Shown here piece after piece: positions 1 to 64,000 of a stretch of DNA of 64,000 bases. Below the pieces are notes generated by a model that ran no database searches, was not told where the DNA came from, and was given only the letters and a program-made list of their open reading frames with translations. The DNA comes from Bartonella sp. ML69XJBT (GTDB lineage: Bacteria; Pseudomonadota; Alphaproteobacteria; Rhizobiales; Rhizobiaceae), in the NCBI RefSeq assembly GCF_028618515.1, contig NZ_JAQITB010000007.1, forward strand, positions 1 through 64,000. Reading direction: 5' to 3'. The translations under genes were made by a program, and so were the position numbers. Each line of letters starts with the position of its first letter. The first letter of the stretch is position 1.

Positions 1-169
1 GATAATATTTTTTATTTAAAATCTTAAAAGATATTTTGAAATATTTTTCATTCTATGAATAGTAGTAAATTTAGCATTATCTATTATAATGGATACAATA
101 TATTAAATTTAATTAAATTATTTTTAAAGTAAATTAAAACAATATTTAAATTTTATCTCAAAAAATATG

Positions 170-175
170 TATAAT
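170..175 (+). promoter_or_regulatory. possible -10 box of lexA
   Basis: A perfect TATAAT lies 55 bases before the lexA start codon, in a very AT-rich 230-base leader. No convincing -35 hexamer at the right distance was found. In such AT-rich DNA the match may be chance. No alphaproteobacterial SOS half-site (GTTC or GAAC) occurs anywhere in bases 1-230. Confidence 0.3.
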
Positions 176-230
176 ATTTGCAAATATATTTATTTTTTCT
201 TATTTTGGGTGCTTATGATTGGAATATTGA

Positions 231-944
231 ATGCTAACATGTAAACAATATGAACTACTGTTGTTCATTCATAATCATATGAAAGAAACTGGCATTCCTC
301 CCTCCTTTGATGAAATGAAAATTGCCTTGGAGCTTTCTTCAAAGTCTGGCATTCATAAACTTATGATAGCTTTAGAACAACGAGGTTTTATACGTCGTTT
401 GCCAAATCGAGCCCGCGCAGTTGAGGTGATACGACTTCCCGATAAAATAACATTTAATCTTTCTTTAGCGCGTAAACTTTCTCCCACTATGATAGAGAAA
501 AATAAAAGAAAAATATCAAAAAACTTTACTGATTTTAGTAACTTCGAGGCAGAAGAAAAAAAGAATGTTACTATTCCCATTATGGGCCGCATTTCTGCAA
601 GTATACCTGTCTTTGCTTTATTACAACAAATAGATACGCTTTCTTTACCACAAGATATGATTAACTCAGGTGAGCACTATGCTTTAGAAGTCAGAGATGA
701 TTCTATGATTGAGGCTGGTATTCTTGATAAAGATACTATAATTGTTAAATGCCAAAGTACAGCAACATCAGGTGAAATTGTTGTGGCATTCATCGATAAA
801 GAAGAAGCAACTTTAAAACGTTATCGACGTAAAGGAGCCTTTATTGAGCTAGAATCAGCAAATCCTCACTATGAAACACGCATATATGGATCTGAGCGTG
901 TGCAGATACAAGGTAAACTTATCGGACTTATTCGGAAATATTAA
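231..944 (+). CDS. lexA: LexA repressor (SOS regulator, S24 family)
   Basis: Transcriptional repressor of DNA-damage genes that inactivates itself by RecA-stimulated cleavage. The 237-residue protein has the N-terminal winged helix (about residues 1-65, with the SGIHKL recognition helix and RRLPNRARA) typical of alphaproteobacterial LexA, a variable linker, and a C-terminal S24 peptidase fold. The catalytic pair is Ser158 (in DDSM) and Lys196 (in EATLKRY). The scissile bond, normally Ala-Gly, reads Ala123-Ser124 here, and the residue before DSM is Asp instead of the usual Gly. The linker around residues 70-112 is divergent and lysine-rich. Identity is secure; whether cleavage is as efficient as usual is open. 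Confidence 0.95.
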
Positions 945-1184
945 AAGATAAAAAACTACTGAGCACGTTCATACATTGACCAAAAAAATAATTTGATACT
1001 TTTGTTATTGTGCCATAATCAGTAACAATACATATTCACTCAATAAATTTTTTGAGCACGAAAACGAATAATTTTCTAATAAATTCTATTGCATATGTAT
1101 TAAAGATAAAGAGCCTTTTCATTCTTTATAGATAGTAAAAACAGTAGATAAAATGTAATCGTTATAAAATTACAGGATTGATCA

Positions 1185-2498
1185 ATGGCAGCACCTCGTA
1201 TTAGCTTTGTTTCCCTCGGATGTCCAAAAGCATTAGTAGATTCTGAGCGAATTATTACCAGACTCCGGTCTGAAGGTTATGAAATTTCACGGAAGCATCA
1301 AGGAGCCGATGTCGTTATTGTAAATACCTGTGGGTTTCTTGATTCTGCTCGAAATGAATCATTAGCCAATATTGATGAAGCTCTCAAAGAAAATGGAAAA
1401 GTTATTGTAACGGGGTGTCTTGGTGCTGATCCTGATGTTATTCGTCAAGCACATCCTCATGTATTAGCCATTACAGGGCCACAAGCCTATGAAAGTGTTA
1501 TAGAAGCTGTTCATACAGCAATTCCCCCAGTTCATGATCCCTTTATTGATTTAGTTCCCCCGCAAGGTATTCGCTTAACACCTCGCCACTATGCTTACTT
1601 AAAAATTTCTGAAGGATGTTCTAATCGATGTAGTTTTTGTATCATCCCTACTCTGCGCGGTAATCTTACTTCACGCCCCATCAATGAAGTTCTTCGTGAA
1701 GCCGAAAAACTTGTACAGGCAGGTGTAAAAGAGCTCTTGGTTATCTCTCAAGATACCAGTGCTTATGGCATTGATCTTAAATATCTCGAAAGTCCTTGGA
1801 AAGATCGCATCGTAAAAACCAAATTTTTTGATCTTTGTCGCGAATTGGGTGATATGGGAATTTGGATACGCATGCACTATGTCTATCCTTATCCTCATGT
1901 GGATGAAGTTATTGAGCTTATGGCTGCAAAAAAAATTCTTCCGTATTTAGATATTCCTTTTCAACATGCATCACAAACTGTTTTACGTAATATGAAACGC
2001 CCTGCTGTTATGGAAAAAACAAATCGTAGAATTGAAAACTGGAGAAAAATTTGTCCAGATCTCACCTTACGATCAACATTTATTGTTGGTTTTCCAGGCG
2101 AAACAAATGAAGATTTTAATATACTCCTCGAATGGCTGGAAGAAGTAAAAATTGAACGTGCTGGATGCTTTAAATATGAAGAAGTAAAAGGCGCTGTCGC
2201 AAATGATTTGGGATTAGAAAATATTTCTGAAGAAGTGAAAGAAAACCGCTGGCATCGCTTTATGGCAAAACAAAAACAAATTTCTACCCATCTTTTAAAG
2301 AAAAAAATCGGAAAAAGACTTCAAATTCTCATTGATGAAAGTCAAGGAAAAATTGCTAAAGGTCGTAGCCAATATGATGCTCCAGAAATAGATGGTGTTG
2401 TACATATATCATCACGACGTCCATTACGTGTCGGTGAATTTGTCACTGTCAAAATCGAAAAGTCAGATGCTTACGATCTCTATGGTATTGCAGTTTAA
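1185..2498 (+). CDS. rimO: Ribosomal protein S12 methylthiotransferase RimO
   Basis: Radical SAM enzyme that adds a methylthio group to a conserved aspartate of ribosomal protein S12. All parts are visible in 437 residues: an N-terminal UPF0004 domain with the three cysteines of the auxiliary iron-sulfur cluster (Cys13, Cys49, Cys78), a radical SAM core with CxxxCxxC at 145-152, and a C-terminal TRAM domain (about 370-437). The start [15 protein letters not shown] is diagnostic for RimO rather than MiaB. It stands alone, about 240 bases after lexA, and converges on ttcA. Full length, no defects seen. Confidence 0.96.
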
Positions 2499-2535
2499 AG
2501 AGAAGGCTAGAGTTATTGTGCTAAAAAAATCAGCT

Positions 2536-3447
2536 TTATAATAAGCTTTTGAAGTCAAAAATATTTTTATCGAGCAAATGACTTGGACGAACATTCGTTA
2601 AAGCACGAATCATAGTGTCTTTACGCCCTGGCATTCTTCTTTCGATATCCTTTAACATTTCTTTCATTGCATTGCGTTGTAAACCATCTTGGCTACCACA
2701 AAGATTGCAGGGAATAATAGGAAATTGCATTGCTTGTGAAAATTTCTCCATATCTTCTTCAGCTGCGTAAACAAGAGGACGCAAAACAAAAAGATCCCCT
2801 TCATCATTCATAAGCTTTCCAGGCATAGCTGCTAATCGGCCTCCATGAAATAAATTCATAAAAAACGTTTCTAAAACATCATCACGATGATGTCCAAGAA
2901 CTAATGCAGAACATCCCTCTTCACGTGCAATACGGTATAAGTTACCACGTCGCAAACGCGAGCAAAGCGAACAATATGTTTGTGTCTCTGCTAGTTTATC
3001 TGTAACAATGGAATAAGTGTCTTGGTACTCAATGCGATATGGAATTTGATAAGAGGTCAAAAAATCTGGAAGAATATGTTTTGGAAAGCCTGGTTGTCCT
3101 TGATCAAGATTACAAGCTAGAATTTCAATAGGCAAAAAACCACGCCACTTTAAATCCAAAAGAAGCGCGAGTAAACCGTAAGAATCTTTTCCACCTGATA
3201 AAGCGATAAGCCATTTTTTTCCTGAAGAAAGCATGGAAAAATCATCTAATGCTTGCCGTATGTGACGTAAAAGTCGTTTACGCAGCTTATTAAACTCTAC
3301 AGTTGAAGGAGCTTTCCTAAATATCGGATGACAATCATCAGCAGCTGGTGATGTGATTTCTCTGGCTAAAAAATCAGTTTTCTCTACATTCTTTTGCATT
3401 GTTTGATATTCGACTGAACTATTATCCATAATATCATAATCCTGCAC
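2536..3447 (-). CDS. ttcA: tRNA 2-thiocytidine(32) synthetase TtcA
   Basis: ATP-dependent enzyme that thiolates cytidine 32 in the anticodon loop of some tRNAs, using an iron-sulfur cluster. The PP-loop SGGKDS is at residues 84-89, and two CxxC pairs lie at Cys159/Cys162 and Cys247/Cys250, the arrangement expected for TtcA. The first 40 or so residues are poorly conserved and the start could be a later Met (for example residue 7 or 17). It converges on rimO with a spacing of about 37 bases. Confidence 0.93.
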
Positions 3448-3688
3448 AATAAAGAGCTTGTTTTATAAGAATGATAGAGAGAAGGACAGAGAGGTTACAC
3501 AGTATAAACCGATACGCCGTGGAGCCGTAAGATGAAAATAAATGGCGCTATAAAAGCCAATTGTTATAAAATATAACAACAAACTTAATATAGCACCATC
3601 CATAAGAATTATTCATTAGCTTTAAGGACTATAAAGCAAATTCCGAGCATATAATCAAAAGCAAAAGAGCAATACTCCCATAAAGAAT

Positions 3689-4306
3689 TTAACGAGAATA
3701 AAACTCAACAACCAAATTGGGTTCCATTTGCACAGCATAAGGAACATCTGCAAAAGCAGGAACACGTGTAAAGGTTGCTTTCATCTGTTTATGATCGGCT
3801 TCAATATATTCAGGCACATCGCGTTCTGCTAACTGCACAGATTCCAACACCAAAACAAGCTGTTTTGACTTCTCACGAACTTCAATAACATCACCTGGTT
3901 TACAACGATATGATTGAATATTTGTACGCCGACCATTAACATTGACATGACCGTGATTGATAAATTGGCGAGAAGCGAAGATGGTTGGCACAAATTTTGC
4001 ACGGTAGACAACAGCATCTAAACGCGATTCCAACAGTCCGATAAGATTTTCACCAGTATCACCACGTCGACGAGCAGCTTCTGCATAAGTTTTACGAAAT
4101 TGCTTTTCTGAGATATCACCGTAAAACCCTTTTAATTTCTGCTTAGCGCGCAACTGCACACCATAATCAGAAAGCTTACCTTTTCGGCGTTGTCCGTGCT
4201 GACCTGGACCATAATCACGACGATTTACAGGAGATTTCGGACGTCCCCAAATGTTTTCCCCCATCCGACGGTCAATTTTATACTTGGTTGTTTCGCGTTT
4301 ACTCAT
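3689..4306 (-). CDS. rpsD: 30S ribosomal protein S4
   Basis: Primary rRNA-binding protein that nucleates assembly of the small-subunit body. The 205-residue protein begins [16 protein letters not shown] and carries the YGxQLRxKQKLKxFYG block and an S4 RNA-binding domain (about 95-160). The open frame extends nine codons further upstream, but the MSKR start matches the family's length and is preceded by a purine-rich AAAAGGAAATGCG stretch. It is monocistronic here, away from the large ribosomal protein clusters, as is usual in alphaproteobacteria. Confidence 0.96.
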
Positions 4307-4489
4307 CGCATTTCCTTTTAAAATAGAAAACAAGATCTCATATAAGATCTCAAGGAAACGCGCCCTCCTCTGCCTTCAAATAAAAGACTGACAGGACATC
4401 TTTAACATTAAATATGCAAAGTTACCCACGGGACACGTCAATTCATACGCTTTTCTCAAGAGAAAAAGCTAAAAGAACTTCTATTAATC

Positions 4490-5302
4490 TTACACCCCAA
4501 AGTCAACTCCTTTCATGATATTTAAGCAAAATCTTTGTAACAAGCGCTCTGTTGAAGATGTTATATTTTGCGATGTAAATAAAGCAAAGTCTTTATGTTT
4601 CTTTATATTTTGGGGATCTACTCTTTTCGGTAGTAATGATCTTGTGTGTTTGGCGATAGCTTTTGTTGGATCAATCCATTTAACTGGCCATAACGCTTGT
4701 TCACGAAAAAAATTAATCAAAAAAGGATAATGCGTACAAGCTAAAACAATAATATCAGTATATTTGCCATTTTTCTCAACAAAGCACGGAAGGATTTCAT
4801 GGCGTAATTCTTTCAAGTCTATAGGCTTTCCACGTAAATAATCTTCGGCAAATCCAGCAAGTTTTTCACTTCCAACAAGCTGAACATGACATTGAGCAGC
4901 AAAAGAATTGATTAATTCATGTGTATAAGCACGTTTAACTGTTCCAGGAGTAGCTAATACTGAAATAAAACCAGATTTTGTTTGTTCAGCTGCTGATTTA
5001 ATTGCAGGAACCGTTCCTACAAAAAGAATATGGGGAAATTTTTCACGTAAATCTGTCAACATGAGTGTAGAAACAGTATTGCAAGCAATGACACATAGGA
5101 CAGGATTGTAGAGTACTAAAAGATTTGTAAAAACCTTTAAAATTCGACTTTTCAAAACATTTTCTTCCCAATTTCCATAAGGAAATCCAGCATCATCAGC
5201 AACATAAATAAATTGCATTTCAGGAACAAGGACACGCACTTCCCTCAACACTGTTAAACCGCCAATGCCACTATCAAAGAAAAGAACAGGGCGCTTATCC
5301 AT
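4490..5302 (-). CDS. murI: Glutamate racemase MurI
   Basis: Makes D-glutamate for peptidoglycan from L-glutamate. The 270-residue protein has the N-terminal DSGIGGLTVL motif and the two catalytic cysteines, Cys74 in IACNTVST and Cys189 in LACTHYPFL. Its start overlaps the end of the upstream RNA methyltransferase gene by 8 bases, so the two are probably co-transcribed and translationally coupled. Complete. Confidence 0.95.
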   Translation of the reverse strand: MDKRPVLFFDSGIGGLTVLREVRVLVPEMQFIYVADDAGFPYGNWEENVLKSRILKVFTNLLVLYNPVLCVIACNTVSTLMLTDLREKFPHILFVGTVPAIKSAAEQTKSGFISVLATPGTVKRAYTHELINSFAAQCHVQLVGSEKLAGFAEDYLRGKPIDLKELRHEILPCFVEKNGKYTDIIVLACTHYPFLINFFREQALWPVKWIDPTKAIAKHTRSLLPKRVDPQNIKKHKDFALFTSQNITSSTERLLQRFCLNIMKGVDFGV

Positions 5303-6134
5303 CCGTTTTCACACCTGTTTTTAATTTTGTACGTTGACGCTCTAAGGGTGCACCGCTTCCTCGTGGAAATTGAGGAGAAAAATGATCCAATGAAGAGATA
5401 ATTCCTCGTAGCAAGCGAACCTCAGATTCACTAAAATGAGCACGTGTAAAAACAGAACGCAGATTCGCAAGCATAACCTCTTTACGTTCTCGAGGCCTAA
5501 AATATCCACGAACATCCAAAGCTTCTTCTAATTGAGATAAAAAACCATGAAACGTTGCTTTATTTGCTGGCTCCATCTTTGCGGCACGAAAAGCCGTATC
5601 GCTCACATTTTCCAAACCTGATTTCATCCATTCATAAGACATAAGTAAAACTGCTTGGGCAATATTGAGGGATGCAAAAGCAGGATTAACTGGAAAAGTA
5701 ATAATTTCATCAACAAGACTGATTTCATCATTTTCTAATCCCCACCTCTCTCTTCCAAATAAAATACCCGTTTTATGCCCAAGACTCTCGCTATGACGTA
5801 ACAAATACGCTGCTTCAACGGCACTTTTTACCGGTTTAAAACCACATCTTTCACGTGCTGTTGTAGCAAAAACATAGTGCAAGTCTGCAATCGCATCAGA
5901 CAATCTATCAAAAACAACTGTATCATTAATAACATGATCGGCTTTACTTGCTGCCGATCTGGCTTTTTCATTTGGAAATGTTTCTCGAGGTTTGACTAAC
6001 CGAAGCTTAGAGAGCCCAAAATTTGCCATTGCCCTTGCCACCATACCAATATTCTCAGGTAGCTGCGGTTCAACTAAAATAATCATTGGCCCATTTGTTA
6101 AATTCTCACGATTCTTATTGGTTCCAGCCATCAA
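5295..6134 (-). CDS. TrmJ-like tRNA/rRNA 2'-O-methyltransferase (SPOUT family)
   Basis: S-adenosylmethionine-dependent SPOUT enzyme, probably methylating a ribose in the tRNA anticodon loop (position 32 in characterised TrmJ). Family signatures are visible: ILVEPQLPENIGMVARAMANFG near the N-terminus, GILFGRERWGLENDE in the middle, and the knot motif NPAFASLNIAQAV, followed by a C-terminal helical extension. 279 residues. It is the first gene of a pair with murI. The exact nucleotide target cannot be read from sequence, so no symbol is assigned. Confidence 0.87.
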   Translation of the reverse strand: MMAGTNKNRENLTNGPMIILVEPQLPENIGMVARAMANFGLSKLRLVKPRETFPNEKARSAASKADHVINDTVVFDRLSDAIADLHYVFATTARERCGFKPVKSAVEAAYLLRHSESLGHKTGILFGRERWGLENDEISLVDEIITFPVNPAFASLNIAQAVLLMSYEWMKSGLENVSDTAFRAAKMEPANKATFHGFLSQLEEALDVRGYFRPRERKEVMLANLRSVFTRAHFSESEVRLLRGIISSLDHFSPQFPRGSGAPLERQRTKLKTGVKTDG

Positions 6135-6447
6135 TCTTACCTAATTCTATGCATTATCTTCCTAGAGTCGACTTTTTTCAATGCAACCTTTTAGAAGGAA
6201 TATTCCAAGAGATAACCTTATCTCATAACAAATTGCGGTCAATATTATCTTTTCACGCAGAGTTTATGATGAAAAGGATTAATAATGAATTGTGCAAATA
6301 AAAACAAACTTTGTTTTTTAGATCTTAAACTAGTTATGTAAGCTGCTGTAAGGCTAGAGGTACACTATTTAATGCATTTAACGCGCTATAACATTTCTAA
6401 ATCATAATTTAAGTTGAATTATAAAATTATGCATTCTAAAAAAAAAT
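6135..6447. other. intergenic region between divergent genes
   Basis: Spacer of 313 bases between the divergently transcribed methyltransferase gene and sfsA. It must carry both promoters. It contains an AT-only inverted repeat (AAAACAAA / TTTGTTTT) near 6303-6319 that is too weak to call a terminator. A short open frame across this region has no codon structure worth annotating. Confidence 0.5.
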
Positions 6448-7164
6448 ATGCTCTTTATTCCCAAACTTTTTCCTGCAAAACTTATCCGTCGTTATAAGCG
6501 TTTTCTTGCTGATGTTAAATGGGATGATCAACAGATTTTCACGGTATCTGTCCCTAATACAGGATCAATGCTTGGGTTAACAACGCAAAACTCTAATATT
6601 TGGCTTTCATATCATAGCAATTCCAAACGAAAATACGCATATCGATTAGAAATTGTTGAGGCAAATAATACTCTCGTTGGTATCAATACAACTTTACCCA
6701 ACAAACTTGCATTAGAAGCAATTCAAAAAGGATTACTACCCGAATTAAGCGCATATAAAACAATTTTGAAGGAACAATGTTATGGGACGCAATCACGGAT
6801 TGATTTTCTGTTGCGTGATGGCATCCTTCCTGACTGTTATCTAGAAGTTAAAAATGTCCATTTTATCCGCCAAAAAGGATTAGCAGAATTTCCTGATACC
6901 GTAACAAAACGTGGTACACGTCATCTTGAAGAACTCATAAAAGTTGTGCAACAAGGAAAACGAGCCGCTATGCTTTATGTAATTCAACGGGAAGATTGCT
7001 CAGCTTTTGCAATCTGTCATGACCTTGATCCAACCTATGGACGTAAATTTGAGTTAGCATTAAAATCAGGGGTAGAATTTTATGCCGTAAAATGCCACGT
7101 AAGTGTAGAAGGTATTTTTCCGATTCATCGAGTGAAAATAGAAAACAGAAAAAACAATGACTGA
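6448..7164 (+). CDS. sfsA: SfsA family protein (sugar fermentation stimulation protein homologue)
   Basis: Member of the SfsA/PF03749 family, which combines an OB-like N-terminal part with a restriction-endonuclease-like nuclease fold. Its cellular role is still poorly defined despite the historical name. Visible marks are VPNTGSMLGL, the RIDFLL...CYLEVKNV block with the Asp and Glu-x-Lys expected of a PD-(D/E)XK site, FPDTVTKRGTRHLEEL, and a C-terminal PTYGRKF. 238 residues, typical. Its end overlaps the map start by 8 bases. Confidence 0.92.
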   Translation: MLFIPKLFPAKLIRRYKRFLADVKWDDQQIFTVSVPNTGSMLGLTTQNSNIWLSYHSNSKRKYAYRLEIVEANNTLVGINTTLPNKLALEAIQKGLLPELSAYKTILKEQCYGTQSRIDFLLRDGILPDCYLEVKNVHFIRQKGLAEFPDTVTKRGTRHLEELIKVVQQGKRAAMLYVIQREDCSAFAICHDLDPTYGRKFELALKSGVEFYAVKCHVSVEGIFPIHRVKIENRKNND

Positions 7165-7987
7165 TTATATTGAATATAATAAAATGCCCTTAAAATTTAA
7201 CGGGCAAATCCGCATTTTTGATGAGCATGCTTTTACGAAAATGCGTGAAGTTGGTCGTATTGCTGCAGAATGCCTCGATGCACTCACGGATGTTATTAAA
7301 CCAGGTGTCACCACGCAAGAAATTGATGATTTTGTATTTATTTTTGGTGCCAAGCGTGGTGCTCTTCCTGCTGATCTAAATTATCATGGATATGGCCATT
7401 CATGCTGTACATCCATCAATCACGTTGTATGCCATGGTATTCCCAATAAAAGACCTTTGCAAGAAGGTGATATCGTTAATGTTGATGTGACTTTTATTCT
7501 CGATGGTTGGCATGGAGATTCAAGCCGTATGTATCCCGTTGGAAAAATCAGACGTGCTGCGGAACGCCTGCTCAAAATAACCCATGAAAGTCTTATGAGG
7601 GGAATTTCGGTAGTCAAACCTGGTGCAACAACAGGTGATATTGGCGCAGCTATTCAACACTATGCAGAATCGGAACGGTGCTCAGTTGTAAGAGATTTCT
7701 GCGGACATGGAATCGGTCAGCTTTTTCATGATGCACCTAATATTCTCCATTATGGAAATCCTGGTGAAGGAATAGAACTAAAACAAGGTATGATGTTTAC
7801 GATTGAGCCAATGATTAATCTTGGAAAGCCCCAAGTTAAGATTCTCTCTGATGGCTGGACTGCTGTTACACGTGATAGATCTCTTAGTGCACAGTACGAA
7901 CATACAATTGGTGTAACACATGAAGGGTGCGAAATTTTTACACAATCTCCTAAAAATATTTTTTATATTCCAAGCTCAAGTAGTTAA
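7157..7987 (+). CDS. map: Methionine aminopeptidase, type I
   Basis: Removes the initiator methionine from nascent proteins. The pita-bread fold's metal ligands are all present: Asp110, Asp121, His184, Glu217 and Glu248, with the substrate-contacting His93 in CHGIPN. 276 residues. The N-terminal 16-20 residues before the conserved core are slightly long, and an internal Met at position 10 could be the start; the 8-base overlap with sfsA suggests coupling. The C-terminus carries a short unconserved tail. Confidence 0.95.
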   Translation: MTDYIEYNKMPLKFNGQIRIFDEHAFTKMREVGRIAAECLDALTDVIKPGVTTQEIDDFVFIFGAKRGALPADLNYHGYGHSCCTSINHVVCHGIPNKRPLQEGDIVNVDVTFILDGWHGDSSRMYPVGKIRRAAERLLKITHESLMRGISVVKPGATTGDIGAAIQHYAESERCSVVRDFCGHGIGQLFHDAPNILHYGNPGEGIELKQGMMFTIEPMINLGKPQVKILSDGWTAVTRDRSLSAQYEHTIGVTHEGCEIFTQSPKNIFYIPSSSS

Positions 7988-8004
7988 ATAAATGTAGAAA
8001 TATC

Positions 8005-8799
8005 ATGGCTAGAAAAATCACGAAAAAGGGAGACAACCAAGGTGACCACTTTGCACTGACATCAAATTCCCCACTTAGTCCAATAGCAGAAATAAAAAGT
8101 AAAAAGCTTCAGAAAAACTCACAGATACATAAGCATTATCAAGGACATCGTGAACGTCTTCGCAAACGCTATTTAAAATCAAAAGGAAATGCAATTGAAG
8201 ATTATGAATATCTTGAATTACTCCTTTTCCGTACGATACCTCGAGCAAATACAAAGCCAATAGCTAAAAACTTAATAGCGCGGTTTGGCTCATTAGCAGA
8301 CGTATTGGGGGCTGATATTCACCGACTTCAAGAGATTCCAGGCTGTGGTCCAGCAACTGCAATTGACTTAAAAATTATTTCAGATGTTGCTGGACGCCTT
8401 GCTCGTGCAGAATTGTTTAAACGTGATATTTTTTCATCATGGGATAAAGTACTAGCTTATTGTAAAGCTGTTATGGCTCACGAAACACGCGAACAATTTC
8501 GTATCTTATTTCTTGATAAAAAAAACGGTCTACTTGCTGATGAAGTGCAACAAACTGGAACTATTGATCACACGCCCGTTTATCCACGTGAAGTTATCTC
8601 TCGCGCTTTAGAATTGTCCGCATCAAGTCTTATTCTCGTACATAATCATCCTTCTGGCGATGCAACCCCCTCTAAAGCAGATATAACAATGACATATATG
8701 TTAAAAGATGCAGCAAATGCACTAGGCATTACTATTCATGACCATCTTATTATAGCACGAAACGAATACACAAGCTTTAAAGCGTTAAAAATCATATGA
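8005..8799 (+). CDS. radC: RadC family protein (JAMM/MPN domain)
   Basis: The 264-residue protein has a helix-hairpin-helix stretch (about 105-135, IPGCGPATA) followed by an MPN+/JAMM metalloprotease-like domain with the HxHPSGD...D motif (His213, His215, Asp226). The name 'DNA repair protein RadC' is historical and the biochemical role is unsettled. The N-terminal 40 residues are basic and variable. It lies 17 bases downstream of map and is probably read from the same transcript as sfsA and map. Confidence 0.93.
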   Translation: MARKITKKGDNQGDHFALTSNSPLSPIAEIKSKKLQKNSQIHKHYQGHRERLRKRYLKSKGNAIEDYEYLELLLFRTIPRANTKPIAKNLIARFGSLADVLGADIHRLQEIPGCGPATAIDLKIISDVAGRLARAELFKRDIFSSWDKVLAYCKAVMAHETREQFRILFLDKKNGLLADEVQQTGTIDHTPVYPREVISRALELSASSLILVHNHPSGDATPSKADITMTYMLKDAANALGITIHDHLIIARNEYTSFKALKII

Positions 8800-8845
8800 A
8801 GCATATTAAATTGAAGAGAAATTCCCCCCAATTATTCATGAGGAA

Positions 8846-9058
8846 TTAATTTCCTAAATCAATATCTAATATAGCCATTGAGAAATTGTAGGATAGTTCA
8901 TCCTCATCTTCATCTCGATAGATAATACCTAAAAACTCATTCCCAATATAAACCTCACAAGAATCATCCTTTTTAGGCCGTGCTTTCACTTGCAATGCTG
9001 AATTTTGGAATATATTTTTAAAATAACTATCAAGTTTTTTTATTTCATCAGCATTCAC
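8846..9058 (-). CDS. DUF3126 family protein
   Basis: A 70-residue acidic protein that matches the small alphaproteobacterial DUF3126 family: an N-terminal amphipathic helix (ADEIKKLDSYFKNIF), a central VKARPKKDDSCEVYIGNEFLG segment and an acidic tail ending in FSMAILDIDL. No function is known for the family. It is a single gene convergent with radC. Confidence 0.8.
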   Translation of the reverse strand: MNADEIKKLDSYFKNIFQNSALQVKARPKKDDSCEVYIGNEFLGIIYRDEDEDELSYNFSMAILDIDLGN

Positions 9059-9654
9059 TATGCTCTCCTGTCTTTTGAGACTCTTAAATTAAATCCTGAA
9101 GGGCAAATAAGGCACTCCTAAGATTCTGTAAAGATAGTAAATCTCAGTTTCCATTTTTATTTATATTACCTATAGTCACAATAGCACTATCTTAACACAT
9201 TGACGAAAGCACCTTTACTAAAAGGTGTTTTGCACTGTTAAATATAACCGTATAGATTGAAAAGTAAAAAAATAGTTAGAAATTCATAAATTTTAAATAT
9301 TTTTTATCTTATCCCCAATTTCAACACCTGTGTTTACAAGCATATTTGGTCAAAACATGAATTGGGAACGTATAATTTTTTCCTATTAAAAAGAGATCTT
9401 CTAAAACAAAAGCACTTTCCTCCTTATTATAATAATTAAACAAATTCTCCTTAACTACTTTCTAGATAAAAATCAGTTAAATCCCTAAAAGGAAGCCTTA
9501 TTTCTTTATAGAGATATAAAATACATTCATAAAATTTAATTGTTATTCTTACAGTTTTTCATAAAAATTCACACCACAAATAGCCAAACTTTCAGACAAG
9601 CTTTTTGCCTCATCCAAGATAAAAAACATGAGACATTTTTATGAACTCTAAAGC
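9059..9654. other. 596-base intergenic region with one strong hairpin
   Basis: AT-rich spacer between two leftward genes. No open frame of coding character was found on either strand. Apart from the terminator-like hairpin at 9210-9231, it should contain the promoter of the DUF3126 gene and the 3' end of the hydrolase transcript. Confidence 0.5.
9210..9231 (+). terminator. terminator-like hairpin followed by TTTT
   Basis: Perfect 7-base stem CACCTTT / AAAGGTG with a 4-base loop (ACTA), followed by TTTT on the plus strand. The orientation fits a rightward transcript, but no rightward gene lies between radC and this point; radC is 400 bases away with an opposing gene in between. It could end a small RNA or a lost gene. 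Confidence 0.5.
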
Positions 9655-10440
9655 TTATGAATAATTTTCAACGATAGGATAGCGAGAAAGAAAATCGATA
9701 ACGCCTTTTTTATAGACTTTATCTCCCACAGCAAGCATATGGTCTCGATGAGGAATTGATAGAGCTTCACCACAGGGTAATAAAGCTGCTAATGGCTCGG
9801 CTTCACCACTAATTTCATCGAGTGAACCAACGGCAACAAGGGCAGGTTGTTTAATTTTGTAAATCTCAGATGCTGTTAATTCTTGTTTTGATGTGATAAT
9901 GCAAGCAGCCAAAGCACGTCTATCGCTCTTGGTGTGATCTGCAAATTTGCGAAACATCAAACCACGCGGATTGGTAATGGTAGAAGTATCTTCTGCTAAA
10001 AGGGCCTCAGCAACGGGTTCCCAATTTCCTGCTCCCGTCACCATACCAATACCTAAACCGCCAAAAATAACGCTATGCACATATGTTGGATACAAAAGAG
10101 CCATAAATGCGCTAATGCGCGCCCCCATAGAATATCCCATAACATGCGCTTTAGATAATCCCAAATGCTGCAACAATCTCATCGCATCGCTAGCCATAGC
10201 TTGAGGTGTATAAAAGTTAGAATCATAACTTTTAACTGAATCCCCATGTCCACGGTTATCAAGAGCAATAACACGATATCCTGCTTCAGTAAGGGTACGA
10301 AACCAACCCGTTGCATACCAATTTACCCGTGCAGAAGAGCCAAAACCATGTATCAACAAAACAGGTGTCCCCTGTCCATCTTCTCGATAAGAAAAACGCA
10401 AACCATCATATTCAAAAAAACGAATATCTTCTGCTGTCAT
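9655..10440 (-). CDS. Alpha/beta hydrolase
   Basis: Soluble alpha/beta-hydrolase-fold enzyme of about 261 residues. The oxyanion motif HGFGSSARVNW lies near residue 31, the nucleophile elbow is GYSMGAR, and the acid and base residues are likely in VGSLDEISG and the HRDHMLAVG segment near the end. The start is placed at MTAEDIRFFEYDG because this ATG overlaps the stop of the upstream DUF192 gene in an ATGA; the frame remains open nine codons further. The substrate is unknown. Confidence 0.85.
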   Translation of the reverse strand: MTAEDIRFFEYDGLRFSYREDGQGTPVLLIHGFGSSARVNWYATGWFRTLTEAGYRVIALDNRGHGDSVKSYDSNFYTPQAMASDAMRLLQHLGLSKAHVMGYSMGARISAFMALLYPTYVHSVIFGGLGIGMVTGAGNWEPVAEALLAEDTSTITNPRGLMFRKFADHTKSDRRALAACIITSKQELTASEIYKIKQPALVAVGSLDEISGEAEPLAALLPCGEALSIPHRDHMLAVGDKVYKKGVIDFLSRYPIVENYS

Positions 10441-10949
10441 TTTGTATCGCTTTCGCATTTTCCACAAAGTGTAGGATGAAGAACCCGTTGTCCTTTCTTT
10501 ATCTGTTTTTCAGAAACTTCACCAGCATTAACCTCAAGTGCAAAAGCTGCAGGTACCTCTGATGAAATAGTATTCATTGAAAATGGGGTGGTTTTTTCTA
10601 CAATTGATACGATAATTCCCTCATCGTTTAAAAAAATCATATCTAAAGGCAAAGGCGTATTTGCCATCCACATAAAAATTTTTTGCTTATCTTTTTCACT
10701 TCCCTGCTGTTTAAAGAGCATTGCGCGATTACGTGGAAAATCAGTGCGATACATTAAACCAGCGCTCGCCTGAGATGGCGTAAAAGCAATCTCTACCTCG
10801 TAAGAGACCACACCTTGCTCTGTTTGTATTTTTAAAGGAATTGGATGAACAGGAATCTCTATGGGTTTCTTTGCTACAGCTATATTTTCTTTTACCATAA
10901 AAAACAGCATCAATACAATAATGCACCCTCTTCCAAAAGGCCGTAACAT
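10437..10949 (-). CDS. DUF192 family exported protein
   Basis: A 170-residue protein with an N-terminal signal sequence (GRGCIIVLMLFFMVKENIAVA) followed by a DUF192 domain marked by VEIAFTPSQASAGLMYR, RAMLF, FMWMANTPLPLDMIFLN and an ALEVNAGEV-type end. The family is a small periplasmic or secreted beta-barrel of unknown role. The start MLRPFGRG was chosen because GGTGGAG sits 6-8 bases before it; the open frame continues 19 codons upstream without a better site. Coupled through ATGA to the hydrolase gene. Confidence 0.85.
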   Translation of the reverse strand: MLRPFGRGCIIVLMLFFMVKENIAVAKKPIEIPVHPIPLKIQTEQGVVSYEVEIAFTPSQASAGLMYRTDFPRNRAMLFKQQGSEKDKQKIFMWMANTPLPLDMIFLNDEGIIVSIVEKTTPFSMNTISSEVPAAFALEVNAGEVSEKQIKKGQRVLHPTLCGKCESDTK

Positions 10950-11149
10950 TTTTATCTCCACCAAAGATAACTTTTCAACTTTGTTGCATAAAATAAAGAG
11001 TAGCAAAACTTAAAAAATAAAAAAACTACCTTTTTATTACCCTCAATGCAATATCGGTAATCTACTTTATTTGACTGACGGCTTTATAGATAATTTCCCT
11101 CTTGGTGCTGCTGGCTTTACAGCTCTTTCTGCTTAATTTATACAACAAT

Positions 11150-11175
11150 AGATCTCTCTAACAGATCTCTCTAAA
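11150..11175. repeat. two tandem copies of a 13-base unit
   Basis: AGATCTCTCTAAC is followed directly by AGATCTCTCTAAA, 28 bases beyond the stop of the cold-shock gene. The second unit runs into an A-tract. Only two copies are present and no function is implied. Confidence 0.6.
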
Positions 11176-11202
11176 AAAACAGCGTAACTTCAAAAGCATA
11201 AT

Positions 11203-11778
11203 TTAATGTGTAGCAAATGGAATCCCTATGTCTGGATAAATTTCTGCTGTCATCAAACCTTTCTCGCCTTTACCAAAACGCACAAGAACAACTTGACCAG
11301 AACGAAGCTCTGCTAAACCAAAACGGCGCAACGTTTCCATATGAATAAAAATATCTTCAGTTCCTTGTCCACGGCTAAGAAAACCAAATCCCTTATCACG
11401 ATTAAACCATTTGACAATTGCGCGCTCTAAACCACTTTCCGGAGTAACAACAACATGAGTACGGGCTGGAATTTCTGATGGATGCGTTGCTGAAGAACAA
11501 TCTATCGATTTTACCTGAACACACTTTAACCCCCGTTCAGTTTTTTCCACAGCACAGATAACTTTAGCTCCCTCTAAAGCTGTTTGAAAACCATCTCGAC
11601 GCATTACCGTAACATGCAACAATATGTCGGGAAAATGAGGCAAATCAGGTACAATAAACCCATAGCCCTTACTACCATCAAACCACTTAATGACACCACT
11701 AATTTCAATAATCTCACCACAAGCACCTACACTGTCTTCAGATAGGGAATAATCCTTTAATGTATCCTTACTCGTCAT
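11203..11778 (-). CDS. Double cold-shock-domain protein
   Basis: A 191-residue protein with two cold-shock domains, about residues 25-95 and 118-185. The first has GVIKWFDGSKGYGFI and a degenerate RNP2 (DILLHVTVM); the second has AIVKWFNRDKGFGFL with a canonical DIFIHMETL. Such two-domain CspA-like proteins are common in rhizobia and Brucella and act as nucleic-acid-binding RNA chaperones. It lies alone, divergent from the branched-chain amino acid transporter operon. Confidence 0.9.
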   Translation of the reverse strand: MTSKDTLKDYSLSEDSVGACGEIIEISGVIKWFDGSKGYGFIVPDLPHFPDILLHVTVMRRDGFQTALEGAKVICAVEKTERGLKCVQVKSIDCSSATHPSEIPARTHVVVTPESGLERAIVKWFNRDKGFGFLSRGQGTEDIFIHMETLRRFGLAELRSGQVVLVRFGKGEKGLMTAEIYPDIGIPFATH

Positions 11779-12082
11779 AATAAAACGTGATCCTGTAGCT
11801 GTAAATTTTACGATATTGATTCTCTACATTTTAGTAAACATTGCTCTTGTATCAACACGCAAGCCCCAAGATAAGATTTCCCCATATTGTCACACCTCTT
11901 AGAAGATCAACAAGAATATTTACACAACTGTTTGAGCCTATATCCGATAATATAATAAGCACGTGTGACAAGAAATATAAAAGTTTTTCACACAATGATA
12001 TTTTCACACATGTGGAACTTGCATGATGAAGAAGTTCAAGATAAGGTGTAAAGATCACAATTAAAATCAAGGAAAGTGCGTA
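11779..12082. other. divergent promoter region of the cold-shock gene and the liv operon
   Basis: 304 bases between divergent genes. An AAGGAAAG Shine-Dalgarno element precedes the binding-protein ATG at 12083. No clear sigma-70 hexamer pair or operator could be assigned by eye. The long overlapping open frames on both strands here (11841-12070) have no homologue I recognise and are probably chance. Confidence 0.5.
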
Positions 12083-13210
12083 ATGAAGAGAATCCTCACT
12101 ACGCTCGTATTTTTTACGACATTTGTCGTAAGTGCCTATGCGAGTGAGCCTATAGAAATTGGTGTTTATCTTCCGTTAAGTGGTCAAAATGCATTTGGAG
12201 GACAACTCGAGATTAAAGGCATAGAATTGGCACATAAAAAAGTTCCAGAAATATTAGGGCGTAAGGTAAAACTTATTGTTGTTGATAATAAATCTGATAA
12301 AGTAGAAGCTGCTAATGCTGTTATGCGTTTGACTGCGAGTGAAGAAGTAAATGGAATCATTGGTAGTTATGGCTCTTCACTCTCGTTGTCTGGAGGTGAA
12401 ATAGCTGAAAAAGCCAAGACCCCAACCATTGCAACATCTTCAACAAATCCGCTTGTTACACAGGGCAGAAAGTATTCTTTCCGTGCTTGCTTTATTGATT
12501 CTTATCAAGGGAAAGGCATCGCAACTTATGTGCATGAAACTTTACATGCAAAAAAAGCAGCTATTCTTAAAGATGTATCAAATGATTATGCAATTGGTCT
12601 TTCTAGTTATTTTGGACGTGCCTTCAAAAAATTAGGTGGTGAAGTGATCTCAAATTTGAACTATAACTCTGGAGATCAGGACTTTTCAGCGGTTCTTACA
12701 CAGATTATAGCGCAGGAACCTGACATCTTATTTATTCCATCTTACTTCTCTGAAGGTGCTATCATCATAAAACAAGCTCGTGAGCTTGGTGCAAAATTTA
12801 GAATCATGGGTGGGGATGCTATGGATAATCCAGAAACTGTTGCAATTGCAGGAAAAGCTGCAGAAGGATTTTTACATACAACACTTCCCTACAGTGAAAA
12901 TATGCCGGATATGTCCGCAGCTGCGCGGGAATTTACCAGGGAGTGGAGAAAGGCTTATCCTGATCAAGAACCAAATATCAATTCTGTTTTGGGATATACA
13001 AGTTATATGATGTTCATGAAAGCTATTGAAGATGCTGGCAGTGCTGATCGGGAAAAGATCACTACCGCACTTAGCCAATTAAAAGGTTTTAAAACGCCCT
13101 TTGGTGATATGTCCATGGATGAAAATCATAATCCTAAAATTCCTATTGGTATCATTGAAATAAAGGATGGGAAACGTGTCTATTTAGATGAAGTTAAACC
13201 CGCTTTTTAA
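12083..13210 (+). CDS. Branched-chain amino acid ABC transporter, substrate-binding protein
   Basis: Periplasmic binding protein of the LivJ/Leu-Ile-Val type I fold (Peripla_BP_6). A cleavable signal peptide (about residues 1-20, ending VVSAYA before SEP) is followed by IEIGVYLPLSGQNAFGG, the characteristic opening of the mature protein. 375 residues in total, normal length. It is the first gene of a complete five-gene transporter operon. Sequence alone does not separate leucine/isoleucine/valine from broader amino acid or amide specificity. Confidence 0.92.
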   Translation: MKRILTTLVFFTTFVVSAYASEPIEIGVYLPLSGQNAFGGQLEIKGIELAHKKVPEILGRKVKLIVVDNKSDKVEAANAVMRLTASEEVNGIIGSYGSSLSLSGGEIAEKAKTPTIATSSTNPLVTQGRKYSFRACFIDSYQGKGIATYVHETLHAKKAAILKDVSNDYAIGLSSYFGRAFKKLGGEVISNLNYNSGDQDFSAVLTQIIAQEPDILFIPSYFSEGAIIIKQARELGAKFRIMGGDAMDNPETVAIAGKAAEGFLHTTLPYSENMPDMSAAAREFTREWRKAYPDQEPNINSVLGYTSYMMFMKAIEDAGSADREKITTALSQLKGFKTPFGDMSMDENHNPKIPIGIIEIKDGKRVYLDEVKPAF

Positions 13211-13245
13211 AAAGTGAGAAATTTTTCTAACTAAAATATTAAGTA

Positions 13246-13272
13246 TGAGTTGAGGATTCTGTTCTCAACTCA
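13246..13272 (+). promoter_or_regulatory. intercistronic hairpin after the binding-protein gene
   Basis: Perfect 9-base inverted repeat TGAGTTGAG / CTCAACTCA with a 9-base loop in the 117-base gap between the binding protein and livH. It is followed by a short AAATTT but no long T-run. Position and shape fit a leaky terminator or mRNA-stabilising element that keeps binding-protein transcripts in excess over permease transcripts. Confidence 0.55.
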
Positions 13273-13327
13273 AATTTGGGATTTTCCTATTTTATCCTAT
13301 GAATTAACAAATGTGGAAGGATGAGAG

Positions 13328-14404
13328 ATGAGCACTGAAATGTTCATCCAGTATTTTTTTAATGCACTGGCATTAGGATCTCTTTATGGACTTATCGCTA
13401 TTGGTTACACCATGGTCTATGGTATACTGAGGCTTATTAATTTTGCTCACGGTGACATCTTTATGCTGGGAGCGTATTTTGTTTTCTTTTCCACCATTAG
13501 CTTTATGCCTGCTTGGGCTGCTGTCCTTCTTTTGTTACTCGCTGTTTTCATTTATTACTCGGTATTCATAGGGTTCAAAAAACGCCCTCCAATTTATTGG
13601 ATCGCTATTTTTTCAATGCTTACTTTAGGGTTCATTTATTACTTTAAAATTTCTCCGCAAGATTTTACACCGGTTTGGATTTTAGCCCTTTGTTTTGCAA
13701 TTTTTATTACAAGTGCCGTGGGAATTACTGTTGATCAATTTGCCTATAAACCTTTACGCCATGCTCCGCGTATTTCAGCACTTATTGGAGCAATCGGCGT
13801 TTCATTTTTTATTGAAAATCTTGCTACTGTACTCTTTAGTGGAGTTCCGAAGGGTGTGAAACAACCCGATTTTCTTGTAATACCGTTCCTATGGCATTTA
13901 GAATCAGGAGCAGGTAAAGTTATTAGAATTGCTCCTATGTCTCTCATCGTTCCTGTTGTGGCGTTCATTCTTATTATTTTATTGCTATGGATTATTCATA
14001 AAACAAAACCTGGTCTTGCTATGCGTGCGATCTCCCATGATATTGAAACGACACGTTTGATGGGTGTTTCTGTCAATAAAGTCATTGCATTTACATTTGG
14101 GATAGGCACTGCACTTGCTGCTATTGCAGGCATTATGTGGTCACTACGCTATCCTCAGATCCATCCTTATATGGGGGTGCTTCCTGGGCTTAAAGCATTT
14201 ATCGCTGCTGTTATTGGAGGTATTGGCTCAATTCCAGGAGCAATGTTGGGAGGGCTATTACTTGGATTTATTGAAATTATGATTATCGCATTTTTCCCTG
14301 CATTATCTGGATATCGAGATGCCTTCGCTTTTATTTTATTAATTCTGATTTTATTGGTAATGCCCACAGGCTTAATGGGTAAAAAAAGTCAGGAGAAGAT
14401 CTAA
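13328..14404 (+). CDS. livH: Branched-chain amino acid ABC transporter permease LivH
   Basis: Integral inner-membrane permease of the LivH type: N-terminal FFNALALGSLYGLIAIGYTMVYGILRLINFAHGD and the C-terminal GIGSIPGAMLGGLLLG segment are family hallmarks. At 358 residues it is longer than the roughly 290-310 usual for LivH. The extra length lies around residues 75-130, an additional hydrophobic stretch (FKKRPPIYWIAIFSMLTLGFIYYF and what follows) before the conserved DQFAYKPLR. The stop overlaps the livM start as TAATG. Confidence 0.92.
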   Translation: MSTEMFIQYFFNALALGSLYGLIAIGYTMVYGILRLINFAHGDIFMLGAYFVFFSTISFMPAWAAVLLLLLAVFIYYSVFIGFKKRPPIYWIAIFSMLTLGFIYYFKISPQDFTPVWILALCFAIFITSAVGITVDQFAYKPLRHAPRISALIGAIGVSFFIENLATVLFSGVPKGVKQPDFLVIPFLWHLESGAGKVIRIAPMSLIVPVVAFILIILLLWIIHKTKPGLAMRAISHDIETTRLMGVSVNKVIAFTFGIGTALAAIAGIMWSLRYPQIHPYMGVLPGLKAFIAAVIGGIGSIPGAMLGGLLLGFIEIMIIAFFPALSGYRDAFAFILLILILLVMPTGLMGKKSQEKI

Positions 14405-15462
14405 TGGCAAAATCAGCGGCAAACTTTCTATCATGTATCAGCATTTTAGTTCTTATTGGTTTTTTGTTTTATGCTGATAACCATTTTAATGATTACACAC
14501 TTCGTATCATCAATCTTATTGCTATTAATGCGATATTAGCGATCTCACTTAATTTGATTTATGGCTTTACGGGTATGTTTTCTCTTGGACATGCTGGCTT
14601 TATGGCTGTTGGTGCTTATGTATGTGCAATTTTACTTCTTTCTCCTGAACAAAAAGAAATGATGTGGATTCTTGACCCCATAGCTGAGCCATTACATCAT
14701 CTGCAGTTGCCTTTTTTTCTAGCCGTTGTTGTAAGTGGTGTGTGCGCTGCCGTTGTAGGTTTATTGATTGCTCTGCCTGTTTTGCGTCTTGGTGGTGATT
14801 ATCTTGGAATTGCAACCTTGGGGTTCGCAGAAATTATCCGCATTGTTATTACAAATACCACCCCCTTAACAAATGGCTCTTTGGGAATAAAAGGAATACC
14901 TCAAAATGCCACATTATGGTGGAACTATGGTTGGTTAGCATTTACAGTAACTTTTATTATACTCTTATTGCGAAGCAATACAGGTAATGTGTTGCGTGCT
15001 ATTCGTGATGATGAAATCGCAGCAAAAACAATGGGGATTAATTCCTTTTTTTACCGTAGTTTTTCCTTCACGGTTGGTGCATTTTTTGCAGGCATAGGAG
15101 GAGCATTGATGGCTGCTCTTATTTCAACAATTGATCCAAAAATGTTTAATTTCCTTCTTACCTTTAATATTTTGATGATTGTGGTTGCTGGTGGTCTTGG
15201 TTCAATTACAGGAAGCATTATTGGCAGCATTATTATTACAGTCATGCTTGAGTGGCTTCGTATTATTGAAAGCCCTTTTGACTTAGGTTTTATACATATT
15301 CCAGAGACACCAGGCCTTCGAATGGTTATTTTTTCTCTTTTATTGCTCGTCATTATCTTATTTTGGAGAAAAGGTTTGTTAGGGCAACGTGAATTCTCAT
15401 GGAATGGGATTTATAGTTTCTTAACACGCAAGAAGCTCTCTAATAATGAAGGAAAGCTATGA
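14404..15462 (+). CDS. livM: Branched-chain amino acid ABC transporter permease LivM
   Basis: Second integral permease subunit, 352 residues, with about eight to ten hydrophobic segments. Signatures are LNLIYGFTGMFSLGHAGFMAVGAY near the N-terminus, RLGGDYLGIATLGFAEIIRI in the middle, RAIRDDEIAAKTMGIN, and GGLGSITGSIIGS near the C-terminus. Its end overlaps livG by 4 bases (ATGA). Complete. Confidence 0.93.
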   Translation: MAKSAANFLSCISILVLIGFLFYADNHFNDYTLRIINLIAINAILAISLNLIYGFTGMFSLGHAGFMAVGAYVCAILLLSPEQKEMMWILDPIAEPLHHLQLPFFLAVVVSGVCAAVVGLLIALPVLRLGGDYLGIATLGFAEIIRIVITNTTPLTNGSLGIKGIPQNATLWWNYGWLAFTVTFIILLLRSNTGNVLRAIRDDEIAAKTMGINSFFYRSFSFTVGAFFAGIGGALMAALISTIDPKMFNFLLTFNILMIVVAGGLGSITGSIIGSIIITVMLEWLRIIESPFDLGFIHIPETPGLRMVIFSLLLLVIILFWRKGLLGQREFSWNGIYSFLTRKKLSNNEGKL

Positions 15463-16241
15463 ACGACCTTATTCTTTCACTTAATGATATCGTGATGCGT
15501 TTTGGTGGATTGATTGCTGTAAATAATGTGAATATGGCAATCAAGCGGGGAACCATTACTGGATTAATTGGGCCCAATGGTGCTGGAAAAACCACCGTTT
15601 TTAATATGATTTCAGGATTTTATGCTCCCACAAGTGGGACTATTCTTTTTAATGAACAAAAAGTTTCTGGATCTCCTCCTTATCTTATCTGTAGACGCCA
15701 TATTGCACGAACATTTCAAAATATTCGTCTTTTTTCAGGATTAACAGTCTTGCAAAATGTTATGGTAGGAGCACATGTTCGACAAAAGCATCCATGGTTT
15801 TCTTCAGCTTTGTTTTTTCCAAATGCAATGAAAGAGAAAAGAGAAATCCATAAAAATTCCATGGAACTTCTTGAGCAGTTACAACTGGATCACCTTGCCA
15901 ATCAATCTGCAACAACTCTGCCCTATGGTGTACAAAGACGTTTGGAAATTGCACGCGCGTTAGCAACAAAACCAAAATTACTTCTTCTTGATGAACCTGT
16001 TGCTGGTATGAACCCACAGGAGAGTGAAGATCTTAAAAAGTTCATAGAAAAAGTGCAAAAAGATTTTGATATTACGATTCTGCTTATCGAACACGATATG
16101 AAAGTTGTTATGGGGCTTTGCCAATATATTTGGGTAATGGAACACGGCTGTGCCATTGCCAATGGCACTCCAGATGAAATTCGTAACAACCCTAAAGTTA
16201 TTGAAGCTTATCTTGGCGGAGATGTTTATGGATATTCTTAA
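15459..16241 (+). CDS. livG: Branched-chain amino acid ABC transporter ATP-binding protein LivG
   Basis: ATPase subunit of 260 residues. Walker A is GPNGAGKTT (about 37-45), the signature region reads LPYGVQRRLEIARALA, Walker B is LLLLDEPVAGMNPQE, and the switch histidine is in LLIEHDMKVV. The divergent signature (YGVQRR in place of LSGGQ) is normal for LivG. Overlaps livM by 4 bases and livF by 14. Confidence 0.94.
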   Translation: MNDLILSLNDIVMRFGGLIAVNNVNMAIKRGTITGLIGPNGAGKTTVFNMISGFYAPTSGTILFNEQKVSGSPPYLICRRHIARTFQNIRLFSGLTVLQNVMVGAHVRQKHPWFSSALFFPNAMKEKREIHKNSMELLEQLQLDHLANQSATTLPYGVQRRLEIARALATKPKLLLLDEPVAGMNPQESEDLKKFIEKVQKDFDITILLIEHDMKVVMGLCQYIWVMEHGCAIANGTPDEIRNNPKVIEAYLGGDVYGYS

Positions 16242-16938
16242 AATTAAAAATCTTCACGTTCATTATGGTGCCATTAAAGCTATTCAAAATCTTTCGATGT
16301 CTATAAAAAAAGGAAGTATAGTCACTTTAATAGGTGCTAATGGAGCAGGGAAAAGCAGCATTGTACGTTCTATTACAGGACTCAATCGATCTGTTCATGG
16401 AGAGATTACCTATAAGGGCGAATCAATTATTAAAAAGTCACCAGAAAAAATTTTAAGATTAGGGATTGCTCTTAGTCCTGAAGGGCGACGCATTATGCCC
16501 CATCTGACTGTTTTAGAAAATCTCCATTTAGGAGCTTATATTCGTCATGATAAGTCGGGTATTGCTCGCGATATCGAGTGGATATTTGAGCTTTTCCCAC
16601 GCTTGCGTGAAAGAGCAAAGCAATTGGGAGGGACGATGTCAGGTGGTGAACAACAAATGCTTGCTGTGGGCCGTGCGCTCATGAGCAACCCTGAGATGAT
16701 AATATTAGATGAACCTTCTCTGGGATTAGCCCCACTTCTTGTAAAGGAACTTTTTTCTATTATCCGAAAAATCAATGATATGGGAAAAACAGTTCTTCTC
16801 ATTGAACAAAATGCATTTGCAGCGCTTTCTATTGCGGATTACGCTTTTATTCTAGAGGTGGGGCATGTTTTATTTCACGGTGAAGGAAAAACCATGCTTT
16901 CTGACCCACGTGTCAAAGAGGCCTATCTTGGTGGATAA
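16228..16938 (+). CDS. livF: Branched-chain amino acid ABC transporter ATP-binding protein LivF
   Basis: Second ATPase subunit, 236 residues from the start used here (MDILKIKNLHVHYGAIKAI). Walker A is GANGAGKSS, the signature is MSGGEQQMLAVGRALM, and Walker B is IILDEPSLGLAPLL. The ATG at 16228 was chosen because GGAG sits 6 bases upstream; the frame stays open to 16150 and an ATG at 16222 is an alternative. Its start lies inside the end of livG, so the two are translationally coupled. Confidence 0.93.
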   Translation: MDILKIKNLHVHYGAIKAIQNLSMSIKKGSIVTLIGANGAGKSSIVRSITGLNRSVHGEITYKGESIIKKSPEKILRLGIALSPEGRRIMPHLTVLENLHLGAYIRHDKSGIARDIEWIFELFPRLRERAKQLGGTMSGGEQQMLAVGRALMSNPEMIILDEPSLGLAPLLVKELFSIIRKINDMGKTVLLIEQNAFAALSIADYAFILEVGHVLFHGEGKTMLSDPRVKEAYLGG

Positions 16939-16977
16939 AACTATAAAATGCAAAAAAAGAGGTTATACTTTTCAAAG

Positions 16978-17009
16978 GCATTTCTCTGATGTGAGAGAAA
17001 TGCTTTTTT
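16978..17009 (+). terminator. rho-independent terminator of the liv operon
   Basis: 10-base stem GCATTTCTCT / AGAGAAATGC with a 6-base loop followed by six T residues, 40 bases after the livF stop. It sits between the convergent livF and gatA ends and is a good terminator for the rightward operon; in the leftward direction the T-run is weak. Confidence 0.85.
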
Positions 17010-17013
17010 ATAG

Positions 17014-18498
17014 TTATCTCCACCATTTTTCAGCACTAAAGGTTCCAACCGCTTGTTCTATAATATGGGCGATTTGAAAAAGCACTTCTTCAGCAAAAGG
17101 TTTACCAATCAATTGTAACCCTAGTGGCAAACCATCTGATGAAAGCCCAGCAGGAACAGAGATACCTGGTAAACCAGCCATATTAACTGGTACAGTAAAA
17201 ATATCATTGAGATACATTGCTATGCTATCATTTTTAATTGTTTCATCAGCGATGCCAAAAGCTGGTGTTGGGGTTGCAGGTGTGAGGATAGCATCAACAC
17301 CAGAAGCAAAACATTGATCAAAATCACGTTTCACGAGTGTTCGTACTTTTTGAGCTTTAAGATAATAGGCATCATAATAACCCGATGAGAGGACATAAGT
17401 ACCAACCAAAATACGCCGTTTAACTTCATCACCAAAACCTGCTGAACGGGTGTTTTCATACATTTCAATGATGTCTTTTCCCGGTATGCGCAAACCAAAA
17501 CGAACACCATCATAGCGCGCTAAATTAGAAGACGCTTCTGCAGGAGCTATAATATAATAAGCAGGCAAGGCATATTTTGTATGAGGTAATGAAATATCAT
17601 GTATTTCAGCACCTGCTTCTTTTAGCCAATTCATTCCTTTTTGCCAAAGCTTGGTAATTTCAGGAGACATTCCTTCCAAGTGGTATTCTTTTGGAATACC
17701 AATTTTCATTCCTTTGATTGATTGACCAAGGTAACTTTCATAATGAGGAACAGGTAAATTAACTGAAGTAGAATCTTTTTCATCAAAAGAAGCCATTGAT
17801 TGAAGTAAAATAGCACAATCGCGGACATCTCGCCCAATAGGTCCCGCTTGATCAAGTGAGGAAGCAAAAGCGATGGTCCCCCACCGTGAACAACGTCCAT
17901 AAGTTGGTTTAATCCCCACTGTTCCAGTGAATGCCGCAGGTTGGCGTATTGAACCACCTGTATCTGTGGCTGTTGCACCAGCACAAAGCCGTGCCGCAAC
18001 AGCAGCAGCTGATCCCCCTGAAGAACCACCTGGCACAAGCTTTTCATGGGATCCCTTTTTTCTCCACGGACTCATAACTGGACCGTAATATGAAGTCTCA
18101 TTGGAGGACCCCATAGCAAATTCATCCATATTAAGCTTTCCTAACATAACGGCTCCATCTTGCCACAAATTAGCGGTCACCGTTGATTCATAAGAGGGTT
18201 TAAAATTATCAAGAATATGGGAACAGGCTTGTGTATGAACACCGCGTGTGGCAAAAAGATCCTTAATTCCCAGTGGTATTCCTTCTAAGATCCCTCCCTG
18301 CTCTCTAGCCAAACGACTATCTGACTCAGTAGCCATTTTTTTTGCTTGTTCTGCTGTTATTGCCACATAAGCATTCAAAGTTGGATTAGCCAATTCAATT
18401 TCTTTTAAATAAGCTTCTGTTAATTCAATTGCTTTGAACTCTTTTTTGATGAGAGCATCACGGGCTTGTGCAATTGTAAAAGTTGTTAAATCAGTCAT
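17014..18498 (-). CDS. gatA: Asp/Glu-tRNA amidotransferase subunit A
   Basis: Glutaminase subunit of GatCAB, which converts Glu-tRNA(Gln) and Asp-tRNA(Asn) to the correct amide forms. The amidase signature triad is visible: Lys79 in GIPLGIKDL, the serine of PGGSSGGS near 159, and Ser183 in DTGGSIRQP. 494 residues from [16 protein letters not shown]; the open frame runs 28 codons further into the gatC spacer but those residues are not family-like. gatC precedes it by 31 bases. gatB is not in the window. Confidence 0.95.
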
Positions 18499-18529
18499 AT
18501 TAATGCTCGAGTTTTTAAAATAGAAAAAA

Positions 18530-18817
18530 TTATTCGACGATTTTTGGGACAAGAAAAAAATTCTCTTCCGTAACAGGTGCATTTGCTACGATATCTGCTG
18601 CTTTATTCCCATCTGTGATAATATCTTCACGCGTTCGTAAAGTCATTGGTATTACGGATGTCAATGGTTCAACACTGCTGACATCAACTTCATTCAATTG
18701 TTCCACAAAACCTAAAATGACATTGAGTTCTTTTGTCATACGCTGCGCTTCATCGTCGTGGATAGCAATACGCGCTAAATGCGCTACCCGCTTGACTGTT
18801 TCTTGATCGACAGACAT
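18530..18817 (-). CDS. gatC: Asp/Glu-tRNA amidotransferase subunit C
   Basis: Small 95-residue subunit that wraps around GatA and stabilises the complex. It shows the usual [20 protein letters not shown] opening, [25 protein letters not shown], and the C-terminal [14 protein letters not shown]. First gene of a gatCA pair. Confidence 0.94.
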
Positions 18818-18951
18818 ATTATGCCTTTCTGCTTTTTTATTTTAATATTTATTGGCTATACAAGGCTACGTTTGCAAGCGCAAGAATATTGATATGCAAA
18901 GAGAATATAACTATGAACCTGAAACACGAAAAGACCTAAATTATAAATCTC

Positions 18952-19431
18952 ATGGCCATTATTAACATAAATGAAGCGATGCTCCATATTTTGCCTGGGC
19001 AAACAATAGCAGGCTTAGATTTGGGTACAAAAACGATTGGAATTGCGATTTCTGATATCGGATTAATTTTTGCAAATCCGCGTCCTGTGCTTCAACGAAA
19101 AAAATTCATGGAAGATGCACACAGACTTATAAAAATTTTTGATGGTGAAAATGTGGGAGCTATTGTCATGGGATTACCTCTTAATATGGATGGAAGCAGT
19201 GGTCCTCGTGCTCAAGCAACAAGAACCTTTGTAAGTAATATGAAAGCACATACAGAAATTCCATTTATTTTTTGGGATGAACGCTTATCAACGATTGCCG
19301 CAGAACGCTCTCTTCTAGAAATGGACGTATCGCGTGCTAAAAGAGCAAGACGCATTGATTCGGCTGCTGCTGCTTTTATATTGCAAGGTGCTCTCAACAG
19401 AATTCAAAGCCTTCATCATATGGAGGGATAA
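18952..19431 (+). CDS. ruvX: Putative pre-16S rRNA nuclease / Holliday junction resolvase-like YqgF
   Basis: RNase H-fold nuclease of the YqgF/RuvX family, implicated in 16S rRNA 5'-end maturation. 159 residues with [15 protein letters not shown] (first catalytic Asp), [29 protein letters not shown] and the final [13 protein letters not shown]. Its last 16 bases overlap the convergent acyl-CoA dehydrogenase gene. Confidence 0.92.
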
Positions 19432-21050
19432 AGAACATTGAGCAAATGTCCCGCATTGTATCGTGCGATAAGCATCCCATAGGAAGATCTCCATTGCCCA
19501 CCAAGGCGACTTTCCATATAGGCATTTGCAACATGCTCTATATCTGTCGAATGTAATGCTGCTGCTGCTGCTGCGTACGCTACTTGTTCGACAAAAAATC
19601 TTCCAGCACCCTCGTTTGCCGATGCCATCTCTACAGCAGATTTAATGATCTCAATCGCTCTTGGTCCAGCAGGACCAATATCAAGGGCAATTTTTTCTAA
19701 CAATTTCTGAAACAATCCCGGTGCTTTTTCAGCTATGAGAATTGCATCCTTTACCAATTGATTAGCAGAAATATTTCTGACAATTCGTGCAGGCCCATTA
19801 CACAACATTTGTGATAATGGGTTTCCTTCTACAAAACTCTCGATACCAAGCTGTGCAATAATTTCGCCAATAATAGGTATAACTAATTGGCTCACATGAT
19901 AAGCAATAATAGGCGTCATGATTCGTGCAAAAGCTGCTTCAGAGCGATCATTTGCGGCATTATCAAAGGCTCGTGCTAAACGTAAAACCAATGCTTGTGC
20001 GGCAGCAATATCCAGTGCAATATCTGCAAAAATACGTTCTGTTAGTGGTGGTAAAGGCTGATCTGGCATTTTTTGCCGGAAAAAATCTATGCCAAATTGA
20101 AGTGCAGCGCGCAAAACACCTGCAGATACAACAGATTGATCAAAACGCATCATCGTTTCGATATCTTTAATGACTTTAAGCCCCTCTCCCATATTTCCCA
20201 ATAGCCAACCATAACTTCCTTGAAAATCAACAACACCCTCTGGCGTTAAATTTTCTCCTGAACGCTGCAGCAAATGACGAATTTTAATGTTCCCATTTAA
20301 TGCACCATTTTCTTGGATACGTGGCACTAAAAAGCAGCTTAAATGACCGTCTAACTCTGCACTCACAAGATACCCATCCACTATAGGATTAATAACATTG
20401 GTTTTTACAACATTTAAACGATACAGATCACGCCCCATTTTTTCATCAAAAGAAATTTTCTTAACACTGGGAAAATTGAAAGCGTATTTTTCTCCTTGTT
20501 CAACATCATCAAAAGCGCAGGTGAGTGAAGCCGATTTTTTACTATGAATAGGCTTTGAAGATAAATCATATTGTCGTGATAAGAGTAGATTTTGCCATTT
20601 TTTAAAAAGCTCAACATCACTAATTAAGACTGCAATAGTTGCACTTGTTATAATGACCTCATTCAAATGTCCTGTTTCCAAACTAGCAGATAAAGCCAAG
20701 CGAATAGCACGTGCTTGATAGCGTACTCCATTTTCTGCTGTAGAGTTTTCCCAAAGCGAGGTAACCAAACCAGCCTGTCTAGAATATTGTTGAAGAGCTT
20801 GATAAGAAGAGTGTATCTCTAATTTTTCCACCTGTTTCCCCCATTCATCGTTATAGCGCAAAACTGGAGGATAACGATTCGCCAAAGAAGAAAACTCCCA
20901 TGCTTCACGACTTGCTACAAAATCTCCTATTTCTTCAAAACTTGCTAATAAAAATTTAGGCAAACTAGAAGCAATACGAAACATCAGCGTATCACTGAGA
21001 AACGCATTTTTTCGACGGGCATTTTGCACAAATACAGCATTCATAAGCAT
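19416..21050 (-). CDS. AidB-like acyl-CoA dehydrogenase family protein
   Basis: 544-residue flavoprotein of the AidB branch of acyl-CoA dehydrogenases. In E. coli AidB is induced by alkylating agents and binds DNA; its substrate is not known. Family features include the long N-terminal region with [29 protein letters not shown], a middle beta domain ([14 protein letters not shown]...[13 protein letters not shown]) and a helical C-terminal domain with LARAFDN and [14 protein letters not shown]. The C-terminal end overlaps ruvX by 16 bases. Either Met1 or Met3 could be the start. The AidB name is by resemblance, so no symbol is given. Confidence 0.85.
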
Positions 21051-21180
21051 ATTCCATTATTCAAATTATTCATATCATAGACTACTAATAGACTAATTGT
21101 CTTTTTGCAGTTAAAAAACATTTATCATATTCAAACAAATGCTTGTTTAATCTGTTTAGAGAGAGATAGAAAAGAATGCT

Positions 21181-22146
21181 ATGACTCAAAATATTTTTTT
21201 CCCCCTTTTTCCCCATCAACATCTTTTAGGTATTAAAGGTTTGAGTATACAAGACCTGTCTACATTGCTTAATCGTGCAGATACAAATGTTACTCTTTCT
21301 AAAAAAATTGATAAAACAAAATCTCTATTATATGGACGGACTCAAATTAACCTCTTCTTTGAAGCTTCCACACGAACACGATCCTCTTTCGAATTAGCCG
21401 GCAAACGATTGGGAGCAAATGTGATGAATATGGCTATCAGTAATTCATCTGTAAAAAAAGGGGAAACATTGATTGATACAGCCACAACTCTCAATGCAAT
21501 GAAACCAGATATACTTGTTATTCGCCATAGTAGTGCTGGAGCAGCTGCTTTGTTAGCGCAAAAAGTTGATTGTTGTGTGATTAATGCAGGTGATGGTGCC
21601 CATGAACATCCAACCCAAGCTCTATTAGATGCCCTGACAATCAAAAGAACAAAAGGTCGTATTGAAGGATTAACGGTTGCAATTTGTGGAGATATCTTGC
21701 ACTCACGTGTAGCGCGTTCCAATATCCTAAGTCTCAATGCTTTGGGAGCGCGAGTTCGTGTTGTTGCTCCTTCCACACTCTTACCCACAGGAATTGCTGA
21801 TATGAGCGTTGAGGTTTTTAACACCATGAAAGAAGGCCTTAAAGATGCTGATGTTATCATGATGCTCCGCTTACAACATGAACGTATGACAGGTTCGTTT
21901 ATTCCCTCTATTCGTGAGTATTTTCATTATTTCGGCTTGCATAAAGAAAATTTGGCTTATGCTAAAAACGATTGCATTATTCTCCATCCAGGTCCAATAA
22001 ACCGTGGTATAGAAATCGCATCTGATATAGCAGATGGACCACAAAGCATGATTCATACACAAGTAGAAATGGGTATTGCTGTGCGTATGGCTGTGATGGA
22101 AGCCTTATTGGATTCACGTCTTCAGACCAGTGGAGAAAAAAAATGA
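21181..22146 (+). CDS. pyrB: Aspartate carbamoyltransferase catalytic chain
   Basis: First committed step of pyrimidine synthesis: carbamoyl phosphate plus aspartate. 321 residues with the carbamoyl-phosphate site [21 protein letters not shown] and [11 protein letters not shown]. The stop overlaps the start of the following pyrC-like gene (ATGA). Together they match the pyrBC' arrangement of several proteobacteria, where the partner is needed for ATCase assembly rather than catalysis. Confidence 0.95.
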
Positions 22147-23444
22147 CAAAGCCAATTGTCTTTCAAAACGCTCGTATTATTGATCCTTCACGCACAGTTG
22201 ATGAAATTGGTACAGTTATTGTTGAAAATGGACGGATTATAGCTGCTGGAAAGGAAGCTTTAAATCAAGGATTTCCTGATGGTGCGGAAATTATTAATGC
22301 ACAAAACAAAGCAATTCTCCCTGGACTTGTTGATGCGCGTGTTTTCGTTGGGGAACCAGGAAATGAAGACCGTGAAACCATTGCCACAGCAAGTCAAGCA
22401 GCAGCAGCAGGTGGCATTACTTCTTTTCTTATGATGCCAGATACAAATCCAATTATTGATAATAGAGCACTTGTTGAATTCATTATGCGTACAGCACAGG
22501 AAATGTCATCAGTTAATATTTATCCCGTTGCTGCAATTACGCAAGGTTTCAATGGGCAAGAAATAACTGAATTTGGCTTGCTAAAAGATGCGGGAGCAAT
22601 TGCTTTTAGTGAAGGAAAAAAGACACTGCAAAGCTCATCTGTTATGCGACGTGCAATGACTTATGCTCGCGACTTCGATGTTCTCTTGATGCATGAAACA
22701 CAAGATAAGGAGCTTACAGGAAAAGGTGTTATGAATGAAGGATTGCTCGCCAGTTGGCTAGGACTCTCTGGTATCCCTCGCGAAGCAGAAGTTATTCCTC
22801 TCGAAAGAGATTTACGACTAGCAGCATTAACACAAACACGCTATCATGCTACCCAAATATCGACAGCACTCTCTGCCGATGCACTTCGCTTAGGTAAACA
22901 ACGCAGTGAAAAGATTACAGCCGGTGTATCCATTCATCATTTATCTCTTAATGAAAATGACATTGGTGAATATCATACTTCTTTCCGTTTTATGCCTCCA
23001 TTGCGTACAGAAGAAGATCGTATAGCAATGATTGAAGCAATAAAAGATAGGACAGTAGATATTATTGTCTCTTCTCATGATCCTCAACATGTTGATACAA
23101 AACATTTACCATTTAATGAAGCATCTTCAGGTGCCATTGGTATGGAAACTTTATTGAGTGCGGCTTTACGCCTTTATCATGATCAGACGATATCTCTTCT
23201 ACGACTCACTGAACTTTTATCAACAGCACCAGCTAAACTCTTTGGCCTTCATGCAGGAACACTTAAAAAAGGTGCTCATGCAGATCTTATTTTGGTTGAT
23301 CTTGAAGAACCGTGGGTTGTTTCTACCGAGAGGTTGTATTCACGCTCAAAAAATACACCTTTTGAAAATGCACGCTTTCAAGGGCGAGTTCTCCAAACCT
23401 TTGTTAAAGGACGATCAATCTTTAAACTTAATCAGGAAACTTAA
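22143..23444 (+). CDS. Dihydroorotase-like protein, probably non-catalytic (PyrC')
   Basis: 433-residue amidohydrolase-fold protein coupled to pyrB. Active class I dihydroorotases carry DxHxH for the first metal pair; here the equivalent positions read D64-A-R66-V-F68, with the conserved GEP following. The late catalytic Asp of the DHxPH segment is replaced (SSHDPQH, Ser311). His184 and HH265-266 are retained. Loss of both N-terminal metal ligands argues against dihydroorotase activity and for the structural pseudo-DHOase role known from Pseudomonas PyrC'. A true PyrC must then be encoded elsewhere. It overlaps pyrB by 4 bases and plsY by one. Confidence 0.85.
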
Positions 23445-24088
23445 TGAGATTTTTCATGAATGAAGGTGAAACACTTTTCCAGTTCACTCCATGGTTTATT
23501 TTCCTCATGTCCTATCTCGTTGGCTCGATCCCATTTGGGCTACTTTTTACGCGATTGGCTAGACTTGGTGATGTGAGAAAAATTGGTTCTGGAAATATTG
23601 GAGCTACGAATGTTCTAAGAACAGGAAATAAAAAAGTTGCCGCTCTGACACTTCTTTGCGATATGTTGAAGGGAACTATTGTTATTCTTGTTATAAAATA
23701 TTTAAATAATCCAATAGAAAATAGTCTCATTATTTTTCTAGCTGGCTTTTTTGCTTTTTTGGGACATCTTTTTCCCATATGGCTGAAGTTTAAAGGTGGT
23801 AAAGGCGTTGCGACATATCTTGGTGTTTGTTTAGCAATCTACTGGCCAATAGCAATTTTTTTCATTGTTGTATGGATGGGGATTTTTTTACTCACCCGCT
23901 ATTCTTCTTTATCTGCACTGATTACTGTAGCGATAACTCCAATATTTGCTTTTTATTTTTCCGATTCTCATTTCTATTGTATGCTGTCAGCTATGAGCAT
24001 ATTTGTATATATAAAACATTACGCAAATATCAGTAGATTATTAATTGGGAAAGAAAGCAAGATTGGTACGCAAAACGGGGATAAATAA
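23444..24088 (+). CDS. plsY: Glycerol-3-phosphate acyltransferase PlsY
   Basis: Membrane enzyme that transfers acyl groups from acyl-phosphate to glycerol 3-phosphate, the first step of phospholipid synthesis. 214 residues with about five membrane segments and the three PlsY motifs: [27 protein letters not shown] and [18 protein letters not shown]. The first ATG overlaps the preceding stop (TAATG); a second Met at residue 5 is an alternative start. The tail overlaps the dprA frame by up to 44 bases. Confidence 0.93.
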
Positions 24089-25283
24089 AGGAATCCTTCT
24101 CACGGATCGTCAACGTCTAAATTGGTTACGATTATTGCGTAGTGAGAATATAGGAGCAGTGAGTTTTCGCAATCTCATAGATCATTATAAAACAGCAGAA
24201 AACGCTCTAGGAGCACTTCCTGAGCTCAGTAGAAAAGGCGGTCTTTCTACATCTGTTCGCATAACAACGATAGAAGAAGCAGAAAAAGAAATGCAAGAAG
24301 CCGAAAGGTTAGGTATTCGTTTTATCGCTGTAGGAGAACCGGATTATCCAACCTTTCTTAAGGTGACAGAAGCCTCACCACCTCTTATTGCCATAAAAGG
24401 TGATGTTTCAGTTTTTCAAAAACCTTCTGTTGGGATTGTAGGATCTCGAAATGCCTCAGCGGCTGGCAAAAAACTTGCTGCTCAATTTGCGCATTTTCTT
24501 GGAGATGCTGGCTTTACAACAATTTCTGGACTCGCTCGTGGAATTGATAGCATTGTACATCAGGCAAGCCTATTAACAGGCACAGTTGCGGTAATGGCTG
24601 GTGGAATTGATCACATTTACCCTCCTGAAAATAAAAAACTCTATGAAGATATTATCGCTAACGGTGGAGCAATTATCAGTGAAATGCCCATTGCTTGGAA
24701 GCCACGTGCTATCGATTTTCCCAGAAGAAACCGTATCATTGCAGGTTTATCACTTGGTCTTTTGGTTGTGGAAGCAGCATTGCGATCAGGGTCCTTAATT
24801 ACCGCACGTCAAGCCGCCGAAATGGGACGATTGATTTTTGCCGTTCCTGGCTCTCCACTTGATCCAAGGTCTGTTGGTACAAACAATCTCATCAAGGACG
24901 GCGCTCAACTCACCACGCATCCTGCTGATATCATAGAAACGCTTACACCATTAATTCCTGCTTCCCCGAATTCTCAACTCAATTTTTTTGAGGAAGAGGA
25001 TGCAGCCTCTCTACAATTTGAAAAGGACAATTTTAGTACACCTCATGAAAAATATCAAAGCCCTTCTTGCCTTGGAGATGACAAAGAACGTGCTCTAGTT
25101 CTCTCTGCCCTTTCCACAACACCCATTGACTTAGATACACTCAGTACCCATTCAGGTGTTGCACTCCCAAATCTCTACCTCTTGCTGGTTGAGCTTGAGC
25201 TTGCTGGAAAGCTTACTCGACATGCTGGTGGTTATGTGTCATTGTCGAGTTTGGATCTTCCCCAAGAGCTTCAGCACTATTAA
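24045..25283 (+). CDS. dprA: DNA processing protein DprA
   Basis: Loads RecA on incoming single-stranded DNA during transformation or gene-transfer-agent uptake. The Rossmann-like core is at about 125-330 with [56 protein letters not shown] and [15 protein letters not shown]; a C-terminal winged-helix (DprA_WH) is recognisable near 350-405. The 412-residue frame starts inside plsY; a TTG at 24063 or a later codon could be the true start. Complete. Confidence 0.93.
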
Positions 25284-25419
25284 TAATACTTTGCCCTTCT
25301 TTGGCAACCATATCCAAAAGCAGTGCTAAAAGTGGGCTGTGCGCTTGACGTGCCATTTGATTCATTTGTTTGGACATATCTGTAATATATTGGATAACTT
25401 TTAAATGATTTATAAACAT
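25213..25419 (-). CDS. small conserved-looking protein of unknown function
   Basis: A 68-residue frame that overlaps the last 71 bases of dprA in the antisense direction. The residues SKQMNQMARQAHSPLLALLLDMVAKEGQ resemble a short helical protein found in related rhizobia, as far as memory serves. An AAGGAT element lies about 10 bases before the ATG. The C-terminal tail is the part that overlaps dprA and is unlikely to be conserved. No function is known to me. Confidence 0.55.
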   Translation of the reverse strand: MFINHLKVIQYITDMSKQMNQMARQAHSPLLALLLDMVAKEGQSIINSAEALGEDPNSTMTHNHQHVE

Positions 25420-25683
25420 AATTTTCTATCCTTGAGCATTTTCCCTCCTACTTCTCAACAGATGTTATCTTAGTATTTTGCCGTATGTTTTTGTATTAAC
25501 AATATAAAATAAATCTTATAATTCCATATAGGGTGTATTTGAATAATAACAATTACAAGTTGTACAATATTAATGTTTTTTGTATGACGAATATTTTTTT
25601 ATGTGCTCTTAACCAATTGCTATTAGCTATTCGTGTGAAAGAGGATTATAGAAAAGTTTTTATTTCAACATTCGGGTAAAATT

Positions 25684-28272
25684 ATGAATATCGTTATCGT
25701 TGAATCACCAGCAAAAGCAAAGACAATTAATAAATATCTTGGATCTCAATACAAAGTCGTAGCATCATTTGGACATGTTCGTGATTTGCCTGCAAAAGAT
25801 GGCTCCGTTCTACCCGATCAAGATTTTTCTATGAAATGGGATATAGATTCTGTTGCCGCGAAACGTTTAAATGAAATAGCAAAAGCAGTTAAAGAAGCTG
25901 ATAGCCTCATCTTAGCAACCGACCCTGATAGAGAAGGAGAAGCTATTTCTTGGCATATTTTGGATGTTCTTCGTCAAAAAAAAGTTTTAAAGGATAAACC
26001 TGTTAAACGGGTTGTATTCAATGCGATCACCAAAAAGTCTGTGCTTGATGCCATGAACAATCCACGTGATATTGATACATCACTTGTAGATGCTTATCTT
26101 GCACGTCGTGCTCTTGATTATCTTGTTGGTTTTACGCTCTCGCCTGTTTTGTGGCGTAAACTTCCCGGTGCACGCTCTGCTGGTCGTGTTCAATCTGTCG
26201 CTTTGCGTATTATTTGTGATCGTGAAGCAGAAATAGAACATTTTATCAAAGAGGATTATTGGTCTCTTACAACAGACTTAAAGACCATCAGAAATGATAG
26301 CTTTCAAGCAAGATTAACAATGTTTAATCAAAGGAAAATTGGCAAACTTGATATTCAATCTCAAGAACAAGCAGATCAAATTCGCCTTATGTTGGAGAAA
26401 GCAAAATATCGTACATTCAGTGTTGAAGCAAAGCCGACAAAAAGAAATCCTGCGCCCCCATTTACAACATCTACTTTACAGCAAGCTGCTTCTTCAAAAT
26501 TAGGATTTTCAGCTTCTCGCACTATGCAAATTGCTCAAAAACTTTACGAAGGTGTTGAAATTAATGGTGAAACGGCGGGGCTTATTACCTATATGCGTAC
26601 CGATGGTGTGCAAATAGCGCCAGAAGCCATCGATTCAGCACGAAAAGTAATTCATGAATCTTTTGGCAGTGATTATATCCCTGAAAAACCACGTTTTTAT
26701 TCAACAAAAGCCAAAAATGCACAAGAAGCGCATGAAGCTATCCGCCCCACAGATTTTCAACGTACTCCCAATCAAGTACGAGGTTTTCTCGATAGCGATC
26801 AGGCAAAGCTCTATGAGTTAATCTGGAAGCGCGCTATTGCCAGCCAAATGTGTTCTGCTGAAATTGAACGTACAACCGTTGAAATTGAAGCACAGCAAGG
26901 AGAAAACCATGCAAATCTACGTGCAACAGGTTCTGTTATTCGTTTTGATGGCTTTATTTCTGTTTACACGGATCAACGAGAAGAAGAAAACAGTGAAGAA
27001 AATGAAACAACACGTTTGCCACAAATAAACACTGGTGAAGCACTTGAAAAAGAAAAAGTCGAAGCTACACAACATAGCACAGAACCACCACCCCGTTATT
27101 CTGAAGCTTCCTTAATTAAGAAACTTGAAGAGCTGGGAATTGGTCGTCCTTCAACCTATGCCTCTACGTTGTCCACATTGTGTGATCGCGGATATATTAT
27201 CATTGATAAACGAAAACTTATTCCTGATGCTAAAGGACGTATCGTTACAGCCTTTCTTGAAAATTTCTTTAATCGCTATGTAGAATATGGTTTCACAGCA
27301 GACCTTGAGGAAAAACTAGACCTTATATCGGATGGAAAACTTTCTTGGAAAGATGTCATGCGCGATTTTTGGGATGGATTTAACGCGTCTATTAGCAATA
27401 TTAAAGAACTGCGTATAACCAATGTCCTTGATGTTTTAAACGTGACATTAGCTCCTCTTGCTTTTCCTGTACGTGAAGACGGAAGTGATGTTCGTTCTTG
27501 TCCCCTTTGTACAAACGGTGAATTATCCTTAAAGCTAGGGCGTTATGGTGCATTTGTTGGCTGCTCCAATTATCCCGAATGCAAATATACACGCCAACTT
27601 GGCACAGATACTGGAGAAGAGAATGAAGTCATTCGGAATGATGAACCTGTTATGCTCGGTGTCGATCCTCAAACAGGAAAAGATATTTCTCTTCGCAATG
27701 GTCGTTTTGGTCCCTATATTCAACTTGGTGAAAGCAAAGAAGCCAAGCGTTCAGGACTGCCAAAAGAATGGCAGGCAGAAAATATCACTCTTGATAAAGC
27801 CTTAGCTTTACTATCCCTACCCCGTGAAATTGGTACACATCCTGAAACAGGCAAAATGATTACAGCAACTATCGGACGCTATGGCCCTTACCTTACGCAT
27901 AATGGTAAGTCTGCTCCCCTTCTTCACGCAGATGACGTTTTTGATATTGGCATCAACCGTGCTGTTACAGTATTGGCCGAAAAACAAGAAAATAAAGCAA
28001 CGCGGAGCAGGACAACATCGGCAGAACTCGCAACATTAGGAGAACACCCTGATGGAGGAACTGTCACCGTACGCAATGGACGTTATGGTCCGTATGTTAA
28101 TTGGGGCAAAATTAATGCGACATTGCCAAAAGATAAAGAACCAATTAGTGTAACACTTTCAGAAGCATTAGAACTTATATCAGCTAAAGCATCTCATAAA
28201 AAAGCAACCGGTAAGGCTTCCAGTAAAAAAGTAACGACAAAAAAAGCTCCTTCCAAAAGAAAAGAGACATAA
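25684..28272 (+). CDS. topA: DNA topoisomerase I
   Basis: Relaxes negative supercoils. 862 residues: Toprim domain (1-140, IVESPAKAKTINKYLG and DPDREGEAISWHI), the type IA core with catalytic Tyr303 in GLITYMRTDG, one four-cysteine zinc element (RSCPLCTNGEL...FVGCSNYPECKYTR, about 605-640), then three repeats with a GRFGPY/GRYGPY core near 680, 735 and 800, and a lysine-rich tail. This architecture is typical of alphaproteobacterial TopA. The next gene, rnr, begins four bases after its stop. Confidence 0.97.
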   Translation: MNIVIVESPAKAKTINKYLGSQYKVVASFGHVRDLPAKDGSVLPDQDFSMKWDIDSVAAKRLNEIAKAVKEADSLILATDPDREGEAISWHILDVLRQKKVLKDKPVKRVVFNAITKKSVLDAMNNPRDIDTSLVDAYLARRALDYLVGFTLSPVLWRKLPGARSAGRVQSVALRIICDREAEIEHFIKEDYWSLTTDLKTIRNDSFQARLTMFNQRKIGKLDIQSQEQADQIRLMLEKAKYRTFSVEAKPTKRNPAPPFTTSTLQQAASSKLGFSASRTMQIAQKLYEGVEINGETAGLITYMRTDGVQIAPEAIDSARKVIHESFGSDYIPEKPRFYSTKAKNAQEAHEAIRPTDFQRTPNQVRGFLDSDQAKLYELIWKRAIASQMCSAEIERTTVEIEAQQGENHANLRATGSVIRFDGFISVYTDQREEENSEENETTRLPQINTGEALEKEKVEATQHSTEPPPRYSEASLIKKLEELGIGRPSTYASTLSTLCDRGYIIIDKRKLIPDAKGRIVTAFLENFFNRYVEYGFTADLEEKLDLISDGKLSWKDVMRDFWDGFNASISNIKELRITNVLDVLNVTLAPLAFPVREDGSDVRSCPLCTNGELSLKLGRYGAFVGCSNYPECKYTRQLGTDTGEENEVIRNDEPVMLGVDPQTGKDISLRNGRFGPYIQLGESKEAKRSGLPKEWQAENITLDKALALLSLPREIGTHPETGKMITATIGRYGPYLTHNGKSAPLLHADDVFDIGINRAVTVLAEKQENKATRSRTTSAELATLGEHPDGGTVTVRNGRYGPYVNWGKINATLPKDKEPISVTLSEALELISAKASHKKATGKASSKKVTTKKAPSKRKET

Positions 28273-28275
28273 ATT

Positions 28276-30564
28276 TTGGCTCAAGGCGAAAAAAAAACAA
28301 AATATTTTCAATCATTCAGTATGGAAAAACTGCCCCAAAAAGCAGAAATCCTTTCCTTTATAAATGAGAATCCTGACCAATCAAGTAAACGAGAAATCGC
28401 CAAAGCTTTTAACTTAAAAGGTGATTCTCGTATCTGGCTAAGGGGTATTTTACGTGAACTGAAAGATCAAAACCTCATATCAAAACAACGTAAAAGAACA
28501 ATAAACAAAGGAAAATTGCCGCCAGTTGCTTTAGTAAAAATTAGTGGACGCGATGAAGATGGCAGTTTGATCGCACAACCTGTTGAATGGGAAGATGGAC
28601 CAAAACCAAATATTGAAATACACTCTTTTCATCGCATAAAAGGGGCAAGCATTGGGATTGGAGATCATGTTCTCGTAAAAATTTTTCGAACTAAAACATC
28701 TCAAAGTTTTCCTTATACAGGGAGAATTATCCGTAAAGTTGAAGTGTCACCAAAGAGCATATTTGGTATTGTACGAGAGTTGAAAAATGACCAATGGCGA
28801 CTTGACCCTATAGAGCGAAAAACGGACGAACTCATTATTGAGAGCTCTGAGATATCTTCAAATATGAAGATAGAAGCAGGAAACCTTGTTGAAGTTGAAA
28901 TTAAAAAAAATACCGGTTATGGACTAAAAACAGCACAAATAAAGAATGTTTTAGGGCATATTGACAGTGAAAAAACACTCTCAATGATTGCGCTTCTTTC
29001 AAAAGGCATTCCTTATATTTTTCCTGAAGATGTGCTTGAGCAAGTCAAACATATCAAACCCGCCAACAGAGAAAATCGTGAAGATTGGCGGCAATTACCG
29101 TTTATTACAATTGATCCATTCGATGCAAAAGACCATGATGATGCCGTTTATGCAACAAAAGATCAAGATCCTGCCAATGTTGGAGGTTGGATTATTGTCG
29201 TCGCAATTGCAGATGTTTCTTATTATATCAAAACAGGAAGCCCTTTAGATAAAGAAGCATTAAAACGAGGAAATTCTGTTTATTTTCCTGATCGTGTTGT
29301 GCCAATGCTGCCAGAACGCATTTCTAATGATTTATGTTCTCTGCGTGAAGGAAAAGAAAGACCAGCTTTGGCCGTTCGGATGATTTTCGATGCAAATGGT
29401 AATAAACGAAAACACAGTTTTCACCGTGTTATGGTGCGTGTTGTAGCTAAGTTCTCTTATCAAGAAGTGCAATTAGCAATTGAAGGAAATATAAATAAAA
29501 AAACTGCGTCCTTTTTCGAGAATGTTTTACAACCATTATGGGACGCTTATAGGTGTCTCAAAATCGCGCGGAATCGTCGACAACCGTTGGAATTAGAAAT
29601 AGCAGAAAAAAAGATTATTCTTGATCAAAATGGATGTATTAAAGATGTTGTTAGTGAACCACATTTAGAAGCACATCGTTTGATTGAAGAATTCATGATA
29701 CAAGCAAATATTGCCGCTTCTGAAACATTAAAAGAACATCACCAACCCCTTATCTATCGTATCCATGAAAAACCTTCTCTTGCAAAACAAGAAATACTAC
29801 GAAGTTTTCTACAAAGTTTTGGAATATCACTCTCTCGAGGTGCAGAGCTTACATCTGCACGCCTTAATAATATTTTAGCAAAAGTTATAAATACCCAACA
29901 ACAAGAATTGGTTAATCAAGTTATTTTACGCACACAATCTCAAGCAGAATATAATCCTCAAAATATTGGTCATTTTGGTTTGAATTTACATAACTATACA
30001 CATTTTACATCACCCATTCGCCGTTATGCTGATCTTATTATTCATCGTGCACTCATTAAAGCTCTAAAATTAGGCAATGACCAATTAACAAAAACACAAG
30101 AACAAAATCTTGCGGAAATTGCCACGCAAATTTCCTTATATGAGCGCCGTGCAATGGTCGCTGAAAGAGAAACCGTTGATCGACTTGTCGCCCATTATTT
30201 AACCAACAAAATCGGCTGTATTTTTACAGGTCGTGTTTCTGGTGTAACAAAAGCTGGACTTTTTATCTCACTCGATAGGCTTAATACAGATGGTTTTGTA
30301 CATATTACGACACTTAAAAATGATTATTATTATTTTGATGAAGTACAACATACTCTTGTGGGAAAGCGTAGTCACAAAGGCTATCAACTAAGTGATATTG
30401 TAGAGGTAAAACTTATAACAGTACAGCCTTTTGCGGGTGCTCTATGCTTTGAGCTCTTAACAGAACCTCGTCCAATAGCTTTTTCATCGAGATCTTACCA
30501 TAAAAACAAACTTATAACGAAAAAACAAAGACATGCTTTTTATAGAAGAAAGAATCTTAACTAA
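28276..30564 (+). CDS. rnr: Ribonuclease R
   Basis: Processive 3'-5' exoribonuclease that degrades structured RNA. 762 residues: N-terminal winged helix (about 20-70), cold-shock-like RNA-binding domains, the RNB catalytic domain with DPFDAKDHDDAVYA (acidic cluster, about 282-295) and NLHNYTHFTSPIRRYADLIIH, and a C-terminal S1 domain (GRVSGVTKAGLFISLD). Translation probably starts at a TTG four bases after the topA stop; the ATG at 28321 (MEKLPQKAE) is an alternative giving 747 residues. Tight spacing implies coupling to topA. Confidence 0.95.
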   Translation: MAQGEKKTKYFQSFSMEKLPQKAEILSFINENPDQSSKREIAKAFNLKGDSRIWLRGILRELKDQNLISKQRKRTINKGKLPPVALVKISGRDEDGSLIAQPVEWEDGPKPNIEIHSFHRIKGASIGIGDHVLVKIFRTKTSQSFPYTGRIIRKVEVSPKSIFGIVRELKNDQWRLDPIERKTDELIIESSEISSNMKIEAGNLVEVEIKKNTGYGLKTAQIKNVLGHIDSEKTLSMIALLSKGIPYIFPEDVLEQVKHIKPANRENREDWRQLPFITIDPFDAKDHDDAVYATKDQDPANVGGWIIVVAIADVSYYIKTGSPLDKEALKRGNSVYFPDRVVPMLPERISNDLCSLREGKERPALAVRMIFDANGNKRKHSFHRVMVRVVAKFSYQEVQLAIEGNINKKTASFFENVLQPLWDAYRCLKIARNRRQPLELEIAEKKIILDQNGCIKDVVSEPHLEAHRLIEEFMIQANIAASETLKEHHQPLIYRIHEKPSLAKQEILRSFLQSFGISLSRGAELTSARLNNILAKVINTQQQELVNQVILRTQSQAEYNPQNIGHFGLNLHNYTHFTSPIRRYADLIIHRALIKALKLGNDQLTKTQEQNLAEIATQISLYERRAMVAERETVDRLVAHYLTNKIGCIFTGRVSGVTKAGLFISLDRLNTDGFVHITTLKNDYYYFDEVQHTLVGKRSHKGYQLSDIVEVKLITVQPFAGALCFELLTEPRPIAFSSRSYHKNKLITKKQRHAFYRRKNLN

Positions 30565-32142
30565 ACAAAAAATTAAAACAAATTATTATAACTTTTATTT
30601 AAAAGATTTTAAACGCTTGTGAGAGAAATTTAATAGTTATGTTATTTCCCTAAATTGAATATTATTGATAATAATTACAAAATATTGATTATTAAAAAAT
30701 AAGAAACACTCTATAATTTGTAGTAATTATATTATTTAATATAATCATAATCAGATAAAAATTTGAAAGAACTTTCTGTATGAAATAACTGAAAAAGTTA
30801 CAAAGGATAGGTTTGTATTTCTTTTATTCCAAGTTAACGTTTCATTAGCCTCATAAATAAAAGCACAATTAAGCCATCTACATGATAAAAAATTTGAATT
30901 CTCATAATAATTCTTTATGCGTAAAACCGTTGCAGCTATTACAACCGTTAGCACTGTTGGATAGCATTGGAAAGACAACTTGTTTCACTTCTCATGACAG
31001 AAAAAGGTATTTTAAGTAGAAAATCGAGCCATCGACTATAGCAAAAATAATTGGCAGAATTGCTACAATTATTGCTGCCATATTCACTACTCGAATCACC
31101 TTATAGCTAGGTATTATTCAAACAATATTGATAATGATGATCATAGGGACTTTGCGTTTTTAGAATTCTATGTTTTAAAAATCCATATGAATTTGGTTCA
31201 TTTGAAGATTTATATTACATTTGACGATAACAATTCTTTTTATCCTGTCAGAGTTTTCAAAAAATGGTTGAGCATCAGTTAAAGCATGCCTTAATACAAT
31301 TAATTTATACTATTATAGTAAAACTTATGAGAAGTCACTGCTAGCAAAGGTAGGAGCACAGAGTTTTATGTCTTTTGCGACAGACTATATCCTTATTGTC
31401 CTTTATTCTATACTAATTCTTATAGTTTGAAAATGAATTTTAAAGTTTAAAGAGAATCAGCAGAGGTTATGCGTTTTCTATCTTTTTCATATTCCAAGCA
31501 TCATTGATGAAAGTCTTTCTTTACCGTGCTATCCAAATGGATAATTCTTATAACACCCTTTAATTTATTTATTGGATATAACGAAAATGAGACTGCACAT
31601 TTTATGGCAACGCTCACACTTAGTAATATTTTCTTCTTAATTCCTATCAAGATTATAAGCAATTATGCAAAGGATCGGCATTATCCTAAGGCTGAGCCGT
31701 CTTAGGTTTTTGGGGAAATTTTATGATATTATGGATAACAAAACACCAATGACTTTTGATATTGGCTCTCTTTTTCCTCGGATGTGTGTGAGCCAATCTT
31801 TACACAATAGAACGCACATATCTTGGTGCGCTTTTTAAAGGACATAAACTGGCTATGCTCATTCTACTTATATTTTTGTTATGGAATTGATATATTTATG
31901 GGACAAATTCTTACAGTCAAACCATGGATATCTTTTCACGCTTTGATTTTTCAGCAGCCATCACTTGTTTTTTTATCTTATCCGTGATTTTGGTGTTTGG
32001 ACATATTATCAGAAAATTAATCAGCTCTTGACTTTTTTTAGAACATCCGTAGTGTTGCCGCAAAATCTGATTATATGAAAAATAGATTTTAAGAATAAGG
32101 CAATATTGTTTTTCGATATAATATAAATAGGAATCTTAAATT
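30565..32142. other. 1.6-kb decayed region between rnr and rpmG
   Basis: No intact gene was found. Between about 30990 and 32040 the plus strand carries several short open runs with hydrophobic, membrane-protein-like translations separated by stops and frame changes, for example LLAKVGAQSFMSFATDYILI near 31340-31420, MATLTLSNIFFLIPIKIISN near 31604-31663, and DIFSRFDFSAAITCFFILSV near 31927-31985. This looks like one or more inactivated transporter genes. The first 400 bases are AT-rich with no recognisable content. Confidence 0.5.
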
Positions 32143-32310
32143 ATGGCTAAGGCAGCAACCATTAAGATCAAGCTTTTATCAACTGCAGATACTGGTTTTT
32201 TCTATGTGACGAAGAAAAACAGTCGTACAATGACAGATAAAATGAGCAAACGTAAATATGATCCAGTTGTAAAAAAGCACGTCGAATTTAAAGAAACAAA
32301 AATTAAATAA
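32143..32310 (+). CDS. rpmG: 50S ribosomal protein L33
   Basis: A 55-residue protein read directly from the sequence: it begins [20 protein letters not shown] and ends [12 protein letters not shown], matching the L33 family over its whole length, without the CxxC zinc pairs (the C-minus form usual in alphaproteobacteria). An AGGAATC-type purine stretch precedes the ATG. A strong terminator follows 51 bases after the stop, so it is probably monocistronic. Confidence 0.95.
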
Positions 32311-32676
32311 GTGGGTTATATCGTTTAACTGATAATTTCTAAACCCTAAAAAAGTGTTTTTACTCTTCAAAATTATTTTTGAAGAGTGTTTTTGTTTTTT
32401 TTAATTAAAGAAAGCAATCTATCTGTAAACTATGCATTTTTACGGAACGGGTTGATTTGTTTTTTGATCGCTTATCTGTATTATAATGATAAGCTTTATC
32501 ATGGTATTATCTTTGATCTATTTTGATATGTAATAAAGATATAAAATGCATGACAATAACAAAATATTTCCATCACAATAAAGCGGTATTTTTATCAAGA
32601 GAATGGAAATACTCGCAGAATTTATAGGAAATTCTCACTCAATAAAACATGTTATAGTAGCAGTTTTTTAAATTTC
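32311..32676. other. intergenic region with the rpmG terminator
   Basis: 366 bases. The first 95 hold the rpmG 3' region and terminator. The remainder is AT-rich and should carry the promoter of the thermonuclease-like gene; no specific box can be assigned with confidence. Confidence 0.5.
32362..32402 (+). terminator. rho-independent terminator of rpmG
   Basis: 11-base stem ACTCTTCAAAA / TTTTGAAGAGT with a 4-base loop, followed by GTTTTTG and a long T-run. Together with A-residues on the upstream side it could also act on the minus strand. Confidence 0.88.
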
Positions 32677-33231
32677 ATGAAAAAAAAGTTTTTCTCTTTT
32701 GATCAAAAAAACGTTAAGCTCAAAATTACTGGTTTTAATATTTTTATTGCTGCGCTCATTATAACAATTTATTTTAAATACATTCAAGCGTCCCCTCAAA
32801 AAGAAAATTTTTCTTCAAAAACATCTATTGAAGGTCAAGCATTTGTTATTGATGGCGACTCACTCATGATTTCTTCTATCATGATTCGGCTTGCAGGAAT
32901 CGACGCCCCTGAACTCCACCAATTTTGCGGTAAAAAGGAAGCACATTATCCATGTGGGCTTGAAGCAAAAAAGTATTTAGAACGACTTATAGCCAATCAA
33001 CCCGTTAGATGTTATTGGCATAAAAAAGATAAATACCGTCGCATTCTTGCAACATGCAAAACAAAACAAGTCAGCAATATCAATGCAATGCTTGTACGGA
33101 AGGGTTGGGCTGTAAGTTATTATGATTACCCTCAAGAAGAGCAAGAAGCTAAAAAGAAAAAAAAAGGAATATGGCAATCCAATTTTCAACGACCGAGAGA
33201 ATGGCGAAAAGCACATCCACGAACAGAATAA
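32677..33231 (+). CDS. Membrane-anchored staphylococcal-nuclease-like (SNase) protein
   Basis: 184 residues: a basic N-terminus and one hydrophobic segment (about 20-38, FNIFIAALIITIYFKYIQA) that is either a signal anchor or signal peptide, then a thermonuclease domain. The calcium and catalytic residues are recognisable: Asp59/Asp61 in VIDGDS, Arg71 in IRLAGIDAPE with Asp76 and Glu79, GLEAKKYLERLI, and Arg121/122 in KYRRILATC. It ends in a basic tail. Likely acts outside the cytoplasm; a nuclease activity is inferred from the retained residues. The gene after it starts 24 bases downstream. Confidence 0.85.
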   Translation: MKKKFFSFDQKNVKLKITGFNIFIAALIITIYFKYIQASPQKENFSSKTSIEGQAFVIDGDSLMISSIMIRLAGIDAPELHQFCGKKEAHYPCGLEAKKYLERLIANQPVRCYWHKKDKYRRILATCKTKQVSNINAMLVRKGWAVSYYDYPQEEQEAKKKKKGIWQSNFQRPREWRKAHPRTE

Positions 33232-33255
33232 GAAGAATATTTTTCAATTTCCTAT

Positions 33256-33897
33256 TTGCCCATGAAGCAACAACACTGTAACCAAATTATCAAACTTCAA
33301 AAACAAATTTATTCTTGTCGGATTTGTATTCAACAACCATGTTATCTCCCTCCTCTTCCTCATGAACCAAATCCCGTTGTTTATTTATCTGATAGGGCTT
33401 TAATTGCAATCGCAGGTCAAGCACCTGGGTTGCGTGTCCATGAAACTTCTATCCCTTTTAATGATCGCTCTGGTGAAAGATTACGTCATTGGCTAAATGT
33501 CTCGAAAGAAGAGTTTTATAATAGATCTCTCTTCGCTATTGTTCCTATGGGATTTTGTTTTCCAGGTTACGACAAAAATAAATCCGATTTGCCACCAAGA
33601 CGTGAATGTCGTGAGATCTGGCATGAGAAAGTATTTCAAGCGATGCCACAAATAAAGCTTGTAATTGCTATTGGAAGTTATGCACAAAAGTGGCATATTA
33701 CAGAATTGAAACATAAAACTGTTTCAGCAACCGTCAATGATTGGAGGAATATTCTTTCCATACGTCAACCTCGAGGCTATAATGTTATGCCTTTGCCCCA
33801 TCCTTCATGGAGAAACACTTCTTGGTTACAAAAAAATCCATGGTTTAATGATGAGCTTGTTGTGTATTTGCGTAGTTTGGTGCGTAAATTTTTATAA
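33256..33897 (+). CDS. Uracil-DNA glycosylase family protein
   Basis: 213-residue protein of the UDG superfamily, resembling the iron-sulfur (family 4/5-like) branch. Cys21/Cys24 form an early CxxC; motif 1 reads GQAPGLRVHETSIPFNDRSG, the central strand is LVIAIGSYAQKWH, and motif 3 is PLPHPSWRN (about 179-187). It may remove uracil or another damaged base, but family members without proven activity exist. It lies between the nuclease-like gene and an Lrp-type regulator, all rightward and closely spaced. Confidence 0.85.
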   Translation: MPMKQQHCNQIIKLQKQIYSCRICIQQPCYLPPLPHEPNPVVYLSDRALIAIAGQAPGLRVHETSIPFNDRSGERLRHWLNVSKEEFYNRSLFAIVPMGFCFPGYDKNKSDLPPRRECREIWHEKVFQAMPQIKLVIAIGSYAQKWHITELKHKTVSATVNDWRNILSIRQPRGYNVMPLPHPSWRNTSWLQKNPWFNDELVVYLRSLVRKFL

Positions 33898-33917
33898 ACT
33901 GAATATTGAGAAAAAAT

Positions 33918-34421
33918 ATGGATCGTCTTGATCGAAAAATTCTACATCTTTTGCAAGAAAATGCGACACTCTCTGTTGCTGATATTGCTAAAAGAGTTGG
34001 ACTTTCAACCACGCCTTGCTGGCGCAGGATTCAAAAACTTGAAGAGGATGGTGTTATTCAGCGTCGTGTTGCTGTCCTTTCTCCAGAAAAAGTAAATGCT
34101 CATGTTACTGTTTTTGTTTCTATTCGTACAAACACACACAGCCATGAATGGTTTAAACGTTTTTCAAAAATTGTACAGGAATTTCGTGAAGTCATTGAAT
34201 TTTATCGTATGAGTGGGGATATTGACTATTTATTGCGCGTTGTCGTTCCCAATATTGAAGCTTATGATCTTTTTTATAAAAAATTAATTGCTCAAATTGA
34301 TATTCGTGATGTCTCATCTTCTTTTGCAATGGAACAGATTAAATATACAACAGAACTTCCACTCAATTACATAAAATTACAAGACAAAACCAGTGAACAA
34401 GATTCTGAAAGGATTCTGTAA
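33918..34421 (+). CDS. Lrp/AsnC family transcriptional regulator
   Basis: 167 residues: N-terminal helix-turn-helix (MDRLDRKILHLLQENATLSVADIAKRVGLSTTPCWRRIQKLEEDGVI) and a C-terminal RAM ligand-binding domain (about 65-145, with EFYRMSGDIDYLLRVVV). The start is the ATG at 33918, which opens the canonical LDRxIL helix; the frame begins at an upstream TTG. Its ligand and targets cannot be read from the sequence. It converges on cobT with a 14-base gap. Confidence 0.92.
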   Translation: MDRLDRKILHLLQENATLSVADIAKRVGLSTTPCWRRIQKLEEDGVIQRRVAVLSPEKVNAHVTVFVSIRTNTHSHEWFKRFSKIVQEFREVIEFYRMSGDIDYLLRVVVPNIEAYDLFYKKLIAQIDIRDVSSSFAMEQIKYTTELPLNYIKLQDKTSEQDSERIL

Positions 34422-34435
34422 AACAGAATCATCTC

Positions 34436-35443
34436 TCAGGCGGTTAAATTCTCTTTTTCAAAAAACGCCATTTGTGTATGTGTCAAAATAGCAGCCTTGA
34501 CGACACCTGCTGCCATAGCTGCACCTGTCCCTTCGCCAAGGCGCATTTTCAAATCTAGAAGAGGTTCTTGGCCAATTGTTTTTAAAAGTTTATGATGTAC
34601 TGCCTCAGAAGAAACATGTCCCACAAGAGTATGATCAAGAGCTCTCGGATGCATTTTATAAAGGATTGCTGCGGCTGCTGTTGCTACAAAACCATCTAAA
34701 ATAACCGGAATTTTTTCCATTCTTGCAGCCAAAATCGCTCCAACCATAGCAGCAATTTCACGTCCTCCTAATCGACGCATTATTTCAAAAGGATCATGAA
34801 AATGTTCTTTATGTAAAGAGATCGCTGTCTTGAGCGTCGCTATTTTACGCTGATAAAATTCTCCATCTGATCCCATGGCACTTTCTGTCCATTCCTCAAC
34901 ATCCCCACCAAACAATGCTAAACACAAAGCTGAAGCTATTGTTGTATTTCCAATGCCCATTTCACCTATACATAAAAGATCTGTTCCACCAGCAATGGAT
35001 TCCATTCCAAATGCCATTGTAGCAGCTGCACTACGCTCATCCATTGCAGCATCTTTGGTAATATTCATTGTGGGATATTCCAGGGCTAAATCAAATATCT
35101 TCAAACCAAGATCATAAGCTATGCAAATTTGATTAATAGCAGCACCACCCGTTGCAAAATTTTGTACCATCTTTTGTGTCATAGATTGCGGTAATGGAGT
35201 AATATTCTCCTCTGTAACACCATGATTTCCAGAAAAAATAGCGACGAGAGGCCGTTTTATGATAGGCTTTTCTGCGCCTCTCCATCCTGCATACCAAACT
35301 GCAATATCTCCCAATTTCCCCAGAGCCCCTTGAGAATTTGTTAATTTGTTTTGCCGTTTTTTTGCCAAAGTTATAGAAAACGCATCAGCACTAGGTAAAT
35401 TTGTGAGTAAAGCACGAAAATCATCAAATGGACTAACAGTCAT
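34436..35443 (-). CDS. cobT: Nicotinate-nucleotide--dimethylbenzimidazole phosphoribosyltransferase
   Basis: Activates 5,6-dimethylbenzimidazole to its alpha-riboside phosphate, the lower ligand of cobalamin. 335 residues with SQGALGKLGDIAVWYAGW near the N-terminus, FSGNHGVTEENITPLPQSMT, LLCIGEMGIGNTT, and the catalytic glutamate Glu304 in RLGEGTGAAMA. No other cobalamin gene, in particular no cobS, cobC or cobU, lies nearby, and no B12 riboswitch was recognised upstream. Complete. Confidence 0.93.
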   Translation of the reverse strand: MTVSPFDDFRALLTNLPSADAFSITLAKKRQNKLTNSQGALGKLGDIAVWYAGWRGAEKPIIKRPLVAIFSGNHGVTEENITPLPQSMTQKMVQNFATGGAAINQICIAYDLGLKIFDLALEYPTMNITKDAAMDERSAAATMAFGMESIAGGTDLLCIGEMGIGNTTIASALCLALFGGDVEEWTESAMGSDGEFYQRKIATLKTAISLHKEHFHDPFEIMRRLGGREIAAMVGAILAARMEKIPVILDGFVATAAAAILYKMHPRALDHTLVGHVSSEAVHHKLLKTIGQEPLLDLKMRLGEGTGAAMAAGVVKAAILTHTQMAFFEKENLTA

Positions 35444-35840
35444 GAAGATACCTTTTCAAATCTACAATCTTTTATGGGAATCTTGTCATATATACAGGAT
35501 ATGAATAATTTATTGGTTTTTTAAAAGCAGTGTTTTAAAATATAAAATATTATTTGCGAAATTATTTTGTTGCTTAATTTTCAAACAAAATGATGACTCA
35601 TCTAAAATGAGATATTATAAAATATTATCAATCTGTTCTTGTATTTTTTTATATTATAATATTAACCTATTTCCATATTAAGACACATGTATCGAATAGA
35701 CTATTTAGCGTGCAATATCATCTCCATATAAAGATGAGAGTTTTCTAAAATACATGAAGCTGGACTTTTAAAAATCTTCGTAAAGCAGGAAAGCTTTAAG
35801 AGAATCTGAATTTTAACATAAACTCATCTGTAAACACTTA
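35444..35840. other. intergenic region between cobT and dusA
   Basis: 397 bases between two leftward genes, strongly AT-rich. It should carry the cobT promoter. A 6-base inverted repeat TAAAGC / GCTTTA near 35781-35798 is too weak to name. Nothing else was found. Confidence 0.5.
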
Positions 35841-36821
35841 TTAAGTGAGGGCAGAAAAAGCTTCTTTTAAAACATGGATGTTCGCATCATTTTTTGTTGC
35901 ATCATTTGATAATATTTGCCGCCATCGACGTGCCCCATCCCTACCATGAAATAAACCAATCATATGACGTGTCACATGAGAAAGCCGTCCTCCTAATGCG
36001 ATATGTCGAGCAGCATAATCACACATAGCTTCAATAAGATCACTATCAGTCAGATCATTGTGCGGTTCACCATATATTTCAAAATCAACCTGTTTTAATA
36101 AAGCTGGATCATGATAAACTTGTCGACCAACCATGGTCGCATCACACAAAGTTAAATGCTCCTTTATCTCAAAAATAGATGTAATTCCACCATTTATCCC
36201 AATGAATTTATGTGGATATTTACGTTTTAATTTATAAACCCGTTCATAATTGAGTGGGGGAATATTGCGATTTTCTTTCGGGCTTAATCCTTGTAGCCAT
36301 GCTTTGCGTGCATGTATCCAGAGTGCATCACATCCAGCATTCCAAACTTGATTGGCTAAAACATCTAAAGCGAATTCTTCATCTTGCTCATCCACACCAA
36401 CGCGACATTTGACAGTTACAGGTATCGTAACCACTTGCTTCATTGCTTCCACGGCATTTGCCACAATATCAGGATGTAACATCAAGCAAGCACCAAATAC
36501 ACCGGATTGAACACGATTTGATGGACAACCAACATTAAGATTTATTTCGTCATAACCAAATTCTTCAGCAATTTGTGCAGCTTGTGCCAATCTTTTTGGA
36601 TCTGCTCCTCCTAATTGCAAGGCAACGGGATGTTCTTCATGATTCAAAGCCAATATTTGTTTGCGAGCGCCATGGATAACAGCATCCGCTACAATCATTT
36701 CAGTATAAAGAAGGGCTTTTTTCGTTAAAAGGCGATAAAAAAATCTGCAATGCTGGTCTGTCCAACTCAACATGGGTGCTACAGCAAATTTTACGGATGA
36801 TGGAGGACCATAAAATATCAT
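35841..36821 (-). CDS. dusA: tRNA-dihydrouridine synthase A
   Basis: FMN enzyme that reduces specific uridines in the tRNA D-loop. 326 residues in a TIM-barrel: VAPMLSWTDQHCRFFYRLL, the catalytic Cys99 in NLNVGCPSNRVQSGVFGACLM, VKCRVGVDEQDEE, and IHARKAWLQGLSPKENR are DusA-type signatures. Complete, monocistronic. Confidence 0.95.
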   Translation of the reverse strand: MIFYGPPSSVKFAVAPMLSWTDQHCRFFYRLLTKKALLYTEMIVADAVIHGARKQILALNHEEHPVALQLGGADPKRLAQAAQIAEEFGYDEINLNVGCPSNRVQSGVFGACLMLHPDIVANAVEAMKQVVTIPVTVKCRVGVDEQDEEFALDVLANQVWNAGCDALWIHARKAWLQGLSPKENRNIPPLNYERVYKLKRKYPHKFIGINGGITSIFEIKEHLTLCDATMVGRQVYHDPALLKQVDFEIYGEPHNDLTDSDLIEAMCDYAARHIALGGRLSHVTRHMIGLFHGRDGARRWRQILSNDATKNDANIHVLKEAFSALT

Positions 36822-37529
36822 AAGAAATTACTCTCTCTTCTCCACTAAGTGCTTTTCATTCATAAGACAAAGTCACCACTTTTTTCTACTACATAGAAAT
36901 TCAATTCTCTTTGCCGATACATAAAAAGAGAGAAACACATCCTCTATCTTATTGGTTTTCATAATTGATCTAAAATTTTAGCTAAAACAAATATAAGAAA
37001 GAAACATAATAGACTACTCTTAACGAAATGCGTTTCAGATATTATGTCCATGCAACAAGTGCTATAAGATATGAAATTATAATAAAAATTGATTTGAACG
37101 GTTCTCCTTACCACTTATATGCGCTTTTAAAGATTATATGGGCATTATCTACTACAATCTGTAAGCTATTTGGAGATTGATGAACAATAAATGAAAATAT
37201 TATAAGAATGTATCATTATGGCTTCTTTTTTATAAGATTTCTCCATTTATTACATAAATGATGTATAAAATACCCAGTCTTCTCCATCGCTCAAAAGATA
37301 AAATATCTCTTCCCTATATACTTAATCAGATCAATTCCCTCTCTAATGAATGTACTTCATTTCATTGAATCTACAGGCAAGCCTTGCTCCTGAATATTTC
37401 ATTTAATTTCATCATTTTATATTTTCAATATGCACAAATATTTTTATATTATCACCTCGAAGGAGAATCTATACAGAACTATAAATAAACTCTTTAACAA
37501 TTTGAAATTATTATTAAATTTTGTTAAAT
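36822..37529. other. 708-base non-coding region between dusA and glpD
   Basis: AT-rich spacer between two leftward genes. Frames on both strands are short and lack recognisable content. It must contain the dusA promoter and the glpD 3' region. It may be the residue of a lost gene, but no fragment could be identified. Confidence 0.5.
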
Positions 37530-39044
37530 TCATTTTTGATTTTGTATATAAGTAGAAAGAATCTGCATCTCGTTCTCATTAAATAAAAGTCCAAGTTTTG
37601 AACGGCGCCACAACACATCTTCACATGTTTTTGCCCATTCCTTTTCGATTAACCATTTGACTTCTATTTCATAGAGTCCATGTCCAAAATCTTTTCCTTT
37701 ATCTGCTTTGCCATTTGCAAATATCACAAATGCTTCTGAACCATAAGAGCGTGCAAGTCTGCGATATGTAAAAGCATCTAAACCTGGAAGTAAAAGAGCG
37801 ATTTTCTTTTCAATTATCTCTAAGCTATCATACGGAAAATCACCCCCAGGAAGCGTTGATTTTTTTGTCCACGGTGCTCCCTTTGTCCCAAGAGCTTTTT
37901 CAACAAATTTCATCGCATCTTCAGCGAGTTTGCGATAAGTTGTAATTTTACCACCATAAAGATTAAGAATCCGTGGCACATTTTCTGTACCCATTTCTTT
38001 TAAAACATAATCACGTGTGATTTCTTGTGCCTTTGAAGCACCATCATCATAGAGCGGACGAACACCAGAATAGGTCCAAACAATATTCTCACGCAATATG
38101 GGTTGAATGAAATATTCACTCGCTGCTGCACAGATATAATCAATTTCTGCATCTGTAATATGGACATGAGCGGGATCTCCCTGATAATCACAATCTGTTG
38201 TTCCAAGCAATGTAAACTCTTCTTGATATGGAATAGAAAAGAGAATACGTCCATCACCGTTTTGAAAAATATAAGCACGATCATGGGCATAAAGCTTAGG
38301 AATCAGAATATGAGACCCCCTCACAAGCCGTACAGGAGGATTTTCTTTACAGTCTAATACATTTGTCAGAATATGATTAATCCAAGGACCTGCCATATTT
38401 GCAATATAAGAAGCTGTCACACAATATTCTTTACCAGTTAATTTATTTTGAAGAGTGATCAGCCATTTTTCTTTTTCTCTTTTTAAAGAGAGAACTTCTG
38501 TCCGTACTTTTATATCGGCTCCGTACTTTTCAGCATCACGAGCATTAGCAATGACCAAACGCGTATCATCTACTCTTGCATCAGAATATTCAAAACCTTT
38601 GCTGTATTTTTTCTTAAGTATGGAAGGAAAGTTTTTTGAAAAATGAACTGTTTTACTGCGCCATAATTTCTGATTCCAGTTTCCTAAATAATCATAAATG
38701 AAGAGTCCCAAACGCAACATCCAAGCAGGACGCAATTCTTTATGATAGGGGAGAAGAAAGCGCAAAGGACGCACAATATGTGGAGCCATACGCCAGATAA
38801 CTTCTCGTTCTTTTAACGCTTCACGAACCAGTTTAAACTCATAATGTTCAAGATAACGAAGTCCACCATGAATAAGCTTTGTCGATGCACTTGAGGTTCC
38901 CGAAGCAAGATCATTCATCTCCGCTAATCCCACTTTAAACCCGCGTCCAGCGGCATCTCTTGCCAGCCCACACCCGTTTATTCCTCCACCAATGATAAAT
39001 AAATCATAATGCATCATGGTTTTCATAATTTTACTTTTCATCAT
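37530..39044 (-). CDS. glpD: Aerobic glycerol-3-phosphate dehydrogenase
   Basis: Membrane-associated flavoenzyme that oxidises glycerol 3-phosphate to dihydroxyacetone phosphate and passes electrons to quinone. 504 residues: N-terminal FAD-binding DLFIIGGGINGCGLARDAAGRG, the GTSSASTKLIHGGLRYLEHYEF signature, YSDARVDDTRLVI, and a C-terminal domain with LNLYGGKITTYRKLAE. Several Met codons at the N-terminus (1, 2, 7, 10, 11) are possible starts and none has a strong Shine-Dalgarno; Met7 or Met10 fits the family better. No glycerol uptake gene lies next to it. Confidence 0.94.
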   Translation of the reverse strand: MMKSKIMKTMMHYDLFIIGGGINGCGLARDAAGRGFKVGLAEMNDLASGTSSASTKLIHGGLRYLEHYEFKLVREALKEREVIWRMAPHIVRPLRFLLPYHKELRPAWMLRLGLFIYDYLGNWNQKLWRSKTVHFSKNFPSILKKKYSKGFEYSDARVDDTRLVIANARDAEKYGADIKVRTEVLSLKREKEKWLITLQNKLTGKEYCVTASYIANMAGPWINHILTNVLDCKENPPVRLVRGSHILIPKLYAHDRAYIFQNGDGRILFSIPYQEEFTLLGTTDCDYQGDPAHVHITDAEIDYICAAASEYFIQPILRENIVWTYSGVRPLYDDGASKAQEITRDYVLKEMGTENVPRILNLYGGKITTYRKLAEDAMKFVEKALGTKGAPWTKKSTLPGGDFPYDSLEIIEKKIALLLPGLDAFTYRRLARSYGSEAFVIFANGKADKGKDFGHGLYEIEVKWLIEKEWAKTCEDVLWRRSKLGLLFNENEMQILSTYIQNQK

Positions 39045-39377
39045 TCAATTTAATTCATTCTACTGTACCCAATTAAAGTACCTGTAAAATGCTCTTAATC
39101 GGATTATCAATGTGCTTTTTTTCACAATAAACATGTATAAAATATTTTAGATACCATCATAAATGAACACAGATAAAAAGAAAGGAAATTTCAGTCCTTA
39201 AAGAACATAATCATTGTAAATGTGCATCATATCAAATCTTCTTAGAGAAAAAAGTTGATGTTTTCTCTGCAACCTACTAGATATATGCTATAGTTGAGGG
39301 CTTATATTGCATATAAGCAATAGTTTTCATAGACTTTGACTTTAAGCATTATAATAGAAATATGAAGGCGTATATAA
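39045..39377. other. divergent promoter region of glpD and the DsbA-like gene
   Basis: 333 bases between divergent genes, AT-rich. It holds a perfect palindrome at 39300-39318. Promoter elements cannot be fixed by eye. Confidence 0.5.
39300..39318. promoter_or_regulatory. perfect palindrome upstream of the DsbA-like gene
   Basis: GCTTATAT-TGC-ATATAAGC, an 8-base inverted repeat with a 3-base centre, 60 bases before the start codon. It could be an operator or part of the 5' untranslated region. No regulator is assigned. Confidence 0.35.
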
Positions 39378-40250
39378 ATGATCCATCAGTCTCAACATTC
39401 AAAAACAACGTTTATTGCTAGACTTTTAGCAACAATTCTGTTGGGCCTTTTAACCTTTTCATCTTCTCTATCAAATGCAACATCCAGCAATAAAACAGCA
39501 AATCATTTAAGCGCGGAAAAGCTTAAAACACAACTTCTAGAAGATCCTTCTTTTTTATCTAAACTCAAAGAAAAAATTACACCACAGATCGATCATCATG
39601 ATATTCAAAAAATTGTAAGGGATTATTTACTCACGCATCCAGAAATTATGATTGAAATGCAGCTTGTTCTCCAAGAAAAGTTGGAAAAGAAAAGCGCACA
39701 AGATGCACAAACACAAGCTTCAATCATTAACTTTTTAAAAAAAGAAATTTTTCACTCCCCTCATGACGCTGTTTTGGGAAATCCAAATGGTAAAAGAGTG
39801 CTGATTGATTTTTTTGATTACAATTGTGGATATTGTAAGATGTCCTATTCATACATAGAAAACTTAATAAAAGAATACCCAGATTTACGAGTCGTTATTA
39901 AAGATTTGCCTATTTTAGGACCTGATTCTATGGCAGCACACACTGTTGTTTATGCTTTTCGGAAACAATTTCCAGAAAAATATTCTCAGTTTCATAAAGC
40001 ACTTTTAACCAGTGAAAGTCGTACGAATGAAGCTAAAGCTATAAAAATAGCAGTTTCGTTAGGAGCAGATGAAAAAAAATTGCGCGATGCAATAAAAGAT
40101 CCTAATCTTCAAAGTCCCTTTAAAGAGAATATTCAAATTGCCTCTCAGCTCAATATTACAGGTACACCTTCTTATATCATTGGTGATAAAGTGTTTATCG
40201 GAGCCATAAGCCAAGATATGTTAAAAGAAGCCATAAAAAATATACAGTAA
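39378..40250 (+). CDS. DsbA-family thiol:disulfide oxidoreductase, exported
   Basis: 290 residues. A signal peptide (hydrophobic stretch about 13-33) is followed by a helical region (about 45-120) and a thioredoxin fold with an inserted helical domain. The active site is Cys150-Gly-Tyr-Cys153 in FFDYNCGYCK, and the cis-proline loop is NITGTPSYIIGDKVFIGA. This is the BdbD/Com1-like class (DSBA-like thioredoxin, PF13462 type) common in alphaproteobacteria, expected to form or isomerise disulfides in the periplasm. Partner protein unknown. Confidence 0.88.
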   Translation: MIHQSQHSKTTFIARLLATILLGLLTFSSSLSNATSSNKTANHLSAEKLKTQLLEDPSFLSKLKEKITPQIDHHDIQKIVRDYLLTHPEIMIEMQLVLQEKLEKKSAQDAQTQASIINFLKKEIFHSPHDAVLGNPNGKRVLIDFFDYNCGYCKMSYSYIENLIKEYPDLRVVIKDLPILGPDSMAAHTVVYAFRKQFPEKYSQFHKALLTSESRTNEAKAIKIAVSLGADEKKLRDAIKDPNLQSPFKENIQIASQLNITGTPSYIIGDKVFIGAISQDMLKEAIKNIQ

Positions 40251-40500
40251 ATATCTTTTCTCTACCTTGTCACTTTTATAAAGAATACTGTCAATGAAAT
40301 GATTTTATGCTTTTTCTTTTTCGATAACAGACTTATAAGTGCAAATTTGCGTAACAAATACCAGTTTAAGATTACAAAGTGTAATTCTAAAAAAGTAGAT
40401 AGTTTTTAAAGCCCTCAAATGGTCATCCGTAGTCTAGAGATATTCAGTCATAAGCATTAGGTAATTGGCGATCTTCATTGATCAAGGAGTTAGAGATAAA

Positions 40501-40989
40501 ATGGCAAAAAAAAAGATAGACGCGGGACAACATACCGCAATTGATACAAAAATTATTCGCGACCTTGCTGAAATTTTAAATGATACAAATTTAACGAATA
40601 TTGAGCTCGAACAGGGTGGACTTCGTATTTGTGTCTCACGCCAAAATATTTCAACACCTCCTGAACAAACAATTTATGCCCCTGTTTCCCCTACAGTTTC
40701 TGTAACTTCGCCCCCTACTCCGGAATCGGCCTCTCCTATAAAAGAAGATAAATTTAAAGATGCAGTAACATCTCCAATGGTTGGAACGGCCTATCTTGCG
40801 TCTTCGCCAGGAGCACAACCTTTTGTAGAAGTAGGACAGAATGTTTCTGAGGGGCAAACATTACTTATCATTGAGGCAATGAAAACGATGAATCAAATTC
40901 CATCACCGCGCTCAGGTACGGTGACCACTATTCTTGTAAAAGATGGCCAACCCGTTGAGTTTGGCGAACCACTTATTGTTGTTGAATAA
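40501..40989 (+). CDS. accB: Biotin carboxyl carrier protein of acetyl-CoA carboxylase
   Basis: Carries biotin between the carboxylase and carboxyltransferase of acetyl-CoA carboxylase. 162 residues: N-terminal helical part, a Pro/Ser/Thr linker (about 52-82), and a biotinyl domain with the target Lys128 in [12 protein letters not shown]. The ATG at 40501 is preceded by AAGGAG at 40484-40489; the frame opens 12 codons earlier. accC follows after 14 bases. Confidence 0.96.
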
Positions 40990-41003
40990 AACGAGAGGCA
41001 ACT

Positions 41004-42362
41004 ATGATTCGAAAAATCCTCATTGCTAATCGAGGAGAAATTGCTCTTCGCGTTTTACGGGCTTGCAAGGAACTAGGTATCAAAACCGTAGCTGTTCACT
41101 CTACTGCTGATGCTGATGCAATGCATGTTCGTCTTGCTGATGAAAGTGTTTGTATAGGTCCTCCCCCAGCGCGCGATTCTTATTTGAGTGTTCATCAAAT
41201 TATTGCTGCGTGCGAGATTACAGGAGCTGATGCTGTTCATCCTGGCTATGGCTTTCTTTCTGAGAACGCAAAATTTGCCGATGTTTTAGAAGCCCATAAT
41301 ATTACATTTATTGGTCCAACAGCTGCGCATATTCGAATCATGGGCGATAAAATTGAAGCGAAGAAAACCGCTAAAAAACTTGGAATCCCTGTAGTCCCTG
41401 GCTCAGATGGAGCTGTCAGCGAAGAAGCGGATGCTCTACGCATTGCGCATGAAATTGGTTATCCAGTTATTATTAAAGCTTCTGCTGGTGGTGGTGGACG
41501 CGGTATGAAAGTTGTTCATTCTGAAGAAGAGTTTGCTATGGCTCTCAAAACAACCCGTTCGGAAGCGGAAGCAGCTTTTGGTGATGATGCAGTTTATATC
41601 GAAAAATATTTAGAAAAGCCCCGTCATATTGAAATTCAAGTTATAGGTGATGGCGCAGGAAATGCTATTCATTTAGGAGAGCGCGATTGTTCACTTCAAC
41701 GGCGTCATCAGAAAATATGGGAAGAAGCAACTTCGCCTGCATTAAATGAAACTGAACGGAAAAAAATTGGTGACATTGTCGCAGATGCTTGTGCACAACT
41801 TGAATATCGTGGAGCAGGTACCATTGAGTTTCTTTATGAGAATGGCGAATTCTACTTTATTGAAATGAATACACGTTTACAAGTCGAACATCCTATAACT
41901 GAGGCCATTACAGGCATAGATTTAGTTCATGAACAAATTCATATTGCATCAGGCAACAAACTTTCAGTTGCACAAGAAGATATCAGCTTCTCTGGCCATG
42001 CTATTGAATGCCGTATTAATGCGGAAGATCCTCTTACCTTTACACCATCACCAGGAACCATTACACATTTTCATACACCTGGAGGCTTAGGAATTCGGGT
42101 TGATTCGGGTGCTTATTCAGGTTATCGGATTCCTCCTTATTATGATAGCATGATTGGGAAACTGATTGTTCATGGGCGTACCCGTTTAGAATGCATGATG
42201 CGTTTACGACGTGCTTTAGATGAATTTGTGGTCGATGGAATCAAAACCACATTGCCTCTCTTTCGCGATCTCATTAACAATCAAGACGTTGCAGATGGTA
42301 ATTATAATATTCACTGGCTAGAAAAATATCTTTCTAAACAATTAACTTCTTCAGAATCATAA
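41004..42362 (+). CDS. accC: Biotin carboxylase subunit of acetyl-CoA carboxylase
   Basis: ATP-dependent carboxylation of biotin on AccB, the first step of fatty-acid synthesis. 452 residues with [22 protein letters not shown], the [11 protein letters not shown] block, the ATP-grasp glycine loop [13 protein letters not shown], and the catalytic region [24 protein letters not shown]. Second gene of the accBC operon. Complete. Confidence 0.97.
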
Positions 42363-42571
42363 TCTGATAACAAAAGGATGAACTCTCATTATCACTTCTC
42401 TATGAAGAGTCATACATGGAAATAGCATCCAACATCATTATAAATAATAGTAATAAAATAAAGGAACTGATTATTTTATAAATTTGTTATGAAAGTTTTT
42501 AAAATATGCACTAAATCTGAAAATTTTCTATTTTCCTTTTTGTGAGTTTGTGCTACCTCGTACGTGGTTAT

Positions 42572-42647
<76 letters not shown>

Positions 42648-43139
42648 TTTTCCTTATGTTAAACTATAAGTTTTGAGTTTAACTCATGTTCTTAAACATG
42701 AGAGATATCAAAGTAAAAGCTATGGAATAGGACGTTTTCAACGTGCCTCAACAAAAAACATTGTTGCCAAATTATTCCTAATTTTTCGTTGAATTTTGCA
42801 AGTTCTTTTGGGTAAATCATTTAATATTCTAATAAAACGCGTTAACAGCTTCATGTTTCAATGGATTAGAAGGCTTTTTCAGCACATAAGTGATTCAAGC
42901 CATAAAACTCTATAAGTCTTATCTTCCGTGCTAACCGGTTACTGATTTTCTTCCTACTTTTACAGAAAATAAAAATGATACAGATATATCTATTTTTAGC
43001 CATATTTAAAAGGCGTTCTGAGTAATCCATACGAAGTTTGTGTAAAAATCTTACCAAATTATCTAACCATCTAAAAAGTCCTGTTAAAATGAAGTATTAT
43101 CTTTCTGTTTATAATAAATCTTTTTGAGATTCTTTTCAA
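42648..43139. other. region downstream of tRNA-Thr with no intact gene
   Basis: 492 bases. A leftward frame at 42866-43057 (63 codons, containing RLARKIRLIEFYGLNHLCAEKAF) resembles nothing I know and may be chance or a fragment. No second copy of the tRNA 3' end was found here. Given the methylase remnant that follows, this is probably decayed mobile DNA. Confidence 0.4.
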
Positions 43140-43480
43140 TTATTGTGAAATAGCACTTCTTTTTGAGGTATTTTTTACTGTACCAGATATCCAGAGGGTC
43201 TCTACTCCTAAAAAATCGAAATCCTTAAAGATCTCTCGCATTGAATCATAATCATTCAGACTCAATACCAATTCGCCTTGGATAATTTTGAGAATTTTTG
43301 CCATGCTCACAAAATCATTTTCAATAAAATTTCCAGAGCTATAAGACTTTTTTACAAGATATGGTGGGTCTAAATAAAACAAACTGTCGGGAACATAAAA
43401 AAATCAAGATAGTTGTATCAAGCAATTTTTGCCTAACACGCCTTATTCTTTTTAAACAACACCATGGATATTACCCTCTA
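43140..43480 (-). pseudogene. remnant of a phage-type DNA adenine methylase (D12 class)
   Basis: Bases 43140-43382 encode the C-terminal part of a Dam-like N6-adenine methyltransferase, starting at the catalytic motif in LFYLDPPYLVKKSY and continuing through LVLSLNDYDSMREIF and a C-terminal KNTSKRSAIS. Upstream the similarity continues in another frame (RRVRQKLLDTTILIF resembles the segment before DPPY in these enzymes), with a stop codon just before the DPPY frame. The N-terminal SAM-binding third is missing. A methylase that has lost its first motif and frame is not expected to work. Confidence 0.75.
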
Positions 43481-43838
43481 GGACTTCCATGCTGATAAAC
43501 ATAGCCGTCTTCTATTTTGTTTCTTACCACAGTAGATATACAAGAAAATATCTTGTGCTTTCTCAAATTGAAAAGCAATTGTAACATTAACAGAAGCACA
43601 CACCATATTGACAGAAGCCTCCTTATTTCAGGGTTTAGCCTTTTTGTTATATTGCCAATTCCTTATCTGTCACTCACTCAATCAAAGAAATTTTCTCCTT
43701 TGCTATAAAGTTTATACGCTTTATTGCTAGTAATAATGCCACTGCTGATTTTTAGTCTAATGGAACTTTACCTCTATTTTGGGAGAAAGAACTATTTTAG
43801 TTTTCTCTCCCCATTGGTATTTTTGATCCGGTCACTTT
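43481..43838. other. AT-rich spacer with no supported gene
   Basis: 358 bases between the methylase remnant and the lipoprotein gene. Short frames exist on both strands, for example a leftward run ATIAFQFEKAQDIFLYI-like near 43510-43600, but none has a start signal or recognisable family. Probably more decayed DNA. Confidence 0.4.
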
Positions 43839-44315
43839 TTAAAGTGATGAGCGTAATGCTGAAGATTGCTTTTGTAAAACTTTTCTTGCTTTTTGATGTC
43901 GTTTTTCATTCTCAAAATGCATTAATAAAGCGCGTTCTTTTTTTGTTGCATTGGACACACCAAAGTTATCATTGTCCATAAATTGCTGATATCCTGCTAT
44001 CATGAGATTGGTTAAAAATGAATCACTTCGTGGAGCTTCTACAAAATAAATGCTCTTTGAATCCTGTAACTTGTACTGATAACCTGCTTTAGACATACAC
44101 TCATAAATTGATGCAAACTCACTCACACGCGAATTTGTATCTTCAGGCGAAGCATAAACTGGTTTCCAACCACATTTTGATAGAGCCTGTTGAATAGTAG
44201 CTTTATCAACACCTGGTTTTTCCCATAATGCCAAGGCTGATGGAGACGGTTGATTAATACATCCAGCCGTGCCTAAAAGAGTTATGGCGCTTAATAATTT
44301 CAAGATTTTTTTCAT
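43839..44315 (-). CDS. small putative lipoprotein of unknown function
   Basis: 158 residues with a lipoprotein signal: MKKILKLLSAITLL followed by GTAGC, giving lipidated Cys19. The mature part has two further cysteines in KCGWKPVY and YECMSKAGYQY, then SKSIYFVEAP, and an Asn/Asp and Lys/Arg-rich helical tail. The end of the tail is basic (ARKVLQKQSSALRSSL). I do not recognise a characterised family. A GAGGGGGGG purine tract precedes the ATG. A decayed paralogue lies about 300 bases upstream on the same strand. Confidence 0.75.
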   Translation of the reverse strand: MKKILKLLSAITLLGTAGCINQPSPSALALWEKPGVDKATIQQALSKCGWKPVYASPEDTNSRVSEFASIYECMSKAGYQYKLQDSKSIYFVEAPRSDSFLTNLMIAGYQQFMDNDNFGVSNATKKERALLMHFENEKRHQKARKVLQKQSSALRSSL

Positions 44316-44599
44316 TTCCCCCCCCTCTTTTAATGGACTTATTTAAGATAAAAAGGCTTATAATCCTACTAATTTTTTATCCTAGTTTTTCAAAACAGTC
44401 TAGAGTTGAATTGATGGATTAGGGAAACAATTCTACACAGATAAGAAAAAAGAATATAAAAATTATTGATGATTATTAGCAATAAGACTTAAAGTCTGAC
44501 ATTTGTATTATTCTGAATGCTTTTATAAAAAGAACTATTTAAGCACTTTTTAATATTTCATCTGAAGGATGAGGGTGCTAGGATGACAAATGAGAAGTT

Positions 44600-44874
44600 C
44601 AAAATTTTATACCAACTCAGTTTTCCACATTTATCAAAAATTTCGCTTGAACCATGCAAGCATTAATGGAAACATATGTGTTGCTCCTTAGTTTTGATTT
44701 TCTGGATCAATACTATAGGGGGCATACTACATTTTAAAAGTGCTTTTTCTCTCTCAGTAAATCTGCAAGAAACTTCTCACATATCTTTATCGATGTCGTG
44801 TAAGCTCCTTCTAAATAACATCTTGCCATAAATAACAAAGTTACAGCTTTTAATAATTTAAAAATTTATTTCAT
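44600..44874 (-). pseudogene. decayed paralogue of the neighbouring lipoprotein gene
   Basis: Reading leftward from an ATG at 44874 gives a peptide that matches the signal peptide of the intact lipoprotein at 12 of 19 positions, with an internal stop at codon 3, and keeps the lipid-attachment cysteine position. Further on, KCSMPPIVLIQKIK aligns with KCGWKPVYASPEDT in a shifted frame, and VSINACMVQAKF with ASIYECMSKAGY in another. One premature stop and at least two frame changes make it a pseudogene. Confidence 0.8.
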
Positions 44875-44965
44875 TTTTCCCCTTCAAATAAATTTGTCCA
44901 CGATGGGAAAAAACCATAAAGTCTTTAGAATATCGCATTCATCTCCAAAACAAGCATGGATACTG

Positions 44966-45330
44966 TTAGGATCTGCAATATTGGTGAATGCTTTTTTCTA
45001 TTAATTGCCATTTGCTTAAACTGTTTTGTAGATCAAACATTATTGCCGATCTATCTAGTACAAAATTATCTTTATGTTCATCAAAACTGACAGAGGCGTA
45101 TTTTCCTCCACTCAGCTAATCTAACTCACCTGCCCTAGCCACAGAGCATGCGATGCCGCATCTATAAAGATTATCACTTATTTTGCCTGTTATCCTGTAC
45201 ACTTTTTTATTCTTATTGCCCTGTCCGTCCACTGGGACTATAGGCGTAAAATTTCAATCTTATATTGGCCATTTCTTTTCAACAAATCTTGTGCTTCTTG
45301 TGTTGAGTTGGTAAGAGAAAAGAAGTTATT
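44966..45330 (-). pseudogene. broken ORF of unknown family
   Basis: A leftward coding-like stretch: NSTQEAQDLLKRNGQYKIEI, then after a frame change PIVPVDGQGNKNKKVYRITG, KISDNLYRCGIACSVARAGELD, one in-frame stop, and LSGGKYASVSFDEHKDNFVL, DRSAIMFDLQNSLSKWQLIE to a stop at 44966-44968. Composition and continuity look like a real soluble or surface protein interrupted by one stop and one frameshift. I do not recognise the family. The N-terminus is not seen. Confidence 0.6.
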
Positions 45331-45820
45331 CTCCAGAAACTTCAGATATTATACTATCATTGATATTCTGATATAACAGAATTGGCTTGTCAAAATATAA
45401 CAAAATTCAAAGCCTGCTTTTTAAATAAAACTGATAGAACAATATTGCACATGTATGGAAAAGAAAAAATACATAAATTATTAGTTATTATCAGTATCAA
45501 TAATTAATTTTATTTATTACTTTTAAAAATAAATTTAAATATATTATATTTATAAATAAATATAATTATAAAGTCTGATTAAATTATGCACTGTTAAAAT
45601 TCTTAGTAGCTATCTTTACTTATAAAAGTGTTGATCCATAATATTCATTCGTCTTTACTGTTTATATTCTATGTAGACTTGCAGTAGTTATTAATGATAG
45701 TATAAAAACATCTTCAAAACAAAAATGGTGATGAAAAAACTCTTCCTAATTTCTGGAGGGTGTTTAGCAAACGTCTTTTCCTTTGAAGTTTCAATTCGTT
45801 TTTTTATTTAACCTTTGCTG
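45331..45820. other. AT-rich non-coding stretch
   Basis: 490 bases. Bases 45470-45600 are almost pure A and T with many TTTAAA/ATAAATA runs. No gene, tRNA or clear hairpin was identified. Confidence 0.5.
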
Positions 45821-47203
45821 CTATTTTAATTCATTTTGCTTTTTCTTTAGATTGTAAATTTTAAGTACATAAAAACAAATAACAAGCCAAATAATCCAAC
45901 TAACACCCACGATCAAAACTGGCCGTGTATCATCGAAAAACCATAACAGAACAAAGATGAAAATCATAAATAAAACAGAAAAAACTGATCCTATCGGCCA
46001 CAATGGAATTGGAAATTTTAAACTACACTGTACTTCTTTAGATATTCTAAGCCGCATAAAAATTTGCGAAAGTAAAATCATCATCCAGACAAAAACCGTT
46101 GCAAATGTTGCCATTGCTGCAATAAGAAAAAAGAGTCCTTCGTGGTAAAAATAATTAAGGACAACACCAAGAAGGAAGATGATAAAGATCAACAAAATAA
46201 CAAGAATTGGTATACCGTTTTTTGATAAATGTTGAAATTTTTTTAAAGCATAACCTTCTTGCGATAATCCATGTATCATGCGACAAGCACCGTACATTCC
46301 ACTATTCATTGCCGAAATAGCTGCTGTAACAATAACAATGTTCAAAATATTCGCTGCATATGAAATTCCAAGATTTTCAAAAATTGCAACAAAAGGACTA
46401 TCCATAAGACCAATTTTATTCCAAGGATAAAGGGACATTAGAATAGCTAACGTCATGATATAAAAAAGCAAAACACGAACTGGAGTAGAATTAATTGCCT
46501 TTGAGATTGTTTGATGAGGATTTTGTACTTCCATCACTGTCATCCCTATGATTTCTATACCACCAAAAGCAAAGACAACAACACTAAAACAAGCAAAAAA
46601 ACCAAACCAGCCATTGGGAAAAATACCACCATTTTCCCATAAATTATGAACACTGATAATAGAAGAATTCGTATTTGTATCCCAGCCAAATAAAATTATT
46701 GCTAGCCCTAAAATAATCATTGCAATAATAGCAATAATTTTAATGGAGGATAGCCAAAACTCTAGTTCACCATATACTTCTACTGCTGCTAAATTAATCC
46801 CTGTAATAATCAGTGTAATACTAAGTGCCCATATCCAAGGTGCAACATGAGGATACCAAAACCCCATATAAGTTGCAAAAGCTGTAATATCAGCTAAACC
46901 AACAAGAATCATTTCAAATACATATGTCCATCCCGTTAAAAAACCAGCCAACGGTGATATGTAATTTGCAGCATAACGAGCAAAAGAACCGGGCATTGGA
47001 TTATGAATAATCATCTCTCCAAGCGCTCGCATAACCATAAAAATAGCTAAACCAGCAATACAATAGGCAATCAAAACACTTGGACCAGCAAGCTTAATCG
47101 CTTGTGCTGATCCGTAAAACAGACCTGTACCAATAGCAGAGCCAAGAGCTAAAAAAATAACTTGACGCTTGTTCATGCCCCGTTTCAGTTCATTTATTGC
47201 CAT
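45821..47203 (-). CDS. Amino acid permease, APC superfamily (ProY/HutT-like)
   Basis: Cytoplasmic-membrane amino acid importer of 460 residues with about 12 membrane segments. Family marks: LKRGMNKRQVIFLALGSAIGTGLFYGSAQAI at the start, AGLAIFMVMRALGEMIIHNPMPGSFARYA, and FSVVVFAFGGIEIIGMTVMEVQNP. The closest described relatives in memory are proline/histidine-type permeases (ProY, HutT). hutH lies 1.2 kb away on the same strand, which makes histidine a reasonable guess for the substrate; sequence alone cannot prove it. Confidence 0.88.
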   Translation of the reverse strand: MAINELKRGMNKRQVIFLALGSAIGTGLFYGSAQAIKLAGPSVLIAYCIAGLAIFMVMRALGEMIIHNPMPGSFARYAANYISPLAGFLTGWTYVFEMILVGLADITAFATYMGFWYPHVAPWIWALSITLIITGINLAAVEVYGELEFWLSSIKIIAIIAMIILGLAIILFGWDTNTNSSIISVHNLWENGGIFPNGWFGFFACFSVVVFAFGGIEIIGMTVMEVQNPHQTISKAINSTPVRVLLFYIMTLAILMSLYPWNKIGLMDSPFVAIFENLGISYAANILNIVIVTAAISAMNSGMYGACRMIHGLSQEGYALKKFQHLSKNGIPILVILLIFIIFLLGVVLNYFYHEGLFFLIAAMATFATVFVWMMILLSQIFMRLRISKEVQCSLKFPIPLWPIGSVFSVLFMIFIFVLLWFFDDTRPVLIVGVSWIIWLVICFYVLKIYNLKKKQNELK

Positions 47204-47630
47204 TTTTTTCCTTCTTCATTGAATTTTGATAAAACTCGCACTACAGCACCAACTCTATGATAAATACAGCTTCATATTTCTCTCAAAAATATATTTTAAA
47301 AAGTATAAAACACTGACCCGCTAGACACTTTGTCTTAGGTAATGAAAAATACTTTTATTGCGAATGATCCAAACTTTTTATAGCCTACAATTGTGTATCA
47401 TTTCATTGAGATAATAATGATTTTTTTACAATTGTCATTTAATTCGTTTCGTATTTTCTATTTTTTACAGAAAAATAGAAGCTCTCAAGCTTCTACCATA
47501 CTAGTTGGGCATAAGTATGTTAATTGTTTTTGTTATTTTCGCAAATTCTCTTACTTTTTAGCTCATAACAATAAAAATTATACATAGTAGCCTATAAAAC
47601 AACTTGCTAATATGCAACGCTATAACTTAA
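47204..47630. other. intergenic region upstream of the permease gene
   Basis: 427 bases containing the permease promoter. A 7-base inverted repeat TAGAAGC-TCTCAA-GCTTCTA near 47477-47496 is the only visible hairpin. A rightward frame at 47393-47587 lacks coding character. Confidence 0.5.
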
Positions 47631-47993
47631 TCAGTGATAGAGTGAATCCCGCCAATTTTCAAAAGCTTGCGAAAATCTAGCACCTACCCATCTCTTAAAG
47701 ACTGTAACCGTCTTCAATGCGATTCCTCCAAGAAAAACAGCTATTGCGGTAAAAATAACCTTTTCAATTTTTTGCTCAATAATAGATTTACCATTTTCTC
47801 TAGAACTTTGATCTGAAATAGTAATAAATGTTTTATTTGTTCTTTGACAAAAAATATCTTTCCTTTGTGTCCCCACGGTAATGAAAATATTCTCTTGAGA
47901 TCTATCTCTCCAAATTTTTGCATGAACCTCTACGATTGATAAAAAATACAAAATGACAGTTGTTAGAATAGATAATTTATTTTTTGCAAACAT
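47631..47993 (-). CDS. small exported or membrane protein of unknown function
   Basis: 120 residues from MFAKNKLSILTTVILYFLS, chosen because AAGGAAAAAGAA precedes that ATG; the frame continues 18 codons upstream. A signal peptide (about 1-25, ending VEVHA) is followed by a polar region with one cysteine, and a second hydrophobic stretch (about 80-96, IFTAIAVFLGGIALKTV) before a basic/aromatic C-terminus (FKRWVGARFSQAFENWRDSLYH). I recognise no family. The layout (signal, polar loop, one membrane span) resembles small lineage-specific proteins common in Bartonella. Confidence 0.6.
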   Translation of the reverse strand: MFAKNKLSILTTVILYFLSIVEVHAKIWRDRSQENIFITVGTQRKDIFCQRTNKTFITISDQSSRENGKSIIEQKIEKVIFTAIAVFLGGIALKTVTVFKRWVGARFSQAFENWRDSLYH

Positions 47994-48389
47994 TTCTTTT
48001 TCCTTTATGTTTATTTTAAATAACAAATAAGTAAATATTAAACGCATAAGGATCTAAATACAAAAATATAGATAATAAAAATATTAACTTTACTTTGTAT
48101 AAATAAGAATAATATAGATTTATACATTAGAAAATTTAATACAGAAAAAGAACATTATATAAATATTTAGAAAATCTTAAAAATATTTCTTCTTATAAGC
48201 TTGTTTTAGTAAATCACATCATCGTAAAGATAATGTTGGCAATATAACAGGAAATGCCTTTTCAATATAATCAGCAAATAAATGATCACAGATTTATTTA
48301 GTTGTGCAAAGTATCATTATGAAGCCACAAACGTTGCATGAGAAAGCCAACAGTTAAATGGCTTTCTTTATAAACTTTAAAAACAAATA
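47994..48389. other. AT-rich spacer between the exported protein gene and hutH
   Basis: 396 bases, leftward genes on both sides. No gene or strong terminator seen. Confidence 0.5.
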
Positions 48390-49928
48390 TTATTGGGGAT
48401 ACAATGGAGGAAAAATTGTTTCTGGTAAAATGGATAATAAGTGCCCTTCACGTACAAGCATATGTGCTTTATGAAGATCTGGAGCCATGTAGCGATCTTC
48501 CTTAAGAGTGTCAATATTTTTGCGTAGATGCTCCATAACAGACTGTAGGAAGAAACTTGTTTTCAAAGGTGTACGATATTCAATTCCTTGTGCTGCAACA
48601 AGTGTTTCAATGCCAATAATGGTAAAAAGGTTTTCACTCATTGCCAATAACCGGCGAGCACCATGGCAAGCCATTGAAACGTGATCTTCCTGATTTGCGG
48701 ATGTTGGCGTTGAATCTACAGAAGCAGGATGTGCCATTTGTTTATTTTCAGACATTAAAGCTGCAGCGGTTACTTCAGCAATCATAAAACCTGAATGAAG
48801 ACCAGCATTTTGCGCTAAAAAAGCTGGCAGTCCATAAGAAACTGCTGGATCAACCATAAGAGCAATACGCCTTTGGCAAATAGAGCCAATTTCACATAAA
48901 GCAAGAGCAATTTGATCAGCAGCGAATGCTACAGGTTCAGCATGAAAATTTCCCCCCGATATCACTGCACCATCGCTTAAAATCAATGGATTATCTGTAA
49001 CCGCATTTGCTTCAATAATAAGTGTTTTTGCTGCTGCGATAAGAACATCAAAACATGCTCCCATAACTTGTGGTTGGCAACGTATACAGTAAGGATCTTG
49101 TACACGATCATCATCACGTAAATGTGTAGCTCGAATTCCTGAATCCTTTAAAAGCTTTTCTAATGTTTGTGATACAGCAATCTGTCCATAATGACCTCGT
49201 AAAGTATGAATATCGGGATGAAATGGTGCTGTTGATCCCATGATAGCATCTGTTGTCAAAGCCCCTGCAAGAAGTCCACCACACAATGCCCGATGACTAC
49301 GAAAAAGACCTGCAAGAGCAAGTGCTGTCGATGTTTGGGTGCCATTAATAAGAGCTAAACCTTCTTTTGCCTGTAAAATAATAGGAGATAACCCTGCTTT
49401 TTCTAAAGCTGCAGCTCCACTCATGCGCGTGTTTTGAAAAAATGCTTCTCCCTCTCCCATCATAACAGCAGCCATATGAGCAAGTGGGGCAAGATCACCC
49501 GATGCACCAACAGAACCCTTTTCAGGAATGACAGGAATAACGTCTTTTGCAAGCATATTTTCTAGCAAATGTATCAATTCTAAACGAACACCAGAAGCTC
49601 CTCTTCCCAAAGAAAGAAGCTTTAAAGTCATTATCAAGCGTACAATATTTTCAGCTAAAGGTTCTCCTACCCCACAACAATGTGACAAAATAAGATTTCT
49701 TTGTAAAATGGCAACATCGCTTGCACCAATTTTAATCGAAGCTAATTTACCAAAACCAGTATTGATGCCATAAACTGGCTCACTCCCCGCAGAAATTTCA
49801 GCAATACGCTCAGCCCCTTTTTTAATAGATAAATATGTATCACTGTGAAGTTTGCTTATTTCATCATTGAAATAAATAGTCTTGAGTTCACTAAGTGTTA
49901 CCTCACCCGGTTTTAATATAATTGTCAT
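48390..49928 (-). CDS. hutH: Histidine ammonia-lyase
   Basis: Deaminates L-histidine to trans-urocanate and ammonia. 512 residues; the self-forming MIO cofactor tripeptide Ala142-Ser143-Gly144 is intact in [14 protein letters not shown], with Tyr53 in YGINTGFG and the later [11 protein letters not shown] and NQEDHVSMA blocks. No urocanase, imidazolonepropionase or HutC regulator gene is in the window, so only the first step of histidine use is visible here. It lies in the tRNA-bounded accessory region next to an amino acid permease. Confidence 0.95.
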
Positions 49929-50893
49929 AATTTTCTTTCTTGTTTATTTTATATGATACTTAATATCATTAGGCTTCTCTATAAAAATATAAAAAGCTAT
50001 GGATACTCTTTGAGAAGAATTCAAACCAATCAAATAAATAAATTCTGTTCATTTTTTCTTTAAATTATAAACAGCAAAATCAATTATTTGTCTTTATTTT
50101 CTTAGAGAAATCCTTGATACATATCTTCTCAGCTCTAGCCAAAACTTGTTTTGTGTTATTTGAAGAATTTGCTTATATTTTTTGGCATAAATCCCCCCAT
50201 AATTAATAAAAATTCAGTAAATTGATATATTTAAAAATATCAATAAAAATAATTATAGTTTAGTCATAATACAAATTATAAATTAATTATACTTAAATAT
50301 AAGTTAAGATAAATAACAAAAAAAATAAGATTATGAAATTGTATTAATAATACATATTTCAATATCTATATTTTTATGAATTTTATATTTAAATCATTAT
50401 GATAATAATATTTATTTTTTAGTCAACACTTTGCAAATTTGCGATCAAAGTGATAAAAATGCTCATGTAACAAAAAGGGTAATTTTCTTTATGGTGAAAA
50501 AGAAAAAGTAGCAGACAATAAAATTGCCCATTTTAATAAGATAACTATAAACTGATACCGCTTTACCAATAATTTTTATAAAATATTTTTTCAAGCGAAT
50601 AATAAAGAAGTTATTTACTCTATCTATCGAAATAAAGGAAGATATTAGAAATAACAAAGGAGAATGGTTTTATATGCTGAACGCTTTCATAACATACCCC
50701 TTTCTTTAATCCAATATTCAACATACTGAACAGAAAAGGCTACATAGAAAACACAAAAAACGTATTCTTCTAAAATTATTTGTTTTTCGTACATAACTTA
50801 ACAGAGAATTCTCACAACTATTTTAATAAAAAAGTTTTATTTCTTCTCAGATCATATGCTCACAAAAATAATACGAGATAGAACGAAAAAGTG
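49929..50893. other. 965-base AT-rich non-coding region upstream of hutH
   Basis: Bases 50180-50420 are almost entirely A and T. It should carry the hutH promoter. A leftward frame at 50463-50657 is rich in Phe/Ile/Lys, as expected from AT-rich noise, and is not annotated. No repeat, tRNA or recognisable gene fragment was seen. Confidence 0.5.
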
Positions 50894-50970
<77 letters not shown>

Positions 50971-51226
50971 TTACAATTGAACAGTAATCTTTTAACTGAT
51001 CATACTCTCAGCTGCAATAATGAATTCTTATTCTTTTTTAAATAGGTGTTCATGGTTTATATTACGATACAATTTTTTTATCCTTTTCCGCTATGATATA
51101 TTACCTGAAACAAATCAATTTTCAGACATAATGCTTTTTCTTACAAAAATGTTTTTTTATGATACAGCTTCAAAACTCCCCCTAAATAGACTAAAAAATA
51201 AACTGTGAATATCAGGATAATTCTTA

Positions 51227-52000
51227 ATGATTACATTACCAAATCGCTTCCATTTCATTTCTGCTGAAACTGAGGAAGCCATAAAAGCTACTGATAAATT
51301 AATTTCTGCATACGGAAATGCTTCTCTCGAAGATGCTGACGTTGTTATTGCAATCGGTGGTGATGGAACAATGTTACAAACGGTACGAGACATTATGGAC
51401 ACAAGAAAACCTATTTATGGTATGAATCAAGGTTCTGTAGGATTTCTTATGAATGAATTTCATGAAAAGAAATTGCCAAATCGCATTGCTGCCGCGCATA
51501 AAAAGGAAATTCATCCCTTACGTATGATTGCAGAAGCTGAATGTCAAGGAACCATTGAAGCGTTAGCAATTAATGAAGTTTCTCTTTTTCGTCAATCCTA
51601 TCAAGCAGCAAAAATTCGCATTAGCATTGATGACAATATACGCATGGAACAATTAATTTGTGATGGTATTCTTGTTGCCACACCAGCAGGATCTACAGCA
51701 TACAATTTATCCGCACAAGGACCTATTTTACCCCTCATGGCTCCACTTATGGCACTCACTCCCGTTAGTCCCTTTCGTCCACGACGTTGGCATGGTGCAT
51801 TGCTTCCCAATACGGCAAAAATACGCTTTGATATGCTCGAAGCTGATAAACGTCCCGTCAATGCAGCTGCTGATAATGTTGAAGTTAAATCTGTTCACTC
51901 CGTCACTATTTTAACAGCAACAGAAATAACAGCTTCAATTCTTTTTGATGCTAATCATTCATGGGATGAGCGTATTTTATCAGAACAATTTCGCTATTAA
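51227..52000 (+). CDS. nadK: NAD kinase
   Basis: Phosphorylates NAD to NADP. 257 residues with the GGDG motif at 44-47 (VVIAIGGDGTMLQTV), GMNQGSVGFLMNEF, and the conserved DGILVATPAGSTAYNLSAQGPI region. The short length is typical of the alphaproteobacterial form. Complete, monocistronic. Confidence 0.95.
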   Translation: MITLPNRFHFISAETEEAIKATDKLISAYGNASLEDADVVIAIGGDGTMLQTVRDIMDTRKPIYGMNQGSVGFLMNEFHEKKLPNRIAAAHKKEIHPLRMIAEAECQGTIEALAINEVSLFRQSYQAAKIRISIDDNIRMEQLICDGILVATPAGSTAYNLSAQGPILPLMAPLMALTPVSPFRPRRWHGALLPNTAKIRFDMLEADKRPVNAAADNVEVKSVHSVTILTATEITASILFDANHSWDERILSEQFRY

Positions 52001-52145
52001 ATATTGTATTATGCTCTCTATGTGTATATGGCTGTTATAGTTGACTTTTTTGTGAAGTCGCCTTAACCCCTCCAGAGTAGTGTAATATTTAATTTCACGA
52101 ATAATTCAGTAGCGAAACTAAAATCGCAAAGCAATTGATAAAAAA

Positions 52146-53549
52146 ATGATAGCACTTTTAAACAGTTTTGATGATTTCGGTCTTTCCACAAAGGTTATTA
52201 AAGCCATAAAATCAGTGGGATATACAGTTCCAACACCTATTCAGAGTGAGACAATCCCCCATGTCCTTCAAAGAAAAGATGTTTTAGGAATTGCTCAAAC
52301 AGGAACGGGGAAAACTGCTTCTTTTGTTTTACCTATGCTTACATTACTTGAAAAAGGTCGTGCGAGAGCACGAATGCCCCGTACTCTCATACTAGAACCA
52401 ACAAGGGAGCTTGCAGCCCAAGTTGAAGAAAATTTTGATAAATATGGAATAAATCATCGTTTAAATGTTGCATTGTTGATTGGTGGCGTTTCCTTTGAAC
52501 AGCAAGACCGTAAACTTGAACGGGGTGCTGATGTACTTATAGCAACACCAGGACGCCTTCTTGATCATTTTGAACGCGGTAAATTGCTCCTCATGGGAGT
52601 TGAAATTCTTGTTATTGATGAAGCTGATCGCATGTTGGATATGGGATTTATTCCTGATATTGAACGCATCTGTAAATTAACGCCTTTTACACGGCAAACT
52701 TTGTTTTTCTCTGCAACAATGGCGCCAGAAATCAGCAAACTGACAAAGCAATTTTTACATGCTCCTGTATCTATTGAAGTTACAAAAGCCTCCTCAACAG
52801 CAAGTACGATTACACAACGGCTCGTCAAATCTGGAAATAAGTCGTGGGATAAAAGAGCGGTTTTACGAGAACTTATTCATAATGAAGGCGATGAACTTAA
52901 AAATGCTATTATTTTCTGTAATAGAAAGAGAGATATTTCTGAACTTTTTAGATCACTCGTAAGACATAATTTTAGTGTAGGCGCACTTCATGGAGATATG
53001 GACCAATATTCGCGTACAAACACCCTAACCGATTTTAAAAATAATAAACTTAAACTTCTTGTTGCTTCTGACGTTGCTGCCCGTGGACTTGATATCCCAG
53101 CTGTAAGCCATGTTTTCAACTATGACGTTCCTACACATGCTGAAGACTACATTCATCGAATTGGTCGTACAGGACGTGCAAACCGTAGCGGAAAAGCTTT
53201 TACTATTGTTACAAAAGCTGATCAAAAATATATTAGTGCCATTGAAGAAATGAGTAACGAAAAAATTGAATGGCTCAATGGAGATCTCTCTACATTAACA
53301 ACTGATGATCAAGAAGAAGAGATCATTTTAAAGAAAAAATTTCCAAAATCATTACAGAAAACCGCTTCAAAAAGACCTATCGTTCAAACTAAAAAGAATT
53401 TAAAAGATGATAAAGCGGATTATATTCAATCTGAAAAGAATAAAGCAAAGCCCTCTGAACAACACCACTCTCGAAAAAACAAGATGTCTTCTCCCTCTGG
53501 ATTTGGTGATGATATTCCAGCATTTATGCTCATAAAGACCCGCAATTAA
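52146..53549 (+). CDS. DEAD-box ATP-dependent RNA helicase, RhlE type
   Basis: 467 residues. Motifs in order: Q motif (YTVPTPIQSETIP), motif I AQTGTGKT (50-57), PTRELA, TPGRLLDHFERG, DEAD (158-161), SAT (189-191), and the helicase C motifs VASDVAARGLDIPAVSHV and HRIGRTGRANRSG. The C-terminal 80 residues are lysine-rich and disordered-looking, as in RhlE proteins that act in ribosome assembly or RNA turnover. The exact paralogue cannot be fixed. It converges on gltX. Confidence 0.9.
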   Translation: MIALLNSFDDFGLSTKVIKAIKSVGYTVPTPIQSETIPHVLQRKDVLGIAQTGTGKTASFVLPMLTLLEKGRARARMPRTLILEPTRELAAQVEENFDKYGINHRLNVALLIGGVSFEQQDRKLERGADVLIATPGRLLDHFERGKLLLMGVEILVIDEADRMLDMGFIPDIERICKLTPFTRQTLFFSATMAPEISKLTKQFLHAPVSIEVTKASSTASTITQRLVKSGNKSWDKRAVLRELIHNEGDELKNAIIFCNRKRDISELFRSLVRHNFSVGALHGDMDQYSRTNTLTDFKNNKLKLLVASDVAARGLDIPAVSHVFNYDVPTHAEDYIHRIGRTGRANRSGKAFTIVTKADQKYISAIEEMSNEKIEWLNGDLSTLTTDDQEEEIILKKKFPKSLQKTASKRPIVQTKKNLKDDKADYIQSEKNKAKPSEQHHSRKNKMSSPSGFGDDIPAFMLIKTRN

Positions 53550-53607
53550 ACAGAAAAATTCTTTTCTTTGAAAAGACAAAAAATAAAATGTTTTTAAAAC
53601 GTTGCTC

Positions 53608-54987
53608 TTATCCGCTTTGAAGAGTCAATCTTTTTATCACCTTCTCGCGCCCTAAAAGTGGCAAAAGTCTGCCCATTTCAGGACCATGATCCATTCCAGT
53701 AAGAGCCTGACGTAATGGCATAAACAAAGCTTTCCCACTACGACCTGTTTTTTCTTTTAATGCTTTCGTCCAAACTGTCCAGCTTTCATCATTCAGCACA
53801 CCTTCAGGCAAGAAATCGAGTGACTGACGAACGAATGTATAATCCTCAACCAGCACTGTATCAAAATGCTTATCATCATGAATAATTTCCCACCATAAGA
53901 TAGCATCATTCACTTTATCAATATTACTTCTTATCACATTCCAAAAACACTCCGCCTTTTCTCCCTCAATAGAAAGACTTTCAAGGCGTGTTTTAACTTC
54001 TGCATAAGTTAATTCATGGACGAGATGACTATTTAAAGTAGAAAGATCAGTAATATCAAATTTTGCAACGGATCTCGACGTATCTTGCAGGTTAAAATGT
54101 TTTAAAAGTACTGCTTGATGCGGATAGGGATGCACATTTTGCGATGTTCCAATCAAAACCGCAAGGCATTGAATAATTATAGATTCAAATCCTTCTTCTC
54201 GTAAAGAGCGAATAGAAAGATCATTGTTCCGTTTTGATAGTCCTTTTCCTAAAACTGTTGTCAATAAATTGAAATGGCCAAAGATTGGTAATTCTGCACC
54301 AAGAGCTTTAAAAAGAGCAATCTGAACACCAGTATTGGTAATGTGATCATCGCCACGAATAATGTGTGTAATGGCCATATCTATATCATCAACGACAGAG
54401 GGTAATGTATAAAGATAACTTCCATCTTTACGAATGAGAACAGGATCTGAAAGAGATGCCAAATCAATTGTCTGCTTCCCTTTTACCGCATCATCCCAGC
54501 AAATTTCTGTTCGCTTTGTTTGTAAAGGATTATTTTCAAAATTAGGAAGAAGAAAACGCCAATGCGGTTTACGACCTTGCGATTCAAATAGTTTTTGATC
54601 CTCTACTGTTAATTTCAATGCAGAACGATCATAAATAGGAGGCAATTTACGAGAAAGCTGGATTTTACGACGCCGCTCTAATTCTTCTGCAGTCTCATAA
54701 CAGGGATAAAGAAGACCACTTTGTTTGAGAGTTTCTGCAACTTCATCATATCGAGGAAACCGTTTAGATTGATAATAAACCTCATCCGGTTGAATATTAA
54801 GCCACTCAAGATCAACTGCAATAGCATCAATATATTCCTGTTTAGAACGTTCAACATCCGTATCATCATAGCGCAAAATAAATGTTCCATTATGCGCTTG
54901 TGCATAAAGCCAGTTGAAAAGGGCACTACGGATATTGCCAATGTGAATATAACCTGTTGGAGAGGGTGCAAAACGAACTTTTACCAT
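53608..54987 (-). CDS. gltX: Glutamyl-tRNA synthetase (GluRS, probably second paralogue)
   Basis: Class I synthetase, 459 residues from MVKVRFAPSPTGYIHIGN. The HIGH-like motif reads HIGN (15-18) and the KMSKS-like motif is GLSKR (about 249-253). The frame opens five codons earlier at a TTG overlapping the nadE stop, but the ATG opens the conserved core. Many alphaproteobacteria have two GluRS genes, one of which charges tRNA(Gln) or a subset of tRNAs for GatCAB; this compact form beside nadE may be the second. The other copy is not in the window. Confidence 0.92.
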   Translation of the reverse strand: MVKVRFAPSPTGYIHIGNIRSALFNWLYAQAHNGTFILRYDDTDVERSKQEYIDAIAVDLEWLNIQPDEVYYQSKRFPRYDEVAETLKQSGLLYPCYETAEELERRRKIQLSRKLPPIYDRSALKLTVEDQKLFESQGRKPHWRFLLPNFENNPLQTKRTEICWDDAVKGKQTIDLASLSDPVLIRKDGSYLYTLPSVVDDIDMAITHIIRGDDHITNTGVQIALFKALGAELPIFGHFNLLTTVLGKGLSKRNNDLSIRSLREEGFESIIIQCLAVLIGTSQNVHPYPHQAVLLKHFNLQDTSRSVAKFDITDLSTLNSHLVHELTYAEVKTRLESLSIEGEKAECFWNVIRSNIDKVNDAILWWEIIHDDKHFDTVLVEDYTFVRQSLDFLPEGVLNDESWTVWTKALKEKTGRSGKALFMPLRQALTGMDHGPEMGRLLPLLGREKVIKRLTLQSG

Positions 54988-54998
54988 AAAAACAACAC

Positions 54999-56660
54999 TC
55001 AATTCTTATCGCGAAAACGATTGACTATAGGATAACGACGATCACGTCCAAAGTTCTTGTCACTGATTTTTACGCCGGGCGCTGATTGTCGCCTTTTGTA
55101 TTCTGCACTATAGAGAAGATCTTCAATTTTCTCAACCGTTTCGCGTGAATACCCACGTTTAACAATATCATAAACACTCATGTCATCTTCCACAAGAGAC
55201 TGCAAGATATCATCTAAGACAGGATAAGGAGGAAGAGAATCTTCATCTTTTTGATTTTCCCGAAGCTCTGCAGAAGGTGCCTTTTCTATAATACAAGAAG
55301 GGATCACAATTCCCTCTGGTCCCCTTAAATTTTGTAAGTGGTTTTTATTGCGCCACTGTGCCAATGCATAGACCTGTGTCTTATAAATATCTTTAAGAGG
55401 ATTAAAACCTCCATTCATATCACCATAAAGTGTAGCATATCCTACAGCCATTTCCGATTTATTACCTGTCGTTACCAGCATTGAACCAAATTTATTTGAA
55501 AGCGCCATCAAAACCGTGCCACGTATACGACTTTGAAGATTTTCTTCTGTCACATCAGATGGCAAGCCTGAAAAAACAGGCGACATTATATTCAAAAAAA
55601 CCTCAACAGGTTGCACAATTGGTATCACTTCATAACGACACCCTAAAAGATCTGCACATTCTTTGGCATCTTGCAATGAATTTTGTGAAGTATAATGATA
55701 AGGCATCATTACGGTGCGAACCCTTTCAGCACCAAGGGCATCTACCGCCATAACCGTACAAAGAGCTGAATCAATTCCTCCTGAAAGACCAAGAACAACA
55801 TCCTTAAAACGATTTTTATTGACGTAATCTCTCAACCCCAAAATACAAGCTTGATAATCAGCAGCTAACCCATTGAGAAGATTTTCATTTGGACCAGAAA
55901 TACATTGCCACCCTGTCTCTTTTCGTTGCCAATGGCTTACAGCAATATGGTTTTCAAAATGTTTCATTTGAAATACGATTTTTCCCTGCCCATTCAACGC
56001 AAAAGATCCCCCATCAAAAACCAGCTCATCCTGACCACCAATTTGATTAGCATAAATAACCGGTATGCCGGATTGAAGAACTTGCTTACGCACAACTTCT
56101 ATTCGTTTTAGTGTTTTATCACGTTGATAGGGAGACCCATTAAGGACGAGAATAACCTCAGCCCCTTTATTAGCAAGTTCTGCACAAAGAGAAGCATCAT
56201 TCCAAATATCTTCACAAATCACAATACCTAGTTTTAGTCCGTGATAGGCGATAGGCTCAGGACGAAAACCTGGAGAAAATAGCCTCTTTTCGTCAAATTC
56301 AGCATAATTAGGTAAATCAAACTTCAAGCTTTCAAAAACAATTCGTCCTTCATCAAGAAGGACAACTCCATTGTAATTTTTGTCATTACGCTCTAGCGGA
56401 AGACCAATGATAATTCCTGGTCCCTCTTTTGTTATCTTTGCTAATTTTTTAACAGCATCTTCGCATCTTTTGATAAAAGCGGGTTTAAGAACAAGATCTT
56501 CCGGTGGATAAGCACTTATAAAAAGCTCCGTGAATAAAACAAGATCAGCACCCTCTTCCTTCGCCTGCTGATGCGCCATTACAGCAAGAGAAAGATTTCC
56601 CTCAATATCACCGACAACAGGATTTAATTGGGCAATTGCTACCCGAAAATCATTTTTCAT
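54999..56660 (-). CDS. nadE: Glutamine-dependent NAD synthetase
   Basis: Last step of NAD synthesis. 553 residues from MKNDFRVAIAQLNPVVGD. The N-terminal nitrilase-type glutaminase has its triad Glu45, Lys113 and Cys149 (in LGIVICEDIW); the C-terminal synthetase has the PP-loop LSGGIDSAL at 292-300 and GNKSEMAVGYATLYGDM. The open frame starts five codons earlier. It lies directly upstream of gltX, probably in one transcript. Confidence 0.95.
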   Translation of the reverse strand: MKNDFRVAIAQLNPVVGDIEGNLSLAVMAHQQAKEEGADLVLFTELFISAYPPEDLVLKPAFIKRCEDAVKKLAKITKEGPGIIIGLPLERNDKNYNGVVLLDEGRIVFESLKFDLPNYAEFDEKRLFSPGFRPEPIAYHGLKLGIVICEDIWNDASLCAELANKGAEVILVLNGSPYQRDKTLKRIEVVRKQVLQSGIPVIYANQIGGQDELVFDGGSFALNGQGKIVFQMKHFENHIAVSHWQRKETGWQCISGPNENLLNGLAADYQACILGLRDYVNKNRFKDVVLGLSGGIDSALCTVMAVDALGAERVRTVMMPYHYTSQNSLQDAKECADLLGCRYEVIPIVQPVEVFLNIMSPVFSGLPSDVTEENLQSRIRGTVLMALSNKFGSMLVTTGNKSEMAVGYATLYGDMNGGFNPLKDIYKTQVYALAQWRNKNHLQNLRGPEGIVIPSCIIEKAPSAELRENQKDEDSLPPYPVLDDILQSLVEDDMSVYDIVKRGYSRETVEKIEDLLYSAEYKRRQSAPGVKISDKNFGRDRRYPIVNRFRDKN

Positions 56661-56785
56661 AAGCCTTTGTATCATTTCATCTGTTTGGTGACCACAACTC
56701 TGTTGTAATTATCAGAAACATTTCTTTTTCCAAAGAATCTATTTTCCTATAAGTCGTAAAATAAAAAATGCTATACCATTTTTGT

Positions 56786-58171
56786 CTAACCATTGGCAGC
56801 AAGAGCCACTGAATCAGTACAACGATTTTTTTTAAGAAGTTCAGCAACAAGAAAAGCCAATTCTAATGCTTGATCTGCATTTAATCGCGGATCACATTGT
56901 GTATGATAGCGGTCAGATAAATCTTCAACAGAAATAGCATGTGCTCCACCTGTACATTCGGTTACATCACGACCTGTCATTTCAATATGAATGCCCCCTG
57001 GATAAGTTCCCTCCCCATAATGCACTGCAAAAAAATTCTCTACTTCCTTTAAAACATAATCAAAGGGGCGTGTCTTATAGCCATTTAAAGTCACTGTATT
57101 ACCGTGCATTGGATCACATGACCATATCACCGCACGCTTCTCGCATTCAACTGCACGGATCAATTTAGGCAGATAATGCTCCACCTTATCATAACCAAAG
57201 CGTGTAATAAGCGTTAACCGTCCCAGTTCATTCTCAGGATTTAAAATATCAATTAATCTCAGAAGCTCATCAGGCTCAAGTGAAGGACCACACTTCAATC
57301 CAAGGGGATTTTTAATACCGCGGCAATATTCAACGTGAGCATGATCAACCTGACGTGTACGATCACCAATCCATAACATATGGCCAGAAGTTGCATACCA
57401 ATCTCCAGAGGTTGAATCGATCCGCGTCAAAGCCTCTTCATAGCCAAGCAAAAGAGCTTCATGACTGGTATAAAAAGATGTTTCACGTAATGAAGAATTT
57501 GTTTTAGAGGTTATCCCTATAGAACGCATAAAATCAATCGCTTCAGAAATACGCTCTGCTAACAATTCATAACGTTCTCCCTGAGGGCTTTGAGAAACAA
57601 AGCTCAACATCCATGCATGAGCATTTTCTAAATTGGCATATCCTCCTTGTGAAAAAGCACGCAGTAGATTGAGTGTTGCTGCAGATTGGCGGTAAGCCAT
57701 AGACATTCGTTGCGGATCAGGAATACGAGAATCCGACTTAAATTCAATGCCATTAATAATATCTCCTCGATAAGAGGGAAGCTCAACTCCCCCTTTATGT
57801 TCCATGTCTGAAGAACGTGGTTTTGCAAACTGACCAGCAATGCGCCCGACTTTAACAACAGGCTTAAAGCTGCCAAAAGCTAAAACAATCGCCATTTGTA
57901 AAAATACACGAAAAAAATCACGAATATTATCAGCCTCATGTTCTGCAAAGCTTTCTGCACAATCACCTCCTTGTAATAAAAAAGCTTGACCTTGTGTAAC
58001 AGCGGCTAATTCATTTTTCAAATCACGTGCCTCACCTGCAAACACCAAAGGAGGATAACTCCGTAGCTTTCGTTCAACATCTGCTAATACAGTCTGATTC
58101 GGATAAGCTGGAACTTGTTTAACTGGCTTTGTTCTCCAAGAGCTTGGTGTCCATTCTTTTATCATTTGCAC
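56786..58171 (-). CDS. 3-deoxy-7-phosphoheptulonate synthase, class II
   Basis: Commits phosphoenolpyruvate and erythrose 4-phosphate to the shikimate pathway. 461 residues of the plant-like class II (AroAII) family: [18 protein letters not shown], the metal cysteine Cys71 in [44 protein letters not shown], and [19 protein letters not shown]. Class II is the usual form in Bartonella and relatives. Met1 or Met3 may be the start. Symbol usage varies (aroF/aroG/aroH), so none is given. Confidence 0.93.
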
Positions 58172-58224
58172 TCTCTCCAGAGCTTAAGCGCATAAGCTTA
58201 GTATACTAAAAACTTTGCTGCTTA

Positions 58225-59625
58225 TTATAATTTATGCTCTTCTATTTTCTTCCCATTTTCATATACATAACTTGGTTTATACATTGTTACCAATTCTTCT
58301 GCCATCGTTGGATGCAGTGCCATAGTCTCATCAAAAATATCCTTCGTTAGTTTTCCTTTAAGAGCTATACCAACAAGTTGTGCCATCTCAGCAGCATTTT
58401 CTCCTAAAATATGCGCACCAACAACAATGCGGCTTTCACCATCAACGATAAGTTTCATAAGCATTTTTTCCAAACTTCCGGAAAGAATATTGCGCATAGG
58501 ACGAAAAACTGTACGATAAATCTCAAGACGCTTATAACGCTGAATCGCATCCTCTTCTGAAAGACCAACCGTTCCAATCTCAGGCTGCGAAAAAACCGCT
58601 GTTGCAATTAAATCATGATCAGGTATAGTAGGTACGTTCTCAAATGCAGTCTTAACAAAACACATTGCATCATAAATTGCGACAGGTGTTAATTGAATAT
58701 GGCCTGTTACATCACCAACTGCCCAAATGTGAGGTACATTCGTTGTCATTTTTTCATCAACAACAATTGCACCAAATTCGTTTACTTCTATACCAGTTTT
58801 TTCAAGCCCTAAACCCATTGTATTTGGTACACGACCGGTAGCCAACATAATCTGATCGGTATTGATCGTTTGTCCATCTGATAAAGTGACATCATAACAA
58901 CCACCTGTCTCTTGTACTTGAGAGACTGTCACCCCATAAAGAATAGAAATCCCTTTTTCAATCATTGCATCATGAAGCAATTGCCGTAAATCATGGTCAA
59001 ACTTACGAAGAATTAAATCACCACGATGGATTAGCGTTGTTTGTACACCTAACTCATGAAAAATATTGGCAAATTCAACACCAATATATCCACCACCAAC
59101 AATAATTATTGATTTTGGGAGTTTTTCAAGATCAAAAATTTCATTGGAAGTAAGGCACAAACCACTGCCTCGTATTGCAGTACTTGGTGCAACTTTTGCC
59201 CCCGTCGCTATGAGAATTTTTTCTGCGGTTATCCGCTCACCTGTTAGAGAAAGCTCTAATGTGTGATCATCCACAAAAACAGCACGGCTTTCATAAATAT
59301 GAACATTATTATTTTGTAGTCCCTTGCGATAGAGACCTTCTAATCTTGATATTTCTTCATTTTTAGCCGCAACTAATTTCTCCCAGCTAAAAATTGGATC
59401 CGCATATTTCCATCCAAAACCAACACTCTTACGAAATTCTTTTGCATATTGTGAAGCATAAACATACAATTTCTTGGGAACACAACCGCGAATAACACAA
59501 GTCCCCCCGATACGATATTCTTCTGCTATAGCCACACGCTTACCAAGTCCTCCAGCAAGGCGTGCTGCGCGTACCCCACCAGAGCCACTTCCAATCACGA
59601 ATAAATCAAAGTCAAAAGATCCCAC
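58225..59625 (-). CDS. gor: Glutathione reductase
   Basis: NADPH-dependent flavoenzyme that keeps glutathione reduced. 466 residues: FAD motif IGSGSGGVRAAR, redox-active Cys43/Cys48 in GGTCVIRGCVPKK, the NADPH-binding GGGYIGVEFANIF, and the C-terminal dimer domain with HPTMAEELV. The GCVPKK form separates it from lipoamide dehydrogenase. Followed on the same strand, across a terminator, by its upstream neighbour DUF2059. Confidence 0.94.
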   Translation of the reverse strand: MGSFDFDLFVIGSGSGGVRAARLAGGLGKRVAIAEEYRIGGTCVIRGCVPKKLYVYASQYAKEFRKSVGFGWKYADPIFSWEKLVAAKNEEISRLEGLYRKGLQNNNVHIYESRAVFVDDHTLELSLTGERITAEKILIATGAKVAPSTAIRGSGLCLTSNEIFDLEKLPKSIIIVGGGYIGVEFANIFHELGVQTTLIHRGDLILRKFDHDLRQLLHDAMIEKGISILYGVTVSQVQETGGCYDVTLSDGQTINTDQIMLATGRVPNTMGLGLEKTGIEVNEFGAIVVDEKMTTNVPHIWAVGDVTGHIQLTPVAIYDAMCFVKTAFENVPTIPDHDLIATAVFSQPEIGTVGLSEEDAIQRYKRLEIYRTVFRPMRNILSGSLEKMLMKLIVDGESRIVVGAHILGENAAEMAQLVGIALKGKLTKDIFDETMALHPTMAEELVTMYKPSYVYENGKKIEEHKL

Positions 59626-59750
59626 AAACTATCCCTTCTTATATGTTTACAACAATAGGCTATGATCATTCATTATCAAATAAAAGTCTTTATTTGTTTT
59701 CAAATATCACTTTTTTATAGAGCAATGTCTTTTAAGAACCAACTTTTATT

Positions 59751-59777
59751 AAAAACGGCGGAAAACCCACCGTTTTT
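59751..59777 (-). terminator. rho-independent terminator, probably of the DUF2059 gene
   Basis: Near-perfect inverted repeat AAAAACGGCGG / CCCACCGTTTTT around a short A-rich loop. The flanking A- and T-runs make it work in either direction; the leftward DUF2059 gene ends 46 bases away. Confidence 0.75.
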
Positions 59778-59822
59778 GTTATAAACTAGAAAACACCTAT
59801 GATTGTAATGATATCAATCAAC

Positions 59823-60380
59823 CTATTTTTTATTTTCTGAAGAGTTCGATTTTTCAGGCGTAAGAGAGTTATCCAAATTAAGTGTTTCGGACATTTCTTT
59901 TTTTACATTTTTTACAAGATCCTGCATCAGAGCAGAACGCCATGTATCAAACGTAGAATAGGCATCACGCGCAAGATTTGGAACTTCTGTCAAAAATTTC
60001 TTACCGGTATCAGAATTATAAAATGCCGTGATCTCATCAAGTTCTTGCTGAGTAAAATATTTGGCATACACATGAGCAATCTCTTTTTCTAAATCAGAGC
60101 GTCGTTTAGCTAAAGCAAGTGCCTGTTTATCAACAATATCAGAAATAGCAGTTGCCAAATTGGGATCATCACCCATGAGTTCATCTTTGAGATCACGTGC
60201 TGCATTTGGTAAAAAGCTATCAAATTGATCTGTTGCACGAATAGCACTAATAGCTTTTCTGGCTGAAATTAAATGTTGCTCACTCACACCCTGTGCATGA
60301 GACATTCCTATATTCATAACCAAAACGGCAATTGCACCGAAATATACGACGATACGCTGACAAGAAAATACTTTTTTCAT
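59823..60380 (-). CDS. DUF2059 family periplasmic protein
   Basis: 185 residues with a signal peptide (about 1-29, ending GMSHAQG) and a helical DUF2059 domain marked by HVYAKYFTQQELDEITAFYNSDTGKKFL. The domain is widespread and of unknown function. The C-terminus is polar and Ser/Asn-rich. It lies between gor and rpiA on the same strand, an order often seen in relatives. Confidence 0.88.
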   Translation of the reverse strand: MKKVFSCQRIVVYFGAIAVLVMNIGMSHAQGVSEQHLISARKAISAIRATDQFDSFLPNAARDLKDELMGDDPNLATAISDIVDKQALALAKRRSDLEKEIAHVYAKYFTQQELDEITAFYNSDTGKKFLTEVPNLARDAYSTFDTWRSALMQDLVKNVKKEMSETLNLDNSLTPEKSNSSENKK

Positions 60381-60480
60381 TAATGATTACCCCGATAACA
60401 ATTATAATTTAAATTCGTTATTTTATCCAAAATCTTTCATATTTTACTGTGTTAACATATCTTGATGTAAACTGTCTTCT

Positions 60481-61185
60481 CTAAAAATCAAATGGTTCTA
60501 AAATTTTTATTTCTCCATTAGCCATAGCGACAATTGCACGCGAAGCTAATCCTAAAAAAAGACCATGCTCGACAACACCAGGAATTGCAAGAAGCGCATC
60601 TGATAATGATTTGGGCTGTAAAATACATCCCCAAAATGCATCAAAAATAAAGTGACCGCCATCTGTTCTAAAAGGCGTTTCTCCATTCATTCGCAAGACG
60701 ACTTCTCCAAAAAGCCCTAAACCACCCGCTACTTTCTCTATGGCTTTGCGTGTAGTATGTACACCAAATGGATCAACTTCAATGGGTAATGCAAAAGCGC
60801 CAAGTTCTTTTACTACCTTTGTTTCATCCGCAATGACAAGCATCGCACGAGATGCCGATGCTACAATTTTTTCACGTAATAATGCCCCACCTCCCCCTTT
60901 AATGAGAGACATCCCTGGACCAATTTCATCCGCTCCATCAATATCAAGATCTAGCTCAGTTATTTGCTCCAATGTACTGATAGGTATTCCGAATTTACGA
61001 CAGAGTTGTTCAGAATAGAGCGAGGTAGCAACACCAGTCACCCGTAACCCCTTTGCAACACGCTCACCAAGAAGGCGAATAAACTCATTTACTGTCGAAC
61101 CAGATCCGATACCAAGCCGCATATCATCTTCAACAAATTCAAGTGCTTTTAAAGCCGCCATTTCTTTTAACTGCTGAACATTCAT
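60481..61185 (-). CDS. rpiA: Ribose-5-phosphate isomerase A
   Basis: Interconverts ribose 5-phosphate and ribulose 5-phosphate in the pentose phosphate pathway. 234 residues with [43 protein letters not shown] and IEVDPFGV, all standard. The catalytic Glu is in the LLREKI segment. Complete. Confidence 0.95.
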
Positions 61186-61606
61186 GAATTACTTTACCTT
61201 TTGTCCCATCAGCGACAGTTATCACAATGCGATAATAATGAAGTAGCCTATTACTTCAACCTGTTATCAATTTATTTGTCACCTTTTGATTGAGAAGAGA
61301 TTTTAATTATTATAAATTATAAAAACAGATGATAAGAGTAAAATAGAATAATTAACAATTTTATCTCTTTAAAAAAATTTATTGATCTTTTCATTTTATT
61401 CTGCACACCTCGATGCGGTCACACATAAAAAGTTTGCTACAAACTTATCAAAGTGTTTAGATATAAAAACATTGCTGTCGTAAGAAAATTGGAAGCAGTT
61501 TCTCAATTTTCATAATATTGAGAAACGCACGGCAAAAAAGCATAATCAAAAAAAACTACCTATTATTTTTCTCTTGCTGTGTGAACACAAAAAAGGATGG
61601 AAAATA
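61186..61606. other. intergenic region between rpiA and comEC
   Basis: 421 bases, AT-rich, between two leftward genes. It should carry the rpiA promoter and the 3' end of comEC. A rightward frame at 61518-61772 is antisense to comEC and rejected. No RNA gene was recognised. Confidence 0.5.
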
Positions 61607-63895
61607 CTACAGGCTATGCAATTTTTGTGAATATTGCCTGTGCATATTCCACGGTCTACGAAACCCCATCGAAGACCAAATAATATCTCCACTTTTAGTA
61701 ATCATAACACTCCCTCGTGATAACAATTGTTGGAGAGTAAATATTATTTTTGCCTTTTTACTACATGTTTGATTATCCACTGCAAATGTCTTAATGACAA
61801 TATCTGCCTCTAAACATTGATCTGTTTCTCCATGCAACACAATTACTTTTAATCCATTTGCTAATAAGGATGCGCATACATTATGATCACATATGAACTG
61901 TCCATGAAATGGCGGACCATATTTTGTTGGCTTGATCATCCCATTTACACGAAATAATTTTTCCCATATTGATGTCGTGAATTTAGAAATATGATGACGA
62001 TCAATATATAACTTCTTTTCATCGATAACACCCACGAGCTTCATATTATCTGCTATAATGAGTTGTATCGGTGAACGCACAAAGCAAACAAAAAGACCAG
62101 ACAAAATAAAAAAACTAAAAAAGAACCTAATGGGTGTTTTACAAAAAGTCAGTCCAACTAAACCTATACTTAATAAGACCAATGCAGATAACGGCATAAA
62201 TCCAGGATTTAAAACAGGAGAAATAGATTTTATAGCATGAGCAATTTTTATCACAAGACCAATACCAAAACCCATAATTTGAAGTGGTAGCCATTCAAAG
62301 CCCCAAAACATTGAAAGGACTGCGATTAATCCAAAAGGTATGACGAAGATTGATACTATAGGTAAAGCTAAAGCATTGCTGATGATACTCAAGAATGCAA
62401 TATTAGAAAAATGATAAGCAGCATAAATTCCACTGGCAGTTCCCGCTACAAACGAAGAGGCACATATGGAAAGTATTGATAAGAGAGCAAAATGAATGAC
62501 TCCAGCTCCAACATAAGAGGGTGTTGTTTTTCTTATGCGATAAGATGACTGCCTGCCCCACCAATCAAAAAAAGCAATCAAAGCAGCAGTAGCAGAAAAG
62601 GACATTTGAAAGCTAGGTCCTAATATTTCATGCGGTGCAATAGCCAAAGTTATCAAACCTGCAATAGAGAAATTACGCATTGTTGCAGCAGAACGATTAC
62701 ACAAAACAGCAACCAACATAACAGCAATCATCACAAAACTTCTCTGTGCTGATACGGCAACACCAGACAAGAGCATATAAAACGCTGTTATCATTAAGGC
62801 AGCAATAGCAGCAAATTTTTTAGTAGAATAATAAGATGAGAAAACCGGAAAAAGTGCCAAAAAACCACGGATACTCACAAGAACTATGCTGCTCAACAAA
62901 GCCATATGTAAACCTGATATTGATAAAATATGGGCTAATCCAGCCGCACGCAATGCTTCATTTGTCTCATTTGAAATACCAGCTCGCTGTCCCGTTATAA
63001 GAGCAGCAGCAACATTCCCCTTTTCTCCGTCCATTGCCTTATGGATTCGTTGGGTTATATTGTTTCGTAAATTTTCAATTTTCTGTAAAACTCTATTAAA
63101 TATTTTATTGGACTGTGAAACGGATATTTTAATTGGTTCTCCTAAATAAACTCCCTGGGCACCAATTCCTTTAAAATAATTATGGAAACTAAAATCATAA
63201 CCTCCCGGATACACTGGCCCAGATAATGCACGGATCTTGACTTTTCCCTGTAGCCCATCACCAATTGCCGATCTATGTGGTAAGCGTTTTGCCGATAAAC
63301 GAATACGATGAAGGCTATGACGTAATACAGGCTTTGCTGTCCTCAAAACATCTAGGACTAAACGAAACTCTCCCCCTTTTCCTGACTCAATAGAAACAAT
63401 TCTTCCTGTTAGCGTGGTAATAACGTCGCTGCTCAGCATTGGTGTAGCTATCCGGTATGTTTCTATTTTTGCAGCCAAAGCACCCAATACAATACAAAAC
63501 AGAAATCCTGTCAGAATCCAAATTCTCCGATAGAACCGTAAAATATACAACATTGCAATGCAGAGACTAATCAACATGGCAAATTGCCCCCAATTGGGCT
63601 CCTGCTCTAACCTAAAATAAAAAATGATACCTATGGAAAAAAAGACCAAAATTAAGGAGAAAAGAATTCCCCAAGAGATTTCTTTGTCGATGCAATCGAC
63701 CAACCATTCCCAGAAAAAAATTATTGTATCTTTTAAAGGTGCAAAGATAAAAATCTTTCGTTTCTTACAAGTATCGTTATTTGCATCAGAACGGAGAGAA
63801 AAAGCTTTCTGCCATATCAGACTCGATGTTTTTCTTTCTGAAACATCGTTTATGGATAAACCATCCTTAACTTTATTTTTATCAAACATCTGCAA
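61607..63895 (-). CDS. comEC: ComEC/Rec2 family competence protein (DNA uptake channel)
   Basis: Inner-membrane channel for single-stranded DNA entry in transformation and, in alphaproteobacteria, gene-transfer-agent uptake. 762 residues: two early membrane segments (about 65-140), a DUF4131/OB-like periplasmic part (about 145-275), and the ComEC core with AGLAHILSISGLHMALLS and a string of hydrophobic helices (about 330-600). The C-terminal 150 residues show no HxHxDH metallo-beta-lactamase motif, so the nuclease-like domain is absent or degenerate, as is common in this class. Met1 or Met3 is the start. Confidence 0.92.
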   Translation of the reverse strand: MQMFDKNKVKDGLSINDVSERKTSSLIWQKAFSLRSDANNDTCKKRKIFIFAPLKDTIIFFWEWLVDCIDKEISWGILFSLILVFFSIGIIFYFRLEQEPNWGQFAMLISLCIAMLYILRFYRRIWILTGFLFCIVLGALAAKIETYRIATPMLSSDVITTLTGRIVSIESGKGGEFRLVLDVLRTAKPVLRHSLHRIRLSAKRLPHRSAIGDGLQGKVKIRALSGPVYPGGYDFSFHNYFKGIGAQGVYLGEPIKISVSQSNKIFNRVLQKIENLRNNITQRIHKAMDGEKGNVAAALITGQRAGISNETNEALRAAGLAHILSISGLHMALLSSIVLVSIRGFLALFPVFSSYYSTKKFAAIAALMITAFYMLLSGVAVSAQRSFVMIAVMLVAVLCNRSAATMRNFSIAGLITLAIAPHEILGPSFQMSFSATAALIAFFDWWGRQSSYRIRKTTPSYVGAGVIHFALLSILSICASSFVAGTASGIYAAYHFSNIAFLSIISNALALPIVSIFVIPFGLIAVLSMFWGFEWLPLQIMGFGIGLVIKIAHAIKSISPVLNPGFMPLSALVLLSIGLVGLTFCKTPIRFFFSFFILSGLFVCFVRSPIQLIIADNMKLVGVIDEKKLYIDRHHISKFTTSIWEKLFRVNGMIKPTKYGPPFHGQFICDHNVCASLLANGLKVIVLHGETDQCLEADIVIKTFAVDNQTCSKKAKIIFTLQQLLSRGSVMITKSGDIIWSSMGFRRPWNMHRQYSQKLHSL

Positions 63896-64000
63896 ATCCC
63901 CACTTTACTTGCAATGCGGCTATTGCACCCTCCATCAGCTATGCTAACATAATCCTTCTATAAAGTCCTATAAATAACATCTTATTTTTAAAGGAAGAGA
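63896..64000. other. upstream region of comEC, with a Shine-Dalgarno-like element at the window edge
   Basis: 105 bases. The last ten bases read AAGGAAGAGA on the plus strand, a good ribosome-binding sequence, so a rightward gene may begin just beyond the window, divergent from comEC. Confidence 0.4.

Follow-up and report, generated by a model that had tools for sequence, protein, structure and literature searches.

In mammal-type Bartonella ('eubartonella'), LexA appears to have been retained as what is probably still a DNA-binding repressor, cut off from the SOS response and serving, at least in part, the run-off replication locus (ROR), with self-cleavage relaxed in the clade that contains Bartonella sp. 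ML69XJBT. We hold this reading, drawn from sequence comparisons, with modest confidence, somewhat above an even chance. It is supported because the SOS boxes are lost, LexA is under purifying selection, a LexA-type box in the ROR is conserved, and no exact copy of that box is found where lexA is absent. The Ala-Ser scissile bond noted in the preliminary description of this DNA is a real finding and the visible tip of what is likely a rewiring.

LexA and its scissile bond across the genus

The window analysed here is the whole stretch of 64,000 nucleotides that carries lexA (Table 1). The LexA protein scores 164.1 bits against TIGR00498 (curated cut-off 110.95), as a LexA orthologue does. It matches both PF01726 (winged helix-turn-helix, residues 2-63) and PF00717 (S24 peptidase), and it is the sole match of its kind in its own genome (E <= 10). 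Translation and alignments bear out the residues that had been read from the DNA alone: Ser158 and Lys196, which form the Ser-Lys catalytic dyad, are present; the scissile pair is Ala123-Ser124 (the numbering was right) and not the Ala-Gly bond of a canonical self-cleaving SOS LexA; and Asp156, not Gly, precedes the catalytic DSM. Asp156 stands opposite Gly in the three alignments shown against solved LexA chains. The Ala-Gly bond is treated as a LexA signature in passages of PMC8565304 and PMC13148647. The likeness to lexA3 (G85D) that had been drawn is weak, since Ser is small and uncharged.

Table 1. Features of lexA, its surroundings and the ROR box in Bartonella sp. ML69XJBT (positions refer to the window unless a locus is named)
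Feature	Position	Strand	Basis or remark
lexA coding sequence, 237 aa, ATG start	231..944	+	ORF and profile matches
lexA 5' codons, DNA-binding domain (PF01726 residues 2-63)	231..428	+	pairwise dN/dS 0.070, 39 intact lineage-4 genes
Scissile pair Ala123-Ser124, codons GCA AGT	597..602	+	ORF translation, alignments
Asp156 codon	696..698	+	Gly in 14/14 outgroup Bartonella; Asp in 39/39 intact lineage-4 LexA
Catalytic Ser158 codon	702..704	+	motif Asp156-Asp157-Ser158-Met159
Catalytic Lys196 codon	816..818	+	ORF translation, lineage-4 comparison
rimO, lexA neighbour, synteny marker	1185..2498	+	also broken or without a match in several relatives
lexA upstream region	1..230	+	contig begins at base 1, so 230 bases known
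LexA-type box GTTCTCTATTTGTTC in ROR	G000:C57:19662-19676 (L087:1501-1515, L310:11663-11677), outside the window		intergenic, ML69XJBT
Small ORF, 46 codons here	L310:11716-11856		starts 38 bases past box end; no family match

The genus was sampled with 71 Bartonella genomes, 14 of bee/tamiae type (the outgroup) and 57 of mammal type (the eubartonella). On a quick tree built on the recA locus, with SH-aLRT alone as support, each group lies wholly on one side of a branch whose support is 100; two long outgroup branches were flagged with warnings, as was the base composition of part of the outgroup. RecA is present in 71/71 genomes. lexA is intact in 60, broken in three (G011, G031, G039) and without a match in eight; within the eubartonella this amounts to 46/57 intact, 3/57 broken and 8/57 unmatched. 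Gene status (intact, broken or absent) requires seven changes on the tree and lexA absence four. The neighbouring rimO is split, stop-filled or below threshold in several Bartonella, and neither lexA nor a close match to rimO is found in G002, G007, G008 and G047.

All 14 outgroup proteins have Ala-Gly and Gly-Asp-Ser-Met. The 46 intact eubartonella proteins display six scissile pairs (Ala-Ser 29, Ala-Gly 9, Thr-Gly 4, Ala-Ala 2, Ala-Asn 1, Ser-Gly 1), and with Ala-Ser in 29/46 this bond is a trait of the lineage and not of a single protein, which answers the check that the preliminary description had proposed. Taken alone, its effect on cleavage is uncertain. Residue 156 is Asp in 40 of the 46 and Gly in six. 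We use 'lineage 4' for the 42-genome clade containing ML69XJBT, in which lexA is intact in 39/42; Asp156 is found in every LexA of this clade, broken copies counted too. Because Asp156 accompanies 36 of the 37 proteins that are not Ala-Gly and only four of the nine that are, the change from Gly156 to Asp most likely preceded the dipeptide changes. On the recA-locus tree, with intact genes only, residue 156 needs two changes and the dipeptide ten. Across the order, a degenerate DNA pattern encoding MGRIAA followed by a small residue has matches, whether in lexA or elsewhere, in 258/297 genomes; ML69XJBT and G015 are among the 39 with none. Among the matches listed, every genome is represented by at least one of Gly type, and the 11 of non-Gly type are extras in such genomes.

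Selection was measured as pairwise NG86 dN/dS, computed with our own code and averaged over pairs rather than fitted in a branch model, for lineage 4 (39 genes), the early eubartonella (7) and the outgroup (14). In this order, dN/dS is 0.070, 0.056 and 0.011 for the DNA-binding domain, 0.176, 0.121 and 0.021 for the C-terminal domain, 0.147, 0.010 and 0.017 for the cleavage-site region (114-131), and 0.037, 0.054 and 0.016 for recA, the outgroup values coming with a dS near saturation but agreeing with four close outgroup pairs (0 or 1 nonsynonymous change, C-terminal domain). Whole lexA stands at 0.161 in lineage 4, and the 46 intact eubartonella genes at about 0.15-0.16 over the full length and 0.06-0.07 within the DNA-binding domain. 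LexA of the eubartonella is thus under purifying selection yet relaxed in both domains, and of the three groups only lineage 4 shows a relaxed cleavage region. The DNA-binding domain has relaxed (0.011 to 0.070) by a factor like that of the C-terminal domain (0.021 to 0.176), recA less so (0.016 to 0.037), and this counts against the rewiring.

Selection also bears on the best-surviving alternative, in which Ala-Ser and Asp156 are neutral and LexA still self-cleaves usefully, freeing the ROR (and perhaps other genes) upon DNA damage. The residues found at the bond in the eubartonella are all small (P1 Ala/Thr/Ser; P1' Ser/Gly/Ala/Asn), and related signal peptidases tolerate many P1' residues. 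Moreover, intact lineage-4 proteins keep Ser158 in 39/39 cases and Lys196 in 38/39, which fits continued cleavage and has to be counted against the rewiring. By itself, however, the kept dyad is weak evidence because lineage 4 shows no variation at 49 of the 125 C-terminal positions in any case. Relaxation of the cleavage-site region in that lineage only also argues against neutrality, as does the one exception at Lys196: in G033 (locus L035) Arg replaces the catalytic Lys, beside an Ala-Gly bond. By E. coli rules this replacement should impair cleavage, and the G033 protein probably represents a natural, impaired self-cleaving domain. A neutral bond is therefore possible, but we rate it as rather unlikely.

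SOS boxes at repair genes and elsewhere

We sought the alphaproteobacterial SOS box, GTTC-N7-GTTC, as an exact match unless stated. An exact box lies 67-71 bases before the lexA start in 14/14 outgroup genomes and occurs in only one (G048) of 49 eubartonella upstream regions, two of which are shorter than 300 bases (including the 230-base stretch of ML69XJBT). In ML69XJBT, bases 1..230 before lexA hold no such box even at one mismatch. The upstream alignment displays a stepwise decay of the lexA box, with half-sites remaining in G006 and G041. At recA, the exact box is found in 12/12 outgroup genomes with enough upstream DNA (G057 and G062 were excluded, as their contigs end too near) and in 0/57 eubartonella, G066 having a one-mismatch match. 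The uvrA/ssb intergenic box follows suit, with 4/4 outgroup genomes against 0/22 eubartonella in a sample of 26/71 genomes. Visual inspection of the alignments upstream of lexA and recA showed no altered but coherent LexA motif.

ML69XJBT therefore lacks the boxes at lexA and recA that go with a canonical SOS LexA. For lexA, recA and uvrA/ssb, nothing in this genome, or in almost all of the clade members examined, points to an SOS regulon. The suggestion that this LexA might be a slow or differently triggered SOS switch survives in part: a different use of LexA is likely, and its SOS part is unsupported since the boxes at these loci are gone. The literature searched yielded no relatives with proven SOS induction.

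Over the whole ML69XJBT genome, 28 exact boxes stand against 76 matches to a reversed-control pattern, so there is no bulk enrichment. Most of the 28 are inside ORFs. The few inspected among those outside ORFs or in doubtful small ORFs comprise one near phage-tail-like ORFs, one before a HigA-like ORF, one at the YbgC-like/ruvB locus and the one in the ROR, the gene names being our own reading of the ORFs. The YbgC-like case (L100, G000:C83:17570-17584) is an intergenic exact box 92 bases before an ORF adjoining ruvB. In the early-branching eubartonella G006, an exact box (L328, G006:C1:1431237-1431251) lies 51 bases before a RuvC-like ORF and may possibly be the last repair target of LexA in that genome. 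Since boxes occur near ruvC (G006) and ruvB (ML69XJBT), the ROR need not be the sole target, and LexA probably has others, in early branches at least. Within the window, a box at 2898-2912 on the minus strand was rejected: it is inside a coding gene, and with a chance mean of 1.16 it is not above expectation. G001 and G006 each have a similar box some 2 kb away from lexA, with coding conservation as the probable cause.

The conserved box of the run-off replication locus

By position and gene content, the locus of the conserved box is the published ROR. The box region is phage-derived and is found by DNA search in 57/57 eubartonella; in the 14 outgroup genomes the same search gave only a weak 58-base match in G058, outside the box part. 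The ROR genes of ML69XJBT encode a YqaJ-type exonuclease, a small protein (weak DUF5063 match), a repressor with helix-turn-helix and repressor family matches and no peptidase domain, a DUF1376 primosomal protein and a primase/helicase. In G006 the counterpart of the small DUF5063-like gene occupies 1396315-1396704, exactly the coordinates given by Guy et al. 2013 to BAnh111090 of the B. australis ROR in a passage of PMC3610622. According to passages of PMC6899734, the ROR drives amplification of the DNA that the Bartonella gene transfer agent packages, and transfer is lost when the ROR origin or some ROR genes are disrupted.

The exact ROR box is present in 45 of the 46 genomes with intact lexA, in 3/3 with broken lexA and in none of the eight lexA-less ones. 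Across the 42 genomes of lineage 4, 14 of its 15 bases are invariant, compared with 0/40 on its 5' side and 10/35 between the box and the start codon; no other 15-base window of the aligned ROR region (385 bases in G001, small ORF included) is equally conserved. In G012, G029, G038 and G041 the flank can no longer be aligned by BLAST and the box is retained. Five genomes (G017, G020, G025, G028 and G055) carry three overlapping ROR boxes, in tandem with 11-base spacing.

Past the box lies a small ORF whose 3' half is antisense to the ROR repressor gene, with the replication genes next on the same strand. The small-ORF frame is open in 57/57 eubartonella (44-49 codons, with a start codon in 56), and the repressor frame is open in 57/57 as well. 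Because the lexA-less genomes are included in both counts, neither ORF explains which genomes keep the box.

Several observations count against the rewiring. G015 has an intact lexA and no exact ROR box, the three broken-lexA genomes keep theirs, and in G048 the exact box is displaced by 21 bases from the common position, which holds a one-mismatch match. One-mismatch matches are kept in the ROR region of 6/8 lexA-less genomes, though not always in one position, and boxes remain at ruvC (G006) and near ruvB. A promoter scan found no sigma-70-like promoter at the ROR box, and there is the absence of genome-wide enrichment. Lastly, lexA absence amounts to only four changes on the tree, too few for a formal test; an independent-pairs comparison of lexA and box, over starred branches only, gave two pairs, one concordant and one without difference. 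A promoter with a palindrome, read by eye at the opposite end of this ROR intergenic stretch, was set aside, as neither the promoter scan nor the repeat finder lists it.

The same exceptions feed a second alternative, in which the ROR box serves as operator for some other protein, e.g. the helix-turn-helix repressor encoded next to it, and its link with lexA is a coincidence arising from few lineages. The four changes on the tree, the box in three broken-lexA genomes and its lack in one intact-lexA genome all agree with this. Yet the box sequence is exactly the alphaproteobacterial LexA motif described in passages of PMC8565304, and the repressor frame stays open in all 57 genomes, including the eight lexA-less ones without the exact box. 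In addition, in five of those eight (G002, G008, G010, G037 and G043) BLAST aligns about 105-130 bases at the far end of the intergenic region and not the box part, whereas four lexA-bearing genomes share this gap and keep the box. We regard another operator as doubtful. The idea that eubartonella LexA is a dying passenger, jobless and heading for loss, draws on the 8/57 unmatched and 3/57 broken genes, the lost SOS boxes and the decay of the neighbouring rimO, but is quite improbable and already disfavoured given that 46/57 genes are intact with the low dN/dS reported above, lowest in the DNA-binding domain, and that the ROR box is clearly constrained in lineage 4.

Proposed rewiring and its relation to known systems

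In the rewiring that we favour, LexA would bind the ROR box and repress transcription of the small ORF, and perhaps also that of the replication genes beyond it (the DUF1376 protein and the primase/helicase), thereby coupling the ROR to a host signal. For the early eubartonella with Ala-Gly and Gly156, this signal could still be DNA damage. As the regulon shrinks, selection for rapid RecA-triggered self-cleavage would relax; in lineage 4, Gly156 would have changed to Asp once, after which the scissile pair would have drifted (to Ala-Ser in ML69XJBT). Given the altered bond and Asp156, weak or absent cleavage is the more likely state in lineage 4, and release of the ROR might then depend on the level of LexA or on another signal more than on DNA damage. 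Substitutions near the bond can move the rate either way, since in E. coli LexA, according to passages of PMC4980697, the change G80A makes cleavage about five times slower and E86P about ten times faster. The fullest version, in which a damage-blind LexA has been captured by a domesticated phage origin, its repair regulon lost, self-cleavage inefficient in lineage 4 and transfer gated by LexA level or growth state, is one that we put forward tentatively, as less than an even prospect.

Compared with alphaproteobacterial LexA of the GTTC-N7-GTTC type, the Bartonella protein shares the profile match, the DNA-binding domain, the Ser-Lys dyad, the position of the cleavage region and the box sequence; it differs in that Ala-Gly and Gly156 are replaced and ML69XJBT has no exact box at lexA, recA or uvrA/ssb. 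A likeness in layout comes from phages. Passages of PMC3121763 describe Salmonella prophages whose small antirepressors, directed at non-cleaved repressors, are under LexA control. These modules (Gifsy, 186 Tum and N15 AntC in the same passages) share with the ROR a LexA box before a small ORF, a phage-derived element and a small peptidase-less repressor; indeed, at the ROR a LexA box precedes a small gene beside a repressor without an S24 domain. The likeness is one of layout; the ROR differs in that its small ORF overlaps the repressor gene in antisense and LexA itself is altered.

Other systems resemble single aspects of the rewiring. Passages of PMC9638019 and PMC6473078 tie LexA to an alphaproteobacterial gene transfer agent in Rhodobacter capsulatus and Dinoroseobacter shibae, the latter with predicted sites at lexA, recA and the GTA cluster; in Bartonella, by contrast, the box is in a phage-derived replication locus and the tested SOS boxes are gone. 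In the GIL01 gp7-LexA system (PMC4551915), LexA likewise acts as a phage repressor with damped self-cleavage; there a phage protein does the damping, whereas in Bartonella the LexA sequence has changed and damping would follow from it. Reduced intracellular bacteria that lose or replace LexA, e.g. Francisella with FddR (passages of PMC13148647), share the dismantling of the SOS network in host-restricted bacteria. Francisella replaces LexA, while Bartonella keeps the original, apparently with another main target.

LexA control of the ROR is not reported in the literature searched, and the word LexA does not occur in PMC6899734, PMC3610622 or PMC2697382. As far as we are aware, it is new to find the loss of SOS boxes combined with the retention of LexA and a single, sharply conserved box in the ROR. 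The control of the Bartonella gene transfer agent and of run-off replication has been left aside before: a passage of the review PMC6899734 describes the mechanism of the ppGpp link as 'yet elusive', and a passage of an earlier paper (PMC2697382) defers the question of control to future work. The conserved LexA box in the ROR supplies a concrete candidate regulator for both. If the reading is true, a domesticated phage element would have taken over a master stress repressor as the repressor's own regulon dissolved, and a single genus would still display the steps: an intact network, half-decayed boxes, an altered bond, a broken gene and a missing gene.
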